57,527 bases of DNA from Cryomorphaceae bacterium. GTDB taxonomy: Bacteria; Bacteroidota; Bacteroidia; Flavobacteriales_D; Cryomorphaceae. Below are positions 1 to 57,527 of the stretch, piece after piece (within the stretch, counting starts at the first letter, position 1; the number at the start of each line of letters is the position of its first letter). Position numbers and translations under genes: made by a program. Below the pieces are notes generated by a model. That model was not told where the DNA came from. It worked only from the letters and a program-made list of their open reading frames with translations, and searched no databases. Where the stretch lies: assembly GCA_003565555.1 (NCBI GenBank), contig PXBH01000079.1, positions 1 through 57,527 on the forward strand, in the 5' to 3' direction.

Positions 1-716
1 CCGGGAAAGCTTGGGCAGCGATGCGCCACGGTCGATTTGACGCGGTTCGGGGAGCGAAAGGAAAGTGGAGCTGGCAATCGCCGCCGCCTGATTCTTGGGA
101 ATGCGCCTACCGCGGAGACACGCAATGGAAGGTGCGCTGCCACACGGGACCTTACAAGCACGTGGGCATATTTCCCGAACAGCAGGGGCACTGGCATTTT
201 CTGGAAAAGAACCTCAGCCCGGGAGACAAGTACCTCAACCTCTTCGCATACACCGGTGCTGCCAGCCTTGCGGCCGCGGCAAAGGGGGCCGACGTATACC
301 ACGTAGAGGCCTCCTCATCAGTGGTAAATCGGGCTGCGAGAAATGCGAAGATCTCCGGTATCGACACCATACGCTGGGTCCGGGATGACGCGGTGAAATT
401 TGCAGAGAGAGAACTGCGGAGGGGGAGAAAATACGACGGTATTTCGATGGATCCGCCCGCCTTCGGTCGCTCCGAGGGAGGCAAAATTTGGCGCCCGGAA
501 GATAAACTGGCGGGGCTGGTGCGCACGGCAGCCGAATTGCTCAACCCGGAAGGGTTTTTGGTGTTGAATACCTACTCCCCCGCAGTGACGCTCGATGATA
601 TGGTTAAACTCTGCGAAAAATCGGGACTGAAATGTACGGATGCCGGCATGCTCGGCGTTCATACAGCCGACGGGCGGCGCCTGAATTTGAGCAATTATAC
701 CGTGGGACGCCGGTAA
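1..716 (+). CDS. Class I SAM-dependent methyltransferase, RlmI-like (5' partial)
   Basis: The reading frame is open through the left edge (codons from base 3), so the true start lies outside the window and about 237 C-terminal residues are seen. A Rossmann SAM-binding motif (LNLFAYTGAAS) and the catalytic-type DPPAFGR motif resemble the RlmI/RlmK family of 23S rRNA cytosine/guanine methyltransferases. The N-terminal PUA domain of true RlmI cannot be checked because it would lie upstream. The specific RNA target is therefore inference. It is followed after about 58 bases by the DUF4175 gene on the same strand. Confidence 0.8.
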   Translation, partial: GKAWAAMRHGRFDAVRGAKGKWSWQSPPPDSWECAYRGDTQWKVRCHTGPYKHVGIFPEQQGHWHFLEKNLSPGDKYLNLFAYTGAASLAAAAKGADVYHVEASSSVVNRAARNAKISGIDTIRWVRDDAVKFAERELRRGRKYDGISMDPPAFGRSEGGKIWRPEDKLAGLVRTAAELLNPEGFLVLNTYSPAVTLDDMVKLCEKSGLKCTDAGMLGVHTADGRRLNLSNYTVGRR

Positions 717-722
717 AAAAGC

Positions 723-744
723 CCGCTAATGGCTAACTTAGCGG
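723..744. other. Small hairpin between methyltransferase and DUF4175 gene
   Basis: CCGCTAA at 723-729 pairs with TTAGCGG at 738-744 around an eight-base loop. An A-run precedes it and no T-run follows on the plus strand, so it is not a canonical terminator for the upstream gene. Confidence 0.4.
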
Positions 745-774
745 ATCGACGATTCAAAGAAGGAAGAGAAAACT

Positions 775-3700
775 ATGCCGAGTACATACGAAGCGCTGAT
801 CGAAAAGCTGGATGCCTTCATCCGGAAATACTACCGAAACGAGATGATTCGGGGCGCTATTTATTTCATTGCTATAGGACTGGCGGCATTTTTAGCCTCG
901 GTGGTCTTGGAGTATTTCGGACAGTTTTCAAAAGGTGTACGCACTGTAATGTTCTTCGGGTTGCTCGCGGGCTTTGCGGTTCTTTTTGTCCGTTTCATTG
1001 CCCTGCCGGCCACCAAGCTTCTGCGTCTGGGCAAAATCATTTCTCACGAAGAGGCATCACAGATTATCGGCACCCACTTTCCCGAGGTAAGCGATAAGCT
1101 CTTAAACACCCTTCAGCTGCACCGACAGGCGCAACTGCACAAGGGAGATGCAAGTCTGCTGATGGCAGGTATTGCCCAGAAAGCCGAAGCCCTCAAGCCC
1201 GTGCCCTTCACCGCGGCGGTGGATTTCGGTGAAAACAAAAAATACCTCAAATACGTCCTGCCGCCTCTCATCCTCGCGGCGATATTGCTCGCAGTAGCAC
1301 CCGCCGTGCTCCGCGAGGGAACACAGCGGCTCGTGACGTATAATGTAGACTACATTCCGGCTGCGCCCTTTGATTTTCTCATAGAAAACGAAAAACTTGA
1401 GACGCCGCTGAACAGCAATTACACCCTTCGCGTGCGGGCTGACGGACTTTACGTGCCCGATGCAATGAGCATCTCTGCTGACGGGAAAATCTTCAGGTTG
1501 AAAAACGACGGCGGCGGAAAATTCTCCTACACCTTCAGAAATGTGCGCAGCGAGATTCCCTTCCGCCTGGCGGCAGAGGGCTACTTCAGTGAACAAAATA
1601 CCCTGCGGGTGCTGCCCACCCCTTCTGTGATCGATTTCAAGGTAAACCTGAACTACCCGAGCTACATCGGGAAGGCTGAGGAAACGTTGATGAACACCGG
1701 AAACCTGAAAGTACCCGAGGGAACAGAAGTATTCTGGCAATTCAATACAGAAAATGCTGAGGGCCTGTTTATGGCCTTTGCCGATACGACCCTCAACTTA
1801 AGTCCCAAATCGGACCTCCGGTTCGAGCTTCGCCGGCGGGCGATGAATCCCGAGCGCTACCGGCTTGCGGCGGTCAACAGTGTGGTGGGAGCGCGGGATA
1901 CATTGGGTTACCGAATCGATGTGGTGCGGGACGCTTATCCCAAAATCAGGCTTGAAACCGAGGCGGACTCCTCGGATGAGCGGCGCATATACTTCGGCGG
2001 AGCCGTGAGTGATGATTACGGACTGACGGCCCTGAACTTCCGCTACACCGTGACAAGGGCCGACGGGTCTGAGGAGACCTTCAGGGAAGATCTTAATTTG
2101 ACCGGAAAGAATGCGCAAGAGTTTTTCCACTTTGCAGATTTTCAAAAACACGATCTGAAGGCCGGAGATCGGGTGGATTATTATTTTGAAGTGTGGGACA
2201 ACGACGGGGTAAACGGTCGGAAATCATCCCGAACAGATCGGCAGTCCTACAGGGCCCCCTCTGCAGAAGAGTTGAAAAAAGAGCGCAAGCAGGCTTCTGA
2301 TGACATCAAGAAAGACCTTGTGAAAAGCCTTCGGGAGGCGGCGGAACTCAAAAAAGAAATTGATGACCTGAACAAAGACCTGCTCAACAATAAGGAGATG
2401 GGTTGGCAGGAAAAGAAGCGGCTCGAAGATTTGCTGAAAAAGCAGAAAAACCTGCAGCAACAAGTAGACAAGGTTCGCGATAAAAACAGGGACAAGCAGC
2501 AGCAACAAGAGCGCTACAGCGAGCAGAGTGAAAGCATCTTGGAGAAGCAACGACAATTGGAAAAGCTCTTTGACGAGTTGATGACGGAGGAGATGAAGGA
2601 AATGTTTGAGCGCATGGAAGAGCTCATGGAGAAAATGGACCAAAACAAGATCCGCGAAGAGCTCGAAAACATGAAGATGAGCCAAGAGGACCTCGAAAAA
2701 GAACTCGACCGTTCGCTGGAGATTTTTAAACAAATGGAGTTTGAGGCGGACTTCGAACAGGCCATGCGAAAGCTCGATGAACTCGCTGAGGAACAAGAAG
2801 CCCTGAGCGAAGAAACACTTGAGAAAGACGCTGACAAGGATGCCCTGAAGGAAAAACAGGAAAAGTTAAAAGAGGAATTCGACAAGCTCAAAGAGGACCT
2901 CAAGGATCTCAAAGAGAAAAACGAAGCACTCGAACACCCCAACGATCTGGCGGATACGGAAGAAGAGCAGGGTCAGATCAGCGAAGACATGGACAAGTCA
3001 TCCGAAGAATTGGACAAAAACAAACAGAAGAAGGCTTCCGATTCACAAAAAGATGCTGCACAGAAAATGCAGGAAATGGCGCAAAAAATGCAAGCCGCCA
3101 TGGATGCCGGTGCGCAGGAGGGTGCCGCTGAAGACATGGATGCCCTGCGGGCGCTTCTGGAGAACGTCATTCAGCTCTCGTTTGATCAGGAAGACATCAT
3201 GGAGGAGCTTCGGGTGATCGACCGCGACGATCCGAAATACACGGAACTGGGCAGGCAGCAAAGAAAGCTGCAAGACGATGCCAAGATGGTGGAGGATTCG
3301 CTGTTTGCGCTCAGCAAGCGGGTGGTTCAAATCGAACGGGTAGTGAACGATGAGATTGCCGTGATCAACAGAAGCATTCGTACTGCCCTTGAGGAAATAG
3401 GTGAGCGCTCGACCGCCGCGGCCGCCATGCGACAGCAATATGCCATGACGTCATTCAATAACCTCGCCCTGCTGCTGGATGAAGCCTTGCAACAAATGCA
3501 GCAACAAATGGAGAACAACATGCCCGGCAGCGGAAACTGCAACAACCCGGGGGGATCCGGTTCAAAGCCTTCAAAAGGCAATATGAGCAAGATGCAGGAA
3601 GAGATGGGGAAAAAGCTGGAGCAGATGCAAAAAGCCCTGGAAAAAGGTCAGCAGGAAGGCGGTCAGAAACCCGGGACGGGTGACCAAGGGATGAGCAAGG

Positions 3701-4122
3701 AAATTGCGAAAATGGCTGCGCAACAGTCCGCACTTCGCAAGGAAATTCAAAAGATGGCCCAAGAGCTGAACGAGCGCGGAAAAGGGGAGGGAGACGGCCT
3801 GAATGAGATCGCCGAAGAAATGGAGAAAACCGAGCGCGACTTGGTGAACATGGACATAACCCGTGAAACCCTCAAACGGCAACAAGAAATTATCACCCGC
3901 CTGCTTGAATCCGAAAAGGCTGAACGCGAGCAAGAATACGATGATAAACGCGAAAGCGAGCGTCCGGGAGACTACAAAATAAGCAACCCCGAAAAATATT
4001 TGGAGTATAACCGAAGGAAAGCCCGGGAGATTGAAATGTTGCGTACGGTTCCTCCGGATATGAAGCCTTATTACAAGGATCGGGTGAATGAATATTTTCT
4101 TAATTTTGAGACCTTGCAATAG
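775..4122 (+). CDS. DUF4175 family membrane and coiled-coil protein
   Basis: The 1115-aa protein begins with two hydrophobic helices (about residues 23-45 and 57-77) and a third at about 155-175. A beta-rich, probably extracytoplasmic middle section runs to about residue 490. After that comes a very long Glu/Lys/Gln/Met-rich stretch with heptad character, suggesting extended coiled coils, and a Gly/Gln-rich low-complexity part near residues 915-990. This architecture matches the DUF4175 proteins typical of Bacteroidota, whose function is unknown; an envelope scaffold is a guess. The start gives the first membrane helix a short charged N-terminus. The stop codon directly abuts the ATG of the next gene, implying co-transcription. 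Confidence 0.85.
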   Translation: MPSTYEALIEKLDAFIRKYYRNEMIRGAIYFIAIGLAAFLASVVLEYFGQFSKGVRTVMFFGLLAGFAVLFVRFIALPATKLLRLGKIISHEEASQIIGTHFPEVSDKLLNTLQLHRQAQLHKGDASLLMAGIAQKAEALKPVPFTAAVDFGENKKYLKYVLPPLILAAILLAVAPAVLREGTQRLVTYNVDYIPAAPFDFLIENEKLETPLNSNYTLRVRADGLYVPDAMSISADGKIFRLKNDGGGKFSYTFRNVRSEIPFRLAAEGYFSEQNTLRVLPTPSVIDFKVNLNYPSYIGKAEETLMNTGNLKVPEGTEVFWQFNTENAEGLFMAFADTTLNLSPKSDLRFELRRRAMNPERYRLAAVNSVVGARDTLGYRIDVVRDAYPKIRLETEADSSDERRIYFGGAVSDDYGLTALNFRYTVTRADGSEETFREDLNLTGKNAQEFFHFADFQKHDLKAGDRVDYYFEVWDNDGVNGRKSSRTDRQSYRAPSAEELKKERKQASDDIKKDLVKSLREAAELKKEIDDLNKDLLNNKEMGWQEKKRLEDLLKKQKNLQQQVDKVRDKNRDKQQQQERYSEQSESILEKQRQLEKLFDELMTEEMKEMFERMEELMEKMDQNKIREELENMKMSQEDLEKELDRSLEIFKQMEFEADFEQAMRKLDELAEEQEALSEETLEKDADKDALKEKQEKLKEEFDKLKEDLKDLKEKNEALEHPNDLADTEEEQGQISEDMDKSSEELDKNKQKKASDSQKDAAQKMQEMAQKMQAAMDAGAQEGAAEDMDALRALLENVIQLSFDQEDIMEELRVIDRDDPKYTELGRQQRKLQDDAKMVEDSLFALSKRVVQIERVVNDEIAVINRSIRTALEEIGERSTAAAAMRQQYAMTSFNNLALLLDEALQQMQQQMENNMPGSGNCNNPGGSGSKPSKGNMSKMQEEMGKKLEQMQKALEKGQQEGGQKPGTGDQGMSKEIAKMAAQQSALRKEIQKMAQELNERGKGEGDGLNEIAEEMEKTERDLVNMDITRETLKRQQEIITRLLESEKAEREQEYDDKRESERPGDYKISNPEKYLEYNRRKAREIEMLRTVPPDMKPYYKDRVNEYFLNFETLQ

Positions 4123-4566
4123 ATGACATCGACCGAACTTGCCCAAATGGAAACCATCGACTTCGCTTCAAAAGGTGAAAACATCACAATCGTAGAGCGC
4201 CTCATTGATGAATTGTGCGAAAAGCATAACATTCGCGAAGAGCACTACGGAAATATTTTGATCGCCCTTACAGAGGCGGTCAACAATGCGATCTACCACG
4301 GCAACAAGCAAGATCCCGAGAAAAATGTTTCCGTGCAGTACGAAGCCGATAAAGACCGCTTTTATTTTCGAATTGCGGACGACGGCCCCGGCTTTGACTA
4401 CGAAAATGTGCCGGACCCCACCTCACCCGAGAATTTGGAAAAACCCAACGGAAGAGGCGTGTTTCTGATGAAACACCTCTCTGATGAGCTCAATTTTCAC
4501 GAGGACGGCCGCATTGTGGAAATGGTCTTTACCAACCTCACCAAACCCGTGTCCGAGCCTGCCTGA
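4123..4566 (+). CDS. RsbW-like ATP-binding protein (serine kinase / anti-sigma type)
   Basis: This 147-aa single-domain protein carries the GHKL ATPase boxes: an N box (EAVNNAIYHGN, about residues 48-58), a G1 box (DDGPGFD) and a G2 box (GRGVFLM). It lacks any sensor or dimerisation domain, as in RsbW/SpoIIAB anti-sigma kinases of partner-switching systems. No antagonist (STAS) gene is visible in the window. A PP2C/SpoIIE phosphatase does exist at 19954-21756, so a link is possible but unproven. The ATG follows the DUF4175 stop with no gap, and ybeY starts one base after its stop. Confidence 0.85.
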   Translation: MTSTELAQMETIDFASKGENITIVERLIDELCEKHNIREEHYGNILIALTEAVNNAIYHGNKQDPEKNVSVQYEADKDRFYFRIADDGPGFDYENVPDPTSPENLEKPNGRGVFLMKHLSDELNFHEDGRIVEMVFTNLTKPVSEPA

Positions 4567-4567
4567 C

Positions 4568-5002
4568 ATGGGCGTGTCTGACATTCGATTTGCGTCAAAG
4601 GACGTCCCGTTTCAAGTCAAAAAAATTCTTGATCTGCGAAAGTGGATTGCGTCAACGGTCGCTGCAGAAAACCAATCCGTAGCTTCCGTTCAGTACGTGT
4701 GGTGCAGTGATGAGGCGCTTTGGGAAATCAATACAAAGTTTCTCGCGCACGACACTTATACCGACATTATTACCTTCGATTACCGGGAGTCCCCGGAAGA
4801 GCCTATACGTTCTGACCTGTATATCAGCGTAGAACGCGTGAAAGAAAATGCCGCCGAATCGGGGACAGCTTTCATCGATGAGCTCCACAGGGTGATGATA
4901 CACGGCATCTTACATTTGTGCGGCTACGGTGACAACACACCTGCGGAAAAGGCCGAAATGACTGAAAAAGAAGATTATTACTTATCTTTGCGCACTTTTT
5001 AA
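4568..5002 (+). CDS. ybeY: Endoribonuclease YbeY (rRNA maturation)
   Basis: YbeY is a metal-dependent endoribonuclease acting in 16S rRNA 3'-end maturation and ribosome quality control. The 144-aa protein contains the family core MIHGILHLCGYGDN near residues 112-125. The first two zinc-ligand histidines of the HxxxHxxxxxH signature are present, but the third position is not His here. I recall the same replacement in Bacteroidota homologues, so this is probably a lineage feature rather than damage. The ATG at 4568, one base after the previous stop, is preferred over the upstream in-frame ATG at 4484, which lies inside the neighbouring gene. The mnmG promoter element lies inside its last codons. 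Confidence 0.9.
   Translation: MGVSDIRFASKDVPFQVKKILDLRKWIASTVAAENQSVASVQYVWCSDEALWEINTKFLAHDTYTDIITFDYRESPEEPIRSDLYISVERVKENAAESGTAFIDELHRVMIHGILHLCGYGDNTPAEKAEMTEKEDYYLSLRTF
4983..4990 (+). promoter_or_regulatory. -7 promoter element for mnmG
   Basis: TATCTTTG matches the Bacteroidota -7 consensus TAnnTTTG and lies about 30 bases before the mnmG ATG, within the end of ybeY. No clear -33 TTTG was identified. Confidence 0.5.
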
Positions 5003-5020
5003 TCCAGAAAATTCTCCGAA

Positions 5021-6910
5021 ATGCTCCGTGATTACGATGTGATAGTGGTGGGTGCCGGACACGCGGGAAATGAAGCCGCCGCGGCAGCGGCAAACTTGGG
5101 TTCTTCCGTTCTGATGGTCACCATGAATATGAACACCATCGGACAAATGTCCTGCAATCCCGCTATGGGCGGAATTGCCAAGGGCCAAATCATACGTGAA
5201 ATCGATGCCCTCGGCGGGTATTCGGGAATTGTAAGCGACCGAAGCACGATACAGTTCAGAATGCTGAACAGGTCCAAAGGTCCTGCCATGTGGAGCCCCC
5301 GCTCACAAAATGACCGGATGCGTTTTTCCGAAACATGGCGCACCATGCTGGAGCAAACACCGAATGTAGACTTCTTTCAAGATATGGTGAAGTCGATCAT
5401 GACAGACGATAAAGGCCGCCTCACGGGCGTGCTCACGGGGATCGGGGTGCATATTCGCGCCAAAGCTGTGATCCTGACCAGCGGTACCTTTTTGAACGGG
5501 CTCATCCACATCGGTGAAAAGAATTTCGGGGGCGGCAGGGCAGGGGAGCGGGCTGCTACCGGCATCACCGAGCAGCTCATCACCATGGGTTTTGACCACG
5601 GACGGATGAAAACGGGAACGCCTCCGCGCCTCGACGGAAGGAGTTTGGACTACACCAAAATGGAAATACAGCACGGCGATGAAAACCCCGGGCGGTTTTC
5701 CTTCACTCCGACTTCAGCACTTCCCGAGCAAAGGCCTTGTCATATTACCTACACGAATCCCGAGGTGCACGAGATATTGAGGACCGGTTTTGATCGTTCT
5801 CCGATGTTCAACGGCCGCATCAAAAGTGTCGGTCCGCGTTATTGTCCTTCCATCGAAGACAAAATTGACCGCTTTTCCGAGCGCGACCGCCACCAGATTT
5901 TTGTGGAACCGGAGGGTCTCAATACCGTCGAAATTTACCTGAACGGTTTTTCATCCAGCCTCCCGGAAGAGGTACAAAGCGCGGCGCTGAAAAAAATTCC
6001 CGGGCTCAAAAATGCCAAGATGTTTCGCCCCGGGTATGCCATAGAATACGATTATTTTCCGCCCACCCAACTCCACCATACCTTGGAGACAAAGCCTGTG
6101 GAGGGGCTTTATTTTGCGGGTCAAATCAACGGCACCACAGGGTATGAAGAAGCCGCTTGTCAGGGCCTGATGGCGGGCATCAATGCCCACCTGAAAATCA
6201 ATGACAGGCCCGCTTTTGTCTTAGACAGAAGCGAGGCCTACATCGGTGTACTCATCGACGACCTCATCACGAAAGGCACGGAAGAACCGTACCGCATGTT
6301 CACCTCACGCGCCGAATTCCGCATCCTTCTTCGCCAAGACAACGCGGATCTGCGGCTCACGCCGAAATCTCACGAGCTGGGTCTGGCCGATTCAGACCGG
6401 ATGCGGCGCACGGAGGCAAAGCTGAAAGGAATCGAATCATTGGACAAGTTTCTGGCTAAAGAAGGGGTGACGCCGGAGGAAATGAACGAAGTATTGACCT
6501 CCTTGGACTCATCTCCGCTAAAGCAACAAGTGAAAGCGAAATCTCTGGTTCCCCGTCCGGGTTTTTCCATTCATGATCTTGCAAAGGGGAGCGCGGCGAC
6601 GGAAGAAAAACTCCGCGAGCTCACAAACCTTCACGGGTCGGATTTGGCAGCTGAAATCATCGAAGCGAGTGAAATTGCCTTGAAGTACGAGGGCTACATC
6701 GAAAAAGAGCAGGAGATGGCGGAGAAGATGACACGGCTCGAAAAGCTCGTTTTAAAAGATGATTTTGACTACTCCAAAGTGTCCTCTCTATCTCACGAAG
6801 CCCGCGAAAAGCTGAGCAAAATCTGTCCGAAAACCATCGGTCAAGCTTCCAGGATCAGCGGTGTTTCCCCTTCTGACATCTCAGTTTTGATGATTCATGT
6901 CACACAATGA
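5021..6910 (+). CDS. mnmG: tRNA 5-carboxymethylaminomethyluridine synthase subunit MnmG (GidA)
   Basis: MnmG works with MnmE to install the cmnm5/nm5 group on wobble uridine of tRNAs, using FAD and a methylene-tetrahydrofolate donor. The 629-aa length is normal. An FAD-binding [12 protein letters not shown] motif lies at the N-terminus. The family signatures [11 protein letters not shown] (about residues 46-56), [14 protein letters not shown] and [11 protein letters not shown] are intact. The MnmE-interacting helical C-terminal domain is complete. The gene overlaps the next methyltransferase by 14 bases. In many bacteria this gene lies near the replication origin, which fits the parS sites just downstream. 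Confidence 0.97.
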
Positions 6911-7829
6911 TCCCGACCTATCGGCTCCGAAACCCGAAGAAGTTTCACGTGAAACATCGGTAACACCGGGCCCTTCCTGCCCCGTATGCGGCAGTACCGG
7001 GTACCGAACCAAAATCGTATTGCAGGATTACTCAGTTTCACGTGAAACATTCCGTATCGCCGAATGCACCGGCTGTGGACTTCAGCGCACCCTGCCTGTA
7101 CCCGCGAAGCTCGAACCCTACTACGAATCGGAAGCTTATATTTCTCACAGCAAGACGAAAAAAGGTATCATCAACAAGCTCTACCATATCGCTCAGCGCT
7201 TCAACTTAGGCTACAAATACCGTTTCCTTCCAAAGCCTAAACACCGACTGACCATCATAGACTACGGATGCGGAGCGGGCGATTTTTTAAAGTACGTTCA
7301 TGACAAAGATCATCCCGTTCACGGGGTAGAGCCCCACGAACCTTCCCGAAAAAAACTAATCTCGCAAGGCTTTTCGGTCCAATCCCCGGAAGAATATTTC
7401 CGAGAAGTGACACCGGCGGATTGCATTACCATGTGGCATGTATTGGAACATGTCGCTGATCCGAACAAACTTTTGCAAAAACACCGCGAGCTATTAACGG
7501 AACAAGGCACGCTGATTATCGCCGTTCCCAATCGGGAATCTGCAGATGCCGTGACTTACAAAAAGTATTGGGCCGCATACGATGTACCCCGCCATCTTTG
7601 GCACTTCGGCGAAAAAGACATCAAACATCTCGCCGATCTCAACGGCTTTACTTTAGCCGGGGTACACGGCTTACCGCTGGATGCATTCTACATCTCCTTG
7701 CTCAGTGAAAAATACAGAGGCGGTAATTTCTTGAGGGCATTAACAAAGGCGACCGCGTCCAATGTCTCGGCTGCTTTGTCTTCGGCAAATTACAGCTCGA
7801 AAGTCTATATTCTGCGGAAAAAGGCCTAA
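6897..7829 (+). CDS. Zinc-ribbon class I SAM-dependent methyltransferase carrying two parS sites
   Basis: The 310-aa protein has an N-terminal Cys4 zinc-ribbon (CPVC at 28-31, CTGC at 57-60) followed by a Rossmann methyltransferase domain with motif [11 protein letters not shown] and a [10 protein letters not shown] motif, as in Methyltransf_11/23-type enzymes. The substrate is unknown. Bacteroidota often carry such genes. The start overlaps the end of mnmG by 14 bases, suggesting translational coupling. Two 14-bp palindromes encode the peptide VSRET in frame at residues 16-20 and 47-51, so this coding sequence doubles as a ParB-binding region. Confidence 0.85.
6942..6955. promoter_or_regulatory. 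parS site 1 (ParB/Spo0J binding)
   Basis: GTTTCACGTGAAAC is a perfect 14-bp palindrome identical to the core of the bacterial chromosomal parS consensus. The 16-mer differs from TGTTTCACGTGAAACA only at its first base. It encodes VSRET in the methyltransferase frame. Confidence 0.9.
7035..7048. promoter_or_regulatory. parS site 2 (ParB/Spo0J binding)
   Basis: This is a second exact copy of GTTTCACGTGAAAC, 93 bp from the first, again preceded by A and followed by A. It also encodes VSRET, here in a segment that I recall as conserved in homologous methyltransferases. Confidence 0.9.
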
Positions 7830-7973
7830 AATGCCGTTTTTCGCGCACCAAAGGCTTCTCTGGTATGTATACATCAGACCGACGAGATCCGTTAAAATTC
7901 AGGTTATTTTATTAAGTCCCTGTTTATCAATGCTTAGCCATAAACCGCGAAAAATTTTCACAATAAATTCCTT

Positions 7974-7981
7974 TACCTTTG
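7974..7981 (+). promoter_or_regulatory. -7 promoter element for the aldehyde dehydrogenase
   Basis: TACCTTTG matches TAnnTTTG, 16 bases before the ATG at 7998. The 168-bp gap before the gene is AT-rich. No clear -33 element was found. Confidence 0.55.
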
Positions 7982-7997
7982 CAAAAAAAAATCATCC

Positions 7998-9554
7998 ATG
8001 TCAACCACCATCATCGCTCGCGAACAAAACATCGATAACACCCTCAAAGCACTCGGCATTTCCGCAAAAAATCACGGTTGTTCCACCGGTAAATCTTTTT
8101 TCGGATCAGGACCGAACATCATTTCTCATTCTCCCGTCGACGGAGAAAACATAGGCGAGGTAAGCACTGCTACCGAGGAAGACTTCCGCAAGGTGACAGA
8201 AACGGCGGCAGAAGCTTTCAAGACTTGGCGTATGACACCCGCCCCACAACGCGGAGAAATCGTGCGCCAATACGGCAACAAACTTCGAGAATTTAAAACA
8301 GAACTCGGTACCCTCGTCTCGTATGAAATGGGGAAATCCCTGCAAGAAGGACTCGGTGAGGTCCAAGAAATGATTGACATCTGCGATTTTGCCGTAGGCC
8401 TATCGCGCCAGCTCCACGGATTCACCATGCACTCCGAACGCTTTAAGCACCGCATGTATGAACAATACCACCCGTTGGGCATCGTCGGTATTATATCCGC
8501 CTTCAACTTCCCCGTTGCCGTTTGGTGCTGGAATACTGCACTGGCCTGGGTATGCGGTGATGTTTGTATATGGAAACCCTCAGAAAAAACACCGCTTACT
8601 TCGGTAGGCTGCCAAAACCTTTGGAACGAAGTGGCGGAAGCCAACGATCTGCCGGAAGGCATCAGCTGTCTTGTCAACGGAGATTACAAAGTAGGGCAGA
8701 TGATGACTGCCGACAGGAACATTGCTCTTGTATCTGCCACGGGCAGCATCCGAATGGGAAAGCAAGTTGCACAGGCCATGGGAGCACGTCTCGGGAAAAC
8801 CTTACTCGAATTGGGCGGGAACAATGCCATGATTATTTCGGAACATGCAGACCTAAAACTCACCATCCCCGGAGCCATATTCGGTGCTGTGGGAACCGCC
8901 GGACAGCGCTGCACAAGCACGAGACGCCTCATAGTGCACGCATCCGTATACGATCAAGTCAAAGAAACCCTGCAAAAAGCTTACGGACAGATAAAAATCG
9001 GTAACCCGCTGGACGAGCAAAACCACATGGGTCCGCTCATCGACAAGGAAGCAGTTGATACTTATTGCAAGGCCATTGATCAAGTCAAAAAGGAGGGAGG
9101 ACAAATGCTGATCGAAGGCGGCCCCCTATCAGGGGCCGGTTATGAAAGCGGATGCTATGTGAGTCCTTCGGTGGCCGAAGTGCAAAACCATTTTGACATC
9201 GTACAGAATGAGACTTTTGCACCCCTCCTATATTTGATCAAGTACAATACCCTGAAAGAAGCCATAGCCATACAGAATGATGTGCGCCAAGGACTTTCAT
9301 CGGCAATCATGACCACCGATATGCGTGAAGCCGAAACGTTCCTGTCTCACGAAGGCTCGGATTGCGGTATTGCAAACGTCAACATCGGAACTTCCGGCGC
9401 AGAAATAGGTGGCGCATTCGGCGGTGAAAAAGAGACCGGCGGCGGACGTGAATCCGGCAGTGATGCCTGGAAAGTATACATGCGCAGGCAGACGAATACC
9501 ATCAATTACAGCACTGACTTGCCCCTGGCACAAGGCATCAAATTCGAACTTTGA
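7998..9554 (+). CDS. ALDH7-family aldehyde dehydrogenase (antiquitin-like)
   Basis: This 518-aa NAD(P)-dependent aldehyde dehydrogenase is closest by motif to the ALDH7 group: LLELGGNNAMII contains the catalytic Glu segment and GTAGQRCTSTRR the nucleophilic Cys. ALDH7 enzymes oxidise alpha-aminoadipate semialdehyde in lysine breakdown and related semialdehydes. The true substrate here is not shown. The N-terminal Rossmann part (SAFNFPVAVWCWN) is complete. The stop codon overlaps the TTG start of the next lipoprotein gene. It has its own promoter element. Confidence 0.9.
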   Translation: MSTTIIAREQNIDNTLKALGISAKNHGCSTGKSFFGSGPNIISHSPVDGENIGEVSTATEEDFRKVTETAAEAFKTWRMTPAPQRGEIVRQYGNKLREFKTELGTLVSYEMGKSLQEGLGEVQEMIDICDFAVGLSRQLHGFTMHSERFKHRMYEQYHPLGIVGIISAFNFPVAVWCWNTALAWVCGDVCIWKPSEKTPLTSVGCQNLWNEVAEANDLPEGISCLVNGDYKVGQMMTADRNIALVSATGSIRMGKQVAQAMGARLGKTLLELGGNNAMIISEHADLKLTIPGAIFGAVGTAGQRCTSTRRLIVHASVYDQVKETLQKAYGQIKIGNPLDEQNHMGPLIDKEAVDTYCKAIDQVKKEGGQMLIEGGPLSGAGYESGCYVSPSVAEVQNHFDIVQNETFAPLLYLIKYNTLKEAIAIQNDVRQGLSSAIMTTDMREAETFLSHEGSDCGIANVNIGTSGAEIGGAFGGEKETGGGRESGSDAWKVYMRRQTNTINYSTDLPLAQGIKFEL

Positions 9555-10786
9555 AAACAAAACTCCGACTACTCTTCCCGATTTTAGCCCTGTGTGTTCT
9601 GTCATGTGACAGTACCGAAGAAAAAACCACGACCTCAAAAACGGAAATTTGGAGATTCACCCTTCAATTGGGCGAAGATGATCTTCCCTTTACGGCAAAA
9701 CTGCTCGCCGACGACACCCTTATCTCGGGCTTCACCGTGATAAATGCGGAGGAAGAAATCGAACTTATGCCCGCTGAAGAGAAAATCAGCCATCGTGCGG
9801 TATTTGACTTTCCCGTATATCCTTCGCGAATTGTCCTGCAGCGGGAGAGCCCCGACCTGATTACAGGGTATTGGGAAGACTTCGATCGCGATGATTACCG
9901 GATTCCTTTGGTCGGCGAGCGGGGCAAAGACTTTCGATTCACGCCTACCAAATCCACGACCGCGGTGGCACCGCGTTACAAGGTCCGCTTCGGAACCGAG
10001 GAAAAAGGCTACGACGGGCTATTGGAACTGCAAAACGACAAGGGCAAACTCAGCGGAACTTTCCTCACCCAATCAGGCGACTACCGCTACCTTTCGGGAA
10101 ACATCATGAACGGAAAGGTCAATTTGAGCACCTTCGACGGGAACCACGCCTACCTCTTCGATGCGCTGATTTCGGGCGACTCCCTTGCTTCGGGAAGGTA
10201 CCTTTCGGGAAATCACTTTTCCAACCGGTGGCACGGACTCGCCGATACCGTTTTCACCCTCCGCCACCCGACGGAAGTAACCGTGCCCACGGAGGAAACC
10301 CGAGCATTCCGCTTTTCCCTGCCCGATCGGGACGGAAAGCTCGTCGACTCAGAGAACTTGTACGCGCAAAACAATGTGTACATTTTCCAAATCACGGGAA
10401 GTTGGTGCCCCAATTGCAAAGATGCTTCGCAGGCCATGCACGCACTCATCACGGAGTACGACCGACCCGACCTCGTCTTTCTTCCGATAAATTTCGAACG
10501 CTACGAAGACCTCGATAAAGCGCGAGGTCGCATAGACAAGATGCACAGGGACTTGAATCTTCCGAAAGAATTCCTCTTCGGCGGAAAAGCCGACAAAGCT
10601 ACCACCTCCGAAGCACTCCCCGGGATCGACGGGGTCAGGGCCTATCCCACCATCATCATTACGAACAGGCAAGGCAAGATGGGGCGAATTTTTTCGGGAT
10701 TTTACGGCCCGGCTACGGGTTTACGCCACGAGAGATTAATGGAGGACATTTATCAGAGCGTAGACAGCCTTCTGAAAACGTCGTGA
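9551..10786 (+). CDS. Thioredoxin-fold (TlpA-like) lipoprotein
   Basis: The 411-aa protein starts with a lipoprotein signal ending in CVLSC (Cys19), so it is expected to be lipid-anchored in the envelope. The middle section (about residues 30-250) is unassigned. The C-terminal third is an AhpC/TSA-thioredoxin-like domain with an active-site WCPNC motif and a following cis-Pro region (RAYPTIII), as in TlpA/ResA disulfide reductases. The chosen start is a TTG at 9551 whose last two bases overlap the preceding TGA; it is the only start giving an intact signal peptide. The downstream rpiB converges with only two bases between stop codons. Confidence 0.8.
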   Translation: MKTKLRLLFPILALCVLSCDSTEEKTTTSKTEIWRFTLQLGEDDLPFTAKLLADDTLISGFTVINAEEEIELMPAEEKISHRAVFDFPVYPSRIVLQRESPDLITGYWEDFDRDDYRIPLVGERGKDFRFTPTKSTTAVAPRYKVRFGTEEKGYDGLLELQNDKGKLSGTFLTQSGDYRYLSGNIMNGKVNLSTFDGNHAYLFDALISGDSLASGRYLSGNHFSNRWHGLADTVFTLRHPTEVTVPTEETRAFRFSLPDRDGKLVDSENLYAQNNVYIFQITGSWCPNCKDASQAMHALITEYDRPDLVFLPINFERYEDLDKARGRIDKMHRDLNLPKEFLFGGKADKATTSEALPGIDGVRAYPTIIITNRQGKMGRIFSGFYGPATGLRHERLMEDIYQSVDSLLKTS

Positions 10787-10788
10787 AA

Positions 10789-11226
10789 TCAATTTGCCCC
10801 GCAGGGAATTTTGTCCACCCGCTGTGCATGGCGGCCACCCTCGAATTCAGTGCTGAAAAATATTTCCAACATTCTCAGCGCTGCCTCTTCGTCGATGAAC
10901 CGAGCGGGTAAGGCAATGATGTTTGCATTGTTATGCAGGCGCGCGAGCTCGGTGATTTCATCATTCCAGCATATAGCGCACCGTATGCCTTCGTGCTTAT
11001 TGGCCGACATGGACACACCGTTTGCGCTTCCGCAGATCACGATCCCCATAGACGTCGGGTCTCCTTCCACTGCTTTAGCTACAGCATGTGAGAAATCGGG
11101 ATAATCAACACTTTCACTGCTGTAAGTCCCCCTATCCATCAACAACAGTCCGTCTTGAGTGAACTTATCTAAGATGCATTGTTTCAATTCGTAACCTGCA
11201 TGGTCACTTCCGATATACACATTCAT
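10789..11226 (-). CDS. rpiB: Ribose-5-phosphate isomerase B
   Basis: RpiB interconverts ribose 5-phosphate and ribulose 5-phosphate in the pentose phosphate pathway. The 145-aa protein has the family N-terminus MNVYIGSDHAGYELK and the catalytic Cys in VICGSANGVSMSANK, followed by RCAICWN. The ATG at 11226 is chosen because homology begins exactly there; the frame is open further upstream without resemblance. A -7 element lies just upstream. It faces the thioredoxin-fold gene tail to tail. Confidence 0.95.
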   Translation of the reverse strand: MNVYIGSDHAGYELKQCILDKFTQDGLLLMDRGTYSSESVDYPDFSHAVAKAVEGDPTSMGIVICGSANGVSMSANKHEGIRCAICWNDEITELARLHNNANIIALPARFIDEEAALRMLEIFFSTEFEGGRHAQRVDKIPCGAN

Positions 11227-11241
11227 GGCGAAGGCTTTCCG

Positions 11242-11249
11242 CAAAGATA
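11242..11249 (-). promoter_or_regulatory. -7 promoter element for rpiB
   Basis: On the minus strand this reads TATCTTTG, an exact TAnnTTTG match, 15 bases before the rpiB ATG. Confidence 0.55.
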
Positions 11250-11617
11250 ATGAATTCACCGGGGGGTAGGTCTTTTGAACAATGCCGCCTTTCGTGAAAA
11301 ATGAATGCCTTGCTCTGAGCTGTTTAAAAAAGAACTTTTGCCCGGTCACCGTGTTAACAACGGTGGTATAAGGTGAAAAACCTGCGACAAGTTTATTTTC
11401 GAAATTCCGATAAAAACACCATACGCGCACACCGGGGAAACGACCAAGGAAAAACCGCAAGATATTATCACGAGAAAAAAACGACCTGTCCACAAAGCAC
11501 ACAGTTTTTACACCCCCGGAGTTATGATGCTGTCGGTTTTCCACAAGAAGGTTGATAAGTCCGCAATCTCTCTACCCTGAAAGCGTTGAATAGTGATAAC
11601 CTCGGCCAAACTGTTAT

Positions 11618-11625
11618 TAACTTTG
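11618..11625 (+). promoter_or_regulatory. -7 promoter element for the MORN-repeat gene
   Basis: TAACTTTG matches TAnnTTTG, 45 bases upstream of the ATG at 11671. It overlaps a DnaA-box-like sequence. Confidence 0.45.
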
Positions 11626-11670
11626 GATAAGTCACAATCCTTACATTTATATGATTTCTTTGCTGACAAT

Positions 11671-13236
11671 ATGAACACACCTACATCTACATATTATCAT
11701 TTCATTAAAAAGAAAAAGTATATATGGTTAAGAGCCGTTATCGGAGTACTCATTCTTTTCTCACCTTTGACCTGTGATGCACAAGGCGAGTACAAGATTT
11801 TCAAATACGACAACGGCAAGGTCAGCAGCGAGGGGTTCATGGTGGACGGCAAGCCGGAGGGGTATTGGAAAACATATCATCCCGACGGCACGCTCAAATC
11901 GGAGGGTAACCGTCGCAATTTTGAACTGGACAGTCTCTGGATTTTTTACAACGAGGACGGAGACAAGGTCACCGAGATCACTTATCAAGCGGGGAAGAAG
12001 CACGGTCCGTATCGGGCTTATCAAAACGGTGTACTCTATGAGGAATCGACCTTTGAAAACGATAAGAAATCAGGGGAGTCGTTGTTTTACTATCCCACAG
12101 GTGAAGTGCAAAAACGCATCAATATTGAGGATGGAAAGGAGCACGGAGAAGCCTTTGAATATGATCGAGAGGGGCGAATTATCACCCTGTTGGCTTACAA
12201 AGAGGGCTTCCTCAGGCGTGCAGATAAGGTAAACAGATTCGATAATCAGGGAAAGAAGAGAGGTCCTTGGGTATCTTTTCATCCCAACGGGGTGTTGGCC
12301 TCCGAGGGATATTATTTGAATGACCTGAAAAACGGCGTATTCAAAAAGTACGATAAACGCGGCGACCTTATTTCGCTCGAAAAATACAGGGACGGTGTTT
12401 TGGTAACGGATGCGGAGGAATCTTTGATTTTAGATATCAGAAACACCTATTATTCCGACGGCACTTTGAAATCAACGGGCGGCTACGTAGACGGGGTGAA
12501 GGAGGGAACACACCGCACGTATGACAAGGAGGGCAACATTATTTCCGGAAAGCTCTACCGCAGAGGAGAAGTAGCCGGGGAGGGCATCATAGACCGAAAC
12601 GGTGATTACCAAGGCATGTGGAAGCTCTACTATGACACGGGTGAGCTGAAGGCTGAAGGCGAATATGCCGACAGCAAGCGGACAGGTGACTGGATTTTTT
12701 ACCATAAAAACGGTGAGACAGAGCACAAGGCAAAATACTCAGACGGTCTGCCCCACGGAAAGTGGACGTGGTATTACGAGGACGGAAGGCTGCGGCGTGA
12801 GGAATTTTTCCGCAGGGGTAAAGAGGACGGTACGGTAACGGAATATGATAGAGAAGGTAATATTGTGGTGCAGGGAGATTACATCAGCGGCTTGCGCGAC
12901 GGTACATGGTTCCTCAATGTGGGTGACCACACAGAGCGCGGAAAATATACGGACGGCGAGCGTACGGGTGATTGGGTATATGAATACACGGACGGTACGG
13001 TGAAATTTGAGGGCGAATATGTGGCCGGACTCGCCGTGGGAAAGCACCGGTACTACCACCCCAACGGCCGCGTGAAGTTAGAGGGAAAATACAAGAGCGG
13101 CTTGCGTGTGGGGACCTGGCGAAAGTACGATGAGGAAGGCATCCAATTGCTGAATGTGAAGTACAAATCCGGCCGGGAAGTACGTATCAACGGTAAGCGA
13201 GTAATCAAGGCCGATGAATACCTGCCCGATCTGTGA
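11671..13236 (+). CDS. MORN-like (YwqK-type) repeat protein, exported
   Basis: The 521-aa protein consists almost entirely of about twenty short repeats of the form G-x-W-x-x-Y-x-x-x-G-x-x-x-x-E, with frequent YYxDG and YKSGxxxG units, as in MORN-variant/YwqK-type proteins. A hydrophobic N-terminal helix after KKKK (about residues 14-35, ending near CDAQGEYK) suggests a signal sequence. The ATG at 11671 is preferred over one at 11593, because it follows the promoter and gives a typical export signal. In other bacteria such repeats mediate surface binding or act as antitoxin-like partners. No toxin gene is adjacent, so no function is assigned. Confidence 0.8.
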   Translation: MNTPTSTYYHFIKKKKYIWLRAVIGVLILFSPLTCDAQGEYKIFKYDNGKVSSEGFMVDGKPEGYWKTYHPDGTLKSEGNRRNFELDSLWIFYNEDGDKVTEITYQAGKKHGPYRAYQNGVLYEESTFENDKKSGESLFYYPTGEVQKRINIEDGKEHGEAFEYDREGRIITLLAYKEGFLRRADKVNRFDNQGKKRGPWVSFHPNGVLASEGYYLNDLKNGVFKKYDKRGDLISLEKYRDGVLVTDAEESLILDIRNTYYSDGTLKSTGGYVDGVKEGTHRTYDKEGNIISGKLYRRGEVAGEGIIDRNGDYQGMWKLYYDTGELKAEGEYADSKRTGDWIFYHKNGETEHKAKYSDGLPHGKWTWYYEDGRLRREEFFRRGKEDGTVTEYDREGNIVVQGDYISGLRDGTWFLNVGDHTERGKYTDGERTGDWVYEYTDGTVKFEGEYVAGLAVGKHRYYHPNGRVKLEGKYKSGLRVGTWRKYDEEGIQLLNVKYKSGREVRINGKRVIKADEYLPDL

Positions 13237-13296
13237 CCAATCCTAAATTTTCCGCAAAGAATTCATGCCGTTTCTCTGTCGAACCGAGGAAAAGCA

Positions 13297-13304
13297 TAGC
13301 TTTG
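13297..13304 (+). promoter_or_regulatory. -7 promoter element for the PAS kinase / LytTR regulator pair
   Basis: TAGCTTTG matches TAnnTTTG, 55 bases upstream of the kinase ATG. Confidence 0.5.
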
Positions 13305-13359
13305 TAAGACTTGTTGTGCGAAGGGAACAAAGACGTTCTTCAGGCTGCATTTCGAACTT

Positions 13360-14790
13360 ATGTTTATTCCTATGCCTGTCAAAAAGGTAAACGATCACTC
13401 AGCCAAAATAGAGGCCATTTTCAACGCCTCCAACCACATGATATGGTCGGTCGACAGGGATTACAATTTTACTTCTTTCAATGATGTTTTCGTCAAACGA
13501 ATGCAGGAGAGATTTCGGGAAGCTCCTGAACCGGGCGAAAACGCTGTGGCCTTTTTCGAGCGCTGTATGCCGGGGCGCGGCGTAAAATGGACGGAGTATT
13601 ACGGTAAAGTACTCGGCGGCGATAAGGTACAAACTGAGGAGCTCTTCAAAGATATCAGCGGTAAGGAACACCTGGAAGAGGTTTCCATGAGTCCCATTGA
13701 AGACGATCAGGGCGAAGTGAGCGAGATTGCCGTGCTCTCCCAGACTGTCACATTCAAGCGCGCTGCAGAGCGAAAGCTCAAAGACCAAGCGGCAAAAATC
13801 AATGCCATCTTCGACAGCACGGCCATGTTTATTTGGACCGTAGACCGAAGCAAGCGCATTGTATCCTATAACCGTGTTTTTGCCAACCAATACTTCAAGC
13901 TCTTCGGCAAGGAAGTGAGCATAGGCAGCAGTTTTATAGACGGGCTTTCAGGTGCTTTAGACAGTGCAGGAACACAGGTGCTTACCGACTATTTTGAGAA
14001 AGCTTTCGCTGGGGAGAAGCAGCAATTTGAAGGCGTGCTCCACAGCAAGAAAGGAGGAAAGCGTTGGATGGAGACTTTTCTCAACCCGATTACCCCCGAA
14101 AAGGGAGTGATTAAAGAAGTTTCATGTCTTTCATACGACATTACCGACAAAAAGGAGATCCAGGAACAAATGCTGGAATCCATTCGGGAAAAGGAGGTTT
14201 TGCTGCAGGAAGTGCACCACCGTGTCAAGAACAATTTACAGGTAATCAGTAGTATACTGAATCTTCAGTCTTCGTATGTAAAGGATGAAAATTCCTTGAG
14301 TATCCTCAGGGAAAGTCAGAACCGCATTAAATCCATGAGTTTTATTCACGAATCACTTTACCAAACGGGTGATTTTTCGGGGATAGAATTCAGCGATTAT
14401 ATTTTATCCTTGGTCAACAACCTGATACATTCTTACAGCTTGGTGTCAAGCAGGATCAACCTCGACACCAAATTTGAAAAAGTTTTTTTGAGTCTGGATC
14501 AGGCCATACCGTGCGGATTAATTGTGAATGAATTGGTATCAAATGCACTCAAGTATGCTTTTCCCGATGACGGTTCCGGAGAAATTCTGATGACGCTCAA
14601 GGAGAATAAAGGAAAGATAGCCCTGTCCATTTCGGACGACGGTGTCGGTTTGCCGGCCACATTGGATGTGGAGAATTCCGATACCCTCGGCCTTCAACTC
14701 GTGTATACCCTCATTGATCAGCTTGATGCAAATATCAGCTTAACAAGTAATAAGGGTACGAATTATTTAATTACTTTTGATAAACAATAA
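13360..14790 (+). CDS. PAS-PAS sensor histidine kinase, HisKA_2 type
   Basis: This 476-aa protein has no membrane helix and should be a cytosolic sensor kinase. Two PAS domains (about residues 13-130 and 145-265) share the repeated opening KIxAIFxxxxxMIWxVDR. They are followed by a HisKA_2 phosphoacceptor region with LQEVHHRVKNNLQVISS near residue 285. The HATPase domain carries the N box NELVSNALKYAF, a DDGVGLP box and LGLQLVYTL. This kinase class typically pairs with response regulators of light or stress pathways. The cognate regulator follows after 12 bases. An alternative start is the ATG four codons downstream. Confidence 0.9.
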   Translation: MFIPMPVKKVNDHSAKIEAIFNASNHMIWSVDRDYNFTSFNDVFVKRMQERFREAPEPGENAVAFFERCMPGRGVKWTEYYGKVLGGDKVQTEELFKDISGKEHLEEVSMSPIEDDQGEVSEIAVLSQTVTFKRAAERKLKDQAAKINAIFDSTAMFIWTVDRSKRIVSYNRVFANQYFKLFGKEVSIGSSFIDGLSGALDSAGTQVLTDYFEKAFAGEKQQFEGVLHSKKGGKRWMETFLNPITPEKGVIKEVSCLSYDITDKKEIQEQMLESIREKEVLLQEVHHRVKNNLQVISSILNLQSSYVKDENSLSILRESQNRIKSMSFIHESLYQTGDFSGIEFSDYILSLVNNLIHSYSLVSSRINLDTKFEKVFLSLDQAIPCGLIVNELVSNALKYAFPDDGSGEILMTLKENKGKIALSISDDGVGLPATLDVENSDTLGLQLVYTLIDQLDANISLTSNKGTNYLITFDKQ

Positions 14791-14802
14791 ACTAAGAAGG
14801 AT

Positions 14803-15555
14803 ATGGCGAAGACCAACGTACTCGTCGTAGAAGACGAAGCCATCGTCTCCAAAGACATACAGCACAGTTTGAAAAAATTGGGCTATAATGTAGTGGGTGC
14901 GGCTTCTACGGGTGAGAAAGCCATAGATATGGCGGGCAATCTCAATCCCGATATCGTATTGATGGATATCATGCTGAAAGGCAAGCTTACGGGGATAGAC
15001 GCAGCCGAAGAGATTAAGGCCAAGCACGATATACCTGTGATATACCTAACAGCTTATGCTGACGAAGCTACACTTTCCAAAGCCAAGGTAACAGAGCCCT
15101 ACGGATATATCATCAAACCCTTCAAGGAAATAGATATACACACTTCTATAGAAATGGCTATTTATAAGCATTTCAAAGAAGCTGAAGTACGAAAAGAAAG
15201 AGATTTGCTTTACTCCTTGGTAGACAATAAGGAATCCAAGGACTTCATTTTTGTCAAGTCAAATTCCCGATTGGTGAAACTGAAAACGGAGGATATTTAT
15301 TTCGTTGAAGCCCTCAAGGATTATGTGGTGATAAATGCCCTGAATCAGCGGTATACAATACACAGTACCATGAAAGACATCGCTGCAAAACTTCCTCAGG
15401 ATGACTTTATTCGTGTGCACCGCTCCTTCATTGTTCGCCTCGACAAGATTGCAGCCATTGAGCAGCCGAACCTTATTCTGGAAAACGATAAGAAAGTAAT
15501 TCCTATCGGAGGGTCCTACAAGGACGACCTGAGCAAGAAGATCAATTTAGTTTAA
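14803..15555 (+). CDS. LytTR-family response regulator
   Basis: The 250-aa protein has an N-terminal receiver domain with acidic E10/D11, phosphoacceptor D55 in DIVLMDIML, and a conserved Thr/Lys (YLTAYA, IIKPF). After a short linker comes a LytTR DNA-binding domain from about residue 145 (VKLKTEDIYFVEALKDYVVI, then FIRVHRSFIVRLDKI). Such proteins bind promoter DNA as phosphorylated dimers. It is almost certainly the partner of the upstream PAS kinase, 12 bases away in the same operon. It converges with rnr. Confidence 0.93.
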   Translation: MAKTNVLVVEDEAIVSKDIQHSLKKLGYNVVGAASTGEKAIDMAGNLNPDIVLMDIMLKGKLTGIDAAEEIKAKHDIPVIYLTAYADEATLSKAKVTEPYGYIIKPFKEIDIHTSIEMAIYKHFKEAEVRKERDLLYSLVDNKESKDFIFVKSNSRLVKLKTEDIYFVEALKDYVVINALNQRYTIHSTMKDIAAKLPQDDFIRVHRSFIVRLDKIAAIEQPNLILENDKKVIPIGGSYKDDLSKKINLV

Positions 15556-15567
15556 CGCCGAGGAGCA

Positions 15568-17721
15568 TCAGGCGATCCTGAAGTCGAGTTGCTTTTGTGC
15601 CAGATCGGCGCCGTGCACTTCTACGGTAACTTTGTCGCCGAATTCATACACTTCTTTGTATCGGGTGCCTATGATTTGATGTTTGCGCTCATCGTATCTG
15701 TAATCATCATCTTGCATGGAGTTCAGGGGTATCATTCCTTCGCATTTATTGTCTTCGAGTTCTACGTACATTCCCCAGCGGGTGAGGCCGCTGACAGTAC
15801 CTTTGAATTTTTCACCGATTTTATCGGTCATAAATTCTACCTGCTTGTACTTGATCGAAGCGCGTTCCGCATCGGTCGCTTTTTTTTCCATGTTTGATGC
15901 GTGCTTACACGATACTTCCAGCGCATTGGCATCGGCACTCTTTCCCCCGTTTTTATAGGACGTCATCAGGCGATGGGCCATTACATCGGGGTACCTTCGG
16001 ATCGGTGAGGTAAAGTGGGTGTAGTAGTCGAAAGCCAAGCCGTAGTGGCCGATATTCTCAACCGAGTAAATCGCCTTCGACATGGTGCGAATGGCCATTT
16101 GCTTCACAATATCCTCTTCTGCTTTACCTTTGACTTGATTGATCAACTGATTAATCGCACGCGATGCTTGCTCGGGATCAATACTTTGAAGCTTGTATCC
16201 TAAGCGGGCTGTGAAATCTTTGAGTGTTTTGAGTTTTTCGGGATCCGGTAAGTCGTGGATGCGGTACACGAAGGTTTTCGGCCGCGCATCTTTTTTCGGC
16301 TTTCCGACGTGTTCGGCCACCTTTTTATTGGCCAGAAGCATGAATTCCTCGACGAGCCAATTGGCTTCCTTCATCACTTTTTGGTACACGCCCAGAGGTT
16401 TTCCGTTTTCGTCCAGTTTGAACTTCACTTCGCTTCCGCCGAATTCCAGTGCTCCTTTCCGCATGCGTTCCTTTCGCATCTCTTTAGCCATATTGTTCAG
16501 CGTGGTGATTTCTTCGGAGAAGTCACCTTTCCCCGTTTCGATCACTTTCTGTGCTTCGTCGTAAGTGAACCTTCTTTGGCTGCGTATTACGGTCTTTCCG
16601 AAAAAAGACTTTTTGATTTGCAACTTTTCATTCATCTCAAAAACGGCCGACATGCATAGCTTGTCTTCATCCGGCCGCAATGAGCATACATTGTTGCTGA
16701 GAACCTCCGGCAGCATGGGTACCACGCGGTCTACCAGATATACGGAGGTGGCACGTTTTACCGCCTCTTTGTCGATAATATCGCCCGGCTGCACGTAGTG
16801 TGATACATCCGCGATGTGTATCCCTATTTCCAACAGACCGTTTTTCAGCTTTCTGATGCTCAATGCATCATCAAAATCTTTGGCGTCGTCAGGGTCAATG
16901 GTAAATGTGGGTATCGACCGCATATCACGCCGTTTTTTCACTTCCTCATCCCGGATGGTCACGTCGAGTTTTTGCGCTGCGTCGATGACATGCTGCGGAA
17001 ATTCGTAAGGAAGACCGAATTCGGCGAGAATGGCGTGCATCTCGGTATTGTTGTCGCCGGGATCTCCCAGTACGTCGATAACCTCTGCAAAAGGCGAGCG
17101 CTCAGGATCGGGCCAATCCAGAAGTTTAACAATGACCTTCTGTCCGTTACGGGCATTTTTGATGTTTTTCAGATTGACGTAGAAGTCTACATGTATACGC
17201 GGGTTGGAAGGAACGAGAAAAGCCTGCTTGTCTTTTACTTCGAGTATGCCCACGTAATTCTCCGCATTTCTGGAAATCACACGCGTGACTTTTCCCTCGA
17301 ATTGGCCCCGGGATTTTTTGAGTATTTCCACTTCTACGCGGTCTCCGTGCAATGCAACGGAAGTATGTCTCTCAGGAATGAATATGTCTTTTCCGTCACT
17401 GTCAGTGATCACATATGCGGCGCCGCTCTTGGTGAAATCAATCAATCCTTCCGCAGCAGCCCTTTGAGAAGGATGCAATTCAAACTTCCCCGTAGAGGGC
17501 TGTCGAAGCAACTCCATACGGACCAGTTCGCGCAGGGTCTCCAGCACCAACTGCCTTCCCGCCGGGTCGTTAATTTCCAGTCTTGCAGATACTTGCTTGT
17601 AATTTAGTGGTTTTCCTCCGGCTTCGCGAAACAGGGTCATAGCGCCCGAAGTAATGCTCTTTCGGTTGTAAGCGGTGTTTTTTCGGGTGCCTTTATGACG
17701 TCCTTTCTTTTTATTTCCCAT
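15568..17721 (-). CDS. rnr: Ribonuclease R
   Basis: RNase R is a processive 3'-5' hydrolytic exoribonuclease that degrades structured RNA. The 717-aa protein starts with a basic GNKKKGRHKGTRKN tail and a winged-helix region. Cold-shock domains follow (about 85-230), then the RNB catalytic domain with DPDDAKDFDDALS carrying the metal-binding Asp residues and TSPIRRYPDVMAHR. A C-terminal S1 domain lies near residues 620-715. The ATG at 17721 is chosen; the in-frame upstream extension to 17808 has no family resemblance and overlaps the ferritin promoter region. A near-consensus -7 (TACCTTTC) lies directly upstream, implying a very short leader. Confidence 0.95.
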   Translation of the reverse strand: MGNKKKGRHKGTRKNTAYNRKSITSGAMTLFREAGGKPLNYKQVSARLEINDPAGRQLVLETLRELVRMELLRQPSTGKFELHPSQRAAAEGLIDFTKSGAAYVITDSDGKDIFIPERHTSVALHGDRVEVEILKKSRGQFEGKVTRVISRNAENYVGILEVKDKQAFLVPSNPRIHVDFYVNLKNIKNARNGQKVIVKLLDWPDPERSPFAEVIDVLGDPGDNNTEMHAILAEFGLPYEFPQHVIDAAQKLDVTIRDEEVKKRRDMRSIPTFTIDPDDAKDFDDALSIRKLKNGLLEIGIHIADVSHYVQPGDIIDKEAVKRATSVYLVDRVVPMLPEVLSNNVCSLRPDEDKLCMSAVFEMNEKLQIKKSFFGKTVIRSQRRFTYDEAQKVIETGKGDFSEEITTLNNMAKEMRKERMRKGALEFGGSEVKFKLDENGKPLGVYQKVMKEANWLVEEFMLLANKKVAEHVGKPKKDARPKTFVYRIHDLPDPEKLKTLKDFTARLGYKLQSIDPEQASRAINQLINQVKGKAEEDIVKQMAIRTMSKAIYSVENIGHYGLAFDYYTHFTSPIRRYPDVMAHRLMTSYKNGGKSADANALEVSCKHASNMEKKATDAERASIKYKQVEFMTDKIGEKFKGTVSGLTRWGMYVELEDNKCEGMIPLNSMQDDDYRYDERKHQIIGTRYKEVYEFGDKVTVEVHGADLAQKQLDFRIA

Positions 17722-17837
17722 ACAGCGCGAAAGGTACGGATAAATGATTCCTCTCACATTTCGGGGCAGTCCTGATTTCAACAAGCCGCGGATCAAAATA
17801 CCTTCCATTCATTCAGTCGCCGTTTCTGCGGTATATG

Positions 17838-17845
17838 TATCTTTG
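17838..17845 (+). promoter_or_regulatory. -7 promoter element for ferritin
   Basis: TATCTTTG matches TAnnTTTG, 15 bases before the ATG at 17861. Confidence 0.55.
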
Positions 17846-17860
17846 AAAAAAACGGACAAA

Positions 17861-18364
17861 ATGATTTCGGCACCGATTGAAAATGCACTAAACCGACAAA
17901 TTGAAACGGAAGCCCGCTCTTCCCAGTTCTATCTGGCTATGGCTTCTTGGGCAGATACGCAGGGATTAAGCGGAGTGTCAAAATTTCTTTACCGCCACAG
18001 CGATGAAGAACGTCAGCATATGCTAAAATTGATCCACTACGTGAATGAGCGCGGCGGAAAAGCCATCATCCCGCAATTGGACAAGCCGCCTGCGGATTTT
18101 GATTCTGTACAGTCGGTGTTTAAAGACCTTTTCGAGCACGAGCAGAATGTAACCCGCGAGATCAATGATGTCGTGGACGCTTGCCTGACAGAAAAAGATT
18201 ACACCACCCATAATTTTATGCAGTGGTATGTGTCGGAGCAAATCGAGGAGGAGGCCATGGCGCGCAATATTTTGGATAAATTGGCCTTGATCGGAAATGA
18301 TAAAGGGGGTCTATACTTGTTCGACAGGGAGTTAGGCGGATTAGAGACCCATGGTGAGGGCTGA
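17861..18364 (+). CDS. Non-heme ferritin (iron storage)
   Basis: The 167-aa protein is a standard bacterial ferritin that oxidises Fe(II) and stores it in a 24-subunit shell. The ferroxidase-centre residues are visible in EARSSQFYLAMASW, DEERQHMLK and EQIEEEAM. The ATG at 17861 matches the usual N-terminus (MISAPIENALNRQ) and follows its promoter element; a longer in-frame extension overlaps the rnr leader. It diverges from rnr. No terminator is obvious after it. Confidence 0.95.
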   Translation: MISAPIENALNRQIETEARSSQFYLAMASWADTQGLSGVSKFLYRHSDEERQHMLKLIHYVNERGGKAIIPQLDKPPADFDSVQSVFKDLFEHEQNVTREINDVVDACLTEKDYTTHNFMQWYVSEQIEEEAMARNILDKLALIGNDKGGLYLFDRELGGLETHGEG

Positions 18365-18508
18365 GCCCGACACCTGAACCAAAGTACTTTTCCTGCGTAG
18401 AATCTTGTGTGCCTTTTCACCGGCACTGCGTTGATAAGAATGATGTGGGTCGCGCATTTTTTGGCCGGCCTTTTGCATACATTAGCAAAACGCCCAAAAG
18501 GGTGCCCG

Positions 18509-19039
18509 ATGAGATTTGTTTTCTTCCTCTTATTCTCTTTGACCGCAACTTTGGTCCGAGCCCAGCAAGTACCTGCCTTTGAGGGTAAAGATACGGGGGC
18601 TATGATCAAGGCGAGCCACCTGTACCACTTCTCGAAAAATGTAGACTGGCCCGCCGAGCACAAAAGCGGCAATTTTATCATTTCCGTGATGGGAGGAGGG
18701 AACCTGCATACCGAACTTGTTAAAAGGTATAATGACAAGCAGATAGGCAGCCAGCAAATTGAAATCCGAAAGCTGTCTAAAACCGTAAACATCAGTAATT
18801 GCCACGTACTTTTCGTAGGCAAAGAACACACAGACATCCTTCCCGAAATCAGCGAAGCCATGAAAGACAGGCCGATCTTGATTATCGCGGAGCACCAAGG
18901 TGCACTCGATATGGGTGCAGCACTGAACTTCGTAGTCGTTGACAGCCGTTACAAATTTGAGCTGGACCAGGATAATGCCACCCGCAGAAACCTCTTTGTC
19001 GCATCAACCATTAAAAGCTTGGCCCTTAGGGTGCAATAA
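18509..19039 (+). CDS. YfiR-family (DUF4154) periplasmic protein
   Basis: The 176-aa protein has a cleavable signal peptide (RFVFFLLFSLTATLVRAQ) and then the YfiR/DUF4154 fold, with KASHLYHFSKNVDWP and ILIIAEHQGALDMGAALNFV. In Pseudomonas, YfiR is a periplasmic repressor of the diguanylate cyclase YfiN. Here no cyclase is nearby. Instead it is followed by a TPR protein (5-base gap) and a membrane PP2C phosphatase (9-base gap), which suggests a periplasmic sensor input to that phosphatase. The ATG at 18509 is preferred over an upstream one because it gives a clean signal peptide. Confidence 0.85.
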   Translation: MRFVFFLLFSLTATLVRAQQVPAFEGKDTGAMIKASHLYHFSKNVDWPAEHKSGNFIISVMGGGNLHTELVKRYNDKQIGSQQIEIRKLSKTVNISNCHVLFVGKEHTDILPEISEAMKDRPILIIAEHQGALDMGAALNFVVVDSRYKFELDQDNATRRNLFVASTIKSLALRVQ

Positions 19040-19044
19040 TCAGC

Positions 19045-19944
19045 ATGCAGAGAATAATACATACCTTCATTTTGATGGCGCTCTCAATAGCGGGAGCACA
19101 GGGCCAGTCCGTAGATGAGCTGGTGCGCAGGGCTGTGTTAAAATACAGTGAAAAGGACTATCACGCTGCTGCCTCAGATATCGATGAGGCTGTCCAGATG
19201 AAAAAAGGTGAAAATGATGAGCGCGCGTGGCACATTCGCGGCTTCGTCTACAAGGATATTTACAAGGAAGAAGGCAAAAATCGTGACAGTGAGGCGCGCG
19301 AGGTAGCCGTGTTTTCTCTCATGCGCTCCGCCACCCTCGACGAAGACGGTATGCTCAAAGACAATAACTACGGAGCACTTGAAGTGATGGCGGCACTGTA
19401 TTACAACGATGCCTCAGATATCATTGAGGAGCGGAAACCCGAAGAATTTCCTAAAGCAGAAAAATTCTTCGGCAAGTACAAAGATATCGTGTCGTTCATG
19501 TACCCCGATTCTTCTCTTCGAGAGAAGGATATCCTTATGAAACTCGCCCTGGCTACGGCGCACAGAAAAATTTACGAGTCTGACCGAGAAGAGAATGCGG
19601 AACATTACAACATCTCTAACCAATATTACACAGAAGTACTGGAGATCGATCCGGACAATTGGCCGGCCCTGTATTCTGTGGCCGTAGCACACTACAACAA
19701 AGGCGCATACAACCTCGAGCGGCTTCCCGAAATGGAAATTCATGATGTGATCAAAACTGAGGGGGAAAGTATCCGAAGCATTCAATCTGCCTTACCCTTC
19801 ATGTCGCGGGCCTATGAAGTGAACCCCGAGCGCATTGAGGCCGTAAAAGGATTGAAATATATCCATTTTAACCTCCACGATATGGAGAAGCATGAGTATT
19901 TCGACAAGAAACTCGAAGAAATGGAAAAGGAACAAGATAAATAA
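19045..19944 (+). CDS. Exported tetratricopeptide-like protein
   Basis: This 299-aa protein has a signal peptide (IIHTFILMALSIAGAQGQ) and helical repeats resembling TPR units, for example AVLKYSEKDYHAAASDIDEA near residue 30 and a YYTEVLEIDPDNWPALYSVAVAHYNKGAY-type region near residue 195. It probably acts as a periplasmic adaptor between the YfiR-like protein and the membrane phosphatase that flank it. This role is inferred from context only. Confidence 0.75.
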   Translation: MQRIIHTFILMALSIAGAQGQSVDELVRRAVLKYSEKDYHAAASDIDEAVQMKKGENDERAWHIRGFVYKDIYKEEGKNRDSEAREVAVFSLMRSATLDEDGMLKDNNYGALEVMAALYYNDASDIIEERKPEEFPKAEKFFGKYKDIVSFMYPDSSLREKDILMKLALATAHRKIYESDREENAEHYNISNQYYTEVLEIDPDNWPALYSVAVAHYNKGAYNLERLPEMEIHDVIKTEGESIRSIQSALPFMSRAYEVNPERIEAVKGLKYIHFNLHDMEKHEYFDKKLEEMEKEQDK

Positions 19945-19953
19945 CTGCCTTTC

Positions 19954-21756
19954 ATGAAGCCGAGGTTTTCCATCAGCCGCAAGATTGGCTTCGGTTTTGC
20001 CGTTGTTCTCACCACTACACTCATACTTTTTCTGCTCACCTATGACACCCTGAAAACAGGCCGGTCAACGAACGATCAGATTAATGAGGTGTACAACCCC
20101 TCCATTTCAGTTCTGGAGCAGTTCAAAGGCACCATTTTGCGCTCCCGTACATCGATCACTTCCTGGGCATTCGTCCAGTCGCGTGAGGATACCAAGGAAA
20201 AACTTGCCTTGGTAAACATGATCAGTGAAGAAATTCCGGAACTCAAAGCGGCCATTGATTCGCTGAGTATGAATTGGACGGAGGGGCAGCGCCGCAAGAA
20301 GGAAAAGGTTTACAAAGATCTCGATGAATTGTTGGCACTCTATTTAGAAGTGCAAAGCAATTTGAACGACATGAAAAGTTATGATGACGCATTGGTGCGT
20401 TTCAGAATGAATGAACTCGCAGAGGAAGACGGAACCATTTACAATAAATCCAATGAGCTTATTGCCAATCTGAATGACCTGATTGCCGACCACCGCAGCA
20501 TGAGCACCGAAGACAGTGTGACCATGATTCAGGCTTTTGACAGGCTCGAAAACTACCTCCGCAACCTCAGCATTGCCCTGCTGATTTTCGGCATTATCAT
20601 CGCTTTCCTCACCATCCGGAGTATCGTAAAGCCCGTGGTGCGCTTAAAGGGTATCCTCGAAGAGCTCGGCAAAGGTATTTTTCCCGAGAAAACGGTGGTT
20701 GAGACAGGTGATGAAATCGGAGAAATGAGTGAAGCCTTGGAGCAGCTGGTATTGGGGCTGAAGCGTACCACGAATTTCTCAAGAGAAGTGGGTCAGGGAA
20801 ATTTTGACATTGATTATCGGCCGCTCTCGGATAAAGACGTATTGGGGAAGGCCCTGCTCTCGATGCGCGATGATCTCCGGGAAAAAGAGCGCGGACTGGA
20901 GCGAAAGGTACGCGAACGGACTGCTCAGTTGGAAAAAGCCAAAAACAGGACCGAAGAACTTCTCGAAGGAGTGCGTGCCAGTATCCGGTATGCGAAAAAG
21001 CTCCAAGATTCCATCCTCCCTTCCGCACGGTACATCACTACCCACCTCCCGGAACATTTCATATTCTTCAAGCCCAAAGACATTGTATCGGGCGATTTTT
21101 ACTTTATCAAAGAGCGCTTCGGTAAGGTGGTATTTGCCGCAGTGGACTGTACCGGACACGGTGTTCCGGGAGCATTCATGAGCCTCGTCGGGCATAACGC
21201 GCTCAACAGGGCTGTAAATGAAAGCCAAGATCTCAACCCGGCGTCAATGCTCAAAAAACTCAGCCGCCTTTCGGCAAAAGCGCTTAACCGAACCACCGAT
21301 TCGTCCAAAAACAGAGACGGAATGGACATTGCCCTATGTGTATATGACCGTAATGAAGGGACCCTTGAGTATGCCGGCGCTTCCAATCCTTTGTATATAT
21401 GGCGACAAGGTGAGCTCATGGTGAGAAAGCCCGATAAAATAGCGATCGGAGATCCGGAGCGCGATGCAGATAGGTATACCCGCCACAAGATTCAACTTCA
21501 TGACGGTGACATGATTTACATCTTCTCGGATGGATACGTGGACCAATTCGGCGGGCCTCAGGGCAGAAAATTCATGTTCGGTCCCTTTAGAGCCATGCTC
21601 ACTGAAATCGCCTCTTCACCCGTGAAGGATCAACACAAGCACCTGTCCCTTACGCTGGACAGATGGATGAAAGAAGCAGACCCGGACAAACCTGCAGAAC
21701 AAATCGATGATATCCTGATTATCGGTGTGAGGCACCGAAAACCTGCTGCCGATTAA
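19954..21756 (+). CDS. Membrane PP2C-type (SpoIIE/RsbU) serine phosphatase with HAMP domain
   Basis: The 600-aa protein has one membrane helix near residues 9-31, a roughly 170-residue helical extracytoplasmic region resembling a four-helix-bundle sensor, and a second helix near 208-228. A HAMP linker and a coiled coil (about 300-340) follow. The C-terminal PP2C/SpoIIE catalytic domain shows metal-binding acidic motifs SGDFYF, DCTGHGVPGAFMS, GMDIALCVYD and FSDGYVDQFGG. Such enzymes dephosphorylate STAS anti-anti-sigma proteins in partner-switching pathways. Last gene of the YfiR-TPR-PP2C set. Confidence 0.93.
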   Translation: MKPRFSISRKIGFGFAVVLTTTLILFLLTYDTLKTGRSTNDQINEVYNPSISVLEQFKGTILRSRTSITSWAFVQSREDTKEKLALVNMISEEIPELKAAIDSLSMNWTEGQRRKKEKVYKDLDELLALYLEVQSNLNDMKSYDDALVRFRMNELAEEDGTIYNKSNELIANLNDLIADHRSMSTEDSVTMIQAFDRLENYLRNLSIALLIFGIIIAFLTIRSIVKPVVRLKGILEELGKGIFPEKTVVETGDEIGEMSEALEQLVLGLKRTTNFSREVGQGNFDIDYRPLSDKDVLGKALLSMRDDLREKERGLERKVRERTAQLEKAKNRTEELLEGVRASIRYAKKLQDSILPSARYITTHLPEHFIFFKPKDIVSGDFYFIKERFGKVVFAAVDCTGHGVPGAFMSLVGHNALNRAVNESQDLNPASMLKKLSRLSAKALNRTTDSSKNRDGMDIALCVYDRNEGTLEYAGASNPLYIWRQGELMVRKPDKIAIGDPERDADRYTRHKIQLHDGDMIYIFSDGYVDQFGGPQGRKFMFGPFRAMLTEIASSPVKDQHKHLSLTLDRWMKEADPDKPAEQIDDILIIGVRHRKPAAD

Positions 21757-21770
21757 CGTGACAGCCCTTA

Positions 21771-22610
21771 TTATCGGGCAGCCATGTAAGCAGAGAAAAT
21801 ATTGAAATCCGATATTCTCTTCGGATTCAATACAAGCACCGGTATGTGGGCGCGGTTGGTAATGACGTTTTGAACGAAATTACCCCCGATCAGGTTTGCA
21901 AGACCGATACCGGGGAGATTCATAATTGAAATTAAGTCAGCATCTATCTCCTCGGCGTACTCAATGATAGCCTCATCAAAATTTCGGCTGTCCTGCTCAC
22001 TGATTTTTACCGTATGCGTTATTCCTTTTTCTGAAAAAAAGTTGGAGGCATATTTCATATTCCGGTCCAACTTATTAAATAAAAACTCATCGGTTTCATG
22101 CGGCGATAGCAGGTGCACCCTTGAATCAAAGTATTTAGCGGCATCAGCCACAAGGGAAAGTTTTTGTTTTGTCTCCTTATTCAGGTCGAGGGGTACCAAT
22201 ATATCGTCGTAGCCGTTTTCTGCAATTTCTTTTTCCTGAACCACAATGAAAGGAACCGCTGATTCCGTGCCGATCCTCAAGGCATCACTTCCGAAGACCC
22301 ACTGAAAACCGCGAAGCCCTTTCGTACCCAGCATCACGAGGCCCGCATCGAGTTCTGCGGCCAGATCAGCAATGTCCTCTCTGATTTCTCCCACGCGGAC
22401 GACGGTATCCACCTTAAATCCGTAACTTTTCGATATATCTTCCTTTATCTCATTGAGTTTCTTACGGGCATCGGCGACATCTGCACGCTTTTCAACAATA
22501 TGTACAATGTAAATGCCCGTTTCTGCGGCTTTCGCCACTTTCACGGCATGGTTCACCGCTACGTCGGCCACTTTTGTAAAATCGGTAGGAACAAGGATAG
22601 GCTTAATCAT
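21771..22610 (-). CDS. Universal stress protein with two Usp domains
   Basis: The 279-aa cytosolic protein is a tandem UspA fold. The first domain begins MIKPILVPTDFTKVADVAVNHAV with GTKGLRGFQWVFGSDALRIGTESAVPFIVV near 95-125. The second begins near residue 140 (DDILVPLDLNKETKQ) and ends with ANLIGGNFVQNVITNRAHIPVLVLNP. The G-x2-G-x9-G-S/T nucleotide-binding pattern is only partly conserved. Physiological role is not defined. It converges with the PP2C gene and has its own promoter. Confidence 0.93.
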   Translation of the reverse strand: MIKPILVPTDFTKVADVAVNHAVKVAKAAETGIYIVHIVEKRADVADARKKLNEIKEDISKSYGFKVDTVVRVGEIREDIADLAAELDAGLVMLGTKGLRGFQWVFGSDALRIGTESAVPFIVVQEKEIAENGYDDILVPLDLNKETKQKLSLVADAAKYFDSRVHLLSPHETDEFLFNKLDRNMKYASNFFSEKGITHTVKISEQDSRNFDEAIIEYAEEIDADLISIMNLPGIGLANLIGGNFVQNVITNRAHIPVLVLNPKRISDFNIFSAYMAAR

Positions 22611-22627
22611 AGTCTTAGGTTTGACTT

Positions 22628-22635
22628 CAAATATA
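22628..22635 (-). promoter_or_regulatory. -7 promoter element for the universal stress protein
   Basis: The minus strand reads TATATTTG, an exact TAnnTTTG match, 17 bases before the ATG. Confidence 0.55.
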
Positions 22636-22681
22636 ACGTAAAAACTTTTCGTCGATGACAGACGGGAGTGTCACAAAATCA

Positions 22682-22712
22682 TAAAAAACAAAGGCGGATC
22701 CTGAGATCCGCC
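22682..22712 (-). terminator. Intrinsic terminator after the FAS1 gene
   Basis: GGCGGATC at 22693-22700 and GATCCGCC at 22705-22712 form a perfect 8-bp stem with a four-base loop. On the minus strand it is followed by TTTGTTTTTTAT. It lies 37 bases after the stop of the FAS1 gene. Confidence 0.9.
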
Positions 22713-22749
22713 CCTGTCATTATTGCAAAAAATTACCGTGCGGATCGGC

Positions 22750-25700
22750 TTACCGCGCAATCTGTACTTTGTGTGAAAAGCGTTCTCCGCCTACGTTCAC
22801 ATCCAGAATGTACATGCCTGCAGGGAGTTTGCTCACGTCAAAGTCTGTTTGGTTCAGACCGTAAACGCTTCCGAGATCTGCAGATTGAACGATTCTTCCC
22901 GTAATGTCGGCAATGCGGATGAACACGCGCTCATTGGTCTTTACGTCTATAGAGACATTCAGTACTGAAGCCGCCGGGTTCGGAAAAGCCTTGAACGCAT
23001 TCACTGAGGTCACATCTTCCACACCTACTATGCTCGCAGTGAGAACCAAGTCCAAAAAGTGGATCACACCGTTGATGCCGACCACATTGGTCAGGATGAT
23101 TTCCGCATCGTCTGCAAAAATACCTTCTGCAGTGATCGAAATACCCAAATCCTCTCCGTTCAGCATCCCGATCTGCTGACCGTCAGAGAGGTCTGTCGAG
23201 AGCAAGATCTCATCAGTGACGTGGTTGAGCAGCACCGCGGTAAGCTGACCGTCGGGATCGTCCAGGAGGGATTGGAGTACGCCGTCGGGTAGGGCGTTGA
23301 AAGCCTCATCCGTGGGAGCAAAGAGGGTAAATGTGCCCGGTCCCGATAGGGTCTCATCTAATCCTGATGCTTCCAGCGCGGCCGTCAGCGTCTCGTGGGT
23401 AGGACTGCCCGCCACAAGGTCAAAGATGGTGGTGGTTTCGGGAATAAGTACAGCGCTGATTACGTGCACCACACCGTTCGAGGCTTCGATATCTGTCAGG
23501 GTTACCAACGCGTCGTTGATAAACACACCGTCTTCGTTGATGCTTATGGTGATGTCTTGACCCAGGAGGGTTTCGGCTTCTTGTCCGTCAACAAGCGTTT
23601 CCGCAAAAACACCCGCTCCGAGTACGTGGTAAAGCAATACATCGGTGAGCACCGCAAACTCCGGATCGGCCAGGAGCGCATTGACAAGGTTTGGCGGAAG
23701 TGCGGCGAAAGCATTATCATCAGGTGCGAAGAGGGTAAAATCGCCCTCTCCTTCGAGGGTGGCATCCAGGCCCGCAGCTTCAAGCGCGGCCTGAAGTGTA
23801 TTGTGCACCTCGCTTTCGGCCACAATCTCGAAAATGGTGGGGAGTTCAGCGGCGGGTTGGAGTACAGCGTCAATCACATGAACTACGCCGTTCACCGTAA
23901 TGATATCTGCGATGGTGACCTGTGCTCCGTTGATAAAAACGCCCTCGCCCGTGATGGCAACGGTAAGAGATTCACCGTTGAGCGTAAGGATTTCCTGCCC
24001 GTCTTCCAGATTTTCCGAAAGGGCGATCCCGCTCACAGTGTGGTAAAGCAATATCTCTGTGAGTGCGCCTTCAGGATCGGCGAGCAGGTCGTCCAGCACA
24101 CCTTCGGGAAGGTTGTCAAAAGCCTCATCCGTAGGGGCGAAGAGTGTAAAAGCGCCCGCACTGCTTAATGTTTCATCCAGTCCTGACGCTTCCAGTGCTG
24201 CTTGCAGTGTTTCGTGCACTTCGCTGGCAGCTACTGCGTCAAATACTGTGGTGGCCTCAGGAATGAGCACAGCATCAATCACGTGCACTACGCCGTTTGA
24301 AGCTTGTATATCTGCAGCGGTCACGAGAGCGTTGTTGATGAAGACATTTTCTTCGTCGATCTGAATGGTGATGTCTTGTTCGGCAAGCGTTGCGATAACC
24401 TGTCCGTCGCTGAGGTCTCCGGCGAAGGCAGATTCACCTACCACGTGGTAGAGCAAAATCTGCGTGAGCACGCCCTCTGGATCCGTAAGCAGCGCTTCTG
24501 TGAGGCCTTCCGGCAAAAGGGCAAATGCATCGTCGGTAGGTGCAAAAAGAGTGAAATCCCCTTCTCCGTCAAGGGTGGTATCCAGTCCCGCAGCTTCGAG
24601 CGCGGCCTGCAACGTATTGTGCACCTCGCTTTCAGCTACGATCTCGTTAATGGTGGGAAACTCCTCGATTTCCACGCCGATAATGGCATCGATCACGTGT
24701 ACCACGCCGTTGATGCCCACGAGGTTCGCTACCGTGATTTGGATGCCGTCCACAAATAAGTCTTCCCCGTCCGTTGTGAATTCAACCGTTGTTCCGCTGA
24801 GGGTTTCCCCTGTCTGCCCTTCTTCCAAGTCATCGGACAATACGATATTTCCGAGCACATGAGAAAGCAAAATATCGGCCAGATCGCCGGTGGGATCTGC
24901 CAAGAGGTCATCGAGTACGCCTTCCGGCAAATTGTTGAATGCATCGTCAGTCGGGGCAAAAAGGGTAAAAGTACCTGCTCCGGCAAGGGTTTCATCGAGT
25001 TCTGCAGCTTGCAGCGCGGTCCACAGTGTTTCATGCACCTCACTGCCCTCTACGATATCGGCAACGGTCGTTGTTTCCGGAATGAGAATGCCGTCGAGAA
25101 TGTGCATCACACCGTTTGACCCCTCAAAATCGGTCAAAGTGATTGCCGCAGATCCGTTGAGCACAGCCGAAGGGCCCGTAAGGTCTACTTCAACATTTTG
25201 ACCGAGCAGGGAGGAGATCACTTGCCCGTCGAAAAGGTCTGCCGCTAAGAAGACTTCACCCGCTACATGGTAAAGCAATATATCGCTTAGTACGCCTTCA
25301 GGATCTGTGAGGAGTGCGTTCAAGAGGTTTTCGGGAAGTTCATTGAAAGCTGCATCTGTCGGCGCGAAAAGGGTATAATCTCCCGGCTCCGAGAGTACCT
25401 CATCCAGACCGGCGGCCTCAAGCGCTGTGATCAGCAAATTGTGTACGCCCGTATTTTGAAGGCGATCCATGATGGTGGGCGGATCTTCGGGGATAAGCAC
25501 GGCGTCGATCACGTGTACTATGCCGTTTACCGCAACGATGTCGGCTATGGTGACCATAGCGTCATCAATCATCACATTTTCTCCGTCAATGGTGACAGTC
25601 AAGCTTCTTCCTTCAAGCGTTTCGATGGTAAGTCCGTCGCTGAGGTTTGCGGCCAATACTGCCGAGCCTGTGACGTGGTACTCAAGAATGGTGGTGAGTG

Positions 25701-26352
25701 CGCCCTCGGGGTCTGCAAGCAGGGCATCCAATACACCTTCTTCAAGGTTGTCAAAAGCCTCGTCAGTCGGAGCAAATAAAGTAAAACCGCCGGGTCCGCT
25801 CAGCGCTTCATCAAGTCCCGAAGCCTCAAGCGCGGTTTGCAAGGTATTGTGCACGTCGCTTTCCGCTACCACGTCAAAGATGGTTGTAGTCTCGGGGATA
25901 ATTACGGCATTTACAAGGTGTACCACGCCGTTTGTCAGGGCATTGTCTGCATTCAGCACGGTTGCATTACCTACTGTTACGGTTTCGGTAACCGTCACCT
26001 GTACCTGCTGTCCGAACAATGTGGTTACAAACTCACCGTCGTTGAGGTCGGCAGCAAGCACCGTACCTTCCACCACGTGGTGGAGCAGAATATCGGTAAG
26101 TACCCCTTCAGGATCTGAAAGAAAAGCATTCAGCATATTGGGAGGCAGGGCATTAAAGGAAGCATTGTTCGGGGCAAACACGGTAAACGGACCCTCGCCG
26201 TTCAGTGTTTCATCGAGGCCCGAAGCCTGAAGGGCGGTGTTCAACGTGCTCAGTTGTGGCGTTGCCGCGATGCCCGTGGCAATCGTTTGTGCCCGTAGGG
26301 CTACCGAACCTGCGATCAGGAAAGTGAATAGAAATAACAGTTTTTTCATCAT
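22750..26352 (-). CDS. Eight-domain fasciclin (FAS1) protein with T9SS sorting domain
   Basis: The 1200-aa protein has a signal peptide (MKKLLFLFTFLIAGSVALRAQ), then eight consecutive FAS1 domains of about 135 residues. Each shows the H1 motif FTLFAPTDEAF (variants in domains 1 and 7), LLYHV in the middle and the H2 motif NGVVHVIDAVLIP. The last ~80 residues are a type A T9SS sorting domain (FPNPAASVLNVS, then LPAGMYILDVNVGGERFSHKVQI). It should be exported by the Sec and type IX systems and surface-attached or released. FAS1 domains mediate adhesion in other organisms; an adhesin or matrix role is inference. The near-identical repeats suggest recent internal duplication. Its leader contains two small hairpins. 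Confidence 0.95.
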   Translation of the reverse strand: MMKKLLFLFTFLIAGSVALRAQTIATGIAATPQLSTLNTALQASGLDETLNGEGPFTVFAPNNASFNALPPNMLNAFLSDPEGVLTDILLHHVVEGTVLAADLNDGEFVTTLFGQQVQVTVTETVTVGNATVLNADNALTNGVVHLVNAVIIPETTTIFDVVAESDVHNTLQTALEASGLDEALSGPGGFTLFAPTDEAFDNLEEGVLDALLADPEGALTTILEYHVTGSAVLAANLSDGLTIETLEGRSLTVTIDGENVMIDDAMVTIADIVAVNGIVHVIDAVLIPEDPPTIMDRLQNTGVHNLLITALEAAGLDEVLSEPGDYTLFAPTDAAFNELPENLLNALLTDPEGVLSDILLYHVAGEVFLAADLFDGQVISSLLGQNVEVDLTGPSAVLNGSAAITLTDFEGSNGVMHILDGILIPETTTVADIVEGSEVHETLWTALQAAELDETLAGAGTFTLFAPTDDAFNNLPEGVLDDLLADPTGDLADILLSHVLGNIVLSDDLEEGQTGETLSGTTVEFTTDGEDLFVDGIQITVANLVGINGVVHVIDAIIGVEIEEFPTINEIVAESEVHNTLQAALEAAGLDTTLDGEGDFTLFAPTDDAFALLPEGLTEALLTDPEGVLTQILLYHVVGESAFAGDLSDGQVIATLAEQDITIQIDEENVFINNALVTAADIQASNGVVHVIDAVLIPEATTVFDAVAASEVHETLQAALEASGLDETLSSAGAFTLFAPTDEAFDNLPEGVLDDLLADPEGALTEILLYHTVSGIALSENLEDGQEILTLNGESLTVAITGEGVFINGAQVTIADIITVNGVVHVIDAVLQPAAELPTIFEIVAESEVHNTLQAALEAAGLDATLEGEGDFTLFAPDDNAFAALPPNLVNALLADPEFAVLTDVLLYHVLGAGVFAETLVDGQEAETLLGQDITISINEDGVFINDALVTLTDIEASNGVVHVISAVLIPETTTIFDLVAGSPTHETLTAALEASGLDETLSGPGTFTLFAPTDEAFNALPDGVLQSLLDDPDGQLTAVLLNHVTDEILLSTDLSDGQQIGMLNGEDLGISITAEGIFADDAEIILTNVVGINGVIHFLDLVLTASIVGVEDVTSVNAFKAFPNPAASVLNVSIDVKTNERVFIRIADITGRIVQSADLGSVYGLNQTDFDVSKLPAGMYILDVNVGGERFSHKVQIAR

Positions 26353-26385
26353 GGTTTTCTTTTAGGGGTTTAGAAGTGGCATTTT

Positions 26386-26400
26386 CTCCGCAATGCGGAG
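26386..26400 (-). other. Hairpin in the 5' leader of the FAS1 gene
   Basis: CTCCGC and GCGGAG form a 6-bp stem around a three-base loop, 34 bases before the start codon. A second hairpin (AACAGC/GCTGTT, 26423-26439) precedes it. Regulatory meaning is unknown. Confidence 0.4.
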
Positions 26401-26451
26401 TATTCTTTGGTTGTATCGCTTTAACAGCATGAGGCTGTTTCTGTTCAGGGG

Positions 26452-26459
26452 CAAATATC
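26452..26459 (-). promoter_or_regulatory. Possible -7 element for the FAS1 gene
   Basis: The minus strand reads GATATTTG, one mismatch from TAnnTTTG, about 100 bases before the start codon and directly after the photolyase terminator. Confidence 0.3.
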
Positions 26460-26491
26460 AAAAAAAGATTAAACAGAGGATTCCTCTGTTT
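26460..26491 (-). terminator. Intrinsic terminator after the photolyase operon
   Basis: AAACAGAGGA at 26471-26480 and TCCTCTGTTT at 26482-26491 form a near-continuous palindrome. On the minus strand it is followed by AATCTTTTTTT. It lies about 54 bases after the photolyase stop and marks the end of the light-related operon. Confidence 0.8.
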
Positions 26492-26544
26492 CGTTAATAA
26501 TCAACACATGTGCGCGGATTTAGCTTTTTTTGAGAAATGAGCAA

Positions 26545-27858
26545 TCAGCTCAATGCTGATTTATAGACAGATATCGCCCTCTCCCGGGATTCCTTGTGGG
26601 GTACAATCGGATCGGGATACTCGGAATCCTGAAATTCGGGAACCCATTTTCTGATGTATTTTTTATCGGGATCGAATTTTTTCATTTGCGATTCCGGATT
26701 GAACACACGGAAGTAAGGCGCTGCGTCACAACCGCTCCCTGCTGCCCATTGCCATCCTCCGTTGTTTGAGGCCAATTCGAAGTCCAAAAGTTTCTTCGCA
26801 AAATATCCTTCTCCCCAGCGCCAGTCGATCAGGAGATGCTTGGTAAGAAAGCTTGCCGTAACCATGCGTACCCGGTTGTGCATAAAGCCCGTTTCATTCA
26901 GCTCGCGCATTCCGGCGTCCACCATGGGGTAGCCGGTCCTGCCTTCGCACCACGCCTCAAACTCGGCGGTATCGTTCCGCCAGGGAATATTGTCGTATTT
27001 AGGCTTAAAAGCTTGTGTGGCAGACTCGGGAAAGTGCCAGAGAATGACCTGATAAAAGTTTCTCCAGATGAGCTCATTCAGCCAAGAGTCGCTGTGTTTT
27101 ACGGCAACGGCAGTAACCTCCCTGATACTTACGGTGCCGAAGCGCAGGTGCATGGAAAGCCGGCTGGTTCCCTTCTTTCCCGGAAGGTCGCGCATGTCGG
27201 CGTAGTTTTTTACTATCTCCGTATCGATTTCACGTGAGGGGTAGGTGAAATCAAAGGAGGAAAACCCCATTTCTTCGAGTGACGGCGGATCGGCTGTTTC
27301 TGTTTTCAGCAAGTTCGAAAAGTATTTTTCGCAGGCGAAGGGGGCTGTGTCTTTTTCCGAAAAGGCTTTCAACCATTTGCGGCTGTAAGGGGAGTATACC
27401 ACATAGGGATCGCCGTCATCCTTAAGAATTTCATCTTTTTCGAAGATGACGTGGTCCTTAAAGCTGTGAAATGCGATTCCTTTTTCGGCAGCCGTTTCCG
27501 CCGTCTTCGCGTCCCGCTCCCGTGCGTAGGGCTCGTAATCGTTGTTGGTATAGATGGCCTTCACGCGGTATGTATCCGTGATCTCTTTCCATACGTTTTC
27601 GGGCTTGCCGTAGCGGATTTCAATGTCAGACCCTGCATTCCGCAGGGATTTCTTGATCTCTCGAAGTTCTTTGTGCAGGAATTGAACACGCGCATCTTCG
27701 CGGTCCTCGAGTTTATGGAGGATGTTCCAATCGAAAATAAAGAGGGGCAGTACCGGCAGCCCGCTTTTCAGGGCGTGGTGGAATGCAGCGCTGTCGTGAA
27801 GGCGCAGGTCTCTGCGCATCCAGAATACTGCAATTTCTCGATCATCGTTTCGGCTCAT
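26545..27858 (-). CDS. phr: Cryptochrome/photolyase family protein (class I CPD photolyase-like)
   Basis: Photolyases use blue light and FADH- to reverse UV-induced pyrimidine dimers. The 437-aa protein has the N-terminal antenna-binding domain (IAVFWMRRDLRLHDSAAF). Its FAD-binding C-terminal domain has the class I signatures GRTGYPMVDAGMRELNETG, MHNRVRMV and NNGGWQWAAGSGCDAAPYFR. The Asn-Asn-Gly-Gly-Trp segment and downstream features match DNA photolyases such as E. coli Phr. The ATG at 27858 overlaps the flavin reductase stop (ATGA). A long in-frame upstream extension is antisense-like noise. It is the last gene of the operon headed by the sigma factor, which suggests light induction. Confidence 0.95.
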   Translation of the reverse strand: MSRNDDREIAVFWMRRDLRLHDSAAFHHALKSGLPVLPLFIFDWNILHKLEDREDARVQFLHKELREIKKSLRNAGSDIEIRYGKPENVWKEITDTYRVKAIYTNNDYEPYARERDAKTAETAAEKGIAFHSFKDHVIFEKDEILKDDGDPYVVYSPYSRKWLKAFSEKDTAPFACEKYFSNLLKTETADPPSLEEMGFSSFDFTYPSREIDTEIVKNYADMRDLPGKKGTSRLSMHLRFGTVSIREVTAVAVKHSDSWLNELIWRNFYQVILWHFPESATQAFKPKYDNIPWRNDTAEFEAWCEGRTGYPMVDAGMRELNETGFMHNRVRMVTASFLTKHLLIDWRWGEGYFAKKLLDFELASNNGGWQWAAGSGCDAAPYFRVFNPESQMKKFDPDKKYIRKWVPEFQDSEYPDPIVPHKESRERAISVYKSALS

Positions 27859-28490
27859 GGGTGCAGGGATTTGGGATCTCGGTCGGGCTCGGCGTAGGCG
27901 TACCTTTTCGGGGGAGATACGGTGTGGTAGGCATCGAGACCTGTGACGGCCGTTACCCCGGCTTTCGCCAAATCGATAAAACCGTCGTCCGCCGTGCAGT
28001 GATCTTCGGCTTCGAGTAGGAGGATGCGGCCCACGATCAGCCGAGTTCCGTTTACGGGTATTTCCGTCTCGTATTCCAAACGGCATCCGCTGCGTACCGG
28101 ACTGTCCGCGCAGAAGGGCGCAAAAAAGCCATCCGTGTATTCGGGGTCGAAACCGCATGCCTCGAATTCGGAGCGGTCTTCCGGATATTTAGCAGAAGTC
28201 TGATGCGCCGCGGCGTGCGCGCGGAAGGGAATGTGGTTTACCGTAAAGTACCCCGTATCCGAAATGTTCTTGTAGGTGTGTCGTTCACGGTTTATCGGGC
28301 GCATAATGAAACCTATGAGCGGAGGGTTCGCGCCCACGTGGAAAATATTGGAGAATATAGCGAGGTTTTCATTCCCGCTCTTGCTCTTGGTCCCGATAAG
28401 CACTGCAGTTCGCATTCCGGAGGCACTGTTAAACAATCGCGCCCGATATCGGGCTTCCAAAGCTTCCGGTTCTGCCGCACGGAACCGCAT
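27855..28490 (-). CDS. Flavin reductase-like (DIM6/NTAB) flavoprotein
   Basis: The 211-aa protein has the FMN-binding split-barrel fold of flavin reductase-like proteins: PRTAVLIGTKS-type start (here MRTAVLIGTKSKSGNENLA), NIFHVGANPPLIGFIM and HTYKNISDTGYFTVNHI. It could supply reduced flavin to the adjacent photolyase or act in another redox step; this is inference. Its ATG shares one base with the stop of the SDR gene upstream, and its stop overlaps the photolyase start. Confidence 0.85.
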   Translation of the reverse strand: MRFRAAEPEALEARYRARLFNSASGMRTAVLIGTKSKSGNENLAIFSNIFHVGANPPLIGFIMRPINRERHTYKNISDTGYFTVNHIPFRAHAAAHQTSAKYPEDRSEFEACGFDPEYTDGFFAPFCADSPVRSGCRLEYETEIPVNGTRLIVGRILLLEAEDHCTADDGFIDLAKAGVTAVTGLDAYHTVSPPKRYAYAEPDRDPKSLHP

Positions 28491-29197
28491 CAGATGTTTT
28501 GAACGGTACTCATACCTCCGTCTACGCCGAGGATTTGTCCGGTAATCCAGTCCGCTTTGTCGCTGAGTAGGAAGAATGCCGCTTCAGCTACATCTCGAGG
28601 CTGACCGAATCGTTTGAGCGGGTGGCGTTCATTGCCGGCCTCTTTTTTTGAATCGGTGCTCAAGAGGCGTTCTGCCATAGGGGTATCCGTGAGCGAAAGC
28701 GCGACTCCGTTGACGCGTACTTTGGGTGCCCATTCCGCGCTCAGCGAATGTACAAGACCTTCTACAGCTCCCTTCGCCGATGCTACAGAGGTGTGAAAAC
28801 CCATACCGCGCCGCACAGCTACGGTGCTGAAAAGTACAACCGATGCGCGGTCAGATTTTTTCAATGCGGGCAGGGCGGCCTGAAGGGTATGTACGGCTCC
28901 GATCAGGTTCACTTTGAAATCGTCTTCGAAATCGGAGGTTTTCAATCGGTGAAAGGGCTTCAGATTAATGCTTCCCGCACAGTAGGCTACGCCGTCAAGA
29001 TTTTCCGGCAGGAAAGACCAGTCTGCATCGGGATCGGTAGCATCGATGTTCTTCACGGTAAGACGGCCGCCGCTATCAACGCGATCTTCAGCAGATCTTG
29101 AGGCAACGAACACATGATGCCCCTCATCCGTCAAACGGTCGGCCAGGGCTTTCCCGATTCCCGTGGTGCCTCCGATTACCAGGTAATTATTAGCCAT
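28490..29197 (-). CDS. Short-chain dehydrogenase/reductase lacking the catalytic Tyr
   Basis: The 235-aa protein is a classical-size SDR with a GGTTGIGKAL cofactor motif, a NIDATD motif, CAGSINL (NAG-like region), active-site Ser in LFSTVAVRRG, and Lys142 in SVASAKGAVEG. The Tyr of the YxxxK dyad is Val138, so catalysis may be altered. In context between pterin genes and photolyase it may act on a pterin, like sepiapterin reductase or FolM, but this is inference. The ATG at 29197 lies eight bases inside the preceding small gene. An alternative start at 29221 would overlap more. Confidence 0.87.
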   Translation of the reverse strand: MANNYLVIGGTTGIGKALADRLTDEGHHVFVASRSAEDRVDSGGRLTVKNIDATDPDADWSFLPENLDGVAYCAGSINLKPFHRLKTSDFEDDFKVNLIGAVHTLQAALPALKKSDRASVVLFSTVAVRRGMGFHTSVASAKGAVEGLVHSLSAEWAPKVRVNGVALSLTDTPMAERLLSTDSKKEAGNERHPLKRFGQPRDVAEAAFFLLSDKADWITGQILGVDGGMSTVQNI

Positions 29198-29363
29198 TTT
29201 CTTCAAGTTTTTTGATTTCATTCAGGACCTCTTCGGCTTTTGCCGCGAGCTTGTCAGCCTCTGCGCGGTTGCTGTGAGAGAGTCTGTGTGATTCTTCCAA
29301 AAGCTTTTTGTACTGTTTTTCCAGCTTGGCTTTGGGATCTGTTTTTCCGAATAATCCGAACAT
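29190..29363 (-). CDS. Lacal_2735-like small protein (57 aa)
   Basis: This short gene encodes 57 residues beginning MFGLFGKTDPKAKLEKQYKK and continuing as a charged amphipathic helix ending EIKKLEENG. It resembles the Bacteroidota Lacal_2735 family as I remember it (MFGLF start, helical Lys/Glu-rich body). Function is unknown. It starts one base after the folE stop and overlaps the SDR start by eight bases, so it is embedded in the operon. No transmembrane segment or cysteine is present. Confidence 0.75.
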   Translation of the reverse strand: MFGLFGKTDPKAKLEKQYKKLLEESHRLSHSNRAEADKLAAKAEEVLNEIKKLEENG

Positions 29364-29364
29364 A

Positions 29365-30018
29365 TCAGTCGAGGTATTTAAAAAATTCGTTTCTCACCGC
29401 TTCTTTTTTGAAAGCGCCGTGGTAGCTGCTTGTTACCGTGCTGCCTGCATGATCTTTCACGCCGCGCAATGACACGCACATGTGGCGGGCGTCTATGATA
29501 ACTGCGATATCCTCGGTTTCAAGCATCTTTTTCAGCTCTTCGGCGATCTGTATGGTGAGCCTTTCCTGCACTTGCGGACGCTTGGCGAAATATTGGACCG
29601 TTCTGTTGATTTTGGAGAGACCGATCACCTTTCCGCTCGAAATGTAAGCCACGTGCGCATGGCCGATGATGGGCACAAAGTGGTGCTCACAGAAAGATTG
29701 TACAGTGATGTTTTTCTCCACCAACATTTCTTCATATCGGTACTTATTATCAAAGAGCGCAACCACGGGCTTGTTCTCCGGGTTCAATCCGCTGAATATT
29801 TCTTTGACATACATTTTGGCCACACGCATGGGCGTTCCTTTCAGGCTGTCATCCGTAAGATCCAGCCCCATGGTATCCATAATTTTTTCAAAGTGGTGCG
29901 CAATGATTTTAATTTTTTCATCCTCCGTTTTTTCGAAGGCATCCGAGCGCATCGGGGTTTCGAGCGATGTGAATATATGCTCGTCACCGATCAGTTCGTC
30001 GATTTCTACACTATTCAT
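29365..30018 (-). CDS. folE: GTP cyclohydrolase I
   Basis: FolE converts GTP to 7,8-dihydroneopterin triphosphate, the first step of folate and biopterin synthesis. The 217-aa protein carries the zinc ligands in VQSFCEHHFVP and ARHMCVSLRGV, and the family segment GLSKINRTVQYFAKRPQVQERLT. The ATG at 30018 lies one base after the upstream pterin synthase stop; a further in-frame ATG at 30057 would overlap that gene by 38 bases and is less likely. Its place in a light-type operon beside a PTPS homologue and photolyase suggests dedicated pterin supply. Confidence 0.96.
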   Translation of the reverse strand: MNSVEIDELIGDEHIFTSLETPMRSDAFEKTEDEKIKIIAHHFEKIMDTMGLDLTDDSLKGTPMRVAKMYVKEIFSGLNPENKPVVALFDNKYRYEEMLVEKNITVQSFCEHHFVPIIGHAHVAYISSGKVIGLSKINRTVQYFAKRPQVQERLTIQIAEELKKMLETEDIAVIIDARHMCVSLRGVKDHAGSTVTSSYHGAFKKEAVRNEFFKYLD

Positions 30019-30019
30019 C

Positions 30020-30427
30020 TCACCGTTCAATTTCAACGAAGTTCCGTTTGGTTTCATAAAGGGTTATTTTTAGCCGGAGTGAGGCATCGAGCACTTTCCG
30101 AAGTTTTTCCCAAATTACTGCTGCTATATTTTCCGCAGTCGGGTTTAAGGTTTTGAATTCCTCGGTGTCGAGGTTTAGATTTTTGTGGTCAAAAGGCTCC
30201 TCGACTTCTTTTTTGATCAAGTCTTTGAGCACTTTCATGTCTATTACATATCCGGTTTCAGGATTTACCTTCCCGGTCACGCTCACGATCAGATCGTAAT
30301 TGTGGCCGTGGTAGTTCGGATTGTTGCATTTCCCGAATATTTCTCGGTTCTTTTCATCGCTCCAATCGGGGTTGTGAAGTCTGTGCGCAGCGTTGAAGTG
30401 CGCTTTGCGTGACACGGTAATTTCCAA
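30020..30427 (-). CDS. 6-pyruvoyl-tetrahydropterin synthase / QueD family protein
   Basis: The 135-aa protein binds zinc with His15, His40 and His42 and has a catalytic Cys34 in GKCNNPNYHGHNY. The spacing Cys-x5-HGH is that of eukaryotic-type 6-pyruvoyl-tetrahydropterin synthase rather than the Cys-x3-HGH of QueD. The substrate is dihydroneopterin triphosphate made by the next gene product, FolE. A biopterin-type product is therefore plausible, though a queuosine role cannot be excluded. It lies 43 bases downstream of idi in the same operon. Confidence 0.88.
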   Translation of the reverse strand: MEITVSRKAHFNAAHRLHNPDWSDEKNREIFGKCNNPNYHGHNYDLIVSVTGKVNPETGYVIDMKVLKDLIKKEVEEPFDHKNLNLDTEEFKTLNPTAENIAAVIWEKLRKVLDASLRLKITLYETKRNFVEIER

Positions 30428-30470
30428 AAGATTCGGGGGTTTTAAAATCGGTTACTGTAACAACGCGTTT

Positions 30471-31022
30471 TCAAAATTGTTGAAAACTCCGGTCGGTTGC
30501 AGCGTGGTGATGTACCACTTTTTCAAAAAGCATTCTGAACCACGGTGTGAACGCGTCAGGCGTCTCGGCCATTTCACTTCTCAGAGCGGGAGCAGATACA
30601 TAACGCCAGGCATCTGCTTCGGCGGGATTGGGGTCGGGAATTCCGTCGTAGCGGCCCGTGTATATGTGGTCGTATTCATGCTCGATTAAGCCGTTGTCGA
30701 GTTCTGCACGATACTTAAATTCAAATGCCTTAAACAGGTTGGCCTCAATGCCCATTTCGTACCGAAGGCGGCTGCTTACACAGTCGGCAATATCAACCCC
30801 CGGCAAGGGGTGGGAGCAACAGGCATTGCTCCACTCGCCCGCGCAATGATATTTTTGCGCAGAGCGTCTGTGAATGAGCATCTCGCCGGACGCATTGAAC
30901 AAAAAAACGGAAAATGCCCGGTGTAAGGCACCGCTGCGGTGCGCCTCGATTTTCTCCATTGTGCCGATTTCCCGGTCGTTTTCATCTACCAAGATTACGG
31001 CATTTTGCAGTGACGGAATCAT
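30471..31022 (-). CDS. idi: Isopentenyl-diphosphate delta-isomerase, type I
   Basis: Idi interconverts isopentenyl and dimethylallyl diphosphate, supplying prenyl units for carotenoids. The 183-aa Nudix-fold protein has the active-site Cys in EWSNACCSHPLPG, the metal-binding EHEYDH motif, and a Nudix-like RLRYEMG region. Its ATG overlaps the crtB stop by four bases, so it is translationally coupled to carotenoid genes. Confidence 0.96.
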   Translation of the reverse strand: MIPSLQNAVILVDENDREIGTMEKIEAHRSGALHRAFSVFLFNASGEMLIHRRSAQKYHCAGEWSNACCSHPLPGVDIADCVSSRLRYEMGIEANLFKAFEFKYRAELDNGLIEHEYDHIYTGRYDGIPDPNPAEADAWRYVSAPALRSEMAETPDAFTPWFRMLFEKVVHHHAATDRSFQQF

Positions 31023-31855
31023 AGTAAATTGAGGCTGTGTCGAAAGTAGCTGGTAAAAAACAATGCATACTTTCTGCGGTTGCTGATGCGAACCCTCCGC
31101 GTCATGATTTCTGCAGTGGGTTTATTTTTGATTTTGCGCAAGAGTTTGTGGTAATATACATATGCCACAAATACGCCGAATCGGGCATCTTTAGGCAGCA
31201 TTTTTATGCCTTCGTAACCGGTGGCAAAATCCTTTTCAATGTCCGCTTCAATCTCACTTTTTATTGTTTCGTTGAATGCTTCCATCTCCACCCCCGGAAA
31301 GTAAGTTCTGCCCAGATGGGCATAATCCGCATGGAGGTCGCGCAAGAAATTAATTTTTTGGAAGGCGGATCCCAATTTCATGGCGTAAGGTTTGAGCTCC
31401 GCGTACCGCTTTTCGTCACCGCGCAAAAATACGCTCAGGCACATCAGTCCTACCACTTCCGCAGAGCCCAAGATATAATTGTCGTATTCCGCTTCGTCGT
31501 AGGCGTCCTTGTGGAGGTCCATACGCATACTTTTCAGGAATGTACGGATGCAATCGCGGTCGATATTATAGGTCCTGACCACCCACTGAAAACTGTTGAG
31601 GATGGGGTTGAGACTGATTCCGTTTTCGATGGCCTTGAAGGTATTCGCTTCGAACTCATCAAGCAATTCCTCCTTGCGGTAGTCGTGGAAGGTGTCGACG
31701 ATTTCATCTGCGAAGCGCACAAATCCGTAAACGGCGTAGATGGGGTCGCGCAAATCGGGAGCCAAAAAACGGATCCCCATGCTGAACGAGGTGCTGTAAC
31801 TCTTCGTGGTCAGTTTACTGCACTTCAGCGACACATCGTCAAATAATGCTTTCAT
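31019..31855 (-). CDS. crtB: Phytoene synthase
   Basis: CrtB condenses two geranylgeranyl diphosphates to phytoene, the first committed carotenoid step. The 278-aa protein has the two Asp-rich substrate-Mg motifs, FADEIVDTFHD near residue 50 and FLRDLHADYAHLGRTYFP near 170. The stop of crtI lies 12 bases upstream and idi overlaps downstream. Confidence 0.95.
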   Translation of the reverse strand: MKALFDDVSLKCSKLTTKSYSTSFSMGIRFLAPDLRDPIYAVYGFVRFADEIVDTFHDYRKEELLDEFEANTFKAIENGISLNPILNSFQWVVRTYNIDRDCIRTFLKSMRMDLHKDAYDEAEYDNYILGSAEVVGLMCLSVFLRGDEKRYAELKPYAMKLGSAFQKINFLRDLHADYAHLGRTYFPGVEMEAFNETIKSEIEADIEKDFATGYEGIKMLPKDARFGVFVAYVYYHKLLRKIKNKPTAEIMTRRVRISNRRKYALFFTSYFRHSLNLL

Positions 31856-31867
31856 CGCTCCGCGCCT

Positions 31868-33343
31868 TTATAAAAACGCCTTGCTGACTTGATCCGCCAC
31901 CACTTTGCCTGAAATCAGAGACGGCGGTACACCGGGACCCGGCACGGTGAGCTGCCCTGTATAATACAAGCCTGTGATCTTCTTGTTTTTGAGGGACGGT
32001 TTCAGCACGGCTGTTTGTTTTAATGTATTTGCCAATCCGTAAGCATTGCCTTTAAAAGAATTGTATTCAGACATAAAATCCGTACAGGCAAAATCACGCC
32101 TGAAGGTAACATTTTTTCTTATGCTTTGTTCGAGAAGGTCCTCCATGCGGTCCATGACCTTCTGAAAATAGATTTCTTTTATTTCGGGTGTTTCCTTCAG
32201 CCCCGGGGCGGTAGGAATCAGGATAAACAGATTTTCGCAACCCTCCGGAGCCGTTCCGGGATCAGTTTTGCTTGTCGCAGACACGTAAAAAAGCGGATTT
32301 TCAGGCCAGGCAGGCGCTGTGTAGATTTCCTTGGCATGTTTCTCGAAATCGGTGTCGAAAAACAGGTTGTGGTGCAGTATGCCGTCGATTTTTTTGTTGA
32401 GCCCCACATAGTATAAAAGGCTCGACGGCGCCATGGTGCGGCTTTCCCAGTATTTTTCCGAATAATTCCTTTCCTCCGGGGCCAATAAATTTTGTTCGGT
32501 ATGGTGATAGTCAGCAGATGAGATGACAACATCCGCGTGATGGTCCTCTCCGTTTACCCGCACCCCGATTGCTTTACCGTTTTCGGTGAGGATTTTTTCC
32601 ACCGGGGCCTTGCAGGTGATTTTTACTCCGAGTTCTTCGGCCAGCGCGGTCATAGCACGGACGATATCGTACATGCCGTTTTCCGGATACCACGTGCCCA
32701 GCTTGATGTCTGCATAATTCATCAGACTGTATAAAGCAGGAGTTTTATTGGGCATAGCACCGAGAAATAAAACGGGAAACTCGAGGAGCTCTATGAGGTA
32801 CGGATTGGTGAAGTACTTGCGCACATGGGCCGAAAGGGAGGAGAGCAATTGCAGTCTGACCGCACCTTTGACCACACGCCAATCAAAAAATTCTGTAAGG
32901 CTCAGTCCCGGTTTATATACCAAGTCATTGATGCCCACTTCATATTTGTATTCGGCTTCCGCCAAAAATTTGTCGAGCGCAGCACCGCTGCCCGGCTCAT
33001 ATGTTTCGAAAAGTCTCCGCAATTCGCCGTAATCGGCGGGAATATCCATCTTGTGGTCCTTGCCGAAGTAAACGGCATAAGAAGGGTCAAGGCGCTTGAG
33101 TCGATAATAGTCACCCACTTTTTTTCCGAAGGAAGCGAAATAGTGCTCAAACACGTCGGGCATCCAATACCAACTCGGGCCCATGTCGAATGTATATCCT
33201 TCGGATTGAAATTGTTGAGCTCTTCCCCCGGGCATGGTGTTCTTTTCAAACACCTCAACATCGAACCCCGCTTGGGCAAGGTGGGATGACGCGGAAAGCC
33301 CGGAAAACCCCGAGCCCACCACAACAGCACGTTTTTTTGTCAT
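31868..33343 (-). CDS. crtI: Phytoene desaturase (CrtI type)
   Basis: CrtI introduces double bonds into phytoene to form lycopene-type carotenoids using FAD. The 491-aa protein has the N-terminal dinucleotide-binding motif VVVGSGFSGLSASSHLAQAG and the C-terminal carotenoid dehydrogenase signature YYTGQLTVPGPGVPPSLISG. It starts six bases after the sigma factor stop. Cyclase and hydroxylase genes are not in this window, so the final pigment is not determined. Confidence 0.96.
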   Translation of the reverse strand: MTKKRAVVVGSGFSGLSASSHLAQAGFDVEVFEKNTMPGGRAQQFQSEGYTFDMGPSWYWMPDVFEHYFASFGKKVGDYYRLKRLDPSYAVYFGKDHKMDIPADYGELRRLFETYEPGSGAALDKFLAEAEYKYEVGINDLVYKPGLSLTEFFDWRVVKGAVRLQLLSSLSAHVRKYFTNPYLIELLEFPVLFLGAMPNKTPALYSLMNYADIKLGTWYPENGMYDIVRAMTALAEELGVKITCKAPVEKILTENGKAIGVRVNGEDHHADVVISSADYHHTEQNLLAPEERNYSEKYWESRTMAPSSLLYYVGLNKKIDGILHHNLFFDTDFEKHAKEIYTAPAWPENPLFYVSATSKTDPGTAPEGCENLFILIPTAPGLKETPEIKEIYFQKVMDRMEDLLEQSIRKNVTFRRDFACTDFMSEYNSFKGNAYGLANTLKQTAVLKPSLKNKKITGLYYTGQLTVPGPGVPPSLISGKVVADQVSKAFL

Positions 33344-33349
33344 TCGTCG

Positions 33350-33856
33350 TTAACGATAATCGGCGAGGTTCACCATGAGTTTCTTTCTCGCCAGAAAGAT
33401 ACGGCTTTTTATGGTTCCTATCGGAAGGCCGAGTTCCGCAGCAATTTCTTTGTACTTAAAGCCGCGGTTGTACATGGTGAAGGGAATACGGTATTCATCT
33501 TCGAGGTCGCTGACCACGTTTTTGATCTGAGCGTGGGAATAGGCGCTGTCGGGCGATTCAAATCCGCTGTTGGTGTCTGCGGTATTGATGAAATACTGCT
33601 CATCGGTTTTGTCAATGATGGTATTGGCCCGTACTGCCTTTCGGTAATTGTTGATGAACGTATTTCTCATGATGGTGTAGAGCCATGCCTTGAGATTGGT
33701 TCGTTCTTGAAATTTATCTCGATAGGTGAGAGCTTTCAAATAGGTTTCCTGCAGGAGGTCATTGGCGGCCTCATCATCGTTGGTAAAACCGTAGGCAAAT
33801 GCTTTCAACGGTTTTTGGAATGCGATAAGTTGCCGGTCAAAATCGTAATTGCTCAT
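33350..33856 (-). CDS. ECF-type RNA polymerase sigma factor
   Basis: The 168-aa protein has sigma region 2 (NDDEAANDLLQETYLKALTY, AWLYTIMRNTFINNYRK) and region 4 (AAELGLPIGTIKSRIFLARKKL) without region 3, typical of extracytoplasmic-function factors. No anti-sigma gene is adjacent. As first gene of the carotenoid-photolyase operon it may amplify expression of its own operon or of distant light-responsive genes; this is inference. A -7 element lies 25 bases upstream. Confidence 0.93.
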   Translation of the reverse strand: MSNYDFDRQLIAFQKPLKAFAYGFTNDDEAANDLLQETYLKALTYRDKFQERTNLKAWLYTIMRNTFINNYRKAVRANTIIDKTDEQYFINTADTNSGFESPDSAYSHAQIKNVVSDLEDEYRIPFTMYNRGFKYKEIAAELGLPIGTIKSRIFLARKKLMVNLADYR

Positions 33857-33880
33857 GGTTTAATCTTTCGGTTTGTCTAA

Positions 33881-33888
33881 CAAATGTA
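33881..33888 (-). promoter_or_regulatory. -7 promoter element of the sigma-carotenoid-photolyase operon
   Basis: The minus strand reads TACATTTG, an exact TAnnTTTG match, 24 bases before the sigma factor ATG. The candidate operator repeats lie 30-50 bases further upstream. Confidence 0.6.
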
Positions 33889-33919
33889 TGAATAAATTAA
33901 ACAGAATAGATATAAACAT

Positions 33920-33941
33920 GTGTTAATAACGTGAAATTAAC
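33920..33941. promoter_or_regulatory. Candidate operator: tandem 11-bp repeats upstream of the sigma factor
   Basis: GTGTTAATAAC (33920-33930) and GTGAAATTAAC (33931-33941) are adjacent and match at 8 of 11 positions. The core GTTAATAAC recurs at 33976-33984. CarH-type regulators bind tandem 11-bp repeats at promoters, so this is a candidate binding site. Confidence 0.4.
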
Positions 33942-34035
33942 ATTTTCTTACGCCGGCGCACAAGACAATCATTTGGTTAATAACATGTTGGTTTGGGAGG
34001 CTGCTTGAGGTTTCCGCGGAGAACCGTAACAAGAC

Positions 34036-34920
34036 TTAAATTTCATTGAGCATGGCCTTGAAATCTTCCAAGTCCGTATTGAGAAAGAGACGGTCGTCTT
34101 TCACGAGGTTTTCCGTGCTTTCCAGCTTATTCGTGATCAAAATTTTTCTTTTCGGAAATGCCTCAAGCAGTCGGATAAGCAATGCATTGATGTCGGCTTC
34201 AGACGACAGCGACATTACCGAAGTGAGAATAAAGTCAGCGGGATTATAGCGGTCTACCGTGATGACATCCTGCACGGGAACACTCTGCCCCAAGTAAATG
34301 ACCTTGTGTCCCGCTTTATGAATCAAGTAACTGTAGAAAAGCAGTCCGATTTCGTGGAGCTCGCCTTCCGGCAAAAACAGCAAAAACTTGCTGCTCTCCT
34401 TTTTTGCCATGAGCGCTTGACTGTCAATCGCTACAATGAGCTTTTGACGGATCAGATTACTCATGAAATGTTCTTGGGCGGGATTGATGGCCCCCGTTTG
34501 CCATAACAGCCCCACTTTTTTGAAAAAGGGATAGATGACCTTCATCATGGTCTGTTCGAAACCGAGACGAATGGTACAGTTGACCAAGATTTTCTCGAAC
34601 CGCGTTTCGTCCATTTCGACCATCGCCACGACCAGACTTTCCATCTGCACGCTTTCGGTTACCTCTTCATTGCCGATTTCTACTACTTTTTTGTGAAGGG
34701 CTTCGGGAGAGAGGCCTACAATCTTGGAAATCTTTATTCCGTAATTGTTCAGGATGGCAATATTCAACACCTTGCGAAGTTGTTCGTCCGTGTAGTAGCG
34801 GATGTTGGTGTCGGTGCGCATGGGCTCAATCACTCCGTAGCGCTTTTCCCAAATCCGCAGGGTGTGGGCCTTGATGCCGGTAATTTTTTCCAAGTCCTTT
34901 ATAGAATACTGTCCCTTCAT
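34036..34920 (-). CDS. CarH/LitR-like MerR-family regulator with B12-binding domain
   Basis: The 294-aa protein has an N-terminal MerR helix-turn-helix (YSIKDLEKITGIKAHTLRIW, RYYTDEQ). A B12-binding region follows with Wx9EH (W140, E150, H151) and ExHxxG (E187, H189, G192). In CarH photoreceptors these bind adenosylcobalamin; the dark form represses, light releases DNA. The residue after W140 is Gln rather than the light-state His ligand I recall in Thermus CarH. The ATG at 34920 matches MerR N-termini; a slightly longer open frame exists. It lies upstream of the carotenoid-photolyase operon on the same strand and is divergent from uvrC. Confidence 0.92.
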   Translation of the reverse strand: MKGQYSIKDLEKITGIKAHTLRIWEKRYGVIEPMRTDTNIRYYTDEQLRKVLNIAILNNYGIKISKIVGLSPEALHKKVVEIGNEEVTESVQMESLVVAMVEMDETRFEKILVNCTIRLGFEQTMMKVIYPFFKKVGLLWQTGAINPAQEHFMSNLIRQKLIVAIDSQALMAKKESSKFLLFLPEGELHEIGLLFYSYLIHKAGHKVIYLGQSVPVQDVITVDRYNPADFILTSVMSLSSEADINALLIRLLEAFPKRKILITNKLESTENLVKDDRLFLNTDLEDFKAMLNEI

Positions 34921-34967
34921 GGTCGTTTCGGCAGGCACGGGTAGCGCCGGCACGGATGAATGTTTAG

Positions 34968-34989
34968 GTGTTAAACTCTATCGTTAAAC
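34968..34989. promoter_or_regulatory. Candidate operator: GTTAAAC direct repeat at the CarH-like promoter
   Basis: GTTAAAC occurs at 34970-34976 and 34983-34989. GTGTTAAACTC at 34968-34978 matches GTGTTAATAAC of the sigma promoter at 8 of 11 positions. The location just downstream of the -7 element suits autorepression. Confidence 0.35.
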
Positions 34990-34996
34990 AAAGGTA
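34989..34996 (-). promoter_or_regulatory. -7 promoter element of the CarH-like gene
   Basis: The minus strand reads TACCTTTG, an exact TAnnTTTG match, 68 bases before the ATG. Confidence 0.5.
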
Positions 34997-35275
34997 GTTT
35001 TTTTGAACGGGAAATGCACCGGAAAATTCGGTTGCCGGCACTGTCCGCACATTTCTTTATTGAGTCCGAGAGGAATCTTTTTCTTTTCGAACATGGCCGC
35101 GTAAGACGAATGAACCCACACTAAACAAACAAATGATACGGCGTCAATGCGTTCAAATTTGCAGTCATTGCGGGAATCAAGCGCCTGAGAAGTGGGTCTT
35201 TCCGTCCGCTCCCCGGTGCTTACGACCGAAATTACGCTCCCCGAAGGAACGCCCTGATGCCGCACCGGGCTTTTG

Positions 35276-35283
35276 TATTTTTG
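35276..35283 (+). promoter_or_regulatory. -7 promoter element for uvrC
   Basis: TATTTTTG matches TAnnTTTG and ends five bases before the proposed GTG start, implying a leaderless or nearly leaderless transcript. Confidence 0.5.
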
Positions 35284-35288
35284 CAAGC

Positions 35289-37088
35289 GTGGAGATTAAG
35301 GATAAAATCAAACTGCTGCCGGGAGCGCCCGGGGTGTACCAGTTCCGGGATGAGGAGGGGAAGGTCATCTATGTGGGCAAAGCAAAGAATCTGAAGAACC
35401 GGGTGAATTCCTACTTTGCAAAAGACGGCGGACACAGCGGGCGCACCCGTGTCATGGTGCGGCGCATCCGTGACCTTTCCTTCATCGTCACTTCCAATGA
35501 GCTGGATGCTTTGCTCTTGGAGAATAATTTGATCAAGGAGCTGAAGCCGAGGTACAATGTCATGCTCAAGGACGACAAAACTTACCCTTGGCTCTGCATC
35601 AAGAACGAACCCTTTCCCCGCGTTTTTTCCACCCGCACCAAAATGGATGACGGCTCAGAGTATTTCGGACCCTACGCCTCCGTGAAAACCATGAACACTT
35701 TGCTGCGTCTCATCAGAAGGCTTTATAAGATACGGACTTGTAAATACGACCTCAGCGCGGCCAACATCGAAAAAGGCAAGTTCAAAGTATGTCTGGAATA
35801 CCACATCGGAAATTGCCTCGGGCCCTGCGAAGGAAAGCAATCACGCGAAGAATACGATGCGCAAATCGCTGACATTCGCGAGATTATTCGGGGCAATATT
35901 TCCGCCGTTCTCGGGGTGCTGAAGGACCGGATGAACCAATTTGCCGAAAGGCTGGAGTTTGAGAAGGCCCAGTATATCAAAGAAAAACTCGACATTCTTC
36001 AAAATTACCGCAGCAAGAGTACTGTGGTGAATCCCGCCGTGGGCAACGTGGATGTGCTCGCCGCAGTCTCCGATCTGCACGCGGGATATGTGAATTACAT
36101 GAAGGTGGCGGACGGCGCCGTGATCCGCAGCTTTACCATGCACTTTCGTAAAAAGCTCGAAGAAGACCACGCGCAATTTCTGGCCGCCGCACTCGCCGAA
36201 GTCAAAAACGGATCAGGTGAGCTCGCCCGGGAAATATTGCTCTCGGAAGAAACAGACCTCGAACTTCCCGGCCATAAAATCACGGTACCCAAGCGCGGTG
36301 ACAAACTTCGTCTTATCGAATTGTCGGCGAGGAATGCGAAGTATTTTATGCTCGACAAGCAACGGCAGTCGCGCTTTACCGACCCGGACAAGCACAAAGA
36401 CCGCGTGCTGGAGCAAATGAAAAAGGACCTTCGCCTCAAAGCGCTGCCCGTGCACATCGAAGGATTTGACAACTCAAATCTGCTCGGGACCGATGCCGTT
36501 TCGGCCTGCGTGGTATTCAAAGACGGAAAGCCGAGCAAAAAGGATTACCGCCGCTTCAATATCAAAACCGTCACCGGACCTGACGACTACGCCTCGATGC
36601 GCGAAGTGGTGTACCGCCGCTACAAGCGCCTCTCCGAAGAGGAGGAGCCGCTGCCGCAGCTCATCGTGATCGACGGGGGAAAAGGGCAGCTCAGCGCCGC
36701 CCTCGAAGCCCTGGAGCAACTTGACCTCCGCGGAAAAATCCCGGTGATCGGTATCGCCAAACGGCTCGAAGAGATCTACTACCCCGGCGACTCTGCCCCC
36801 CTTTATATCGACAAGCGGTCAGAAACCCTCAAAGTACTTCAGCACATCCGCAACGAATCGCACCGCTTCGGCATCACCCACCACCGCAACAAGCGGAGCA
36901 AAAGCACGATAAAAACGGAGCTCACCGAGATACCCGGCATCGGGCCCGAAACCGCGTCACGCCTGCTGACAGTTTTTAAAAGTGTCAGCGGAATTAAGCG
37001 TGCCGCTTATGAGGAAATTCGCGATGCGGTAGGCGACGCTAAGGCCAAATCCGTGGCACTCTGGTTCGGAAAAGAGCCCGAAGTGTAA
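35289..37088 (+). CDS. uvrC: Excinuclease ABC subunit C
   Basis: UvrC makes both incisions around bulky DNA lesions in nucleotide excision repair. The 599-aa protein has the N-terminal GIY-YIG domain (PGVYQFRDEEGKVIYVGKAK), a UVR motif (FEKAQYIKEKLDIL, about residue 220), the RNase H-like domain (IEGFDNSNLLGTDAVSACVVF) and C-terminal helix-hairpin-helix repeats. The GTG at 35289 is chosen because resemblance starts at EIKDKIKLLPGAPG; the open frame upstream is unrelated. It diverges from the CarH-like regulator, suggesting shared light control. Confidence 0.95.
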   Translation: MEIKDKIKLLPGAPGVYQFRDEEGKVIYVGKAKNLKNRVNSYFAKDGGHSGRTRVMVRRIRDLSFIVTSNELDALLLENNLIKELKPRYNVMLKDDKTYPWLCIKNEPFPRVFSTRTKMDDGSEYFGPYASVKTMNTLLRLIRRLYKIRTCKYDLSAANIEKGKFKVCLEYHIGNCLGPCEGKQSREEYDAQIADIREIIRGNISAVLGVLKDRMNQFAERLEFEKAQYIKEKLDILQNYRSKSTVVNPAVGNVDVLAAVSDLHAGYVNYMKVADGAVIRSFTMHFRKKLEEDHAQFLAAALAEVKNGSGELAREILLSEETDLELPGHKITVPKRGDKLRLIELSARNAKYFMLDKQRQSRFTDPDKHKDRVLEQMKKDLRLKALPVHIEGFDNSNLLGTDAVSACVVFKDGKPSKKDYRRFNIKTVTGPDDYASMREVVYRRYKRLSEEEEPLPQLIVIDGGKGQLSAALEALEQLDLRGKIPVIGIAKRLEEIYYPGDSAPLYIDKRSETLKVLQHIRNESHRFGITHHRNKRSKSTIKTELTEIPGIGPETASRLLTVFKSVSGIKRAAYEEIRDAVGDAKAKSVALWFGKEPEV

Positions 37089-37141
37089 TCGGGATCTGAT
37101 CGTCTCCTACAGGCATACTGTAGTCGAAAGCCCGATTTTGT
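37087..37141 (+). terminator. Terminator-like hairpin after uvrC
   Basis: AATCGGG at 37087-37093 pairs with CCCGATT at 37131-37137, followed by TTG. Inside, CTACAG and CTGTAG (37107-37123) form a second perfect stem. It lies between convergent genes and may serve both. Confidence 0.55.
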
Positions 37142-37144
37142 CAG

Positions 37145-38005
37145 TTACTCCCCCGCTCGGTAAAGCTCGGCAAAGAAGAGCTTCATACGCTCCCACGAAG
37201 CGCGGTCTGCCTCTTCATCGTATTTCAGCGGGAGATCAAATTTCTGTCCGAGTTTGTCCGCACCCGGATTGGTGTAAGCGTGGAGCACCCCCGGAAAACT
37301 GCGGTAGTCCAGATACCCGCCCGCCATCTCCACAGCAGCTTTGAAGGCTTCTGCGTCGTCTTCGGAGATCATCGGGTCATCTGCACCGTTTTGCACGAGA
37401 AGCTTCGCGGTCAGTTTTTCACCCGGCGGAATCGGTAAATTAATCCCGCTGTGGAAGGCAGCAACGCCGTCGAGCGGCATTCCCGCATTGGCCATCGAGA
37501 GGGCCACCGAACCCCCGAAGCAGTAGCCCACCGCAGAGATCTGATCCGGATTCACTTTCGGATGCTCAGACAGGGCTTTAAAAGCCGCCTCGAAACGCGT
37601 TTGTGAACTTTCGATGTTTTCCATGACCATACTTGAAAACTTCATGGCATCATCGGGGTGTTCGGCCGTTTGTCCGTCGCCGTACATATCTACAGCCAGG
37701 GCCACATAGCCCAGTCCGGCGAGCTGTTCGGCGCGGGTCCGCACATAGTCGTTCTGCCCCCACCATTCGTGCACCACAAGGATGCCGGGGCGTTTGGCGT
37801 CCGTAGAGGCATCGTAGGCGAAGTAGCCCGCCATTTCGGTTTCTTCCGTGCGGTAGGTGTGTTCATCGGTTTTGATCACGGGAATATCTGCCTCCTCCGC
37901 CGGCGATTCTTCGGCTTGCGGGATTTGCTTTTCGCCTTGCGGATTCTCGCAGGCTACAGTCAAACAAAGGGCAGCCAAGGCAGGGAAATATAAAATCTTC
38001 TTCAT
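37145..38005 (-). CDS. Dienelactone hydrolase family lipoprotein
   Basis: The 286-aa protein begins with a lipoprotein signal (MKKILYFPALAALCLTVAC, Cys19) followed by an acidic linker. It then has an alpha/beta-hydrolase fold of the dienelactone hydrolase family: nucleophile Cys in GYCFGGSVAL, acid in GADDPM and His in GVLHAYTNPG. It probably cleaves an ester or lactone in the envelope; the substrate is unknown. A -7 element lies upstream, divergent from the methyltransferase gene. Confidence 0.9.
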   Translation of the reverse strand: MKKILYFPALAALCLTVACENPQGEKQIPQAEESPAEEADIPVIKTDEHTYRTEETEMAGYFAYDASTDAKRPGILVVHEWWGQNDYVRTRAEQLAGLGYVALAVDMYGDGQTAEHPDDAMKFSSMVMENIESSQTRFEAAFKALSEHPKVNPDQISAVGYCFGGSVALSMANAGMPLDGVAAFHSGINLPIPPGEKLTAKLLVQNGADDPMISEDDAEAFKAAVEMAGGYLDYRSFPGVLHAYTNPGADKLGQKFDLPLKYDEEADRASWERMKLFFAELYRAGE

Positions 38006-38024
38006 CTGATTTTCGGTTTTGGTT

Positions 38025-38032
38025 CAAAATTA
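38025..38032 (-). promoter_or_regulatory. -7 promoter element for the dienelactone hydrolase gene
   Basis: The minus strand reads TAATTTTG, an exact TAnnTTTG match, 19 bases before the ATG. Confidence 0.5.
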
Positions 38033-38216
38033 ACAGAATCTGACTGAACACCGCCCGGCCGCTGCGCTTTTCCTGACCGTCAAAATCCGGGCATAATTCG
38101 AAAACACGCGTTTTACACCCGCAGTTCATTCCCTGTTTCATTGTCGATAAGTTACCGCAATGCTCCGTCGCAGGAGGCAGCATCTTTCTCATTTTTGATG
38201 AAAATTATCTCTTCTC

Positions 38217-39110
38217 ATGGCAGAATCCGTCGCCGAAGTTTCGCGAGAAAAACAAATGCGGGAACGCGGAATGCGCCCCCTCGGAAAAATTGAAGAAAAT
38301 TACCTCCGTCTCCTGCGCGAGGTGATCATCGACATTGACAACGCCGCAAGGTTTCAGCTCACACCCTACCCGAAGACAAGGAGCAACGTGCTGAAGCGAA
38401 CAGCAATCAATACCCTGATCAATACCCTGGCCAAGAAGGGACTCACCATCACGGGCACCGACCGCAGCGGAATCGCGGCCCGCGAAATCGGATTGGGCTG
38501 GCCGCTCAACGGGTACAGCATGATCGGTGCCAAGCGCATGGAAAATATCCGGACCTGCATTGAGGCCGTTTTGCAAGACGATATCCCGGGCGATTTCATT
38601 GAGACGGGCGTGTGGCGGGGCGGCGCCTGCATATATGCCAAGGCCCTTTTTGACGTATACGGGGCAGATCGAAAAGTCTGGGTGGCCGACTCATTTCAGG
38701 GCCTGCCTAAACCCGATGTCGAAGCATACCCGGATGATGAAGGGGACGACCTCTACTCCCTAGAGCAGCTGCGCATCTCAGAAGAGCAGGTCAAAGAAAA
38801 CTTCAAGCGGTTTGACCTCCTCGATGATAAGGTGATTTTCCTGAAAGGCTGGTTTAAAGATACCCTGCCCTCAGCACCCATCGAAGAACTCGCCGTGGTA
38901 CGCCTCGACGGTGACATGTACGAGTCCACCATGGACGGTTTGAAAAACCTCTACCCAAAGCTCTCCCCGGGTGGGTTTCTCATCGTGGACGACTACGGCG
39001 TGATTCCGGCCTGCCGCAAGGCCGTACACGACTACCGCACCAAAAACGGCATCACCGAAGATATCATTGACATTGACGGATCGGGCCACTACTGGCGAAA
39101 GTCCTTTTAA
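38217..39110 (+). CDS. TylF/MycF-family O-methyltransferase
   Basis: The 297-aa protein resembles macrocin O-methyltransferase (TylF). Motifs include GDFIETGVWRGGACIYAKAL (SAM-binding), WVADSFQGLPKPD, VVRLDGDMYESTMDGL (metal-binding Asp) and GGFLIVDDYGVIPACRKAV. In actinomycetes such enzymes methylate sugar hydroxyls of natural products. No biosynthetic cluster is visible here, so the substrate is unknown. The N-terminal ~70 residues are variable and a later ATG is possible. A near-consensus -7 (CATTTTTG, 38190-38197) precedes it. Confidence 0.88.
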   Translation: MAESVAEVSREKQMRERGMRPLGKIEENYLRLLREVIIDIDNAARFQLTPYPKTRSNVLKRTAINTLINTLAKKGLTITGTDRSGIAAREIGLGWPLNGYSMIGAKRMENIRTCIEAVLQDDIPGDFIETGVWRGGACIYAKALFDVYGADRKVWVADSFQGLPKPDVEAYPDDEGDDLYSLEQLRISEEQVKENFKRFDLLDDKVIFLKGWFKDTLPSAPIEELAVVRLDGDMYESTMDGLKNLYPKLSPGGFLIVDDYGVIPACRKAVHDYRTKNGITEDIIDIDGSGHYWRKSF

Positions 39111-39147
39111 CCCACTGCCCGGCGCCCTCTGCAGGGCGCGGATTTTC

Positions 39148-39155
39148 TATCTTTG
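39148..39155 (+). promoter_or_regulatory. -7 promoter element for the 39172 gene and cvpA
   Basis: TATCTTTG matches TAnnTTTG, 16 bases before the GTG start at 39172. Confidence 0.55.
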
Positions 39156-39171
39156 CAAAAAATAACACGCT

Positions 39172-39579
39172 GTGATCAAAGACATCGAACGCCCGAAGGT
39201 AGAAGACATTGCCATAGCTGCCGTTCCCGAAAAGAATGAGGAATCCGGCGCCGATGAGTGGTACATTTACCTGATGAACAAAAAAGCTGTGGCCATCAAC
39301 AATGTCTTGATTTCCTCCCGCGGCTACGGCAAGTCCGACGAAAGAGAGGTGAAAACTTCCGAACTGCGTCACTATGTGGAAGAACTGCCCGCCCACAGCT
39401 ATGTAAAAGTTGAGCCCATTATGGAGGAACTTTTTGCGCTGAATAATCAATACTGGGTGAGCTTCTACATCGACGGGAAAATATTCGACAAGAAGTACAT
39501 CTTTCTTCCCGAGACCATCCGTGAGGCCAACCTTACCGAGATCGCCATGATGGGCAAAAAAGGCGTGATGCTGAGCTGA
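39172..39579 (+). CDS. Conserved Bacteroidota protein of unknown function
   Basis: The 135-aa protein has no signal or membrane helix. It resembles a widespread phylum-specific family that is sometimes mislabelled phenylalanyl-tRNA synthetase alpha subunit, with features such as IAIAAVPEKNE, EWYIYLMNKK, PAHSYVKVEPI, LFALNNQYWVSFYIDGKIFDKKYIF and KKGVML. No catalytic motif is recognised. The GTG start is supported by the promoter position. Its stop shares one base with the cvpA ATG, so the two are co-transcribed. Confidence 0.75.
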   Translation: MIKDIERPKVEDIAIAAVPEKNEESGADEWYIYLMNKKAVAINNVLISSRGYGKSDEREVKTSELRHYVEELPAHSYVKVEPIMEELFALNNQYWVSFYIDGKIFDKKYIFLPETIREANLTEIAMMGKKGVMLS

Positions 39580-40118
39580 TGCCCTACCTAGACCTCATCA
39601 TCGCTTTGCCGCTGGCTTGGGGCATGTTTCGCGGATTCAGGCGCGGACTCATCATCGAGATTTGCACCCTGATGGCTTTGGTATTGGGGGTTTACGGCGC
39701 CGCGGTATTCGGCGATATGGGTGCCGACTTTCTCATCCGTGAGTTCAATACTGATCCGCAGCTCAGCCTTGTACTGGGTTTTGCGCTGCTCTTTTTCCTC
39801 ATCGTAGCCGGTGTATTCCTTTTCGGGAAAATGCTCGAAGGCGTGGTCAAAATGGTCGCACTTGGCTTGGTCAATAAGATTTTCGGCTTGCTTTTCGGTC
39901 TGGCCAAATTTCTCCTCATCCTCAGCGCCCTGTTTTTCATCTGGAACGGGTTTCCTCCCACCTCCGGTCTCATCCCCGACGACTGGAAAAGAAGTTCATA
40001 CCTCTACGGGCCCGTTTCCGACCTCGCTCCCGCGGTATATCCCGCCCTGAAAGACCCCACCTGGACCGAAGTCCTCGAGCAGACCCTCGAAGAGCTTCGC
40101 GACAAAGCGGATTTCTGA
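39579..40118 (+). CDS. CvpA family membrane protein
   Basis: The 179-aa protein has four predicted membrane helices (about residues 3-20, 26-45, 64-88 and 102-124) and the CvpA-type opening DLIIALPLAWGMFRGFRRGLI. CvpA is needed for colicin V production and envelope homeostasis in E. coli; its mechanism is unclear. The C-terminal ~50 residues are soluble. It ends at the start of the repeat-containing intergenic region and converges with pgk. Confidence 0.88.
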   Translation: MPYLDLIIALPLAWGMFRGFRRGLIIEICTLMALVLGVYGAAVFGDMGADFLIREFNTDPQLSLVLGFALLFFLIVAGVFLFGKMLEGVVKMVALGLVNKIFGLLFGLAKFLLILSALFFIWNGFPPTSGLIPDDWKRSSYLYGPVSDLAPAVYPALKDPTWTEVLEQTLEELRDKADF

Positions 40119-40717
40119 ACCCTCCTTTTTTCCCGCATTCAGGAAGCCTCCGGATCGCCGCGAGGCCCGAAAGCGCGTTTGAAACTTGATGGCAAACAGA
40201 ACCGGCAAGAAGCACACCTCAAACCCCGCGCCCTGTCCTTAGTGTTAGAAAAAGGAAAGCGCCGAAGGCGCCTCTCGTAGAGGGCATGGAAAAAAGAAAA
40301 CATTAAGGCATTAAGGGTCATTAAGATCCGTGACTTACCCCATGCGTCCTGTCACGCCCTATGCTTAATCTCCTTAATGCCTTAATGTTAGGAAAAAGAA
40401 AGCGCCGAAGGCGCCTCTCGTAGAGGGCGTGGAAAAAAGTAGAAACATTAAGAAACATTAAGCGCGTGACTTACCCGATGCGTCCTGTCACGCCCTTCGC
40501 TTAATCTCCATAATGCCTTAATGTTAGGAAAAAGAAAGCGCCGAAGACCCCTCTCATCCGGCGCGTGGAAAAAAGAAAACATTAAGACATTAAGGAACAT
40601 TAAGATCCGTGATTCACCCAATGCGTCCTTTCACGCCCTACGTTTAATATCTTAATGCCTTAATGTTAAAGGGAGAAAGCGCCGAAGGTGCGGAATTTTG
40701 AACGCCCCCCTGATAAT
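40119..40717. other. Convergent intergenic region with repeat array
   Basis: These 599 bases between cvpA and pgk carry no gene. The first ~125 bases are unassigned and contain CCCGCATTCAG, also found at two other intergenic sites. The remainder is the tandem repeat described separately. Confidence 0.85.
40244..40694. repeat. Tandem array of ~140-bp structured repeats (three full copies and a partial fourth)
   Basis: Units start at GTTAG near 40244, 40387 and 40523, giving periods of 143, 136 and 142 bp, with a partial copy from 40665. Each has GCGCCGAAGGCGC or a relative, GTGA...TCAC arms and CATTAAG/CTTAATG tracts. In copy 1, CATTAAGGCATTAAGG (40301-40316) is the exact reverse complement of 40372-40387, so each unit can fold into a long hairpin. 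No coding potential. Copy 3 is the most diverged. Confidence 0.9.
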
Positions 40718-41917
40718 TCAGGAATCCTCGCGTATCGCGGCGATCCCCGGCAGCACCTTACCTTCGAGGTATTCCAGCATGGCTCCGCCCCCCGTGCTCA
40801 CGTAGCTCACCTTTTCGGCAAGGCCGTACTTATTGACCGCCGCCACAGAATCACCTCCGCCCACCAGGGTGAAGGCGCCTCTGTCCGTGGCTTTGACCAG
40901 GGACTCCGCTACGGCCACTGTTCCCTTTGCAAAATTCTCCATCTCAAACACGCCCATCGGACCGTTCCACAGAATGATCTTGCAATCTTTGATCAGTGCC
41001 TCGAAGGCCTCAACAGTCTCCGGACCTATGTCGAGCCCCATCCACCCGTCCGGGATGGCGTCGGTCGCGCAGACGTCTGAACTGGCGTCGTTTCGGAAAT
41101 CATCCGCTATCCGCGTATCTTTCGGCAGGTGGATTTTTACCCCTTTTTCCTCCGCTTTTTTCAGGAGGCTGAGGGCCGTTTCGATATAGTCGTCTTCCAC
41201 CAGCGAATTGCCGATGCTCCCGCCTTTGGCTTTCACGAAAGTGTAGGCCATGCCGCCGCCTATGATGAGGTGGTCCGTTTTCGGGAGCAAGCTCTCTAAG
41301 ATGGTGATTTTGCTGCTCACCTTTGCCCCGCCTATGATGGCCAGAACGGGCTTTTCCTTGCTGTGCAGTACTTTATCTATGCTCTCGATCTCCCCTTCGA
41401 TGAGGTAGCCGAACATTTTATCTTTCGGAAAGAAGCGCGCAATCACCGTAGTAGAGGCGTGGGCGCGGTGGGCGGTGCCGAATGCGTCATTCACATAGCA
41501 GTCGCCGTGCTCCGCCAGCCTTCCGGCAAAAAACTCATCCCCGGCCGTTTCCTCTTTGTAGAAGCGGAGGTTTTCCAGCAGGAGTACTTCTCCGGGCTTC
41601 AGGTCGGCCGAAAGCTTTCGGGCTTCCTCACCGATGCAGTCTCCGCCGAATTTTACGGAAGTGCCGCCGAGGTGCTTTTCCAAAACAGGGATCACCGCCT
41701 TCAGAGAATATTTCTCTTCCGGTCCGTCTTTGGGCCGCCCGAGGTGCGACATCAGTACCACACTTCCTCCGCTTTCCAAGATTTTTTTCACCGTGGGTGC
41801 CGCCGAACGGATGCGCGTATCGTCTGTTACCTCGCGGTTTTCATCGAGCGGCACGTTAAAATCCACGCGGATCAGCGCGCGTTTTCCCTTGAAGTCGTAA
41901 TCTGCAAATCGTATCAT
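40718..41917 (-). CDS. pgk: Phosphoglycerate kinase
   Basis: Pgk transfers phosphate from 1,3-bisphosphoglycerate to ADP in glycolysis. The 399-aa protein has the substrate signature [35 protein letters not shown], the hinge [19 protein letters not shown] and the nucleotide loop [15 protein letters not shown]. Length is normal. The ATG at 41917 gives [15 protein letters not shown], a typical start; an in-frame upstream ATG is unlikely. A one-mismatch -7 (TAATTTCG) lies at 41939-41946. It diverges from holB. Confidence 0.97.
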
Positions 41918-42037
41918 GATGTCCTGTTTTTCAGTTGCCGAAATTAAGCATATCATACGAATCGCCGAACGTCGATCCGCAGTTTCGGGCCTTCCCGCGC
42001 TACGTGTGGCGGCCGCTCGGTGTCGGGCCTTTTTTCG

Positions 42038-42045
42038 TAGTTTTG
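42038..42045 (+). promoter_or_regulatory. -7 promoter element for holB
   Basis: TAGTTTTG matches TAnnTTTG, 16 bases before the GTG start. Confidence 0.5.
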
Positions 42046-42061
42046 TCCCTTAAGGAAAGCA

Positions 42062-43204
42062 GTGAAATTCGCATCGGTCATAGGCTTGGAGCAGACGAAA
42101 AAGGAGCTCATTCACACCGTGAAAAACGGGCATGTGAGCCATGCCCTGATGTTTTCCGGAGCAGAGGGGGGCGGCAATTTGGCCCTCGCAACGGCCTTTG
42201 CCGGGTATATTCTCTGCGAAAATCCGGGGGAGACCGACCGCTGCGGCGATTGTGCCGCCTGCAGGCAATTGGACAAGCTCAGCCATCCCGACCTGCATTT
42301 TTCCTTTCCTTTCGTCAAATCGACCTCCCCGAAAATCGATACCACCGAGCGCCACCAACGGGATTTTGCGGCAGCCCTCGCGGCCAATCCCTACATGACC
42401 CTCACCGAGTGGGAGCAAAAACTCTCCGGGACGAAGAAGTCTATCATCACCGCTGAGGAGGCCAATGCTATTGTCAAGGCGCTTTCATTGAAGGCTTTCT
42501 CGCGCGGGCACAAGTTCATGATCATTTGGCGCGCCGAAAAGCTCAACAATTCTGCAGCCAATAAACTGCTCAAAACCCTCGAGGAACCCACAGACAAGAC
42601 GATCATTATTCTGGTATGCAGTGCACCTGAGGCCCTGCTTCCCACCATCCTCTCGCGGGTACAAGAGGTGCGTTGCGGGCGCCTCAGCGAGGGAGAGATC
42701 GCCCGTGCACTGGCAGAGCGTGACGGCTTGCCGTGGGAAGAAGCCGAGGCCTTGGCAGCCAGATCCGAGGGAAGCTACGGACGGGCCGCTGCCCTGCTGC
42801 GGGAAGCCGCAGAGCGCAGTGAGCGCCTCGATATGTTTGTGCGCTGGATGCGCCACTGCTTCAAGGTGAATCTTACGGAAATTTTTAAGTTGGGTGATGC
42901 TTTCGCAAAACTTGGCAAAGACGGTCAGCAGCATTTTATAGACTATGCCCTCGATTATATCCGCGGAAGTGTGATGCACGAATTTGCCGGCCGCGACAAG
43001 ACACTTTTTGACAAAAGCGAAGCGGCCTTTGCGGCAAAATTTGCCCCCTACATCACCTCGGGCGACATATCCGAGCTGCACGATGTGCTCAGCGAAGGGC
43101 ATTACCTGATCGAGCGCAATGCCAATGCATCGCTCCTCTTCACCCGGATGAGCATCTCGCTCATTCGGTATTTTGCCGCGCGCAAGGCGGGGCAGAATGC
43201 TTAG
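42062..43204 (+). CDS. holB: DNA polymerase III delta-prime subunit
   Basis: Delta-prime is a clamp-loader subunit. The 380-aa protein is an AAA+ relative: GQEQTK-type start (IGLEQTKKELI), SHALMFSGAEGGGNLALA (P-loop-like but without the usual GKT), a zinc-binding cluster (RCGDCAACRQLDKLSHPDLH), MIIWRAEKLNNSAANKLLKTLEEP and ILSRVQEVRC (SRC-like). The degenerate Walker A is typical for delta-prime, which does not hydrolyse ATP. The GTG at 42062 follows the promoter closely. Confidence 0.93.
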   Translation: MKFASVIGLEQTKKELIHTVKNGHVSHALMFSGAEGGGNLALATAFAGYILCENPGETDRCGDCAACRQLDKLSHPDLHFSFPFVKSTSPKIDTTERHQRDFAAALAANPYMTLTEWEQKLSGTKKSIITAEEANAIVKALSLKAFSRGHKFMIIWRAEKLNNSAANKLLKTLEEPTDKTIIILVCSAPEALLPTILSRVQEVRCGRLSEGEIARALAERDGLPWEEAEALAARSEGSYGRAAALLREAAERSERLDMFVRWMRHCFKVNLTEIFKLGDAFAKLGKDGQQHFIDYALDYIRGSVMHEFAGRDKTLFDKSEAAFAAKFAPYITSGDISELHDVLSEGHYLIERNANASLLFTRMSISLIRYFAARKAGQNA

Positions 43205-43230
43205 TTTTGAACGAATCTTATTTGAGATAA

Positions 43231-44526
43231 ATGGGATGTGAATCATGTACGAAAGGCGGCGGACAGCCCGCGGGATGCCGAAACAACGGCACCTGTGCTT
43301 CCGGCGGCTGCAGCAAACTTGCCGTGTATGACTGGCTCAGCAATATGGAGCTGCCCGGAAATGCCCCTCCTTTCGAATACGTTGAAGTCCGCTTCAAGGG
43401 CACGCGAAAGGAATTTTACCGAAACAGTGACGGCCTTTCCCTGAATCCCGGCGATGCCGTGGTGCTCGATGCCGTAACCGGATATGATGTGGGCATCGTT
43501 TCTGCCGTCGGAGAGCTGGCAAGGTTGCAGGCAGAGCGCTACGATGCATTGAAGAATACGCGTGACATCAAGCGCATACTCAGGAAAGCGGGAAGCGATG
43601 AGCTCGCCCTTTGGCGCGAGGCACGACAGGCCGAAGATCCCACCATGTTTCGCGCCAGGGAGATCGCGGCCATGCTTTCTCTCGATATGAAAATCAGTGA
43701 TGTGGAGTACCGCGGCGACAAAGCTAAGGCCACCTTTTACTACACCGCCGACGGCCGCGTGGATTTCCGCGAGCTGATCAGAAAACTCGCGGAGGTATTT
43801 CGCGTTCGCGTCGAGATGCGACAGATCGGTGCGCGTCAGGAAGCCGGGCGCCTCGGCGGAATCGGTTCCTGCGGCCGGGAGCTCTGCTGTAGTACGTGGC
43901 TCACGGATTTCAGATCGGTGTCTACAAGCGCGGCACGCTACCAGCAGCTCGCCCTCAACACCCAAAAACTGGCCGGGCAGTGCGGAAAGCTCAAATGCTG
44001 CCTGAATTACGAGCTTGATTCCTATCTCGATGCGCTCAAGGGATTCCCCAAAAATGCCAATAAACTCAAGACCAAAAAGGGAACCGCTTTCCACCTGAAA
44101 ACAGATATTTTCAAAGGTCTGATGTGGTTCATTTACGCCGATGATACCGGCGGTTCGCCCATTCCGCTGCCGGCGGATCGGGTCAAAGAAATTTTGGCCA
44201 TGAACGAGGAGGGAAAATATCCCGAAGACCTGAAAGACTTCGCTGAGATTCCGGAGCCCGTGCACGAGGCCTACTCCAATGTGGTGGGGCAGGACAGCCT
44301 CACCCGATTTGACCGAAAGAAGGGACGAAGTAAGCGGAAGAAACGCAAAAAAGGAGGCCAACCCCGCGCCAATGCCGGAAAGGCAGACAACAACGCCGGG
44401 CAACCCCGCGCCAAAGGCGGGAATAAACCGGGCGGGTCAAAGCCGCGCAACAAACGCAGCAGCAAGCCGCGCAAAGGCAGGGGAAAAAACAGCGGAGGCA
44501 ATACTTCGGGCAAAGGCAATGGGTAA
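43231..44526 (+). CDS. ricT: RicT/YaaT-like PSP1-domain protein with basic C-terminal tail
   Basis: The 431-aa protein begins with a Cys-rich segment (GCESCTKGG, GTCASGGCSKL), then the PSP1 domain with RQIGARQEAGRLGGIGSCG, RELCCSTWL and AGQCGKLKCCLNYE. RicT in Bacillus is part of an iron-sulfur-containing Y-complex affecting RNA processing. The conserved cysteines here fit cluster binding. The last ~75 residues are a Lys/Arg/Gly/Asn-rich tail, probably disordered. gldH overlaps its end by eight bases; this ricT-gldH-pbp1A order is familiar from flavobacteria. Confidence 0.9.
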   Translation: MGCESCTKGGGQPAGCRNNGTCASGGCSKLAVYDWLSNMELPGNAPPFEYVEVRFKGTRKEFYRNSDGLSLNPGDAVVLDAVTGYDVGIVSAVGELARLQAERYDALKNTRDIKRILRKAGSDELALWREARQAEDPTMFRAREIAAMLSLDMKISDVEYRGDKAKATFYYTADGRVDFRELIRKLAEVFRVRVEMRQIGARQEAGRLGGIGSCGRELCCSTWLTDFRSVSTSAARYQQLALNTQKLAGQCGKLKCCLNYELDSYLDALKGFPKNANKLKTKKGTAFHLKTDIFKGLMWFIYADDTGGSPIPLPADRVKEILAMNEEGKYPEDLKDFAEIPEPVHEAYSNVVGQDSLTRFDRKKGRSKRKKRKKGGQPRANAGKADNNAGQPRAKGGNKPGGSKPRNKRSSKPRKGRGKNSGGNTSGKGNG

Positions 44527-45016
44527 AGCGCACATATACGGCCTCATCGCATTGGCATCACTCCTGCTCATGAGCTGTGAGGATGAGAGGAGAGTCTTTG
44601 AAGAAAATGTGGAAATCACAAACGCCCGCTGGGCCGTGAAGGACCGCGCCGTGCTCACAGCTGAAATCACCGACACCGTGAGTCAGCACAACTTCCTGGT
44701 CAATGTGAGAAATACCGAGGAGTATCCCTACCGCAACCTCTACCTCTTCCTGAAGACGACTTTTCCCAACGGGAAAACCTCGCGCGATACCATAGGCCTC
44801 TACCTGGCCGATGCCTCGGGACGATGGCTGGGAAGCGGCACGGGCTACTTGAGCAGCGGGCGCTATCCCGTAAATCAAGTGATGTACAATTACAACAAGC
44901 GATTTCCTCTGGCGGGCACCTATACTTTCGAAATCGAGCAGGCCATGCGCACCGACACCCTTGTGGGCATCAGAAATGTGGGCCTGCGCATCGAGAAGAC
45001 GGCCGCTTCAAAATGA
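44519..45016 (+). CDS. gldH: Gliding motility lipoprotein GldH
   Basis: The 165-aa protein has a lipoprotein signal ending LLLMSC and the GldH family body (FEENVEITNARWAVKDRAVL, YPYRNLYLFLKTTFPNGK, DTIGLYLADASGRWLGSG). GldH is required for flavobacterial gliding and is linked to the type IX secretion machinery. The ATG at 44519 is inside the ricT frame; a longer open frame upstream is only the shadow of the ricT tail. pbp1A follows after 69 bases. Confidence 0.9.
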   Translation: MGKAHIYGLIALASLLLMSCEDERRVFEENVEITNARWAVKDRAVLTAEITDTVSQHNFLVNVRNTEEYPYRNLYLFLKTTFPNGKTSRDTIGLYLADASGRWLGSGTGYLSSGRYPVNQVMYNYNKRFPLAGTYTFEIEQAMRTDTLVGIRNVGLRIEKTAASK

Positions 45017-45085
45017 AGATCTCAGCCCGGATTAACAAGGAACGCTTAACTTTCGCGTTTAAAACGGGTACCCACCCTTGCGCAA

Positions 45086-47509
45086 ATGACTACTGAAAAG
45101 GAAAAAAAGAAACCGGCACTTTCAAAAAAAGCGGTCTTTCTGCTCTGGTTGATCGTGATTGCTCCTTTTGCCGTGCTCGGCACTTTGCTTTGGTTGGCCA
45201 ATGAAAGCGAACTCCCCGATACCGTGGCACTCGCCAACCCGAAAACCAATTTGGCCACAGAGGTTTTCTCTGCCGACGGCGAGGTATTGGGCAGGTTTTA
45301 CCTCGAAAACCGCACAAACGTGAACTTTGAGCAGCTCTCTCCGTACCTCGTTGATGCATTGGTGGCTACGGAAGATGAACGGTTTTATTCGCATTCGGGC
45401 ATCGACCTTCGGGGTACCCTGCGCGCGGGTGTTTTCCTCGGCAAGCGCGGAGGCGCAAGCACCATCACCCAGCAGCTTTCGAAAATGCTCTTCACCGAAA
45501 AGCCGGGGAGCGGGATTCAACGTGTTTTTCAGAAATTTCAAGAGTGGATCATCGCTGTCAGACTTGAGCGACAATACACCAAAGACGAAATCATTACGCT
45601 CTACCTCAACAAGTTTAATTGGATCAACAATGCGGTGGGCGTGAAGTCGGCGGCCAATGTGTACTTCAGCACCACACCGGATTCCCTGAAAATCGAGGAA
45701 GCCGCCATGCTCGTGGGCATGGCCAAAGGCCCGGACCTGTACAATCCCGTGAGGCGGCCCGAAGCCGCGCTTGAACGAAGGAATACCGTGCTCTCACAAA
45801 TGGTGCGCAACGGATTTCTCACCCGTTCGGACTACGATTCGCTCGCGGCACTCCCGCTCGAATTGCACTTTCGATCGGTGGACCACAAAGAAGGATTGGC
45901 ACCCTACTTCCGTGAGGTGCTCCGCGCTGAGCTCAAGCAAAAGTTTGCCGAAAAAGACCCCGCGGGGAATTACATTTACCGAAAGGCAGACGGGTCTCCT
46001 TACAACATTCACCGCGACGGCTTGCGCATCTTTACCACGATTGATTCACGCCTTCAGCAGTACGCCGAAGATGCCGTGGCGAGCCATCTGGGCGGGGAGC
46101 TGCAGGAACAGTTTTTTAACGATGTGGGCAAATACCGCAATCCGCCCTTTTCGAACAGCCTCACAACCGATGAAATCCGCGGTATCAAAACAGCGGCTAT
46201 GCGCCGTACTCCCCGCTACCGGTTTATGACGGGCAGGGAGTGTCCGAACTGCCACAGACGAGTAAACATAACGCGCGAGCGTGAAGACGAAACAGACTTT
46301 TTTCAATGCAACTCCGAGGATTGCCTCGAGCGCTGGCACGCCACAGCCAAAGACAGCGTGGAGTACATCTTTAACAACATCGAAGTGCCGATGAAGATAT
46401 TCACTTGGCAGGGTGAACGAGATACGGTGCTCACCCCGATGGACAGCATCTTATACTACAAAAGCATTTTGCGCGCCGGCCTGGTGAGCATCGATCCCGC
46501 AACGGGTTTTGTGAAAGCCTGGGTGGGGGGTAATAACTACAAGTACTTCAAGTACGACCATGTAAAGCAGGGCAAACGACAGGTGGGCAGTACCTTCAAG
46601 CCATTCGTCTACGCCACGGCCATCCGGGAAGGCTACTCTCCCTGCTATGAAGTGCCGAAGGTGCCCACGACTTTCCGGAAAGGTACATTTAACCTGCTGG
46701 AAGACTATACCCCGCACGACCCTGACCGCGATTACGGATACATGGTTTCCCTGAAATGGGGCCTGGCAAACTCGGTGAATACCGTGACGGCATGGGTGAT
46801 GAAGCAATTCGGCCCCGAGGCGGTCATTAAGCTGGCCCGCGATCTGGGCATAGAAAGCCCCATGGAACCCGTGGTCTCTCAATGCTTCGGTGTGGCTGAC
46901 CTCTCCCTGCTGGAAATAACCTCGGCCAATGCGACTTTTGCCAATATGGGCGTGCACATCAAGCCCGTGTACGTAACCCGTATCGAAGACAAAAACGGGA
47001 ACCCCATCTACCAAATGCAGCCCGAGACCAACGAGGCCATGGATGAGCGCACCGCTTACACCATGCTCAGCCTTATGCAGGGCACCGTGGATGCGGTGTA
47101 TAACAAGCATAAAGGTAAGGCCACCGGCACCGCTATGCGATTGCGCTTCGATCTGCCCACCCGCGGTTACGACGGATTTGACCGCAGCATCAAGATAGCG
47201 GGCAAAACGGGTACCACCCAAAACCAATCTGACGGCTGGTTCATGGGCCTCACCCCCGATTTGGTCACAGGTGTGTGGGTGGGAGCGGAAGACCGAAGTG
47301 TGCACTTTCGCACCTTGACACTCGGAATGGGTACCAATATGGCACTTCCCATCTGGGGATATTACATGAAAGCGGCCTATGCCGACCCCAACCTCAATAT
47401 TTCTCAGGGAGATTTTGAGCGTCCGGAAGGCATTACCGTTGAGTTGGATTGCGATGCTTACGAGCGGTCCCAAAACATATTTGATACGGGAGATGAAATC
47501 TCCTGGTAA
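45086..47509 (+). CDS. Penicillin-binding protein 1A with an inserted Cys4 motif
   Basis: This bifunctional peptidoglycan synthase has 807 residues: an N-terminal membrane helix (about 12-34), a GT51 glycosyltransferase domain (EDERFYSHSGIDLRG, GASTITQQLSKML) and a transpeptidase domain with active Ser502 (STFKPF), SVNTV and KTGTTQNQSDGWFMG. Between the domains lies an insertion with C386, C389, C408 and C413 (CPNC, CNSEDC) that looks like a zinc-ribbon or disulfide pair. I do not recall it in typical homologues. It is third in the ricT-gldH-pbp1A set. Confidence 0.94.
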   Translation: MTTEKEKKKPALSKKAVFLLWLIVIAPFAVLGTLLWLANESELPDTVALANPKTNLATEVFSADGEVLGRFYLENRTNVNFEQLSPYLVDALVATEDERFYSHSGIDLRGTLRAGVFLGKRGGASTITQQLSKMLFTEKPGSGIQRVFQKFQEWIIAVRLERQYTKDEIITLYLNKFNWINNAVGVKSAANVYFSTTPDSLKIEEAAMLVGMAKGPDLYNPVRRPEAALERRNTVLSQMVRNGFLTRSDYDSLAALPLELHFRSVDHKEGLAPYFREVLRAELKQKFAEKDPAGNYIYRKADGSPYNIHRDGLRIFTTIDSRLQQYAEDAVASHLGGELQEQFFNDVGKYRNPPFSNSLTTDEIRGIKTAAMRRTPRYRFMTGRECPNCHRRVNITREREDETDFFQCNSEDCLERWHATAKDSVEYIFNNIEVPMKIFTWQGERDTVLTPMDSILYYKSILRAGLVSIDPATGFVKAWVGGNNYKYFKYDHVKQGKRQVGSTFKPFVYATAIREGYSPCYEVPKVPTTFRKGTFNLLEDYTPHDPDRDYGYMVSLKWGLANSVNTVTAWVMKQFGPEAVIKLARDLGIESPMEPVVSQCFGVADLSLLEITSANATFANMGVHIKPVYVTRIEDKNGNPIYQMQPETNEAMDERTAYTMLSLMQGTVDAVYNKHKGKATGTAMRLRFDLPTRGYDGFDRSIKIAGKTGTTQNQSDGWFMGLTPDLVTGVWVGAEDRSVHFRTLTLGMGTNMALPIWGYYMKAAYADPNLNISQGDFERPEGITVELDCDAYERSQNIFDTGDEISW

Positions 47510-47530
47510 CCCTGAAAAACCTACAGAACG

Positions 47531-48229
47531 ATGAACAAATCAGTAGCGGGCCCCAAAGAAGCCCTGAAAGGAATTACCTCGGGAATGACCTTGATGCTCG
47601 GCGGGTTCGGCCTTTGCGGAATTCCGGAAGCGTGTATTAAAGCCCTTTCGGAAAGCAATGTCACGGACCTTACCTGCATCTCCAACAACGCCGGCGTGGA
47701 CGATTTCGGTCTGGGACTACTCCTGAAAAAGAAGCAGATCAGGAAAATGATCTCTTCTTACGTGGGCGAAAACAAAGAATTCGAACGGCAAATGCTCAGC
47801 GGAGAGCTCGAAGTGGAACTCATCCCACAGGGCACCCTTGCGGAGCGGTGCCGTGCCACCGGAGCCGGAATCCCCGCTTTTTTCACCCCTGCCGGATACG
47901 GCACCGAAGTGGCTGAAGGCAAAGAGGTTCGCGAATTCGGAGGGAAAATGTACGTGATGGAGCGCGCTTTTGAAGCGGATTTTGCGATCGTCAAGGCTTG
48001 GAAAGGCGATACGGAGGGCAACCTCATCTACAAGGCCACCGCCCGAAACTTCAATCCGATGATGGCCGCCGCGGGGAAAATAACCGCGGCCGAAGTCGAA
48101 GAACTGGTGCCCGCCGGAGAGCTGGACCCCAACGCGATTCACACACCCGGAATCTTCGTGCAAAGAATTTTTCAGGGAGAGAATTACGAGAAGCGCATCG
48201 AGCAGCGCACGGTAAGACCGCGGGCGTGA
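47531..48229 (+). CDS. scoA: 3-oxoacid CoA-transferase subunit A
   Basis: This is the A subunit of a succinyl-CoA:3-ketoacid (or related) CoA-transferase, which moves CoA between acyl groups in ketone body or short-chain acid use. The 232-aa protein has the CoA-binding glycine-rich [16 protein letters not shown] and [15 protein letters not shown], and ends with [21 protein letters not shown]. The B subunit lies 3 kb away at 51315, unusually separated. The stop codon overlaps the GTG of cotH. Confidence 0.95.
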
Positions 48230-49398
48230 AATGCGCACCTTACATCCTGCTTCTCGCGGCAACGGCCGCGGGGTGTGCCGAAGTCGGTGAAGAGCGGGAA
48301 CAACCGCTTGCCGAAATTCGCATCTCCGCCGATACCGTGGTATTTGATGTCAAAAACACGGCAGAATTGCGCGTCGCGGACAGGGGTGAAGAGGTGACCC
48401 TTCACGGGAAAACATCCTATCGGGGCGGCAGTTCGCGGAAATACGAGAAGCGACAGTACAGCCTGAAGCTCGACGAAGTATACCCCCTTGCGGGCCTTCC
48501 CGAAGCCAAGGCATTTGTGCTCAACGCCTCCTACATCGACAAGACCCTGATGCGCCATCGGTTGAATTACGACCTCTTTCGGGCCATGCACCCGAAAAAT
48601 GTCGCGCCCGAGTGCGCCTATGCCCACCTGTGGGAAAATGAAGATTACCGCGGCATCTACGTCATCATGCAGCGCATCAATGCAGGGTTGCTCGGATTGA
48701 AAGGCAAAGAAGGCGCCGCGCTCTGGAAAGAACCCATGCTGCTGTACGAACCCGAGGTGTATGAAGAACTTCCCGATCACCGTTACGGGCAGAAGTACCC
48801 CGATCCGAAGAAGGCAGCGCTCGACGGTTTTCTCGATGAAACCCGCGATTTTCTCTTTAACGCCGACGATTCCGTATTTGCCGCGGAGGCCTTTCAACGC
48901 TTCGACCGCCGCAACTTGATTGATTGGCAGCTCCTCTTGCTTTTCAGCAACAACAGTGACGGGCAACGCAAGAATTTTTACCTCTTTCGCCCTGAGCGGG
49001 ATGCCCCGCTCCGCGTCGCCGTGTGGGATTGCGACCACTCTTTCGGGCGCGACGGCGACGGCGAGTACAACATGGCTGACAGGCCGATTGAGGAGGAACG
49101 AATCATCCTCTTCAGACGGCTCAACGCCCTGAATCCCCAGGGTTTTCGCGAGGAGATGAGTGAGCGGTACGCAGCACTTCGGCGGCAAGGGCTTTTCAGC
49201 TCCGAAGGCATCCGAAAGATGACCGAAGGATATGAAGCTGAACTGCGACCGCACATAGACCGCAACGTAAGGCGATGGCCGCACGATGCCGAGTGGTACT
49301 ACGACGATGCCGATTTTGACCGCGAAATTGAAATTATCCGCCAATATGTTGACGTTCGACTCCCGGCGCTCGATGAACGCTTCGGATATATTCGGTAA
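48226..49398 (+). CDS. CotH kinase family lipoprotein
   Basis: The 390-aa protein begins with a lipoprotein-like signal ([14 protein letters not shown]) from a GTG that overlaps the scoA stop (GTGA). The body is CotH-like: [51 protein letters not shown], and the catalytic-type [16 protein letters not shown]. CotH proteins in Bacillus are secretory protein kinases for spore coat proteins; in Bacteroidota the target is unknown. It sits between the two CoA-transferase subunit genes. Confidence 0.85.
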
Positions 49399-49458
49399 GC
49401 CGAACCCGGCCGTGAACTCCGCGGGGGTTGTTTCTTGTTTCGAAAACCCGGGCGGGCC

Positions 49459-51237
49459 GTGAACAGCCTGAAACGTCTTCATATTTACATCGCGATCTCA
49501 GCAGCCATATTCGCCTATGCGGGTGTGCGGTCTTACACTGTGCCGGTGAGCCATGACGAGGCGGTGACCTTCTTCCTCTACGTACAAACGGGCACATTCT
49601 TGCCGCACAACATGATTTGGGATGCCAATAACCACATCCTCAATTCTGCCCTGATGTATCCCCTTTGGAAAATCTTCGGAGCGAACATTTTTTTCCTTCG
49701 GCTTCCCAATCTCGCTGCCTTCCCGGTTTACGCTTTTTTCGTTTACGGCTTGCTTCGGGAATTGCGCCTGACCTCGGTATTCGTCACGGGAGCCGCGGCA
49801 TTGCTCTCCGCGCCTTTCCTCATCGATTTCTTTGCGCAGGCCCGCGGTTACGGCATGAGCATGGCCGCTTTTGCCGGAGCCCTGTACTTCATGTCGCGGT
49901 ATTTTTCCGGAAGGCAGCCGAGGCAACAGTGGCCTGTATGGCTTTGCTTTTGGATTACGCTGACGGCAAATATGAGCATGGTGAACAGCTACCTCATTGC
50001 CCTCGGCCTGACGGGGCTGATGATGGTGCGCCTTTTTCGCGGAGACGAATTGAAAAAACACCTTCTGCCTTACTTTATCGCGGGGGTTCTGCCCTTCGGC
50101 GCTTTTGCCGCTTATGCCGCGAAAATGCGTGCCGGCGGTTTGCTGTACTACGGAGAGCGGGACGGATTTATTGAGGTGACGGTGCGAACCCTGAACAGGT
50201 ACGTTTTCTATGCAGACCACATCGGTTTGGCCCGAGTCGTTGCGGCGATCGGCCTCGTTTTCGGCGGGTATCAGCTCTTGCTTTGGGTGCGACGAAAACT
50301 CGATGCGCCGGGCGCGGGCGTCCTGTCAGCCGTCTTTCTGCTCGGCAATGCGGTCGGGGCGGTACTGCTTTGTCATCTTTTGGAGGTCAATTACCCCGAA
50401 GACAGAACAGCACTTTATTTTGTTCCCCTGTATATTCTTGCGGCCGCATTCTTTTTTGATGACCTGTCGGGCAAGGTGCCCCGCATGAAATACGCTGCCC
50501 TTTCCTTGTCGGTGTTTCCCGCTCTGACCGTCGCCGGAACCAATATCGGCTACACGCGGCTGTGGAAGGACTTGCATCTGCACCCGGGACTGTATGATTT
50601 TGTCGCCGAACGGCATCCCCGCGGGGAGGTCTCCGTAGAAAGCTATTTTCTCACGGCGAGCAGTTGGGCCTTTCGTTCTGCAGACCTCGAAACCCCGCTT
50701 CCGCCCGTTCAGTCCGCCCGCCACGCGCGGGGCCGTGCTGACTATGCCGTTTGTCACGAATTCAGGTGCGATCCCTATGCCGCGACGCATGATACGGTGT
50801 ACAAGGATCCCCGAAACGAGACCTACCTGATGGCGCGGCGCACCCCGACGGAGTGGAAGGTATTGAAGGTGTCAGATACACTTCCCTCTTTCAAAGGCAA
50901 GGCGGAGCGGTTCGACTTTTTCGTTTCGGAGGACGCGGAAATATTGGGTCGCCTCGGGGCGGTGGACATCACCTTGCGGGCAAAATCCGAATCCGCCCCA
51001 CTCCTCTGCGATATCGTGATCACGGCAGCCGATGAAAAGGGCAAAATGACCCTCTATGACTTCACCTCCCTCAATCGGATACGGGATGCGTGGCGGGGAG
51101 ATACCCTGTCGCTCAAGCGAATGGTACATTTGCCGGAAGGCAGCACCAAATTGGTGTGCTACGTCCGAAACCTGCGCAAGGCCGAGGTAAGTATAGATTT
51201 TGACCGGATCATTTTGCGCAAAGCCGGCGCGGAGTAG
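49459..51237 (+). CDS. Multi-pass membrane protein, GT-C (PMT/ArnT-like) glycosyltransferase candidate
   Basis: The 592-aa protein has roughly ten membrane helices in its first ~390 residues and a soluble C-terminal ~200 residues. After the first helix comes SHDEAVTFF, resembling the acidic loop of GT-C lipid-linked sugar transferases such as PMT/ArnT. Also seen are FFAQARGYGMSM and NYPEDRTALYFVPLYILAA. This points to transfer of a polyprenyl-linked sugar onto an extracytoplasmic acceptor. The GTG at 49459 gives a good N-terminus; a TTG at 49435 is possible. It lies between cotH and scoB. Confidence 0.75.
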   Translation: MNSLKRLHIYIAISAAIFAYAGVRSYTVPVSHDEAVTFFLYVQTGTFLPHNMIWDANNHILNSALMYPLWKIFGANIFFLRLPNLAAFPVYAFFVYGLLRELRLTSVFVTGAAALLSAPFLIDFFAQARGYGMSMAAFAGALYFMSRYFSGRQPRQQWPVWLCFWITLTANMSMVNSYLIALGLTGLMMVRLFRGDELKKHLLPYFIAGVLPFGAFAAYAAKMRAGGLLYYGERDGFIEVTVRTLNRYVFYADHIGLARVVAAIGLVFGGYQLLLWVRRKLDAPGAGVLSAVFLLGNAVGAVLLCHLLEVNYPEDRTALYFVPLYILAAAFFFDDLSGKVPRMKYAALSLSVFPALTVAGTNIGYTRLWKDLHLHPGLYDFVAERHPRGEVSVESYFLTASSWAFRSADLETPLPPVQSARHARGRADYAVCHEFRCDPYAATHDTVYKDPRNETYLMARRTPTEWKVLKVSDTLPSFKGKAERFDFFVSEDAEILGRLGAVDITLRAKSESAPLLCDIVITAADEKGKMTLYDFTSLNRIRDAWRGDTLSLKRMVHLPEGSTKLVCYVRNLRKAEVSIDFDRIILRKAGAE

Positions 51238-51314
51238 CGAGGGGCGATCGATCGAAAGGTCGAGGATACGCCCTTGCGCATATTTTGTACTTTCACGGCT
51301 CCAACAAAATCGAT

Positions 51315-51974
51315 ATGGCACTGGACAAAGAAGGCATTGCAAAGCGCATTGCGAAAGAACTTCAAGACGGATTCTATGTAAACCTCGGCATCGGCATACC
51401 GACCCTGGTGGCGAATTACGTGCCCGAGGGCATTTCCGTAGAGTTTCAATCCGAGAACGGGGTGCTCGGCATGGGCCCCTTTCCCTACGAGGGGGAAGAG
51501 GATGCCGACCTGATCAACGCCGGGAAGCAGACCATTACGGTCAAAGACGGCGCATCGTTTTTTGATTCCGCAACCAGCTTTGCCATGATCCGCGGCCGCC
51601 ACGTGCAGCTCACGGTGCTCGGGGCCATGGAGGTTTCCGAAAACGGGGATATTGCCAACTGGAAAATTCCGGGATTGATGGTCAAAGGAATGGGGGGTGC
51701 CATGGATTTGGTCGCCTCCGCTGAGAACATCATCGTAGCCATGACGCACACCAACAAAAAAGGAGAGAGTAAGCTCCTGCCCGAATGCAAGCTTCCCCTC
51801 ACAGGGGTGGGATGTGTGAAGCGTATCGTCACCGATCTCGCCGTACTCGACATTGCGCCCGAGGGTGGATTTGTACTTCGCGAACTCGCTCCGGGCGTCA
51901 CTGTCGATGAGGTCAAAGAAAAAACCGCGGGCAAGCTCATCATTCCCGATGAGGTGGAAGAGGTGCGGGTCTGA
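51315..51974 (+). CDS. scoB: 3-oxoacid CoA-transferase subunit B
   Basis: The 219-aa B subunit carries the catalytic Glu in FQSENGVLGMGPFP, the N-terminal RIAKELQDGFYVNLGIGIPTL and ATSFAMIRGRHVQLTVLGAMEV. It completes the enzyme with scoA 3.1 kb upstream. The ATG at 51315 is preferred over an upstream in-frame ATG at 51285. About 77 bases separate it from the membrane protein gene, so an own promoter is possible but no exact -7 match is seen. Confidence 0.95.
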   Translation: MALDKEGIAKRIAKELQDGFYVNLGIGIPTLVANYVPEGISVEFQSENGVLGMGPFPYEGEEDADLINAGKQTITVKDGASFFDSATSFAMIRGRHVQLTVLGAMEVSENGDIANWKIPGLMVKGMGGAMDLVASAENIIVAMTHTNKKGESKLLPECKLPLTGVGCVKRIVTDLAVLDIAPEGGFVLRELAPGVTVDEVKEKTAGKLIIPDEVEEVRV

Positions 51975-52334
51975 GCAAGACCCTTTCCGAAAATCAAACC
52001 GCTTTTTTGCAAACTCCTCCGAGCGGGACATTTCAATTCTTTCTGTCCGCTATTTCCGGCACGCATGAGCCGCCCTCGGCCCTTTTAAGCTCGCGAACGG
52101 AGGCGGCGTACCCGCATTCAGGATAGGTGCGCAGGTCTGACCGGATTTTCGCCGCCGCCGCTTCGACACTTCTTATCTCATGCAAATTTTCAGGTGATAC
52201 GGGTGCGAATCGGAATTCTGCACCGAGGGGGGCACTGCACCGGAGGATTGTCGACCTTTGACCCCGGCCGTCTAAATCCCCTGAGGGCAAGGCCTTAACC
52301 ATTCGATCGAAAAGTGTTATCTTATCGGAAAAGG
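51975..52334. other. Intergenic region between scoB and aconitase
   Basis: In these 360 bases I see no convincing gene. A minus-strand frame (52033-52356) of 107 codons has no recognised motif and extends into the aconitase start. The segment contains one copy of CCCGCATTCAG (52111-52121). Confidence 0.6.
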
Positions 52335-54296
52335 ATGAAGACCATGAACCTGACACATAAACTTATTAAGAACCATCTGATATCCGGAAAGATGAAGCCC
52401 GGTGCTGAAATCGGCCTCAAAATTGACCAAGTATTGCAACAAGACGCTACAGGAACCTTGGTGATGCTCGAATTGGAGGCCATGAAACTGAAAAAGACGA
52501 AAGCGGAAGTGGCGGTGCAATATGTGGACCACAATATTTTGCAAACGGATTTCAAGAATGCAGATGATCATCGGTTTTTGCAATCCGCGGCGGCCCGCTT
52601 TGGCTACATGTACAGCCGTCCGGGAAACGGAATCAGCCACGCCGTGCACATGGAGCGGTTTGGTGTTCCGGGTAAAACCCTGCTCGGTTCTGACAGCCAT
52701 ACCACGGCAGGGGGTGGCCTGGGGATGCTGGCTATGGGCACCGGAGGTTTGGATGTGGCCCTGGCTTCAGCCGGAGAGCCGTATTACATCGATATGCCCA
52801 AAGTAATGGGCGTAAAACTCACCGGAAAATTACCCGATTGGGTGAGTGCCAAAGATGTGGTGCTGGAAATGCTCAGGCGCTACGATGTAAAAGGGGGGCG
52901 GGGTTTTGTCATTGAATACTACGGTGAAGGGGTTAAAAACCTCTCGACCTGGGACAGGCACGTCATAGCCAATATGGGCACTGAAATGGGTGCAACGGCC
53001 ACCGTTTTTCCGTCAGATGAGATTACCAAGGCCTTTCTCAGGCAACAGAAGCGCGAAGACGATTGGACGGAGCTCAAAGCAGATGAGGGTGTCGATTATG
53101 ATGCGCGAGATGAAATCAATCTTTCCGATTTGGAGCCCCTGATCGCCTGCCCGAGCAGTCCCGGAAAGGTGGTGCCCGTGCGCGAAATTTCCGGAAAGGA
53201 AGTGAACCAAACAGTTATCGGCTCTTCTGCCAATCCCGGGCTGCGCGACTTTGCCGTTGTGGCGGATATTATCAAGGGCAAGCAGATCGCCTCGGAGATC
53301 TCTTTTGATATCAATCCGTCTTCTCGACAGACTTTGCAAAACCTGAGCCGCACAGGAAAGTTTTTGCCGCTTTTGGATGCCGGCGGCAGGCTGCACCAAA
53401 CAGGCTGCATGGGCTGCATAGGTATGGGACAGGCACCCGCACCGGGTCAGGTCAGCTTGCGTACCATGCCGAGAAATTTTCCCGGAAGGTCGGGAACGGA
53501 TGAAGATCAAGTTTACCTCTGCAGCCCCGAAACGGCTGCCGCGGCGGCCCTGACCGGAAAAATCACCGACCCGCGCGATTTGGAAGAAATATTTTCCCTG
53601 ACTTATCCGAAATGGGAGGAACCCGAAGAAATTGCGATTAATGAACAAATGCTGATTTCGCCGCCCGAAGACAACGGGTCCGTGGAGCTGATCAAGGGAG
53701 ACAACATCAAGACACTGCCGGATTTTCCAAAGCTCGAAGACGAACTCAAAGTCCCCGTGATTCTGAAAATGCAGGACAATGTAAGCACGGATGAAATTCT
53801 GAAAGCAGGTGCAGAGGTACTTCCGCTGCGCAGCAATATTGAGGAAATCAGTAAATACGCTTTCATCGTCATTGACAAAAAATTTCATGAGAAAGCATCG
53901 GCGGCAAGAGATAAGCACGGCGGACATGTGGTGCTCGGCGGTGAAAATTACGCGCAGGGAAGCAGCCGTGAGCACGCGGCACTCGCGCCGAAATACCTCG
54001 GTCAAAAAGCTGTGATTGCGAAAAGCTACGCGCGAATAGGCCGGCAAAACCTGATCAATTTCGGGATTTTGCCGCTCGAATTTGCGACACCGGAGGATTA
54101 CGATCGATTGGAGGAAAATGACGTTTTGGAAATTCAAAACATTCGGGAGGCCGTCAAAAACAGAGAAAACCTGAAGGCACGGGTGGAAGGCAAAGGTACC
54201 GAGATCGAATTGGTGCTGAATATCAGCGCGCGGCAATCGGAAATATTAAGGTCCGGCAGTCTGATCAATGACATGAGGCGGAAAAGGGGCGGTTGA
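52335..54296 (+). CDS. Aconitate hydratase, compact type
   Basis: Aconitase isomerises citrate to isocitrate through a [4Fe-4S] cluster. The 653-aa protein fits the shorter bacterial/archaeal-like aconitase group: DHNILQTDFKNADDH, SDSHTTAGGGLGMLAMGTGGLDVA, QTGCMGCIGMGQAPAPG and GGENYAQGSSREHAALAP. Two cluster cysteines (C358, C361) are present, but the usual GSCTN motif reads GSSANPG (296-302) without Cys. A Cys occurs at 272 (IACPSSPGK). The ATG at 52335 or 52344 are both plausible starts. Confidence 0.88.
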   Translation: MKTMNLTHKLIKNHLISGKMKPGAEIGLKIDQVLQQDATGTLVMLELEAMKLKKTKAEVAVQYVDHNILQTDFKNADDHRFLQSAAARFGYMYSRPGNGISHAVHMERFGVPGKTLLGSDSHTTAGGGLGMLAMGTGGLDVALASAGEPYYIDMPKVMGVKLTGKLPDWVSAKDVVLEMLRRYDVKGGRGFVIEYYGEGVKNLSTWDRHVIANMGTEMGATATVFPSDEITKAFLRQQKREDDWTELKADEGVDYDARDEINLSDLEPLIACPSSPGKVVPVREISGKEVNQTVIGSSANPGLRDFAVVADIIKGKQIASEISFDINPSSRQTLQNLSRTGKFLPLLDAGGRLHQTGCMGCIGMGQAPAPGQVSLRTMPRNFPGRSGTDEDQVYLCSPETAAAAALTGKITDPRDLEEIFSLTYPKWEEPEEIAINEQMLISPPEDNGSVELIKGDNIKTLPDFPKLEDELKVPVILKMQDNVSTDEILKAGAEVLPLRSNIEEISKYAFIVIDKKFHEKASAARDKHGGHVVLGGENYAQGSSREHAALAPKYLGQKAVIAKSYARIGRQNLINFGILPLEFATPEDYDRLEENDVLEIQNIREAVKNRENLKARVEGKGTEIELVLNISARQSEILRSGSLINDMRRKRGG

Positions 54297-54445
54297 AGCC
54301 GGCATTGCGCAAAAGCGCACACGGCTCAGGTGTGGCTCAAGAGGCTCTGCGTGCGGTAATTTGAGCGGCTTGCATTGAATGCTGATACAGTATTTTCCGA
54401 AAGCCTTTGACACACCCTCAAGATCCTGTCGTGCGCAAAATTGTA

Positions 54446-54463
54446 CCCGGCTTCGGGGCCGGG
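54446..54463 (+). other. GC-rich hairpin downstream of aconitase
   Basis: CCCGGC (54446-54451) pairs with GCCGGG (54458-54463). No T-run follows, so it is not a standard terminator. Confidence 0.4.
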
Positions 54464-54468
54464 CCCAC

Positions 54469-54505
54469 AAAAAAAGCCGCTCAGCGTATGCTTTGCGGCT
54501 TTTTG
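54469..54505. terminator. Bidirectional terminator between aconitase and tRNA-Asn
   Basis: GCCGC at 54476-54480 pairs with GCGGC at 54495-54499, with an inner AGC/GCT stem. It is preceded by seven A and followed by five T, so it can terminate transcription on both strands: aconitase on plus and the tRNA on minus. Confidence 0.8.
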
Positions 54506-54507
54506 TG

Positions 54508-54581
54508 CTCCCCCTCTTGGACTCGAACCAAGGACCCTCTGATTAACAGTCAGATGCTCTAACCAGCTGAGCTAAGGAGGA
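54508..54581 (-). tRNA. tRNA-Asn (anticodon GTT)
   Basis: The 74-nt minus-strand sequence folds as a cloverleaf. Acceptor arms TCCTCCT / AGGGGGA pair with one G-U. The D arm is GCTC-GAGC. The anticodon stem TCTGA/TCAGA encloses the loop CTGTTAA with anticodon GTT. The T arm is CTTGG-TTCGAGT-CCAAG. The discriminator is G and CCA is not encoded. A terminator follows directly. Confidence 0.95.
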
Positions 54582-54635
54582 GTGAATTCCTTAAAATCGG
54601 GGTGCAATATTACTTCAAATGTTATGAATAACCAA

Positions 54636-54643
54636 TACCTTTG
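54636..54643 (+). promoter_or_regulatory. -7 promoter element for the PfkB kinase gene
   Basis: TACCTTTG matches TAnnTTTG, 15 bases before the ATG at 54659. Confidence 0.55.
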
Positions 54644-54658
54644 CCAAAATTTTTAGTC

Positions 54659-55585
54659 ATGAGTATAGTAGTGGTGGGTACGGTAGCCTTCGATAAAATT
54701 TCAACTCCGTTCGGAAAGTCTGACAAAATCGTGGGCGGCGCAGCCACCTTTATCGGGTTGTCAGCTAGCCAGTTTACCGACAGGGTAAATTTGGTTTCGG
54801 TGATCGGCGACGATTTCCCGACAGATTTTCTCGAGGGCCTGAAGCAACGCAACATCAACCTGGACGGCCTCCAAATTAAGCCGGGAGAAAAATCATTTTT
54901 CTGGGAAGGGAAGTACCACTACGACATGAACTCGCGCGATACCCTCGATACCCAACTCAACGTCTTGGCGGATTTTGAACCCGTGCTGCCCGAGTCGTAC
55001 AAGGACTGCGACTTTCTGATGCTCGGAAACCTCGCGCCCGTCGTGCAGCTCAAGGTAATTGACCAACTGGCTGTTCGACCCAAGCTCGTGGTACTCGATA
55101 CCATGAATTTTTGGATGGACAGTGCTATGGACGACCTGAAAAAGGTGATTGCCAAGGTGGACGTTATCGCCATCAACGATGAGGAAGCGCGTCAGCTCTC
55201 CGGCGAATACAGCCTGGTAAGAGCAGCCCGAAAAATCCTTGCGATGGGGCCGAAATACATTGTCATCAAAAAGGGTGAGAACGGTGCACTGCTCATCGAC
55301 GACAAGAGCATGTTCTTCTCTCCGGCCCTTCCGCTTGAAGATGTGATGGATCCCACAGGCGCGGGCGATACTTTTGCCGGCGGATTCATCGGCTATCTGG
55401 CCAATTCGCGCGATATTTCTTTCGAAAATATGAAGCGTGCCGTGGTGGTGGGCTCGGCCATGGCCAGCTTTACCGTTGAAAAATTCGGCACCGAACGCCT
55501 GCTCAATCTGAGCGAGGCTGACATAGACGAACGCATCCAGCTTTTTGTGGATTTGGTGGACTTCGACATCTTGTTGGTGGACTGA
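54659..55585 (+). CDS. PfkB-family carbohydrate kinase
   Basis: The 308-aa ribokinase-fold protein has the N-terminal VVVGTVAFDKISTPFG, IVGGAATFIGLSASQF (substrate side), and the C-terminal DPTGAGDTFAGGFIGYLA signature with the catalytic Asp and anion hole. The substrate (sugar or nucleoside) is not evident. The ATG at 54659 fits the promoter. It is monocistronic, with a small GC hairpin (55593-55607) before the convergent rnhA. Confidence 0.92.
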   Translation: MSIVVVGTVAFDKISTPFGKSDKIVGGAATFIGLSASQFTDRVNLVSVIGDDFPTDFLEGLKQRNINLDGLQIKPGEKSFFWEGKYHYDMNSRDTLDTQLNVLADFEPVLPESYKDCDFLMLGNLAPVVQLKVIDQLAVRPKLVVLDTMNFWMDSAMDDLKKVIAKVDVIAINDEEARQLSGEYSLVRAARKILAMGPKYIVIKKGENGALLIDDKSMFFSPALPLEDVMDPTGAGDTFAGGFIGYLANSRDISFENMKRAVVVGSAMASFTVEKFGTERLLNLSEADIDERIQLFVDLVDFDILLVD

Positions 55586-55609
55586 TTCCGGCGCGGGTTT
55601 TTCCCGCAT

Positions 55610-56110
55610 TCAGAACATGCCTTCCGCCTCGCCCGAAAGCCTTTCGTAGCCCTCGTCGGGCGGGAGGTTCTTCTTTAGGGCAGCCGCTACGGCCAGCCGA
55701 TCACAGCGCTCGTTGTACTTGTTGCCGTCGTGGCCCTTCACCCATTCAAAACGCAGATTTGCGGGCTTGGGAGCCGCGAGAAAGCGTTTCCAAAGATCCG
55801 GATTTTTCTTGCCTTTGAAGCCTTTTTTCGCCCAGTTGTACACCCAGCCTTTATTGACGGCATCTACTACGTACTTGCTGTCGCTGAATATGATGACGTC
55901 GTCTGCGCCGGTCTTGAGCATCTCGAGCGCTGTAATCACGCTGAGCAGTTCCATTCGGTTGTTGGTCGTTTTGCGGAAACCTTCTGAGACCTCTTTTTTG
56001 TGGCCCCGATCGCTGAGCAGCACGATGCCGTAGCCTCCGGGTCCGGGATTGCCCCGCGAAGAGCCGTCGGTGTAGATCGCCACTTTCAAATCTGCAGTTT
56101 TTTCAGGCAT
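55610..56110 (-). CDS. rnhA: Ribonuclease HI
   Basis: RNase HI cleaves the RNA strand of RNA-DNA hybrids. The 166-aa protein has the catalytic acidic residues in IYTDGSSRGNPGPGGYG, TTNNRMELLSVI and FSDSKYVVDAV, and the VKGHDGNKYNERCDRLA region. The ATG at 56110 overlaps the purN end by 25 bases, indicating co-transcription. Confidence 0.96.
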   Translation of the reverse strand: MPEKTADLKVAIYTDGSSRGNPGPGGYGIVLLSDRGHKKEVSEGFRKTTNNRMELLSVITALEMLKTGADDVIIFSDSKYVVDAVNKGWVYNWAKKGFKGKKNPDLWKRFLAAPKPANLRFEWVKGHDGNKYNERCDRLAVAAALKKNLPPDEGYERLSGEAEGMF

Positions 56111-56664
56111 TCTTCAATGACGCGCGGATAGTTCGCGTGCTCCAGCCTTCTGATTTTTTCTTTAAGGCTTTCCAAGGTTTCGCCTTCGGCCACATCGGTT
56201 TCGGCCTGAAAGATAACCTCGCCGTCATCGTATATTTCGTTCACGTAGTGCACGGTGATGCCGGTTTTCCTTTGCCCGTCGGCCAGGACGGCCCGGTGCA
56301 CGCGGTCGCCGTACATGCCCTTTCCTCCGTAGTCGGGCAGGAGGGACGGGTGGATATTGACCATCCTTCCGGAAAATTTGCGGGTCACCTCTGCCGGGAT
56401 CAGGGCCAGAAAGCCGGCCAAGGCGATGAAGTCAATACCGTAGCGCACGAGCAGGTCAGAGAGCTCCCCCGGATTTTCGCGCAGCGTTTTCGGAGGCACC
56501 GTTTCGCTCGGGATGTCGTACTTGCGCGCATGGACCTCCGCACCGGTGCCCGTGCGGTCCGTGACGAGGAGTGCAACGCGTCCGTTTTCACCCTTTTCCC
56601 GAAAACGGCGAATAATCTCAAGGGCATTGGATCCGCCGCCCGAAGCAAAAATGGCTATATTCAT
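56086..56664 (-). CDS. purN: Phosphoribosylglycinamide formyltransferase
   Basis: PurN transfers a formyl group from 10-formyltetrahydrofolate to GAR in purine synthesis. The 192-aa protein has the N-terminal IAIFASGGGSNALEII, the catalytic His in RMVNIHPSLLPDYGGKGMYG and the ITVHYVNEIYDDGEVIFQ segment with the catalytic Asp. The ATG at 56664 is chosen by homology; the frame stays open upstream without resemblance. It lies 48 bases from the divergent nitroreductase-type gene. Confidence 0.96.
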   Translation of the reverse strand: MNIAIFASGGGSNALEIIRRFREKGENGRVALLVTDRTGTGAEVHARKYDIPSETVPPKTLRENPGELSDLLVRYGIDFIALAGFLALIPAEVTRKFSGRMVNIHPSLLPDYGGKGMYGDRVHRAVLADGQRKTGITVHYVNEIYDDGEVIFQAETDVAEGETLESLKEKIRRLEHANYPRVIEECLKKLQI

Positions 56665-56712
56665 CCCTGATTTCACTCGGCCAAAGCTACGGTTTCGGTC
56701 GGAAATAAGGGA

Positions 56713-57387
56713 ATGACAGTCGCGAAACCCCATAAACAAGTGCCGTACACACAAGAAATTAAGGACTTTGACCGCGCGCTGCGCGATGTGAAAGCCTTCA
56801 GGGATGAGATGCGTCTGCGCAGGAGCATCAGGCAGTTCAGCACGGCTCCGGTCCCGATTGAGATTGTGCGCGCCGCGGCGGAAGCGGCGGTGACGGCCCC
56901 CTCGGGAGCCAATAAGCAGCCGTGGAGCTTTTGCATCGTCGCTGATCCCGAGATCAAGCGGCAAATTCGCACCGCCGCCGAAGAAGAGGAAGCCCTCAAT
57001 TACGGCGGCCGCATGAGCGAAACTTGGATGAACGACTTGCGGCCCATCGGCACCGACGCTGATAAGCCGTTTTTGGAAGAAGCACCCTATTTAATTGCTG
57101 TGTTCAAAAAACCGTATGACCTGTCCGACGGAGAGAAGCGCCCCAACTATTACGTGAATGAATCGGTGGGGATTGCCGCGGGATTGCTCATCGCCGCGCT
57201 TCGAATCGCAGGCTTGGCTTCGCTCACCCACACCCCTTCACCGATGGGGTTTTTGACGGAAATTTTGGGGCGGCCTTCAAACGAACGCGCATTTTTATTG
57301 ATACCCGTCGGCTTGCCGCATCCGGATGCGACGGTGCCTGACCTGCGCAAGAAGCCTGTGAAACATATGGTTTACGAATACCCGTGA
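56713..57387 (+). CDS. Nitroreductase-fold flavoprotein, iodotyrosine deiodinase-like
   Basis: The 224-aa protein has the FMN-binding RRSIRQFSTAPVP and VTAPSGANKQPWSF of the nitroreductase family. The region EALNYGGRMSETWMNDL resembles the lid of iodotyrosine deiodinase, where Glu, Tyr and a downstream Lys grip the amino acid substrate. ILGRPSNERAFLLIPVGLP and DATVPDLRKKP also match that subgroup. It may reductively dehalogenate halotyrosines; other reductase roles are possible. Divergent from purN. Confidence 0.88.
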   Translation: MTVAKPHKQVPYTQEIKDFDRALRDVKAFRDEMRLRRSIRQFSTAPVPIEIVRAAAEAAVTAPSGANKQPWSFCIVADPEIKRQIRTAAEEEEALNYGGRMSETWMNDLRPIGTDADKPFLEEAPYLIAVFKKPYDLSDGEKRPNYYVNESVGIAAGLLIAALRIAGLASLTHTPSPMGFLTEILGRPSNERAFLLIPVGLPHPDATVPDLRKKPVKHMVYEYP

Positions 57388-57391
57388 GCAT

Positions 57392-57422
57392 TTTGTAAAT
57401 AGGGACTTTATTCATTTATTTG
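57392..57422 (+). promoter_or_regulatory. Promoter for acpP
   Basis: TTTG at 57392-57395 is separated by 19 bases from TTTATTTG at 57415-57422, close to the Bacteroidota TTTG-N19-TAnnTTTG pattern with one mismatch in the -7. It lies 33 bases before the acpP ATG. Confidence 0.55.
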
Positions 57423-57455
57423 CAAACCGAAATTAAACACTAAACCAGTACTGTT

Positions 57456-57527
57456 ATGTCAGACATTAAGTCAAAAGTAACAAAGATCATCGTTGACAAG
57501 CTTGGCGTTGACGAATCAGAAGTGACC
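57456..57527 (+). CDS. acpP: Acyl carrier protein (3' partial)
   Basis: Only the first 24 codons are in the window (MSDIKSKVTKIIVDKLGVDE then SEVT). They match the N-terminus of fatty-acid-synthesis acyl carrier proteins; the phosphopantetheine Ser lies beyond the edge. It is preceded by a promoter. Confidence 0.9.
   Translation, partial: MSDIKSKVTKIIVDKLGVDESEVT

Follow-up and report, generated by a model that had tools for sequence, protein, structure and literature searches.

In the genome of a Cryomorphaceae bacterium, the convergent genes cvpA and pgk are separated by a tandem array of palindromic repeats. The stretch analysed, here called the window, is 57,527 nucleotides long. Tandem Repeats Finder (TRF), run on the window, places the array at 40237-40688, with a period of 136, 3.2 copies and a score of 532, far above every other tandem array present. 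Three units of ∼140 bp each are palindromic and the array edges are decayed. The best ungapped self-identity, at a lag of 143, is 0.51, and none of 200 dinucleotide shuffles exceeds 0.36. The features are as follows.

39579-40118, + strand: cvpA (Colicin_V, PF02674), converging on the array
40226-40257, + strand: decayed right half-unit at the left array edge (cccgcgccctgtccttagtgttagaaaaaggaaa), by direct reading of the sequence; edge units of other arrays are likewise decayed
40237-40691, no strand: tandem array of three palindromic units (∼143, 136 and 141 bp), followed by a terminal GC stem, from TRF, arm and self-identity analyses
40246-40274, pgk strand: second intrinsic-terminator-like site, weak
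40259-40271, no strand: GC stem of unit 1, GCGCC-GAA-GGCGC
40299-40325, + strand: left arm of unit 1, AACATTAAGGCATTAAGGGTCATTAAG, with three ATTAAG hexamers
40326-40363, + strand: core of unit 1, conserved GTGACTTACCC...TCCTGTCACGCCC, from a 20-unit alignment
40364-40389, + strand: right arm of unit 1, CTTAATCTCCTTAATGCCTTAATGTT, with its outer 18 bp fully complementary to 40299-40316
40389-40417, - strand (pgk strand): intrinsic-terminator-like site, GAGGCGCCTTCGGCGCTTT then CTTTTTCCTA, weak
40402-40414, no strand: GC stem of unit 2
40444-40462, + strand: left arm of unit 2, truncated (AACATTAAGAAACATTAAG), from TRF and the unit alignment
40500-40525, + strand: right arm of unit 2, from the unit alignment
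40538-40550, no strand: GC stem of unit 3, degenerate (GCGCCGAAGACCC)
40578-40604, + strand: left arm of unit 3
40643-40667, + strand: right arm of unit 3
40679-40691, no strand: terminal GC stem (GCGCCGAAGGTGC), the right array edge
40718-41956, - strand: pgk (PF00162), converging on the array

Each unit opens with a GC stem (at 40259, 40402 and 40538; the last stem is at 40679). On the + strand the stem GCGCC-GAA-GGCGC is followed by a linker, an A tract, the left arm AACATTAAGGCATTAAGGNNCATTAAG, a core that reads GTGACTCACCC...CCTGTCACGCCC, the right arm CTTAATNNNCTTAATGCCTTAATGTT, an A-rich tract and the next GC stem. ATTAAG hexamers recur at 8-10-bp steps and are inverted about a core of 20-55 nt. 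The array contains GC stems GCGCCGAAGGCGC together with GTGAC/GTCAC arms, and in this the sequence-only reading, which had described stems of the GCGCC-GAA-GGCGC type with GTGA/TCAC arms, was accurate. The same reading counted three full copies and a partial fourth. TRF agrees as to the array, but the left arm of unit 2 is truncated and the GC stem of unit 3 is broken. Inverted tracts able to fold the whole unit had also been proposed. In unit 1 the 18-bp arms AACATTAAGGCATTAAGG (40299-40316) and CCTTAATGCCTTAATGTT (40372-40389) are indeed 100% complementary, but unit 2 folds no better than shuffled sequence.

Further copies, which the earlier reading had suggested looking for elsewhere in the genome, do exist. 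In the source genome (G000; 3.72 Mb in 237 contigs, 96.7% complete) a BLAST search with the repeat gives 13 matches, which represent ∼8 distinguishable arrays: that of the window (contig C144), two on C48 (at 54k and 37.9k), those on C121 and C204, and three that span contig ends and were joined via shared units (C187/C62, the start of C48/C232, and C82/C139). The genome has 24 ATTAAGNNATTAAG sites, every one of them within an array; the reversed control gives two. Contigs C62, C82, C139, C187, C204, C232 and C48 end within arrays, so that the assembly probably understates how many units there are. The GC stem GGCGCCGNAGGCGC has two copies outside the arrays, at C60:71044 and C129:45819.

Every array has its own unit variant. 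Units have a mean identity of 0.81 to others of their own array and of 0.76 to those of other arrays; adjacent middle units reach identities of 0.95-1.0, and edge units are decayed. This is the pattern of local homogenisation, via unequal exchange or gene conversion. Both flanks could be placed for seven arrays; six of these are situated between convergent genes, the exception being C48:54k, which is between co-directional genes.

Among 60 related genomes, BLAST matches were obtained in two others, MAG29 of the same genus (G001) and MAG28 of the same family (G004). Their elements have the ATTAAG arms in common with the window, and the cores are different. G004 has single, half and tandem copies. 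The half-elements (L117 and L120-L123) consist of one ATTAAG arm and a partial core and end abruptly; such ends may reflect processing or recombination at a point inside the core. The arm motif alone (inverted runs of ATTAAG at a spacing of 8-10 bp) matched 42 stretches in a search of 85,000 species genomes. Their record titles place all 42 in Bacteroidota, namely in Flavobacterium, Pedobacter, Daejeonella, Frigoriflavimonas and several MAGs. A search of viral contigs with the arm pattern gave none.

Of the stretches matched by the arm motif, six Flavobacterium loci and an array of genome G006 have a GxxExxY gene located between ATTAAG palindromes. GxxExxY proteins (PF13366) belong to the PD-(D/E)XK superfamily (Pfam), and their genes are present in 181 of 395 sampled Bacteroidota genomes. 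A check against TIGR04256 confirmed the membership of the G006 protein, of one from Flavobacterium and of two from the window's genome. Across the 63 aligned GxxExxY proteins, residues D71, E81 and K83 do not vary, and E31 is present in 98%. The unit plan of the window, in which a GC stem with a 3-base loop has an A/T tract and then an arm on either side, is shared on direct reading with GxxExxY arrays of another motif, CACGAA, both in this genome (L161, contig C213) and in G006 (L169). One CACGAA-type GxxExxY array of G006 has the stem GCGCCGAAGGCGC, as in the window. The window unit has a core sequence different from those of G006 and Flavobacterium.

The repeat motif follows the phylogeny of the protein. 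The first tree, built from 34 proteins, places the seven ATTAAG-flanked GxxExxY proteins in a single clade (support 100/98); other G006 copies, which fall outside this clade, have different repeats or none. In a tree of 63 proteins the ATTAAG-flanked members again form one clade (100/97), CACTAA is found within its sister clade, and CACGAA marks another clade. The five motif groups require five changes on the tree, where the minimum is four and shuffles average 13.1, and none of 200 shuffles was as low. For a forward test, the G006 protein served as query against 395 Bacteroidota genomes, and the flanks of the best 30 loci were inspected. ATTAAG doublets were present in four of the five best-scoring loci and in none of the other 25 (Fisher p = 2e-4). 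The fifth best-scoring locus, in G388, has degenerate ATTAAG doublets by eye, and the next match after these five, in G090, has CACTAAG repeats, different by one base, on both sides of the gene.

The window's genome has three GxxExxY genes (L148 on C221, L155 on C121 and L161 on C213), and their repeats are of the ACAAAG, ACAGAT and CACGAAT octamer types, one each. The motif is therefore not a property of the host, since one genome carries GxxExxY genes with differing motifs. None of the three genes belongs to the ATTAAG clade, and no gene of that clade is found beside the window array. Because the genome lacks an ATTAAG-clade gene, the window array is termed an orphan. A PF13366 search gave no match in G001 and only fragments or divergent copies in G004, and none of the tree-placed copies from two Flavobacterium genomes with ∼40-45 ATTAAG doublets (G259 and G275) is a cognate gene. 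The repeats therefore persist gene-less, and GxxExxY could be a passenger. A broader claim, that every GxxExxY gene has such repeats, was dropped: a general repeat detector was positive near GxxExxY genes in 9 of 60 cases and in 8 of 81 background pieces (p = 0.25). As the general detector shows no enrichment, coupling is claimed only where motif and clade agree.

The ATTAAG-clade gene and its palindromes occupy different sites in different genomes. They are found between hemA and hemC in Flavobacterium, at sufB-sufC in G071 and G388 (site assigned from neighbouring protein sequences), and at three more unrelated sites in G006, G199 and G251. Seven of the 12 clade members are at one common site, which leaves about five independent sites. 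In Flavobacterium hercynium, hemA and hemC are separated by one solo palindrome and the GxxExxY gene is absent there; on comparison of the loci, the site resembles one where the gene was lost and the repeat remained. Presence of one motif on the flanks of one GxxExxY clade suggests an undescribed protein-repeat partnership.

Several other identities of the array have to be weighed. As the source of a structured RNA, which the sequence-only reading had considered, the array is an unlikely candidate and indeed a scarcely credible one. Some units do have strong predicted hairpins, with a folding z below -4 in three of nine units folded. In the window, unit 1 (z = -4.5) folds better than shuffles, unit 3 (-2.9) does so partly and unit 2 (-1.1) does not, and the preferred fold differs from unit to unit. 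Rfam gave no match, and RNAalifold found no consensus structure in the unit alignment. The changes between copies that had looked compensatory do not hold up in 20 aligned units: there is one double change in the named structure compared with 2.5 in shuffles, the covariation score is 0.036 vs 0.043, and paired cells amount to 87.0% vs 87.4%. At one arm position C is replaced by A in several arrays, and the pairing partner remains G. A second suggestion was a terminator array. That the array is retained as a terminator for the convergent cvpA and pgk genes is improbable, though termination may be a side property. Most arrays are between convergent genes, T-rich tracts come after the GC stems on the pgk strand, and in the sole co-directional array, C48:54k, the T-tract strand is that of the upstream gene. 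However, the intrinsic-terminator-like hairpins in the window array, both on the pgk strand, are hardly above the shuffle level (two vs 1.5 expected), the cvpA strand has no T tract after the stems, and the G001 array is positioned upstream of gene starts. Moreover, termination requires no 140-bp palindromes in three copies. Mobilisation as a REP, BIME or REPIN by a RAYT (TnpA-REP) transposase is very improbable, although the repeat is palindromic, extragenic and clustered, and the genome holds one RAYT. That single gene (L019, C101:354-698) has its own GCTCC-GTA-GGAGC repeats on the upstream side, however, and the RAYT loci located in G001, G002, G004 and G006 have no ATTAAG doublet; the flanks inspected in all five genomes have repeats of other kinds. 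A REP is a hairpin of 20-40 bp with a GTAG or CGTC tag at its base, whereas the 20-unit alignment has no conserved tag of either kind and the arms are much longer. A RAYT-associated REP was accordingly rejected. The earlier suggestion of a non-autonomous mobile or REP-like element was roughly right as to kind, as the dispersed copies indicate, but not as to a REP tag or an adjacent RAYT. In G006 a very long RAYT-type array (GTGCTGTAGGCACG, CCCGTGG) surrounds a RAYT gene (L124, contig C11).

An alternative in which a plain chromosomal satellite or a MITE-like repeat was dispersed through replication slippage and host recombination, with GxxExxY as a passenger, is unlikely but by no means far-fetched. 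The likeness of the arms to the GxxExxY-flanking palindromes would then be shared ancestry without function, or convergence. This genome has no cognate gene, solo palindromes greatly exceed gene-bearing ones in number, and unequal exchange alone fits the array-specific variants and decayed edges. On the other hand, the motif tracks the protein clade down to a sister clade that is one base away, the forward test came out as predicted, and a passive passenger is not expected to retain clade-specific repeats at unrelated sites.

Other candidates were rejected. With 23S-IVS/four-helix-bundle genes (PF05635), a further small family in these genomes, as the partner, ATTAAG doublets or repeats by the strict detector were present at 0 of 30 loci. 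A phage or plasmid origin was dismissed, as the arm pattern is not in viral contigs and the unit is not in plasmids; GxxExxY protein was not found in phages or viral contigs, and plasmids gave five matches of <60% identity. Integron attC core sites are RYYYAAC/GTTRRRY. By comparison of end sequences, the arm ends AAGAAAC and GTTAGAA are not such sites, and an attC array was discounted.

The reading preferred here, with a probability of roughly 60%, is that the window array is one of ∼8 gene-less arrays of a GxxExxY-linked, ATTAAG-type repeat that was putatively spread by the nuclease. Arrays are dispersed in the genome and homogenised within themselves, and the flanking motif follows GxxExxY phylogeny. 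That the GxxExxY nuclease mobilises or homogenises the palindromes is what we infer from this. The protein would recognise its own octamer palindromes as DNA and cut or nick them, and recombination repair would carry copies of the palindromes, alone or together with the gene, to other intergenic locations and amplify them in tandem. Recombination between repeats could then delete the gene and leave solo palindromes and orphan arrays such as that of the window. Orphan arrays would evolve further via unequal exchange, with middle units kept uniform and edges decaying. Perhaps they survive chiefly between convergent genes, where they would do least harm and where a weak terminator action is possible.

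Known repeat systems are similar in part. Like REP/BIME/REPIN sequences with their RAYTs, the repeats are palindromic, extragenic and clustered, and each protein lineage has its own repeat. They differ in that the candidate partner is a PD-(D/E)XK-type GxxExxY protein and not an HuH/Y1 transposase, and the ATTAAG-type arms are 25-45 bp of repeated octamers with no GTAG/CGTC tag. MITEs are also short, non-coding and multicopy with inverted repeats, and a solo palindrome is found where relatives have a gene. However, a transposase is absent from the flanks inspected, no cognate transposase or target duplication was found, the units are in tandem, and the sole associated gene is GxxExxY. A survey of prokaryotic satellites regards dispersed non-coding families as rare and describes ones in Leptospira interrogans and Methanocella conradii with repeats of 37-69 bp (PMC6749651). 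The window repeat likewise forms several dispersed non-coding tandem arrays, all of one family within one genome, and in this sense is a prokaryotic satellite, although most arrays here have ∼2-4 units where the published survey demanded four (PMC6749651). It differs from those satellites in its ∼136-bp palindromic unit and its kinship to GxxExxY-flanking repeats. With respect to the GxxExxY family itself (TIGR04256, PF13366), the ATTAAG arm motif flanks one clade, and the window's genome is without that clade. Neither the repeat strings nor a GxxExxY-repeat link was found in the literature searched, outside of which some subscription journals possibly fall, and the name GxxExxY is barely mentioned in those parts of the literature that the search covered.

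By itself the window array is ordinary-looking, and its significance is in the GxxExxY link. A tentative proposal, held at somewhat less than even odds, is that GxxExxY genes and their clade-specific octamer palindromes are widespread selfish (or domesticated) elements in Bacteroidota and perhaps beyond, in which a small PD-(D/E)XK nuclease would drive copying and amplification of its own palindromes and leave solo or orphan arrays behind. GxxExxY is a very common uncharacterised family, and it would gain a function if this proposal is true. Should every clade have its own cognate DNA palindrome, the proteins would gain a testable target. A large class of unexplained intergenic repeats would also gain an origin, and a second repeat-partner system, with an unrelated enzyme fold, would stand beside RAYT/REP.
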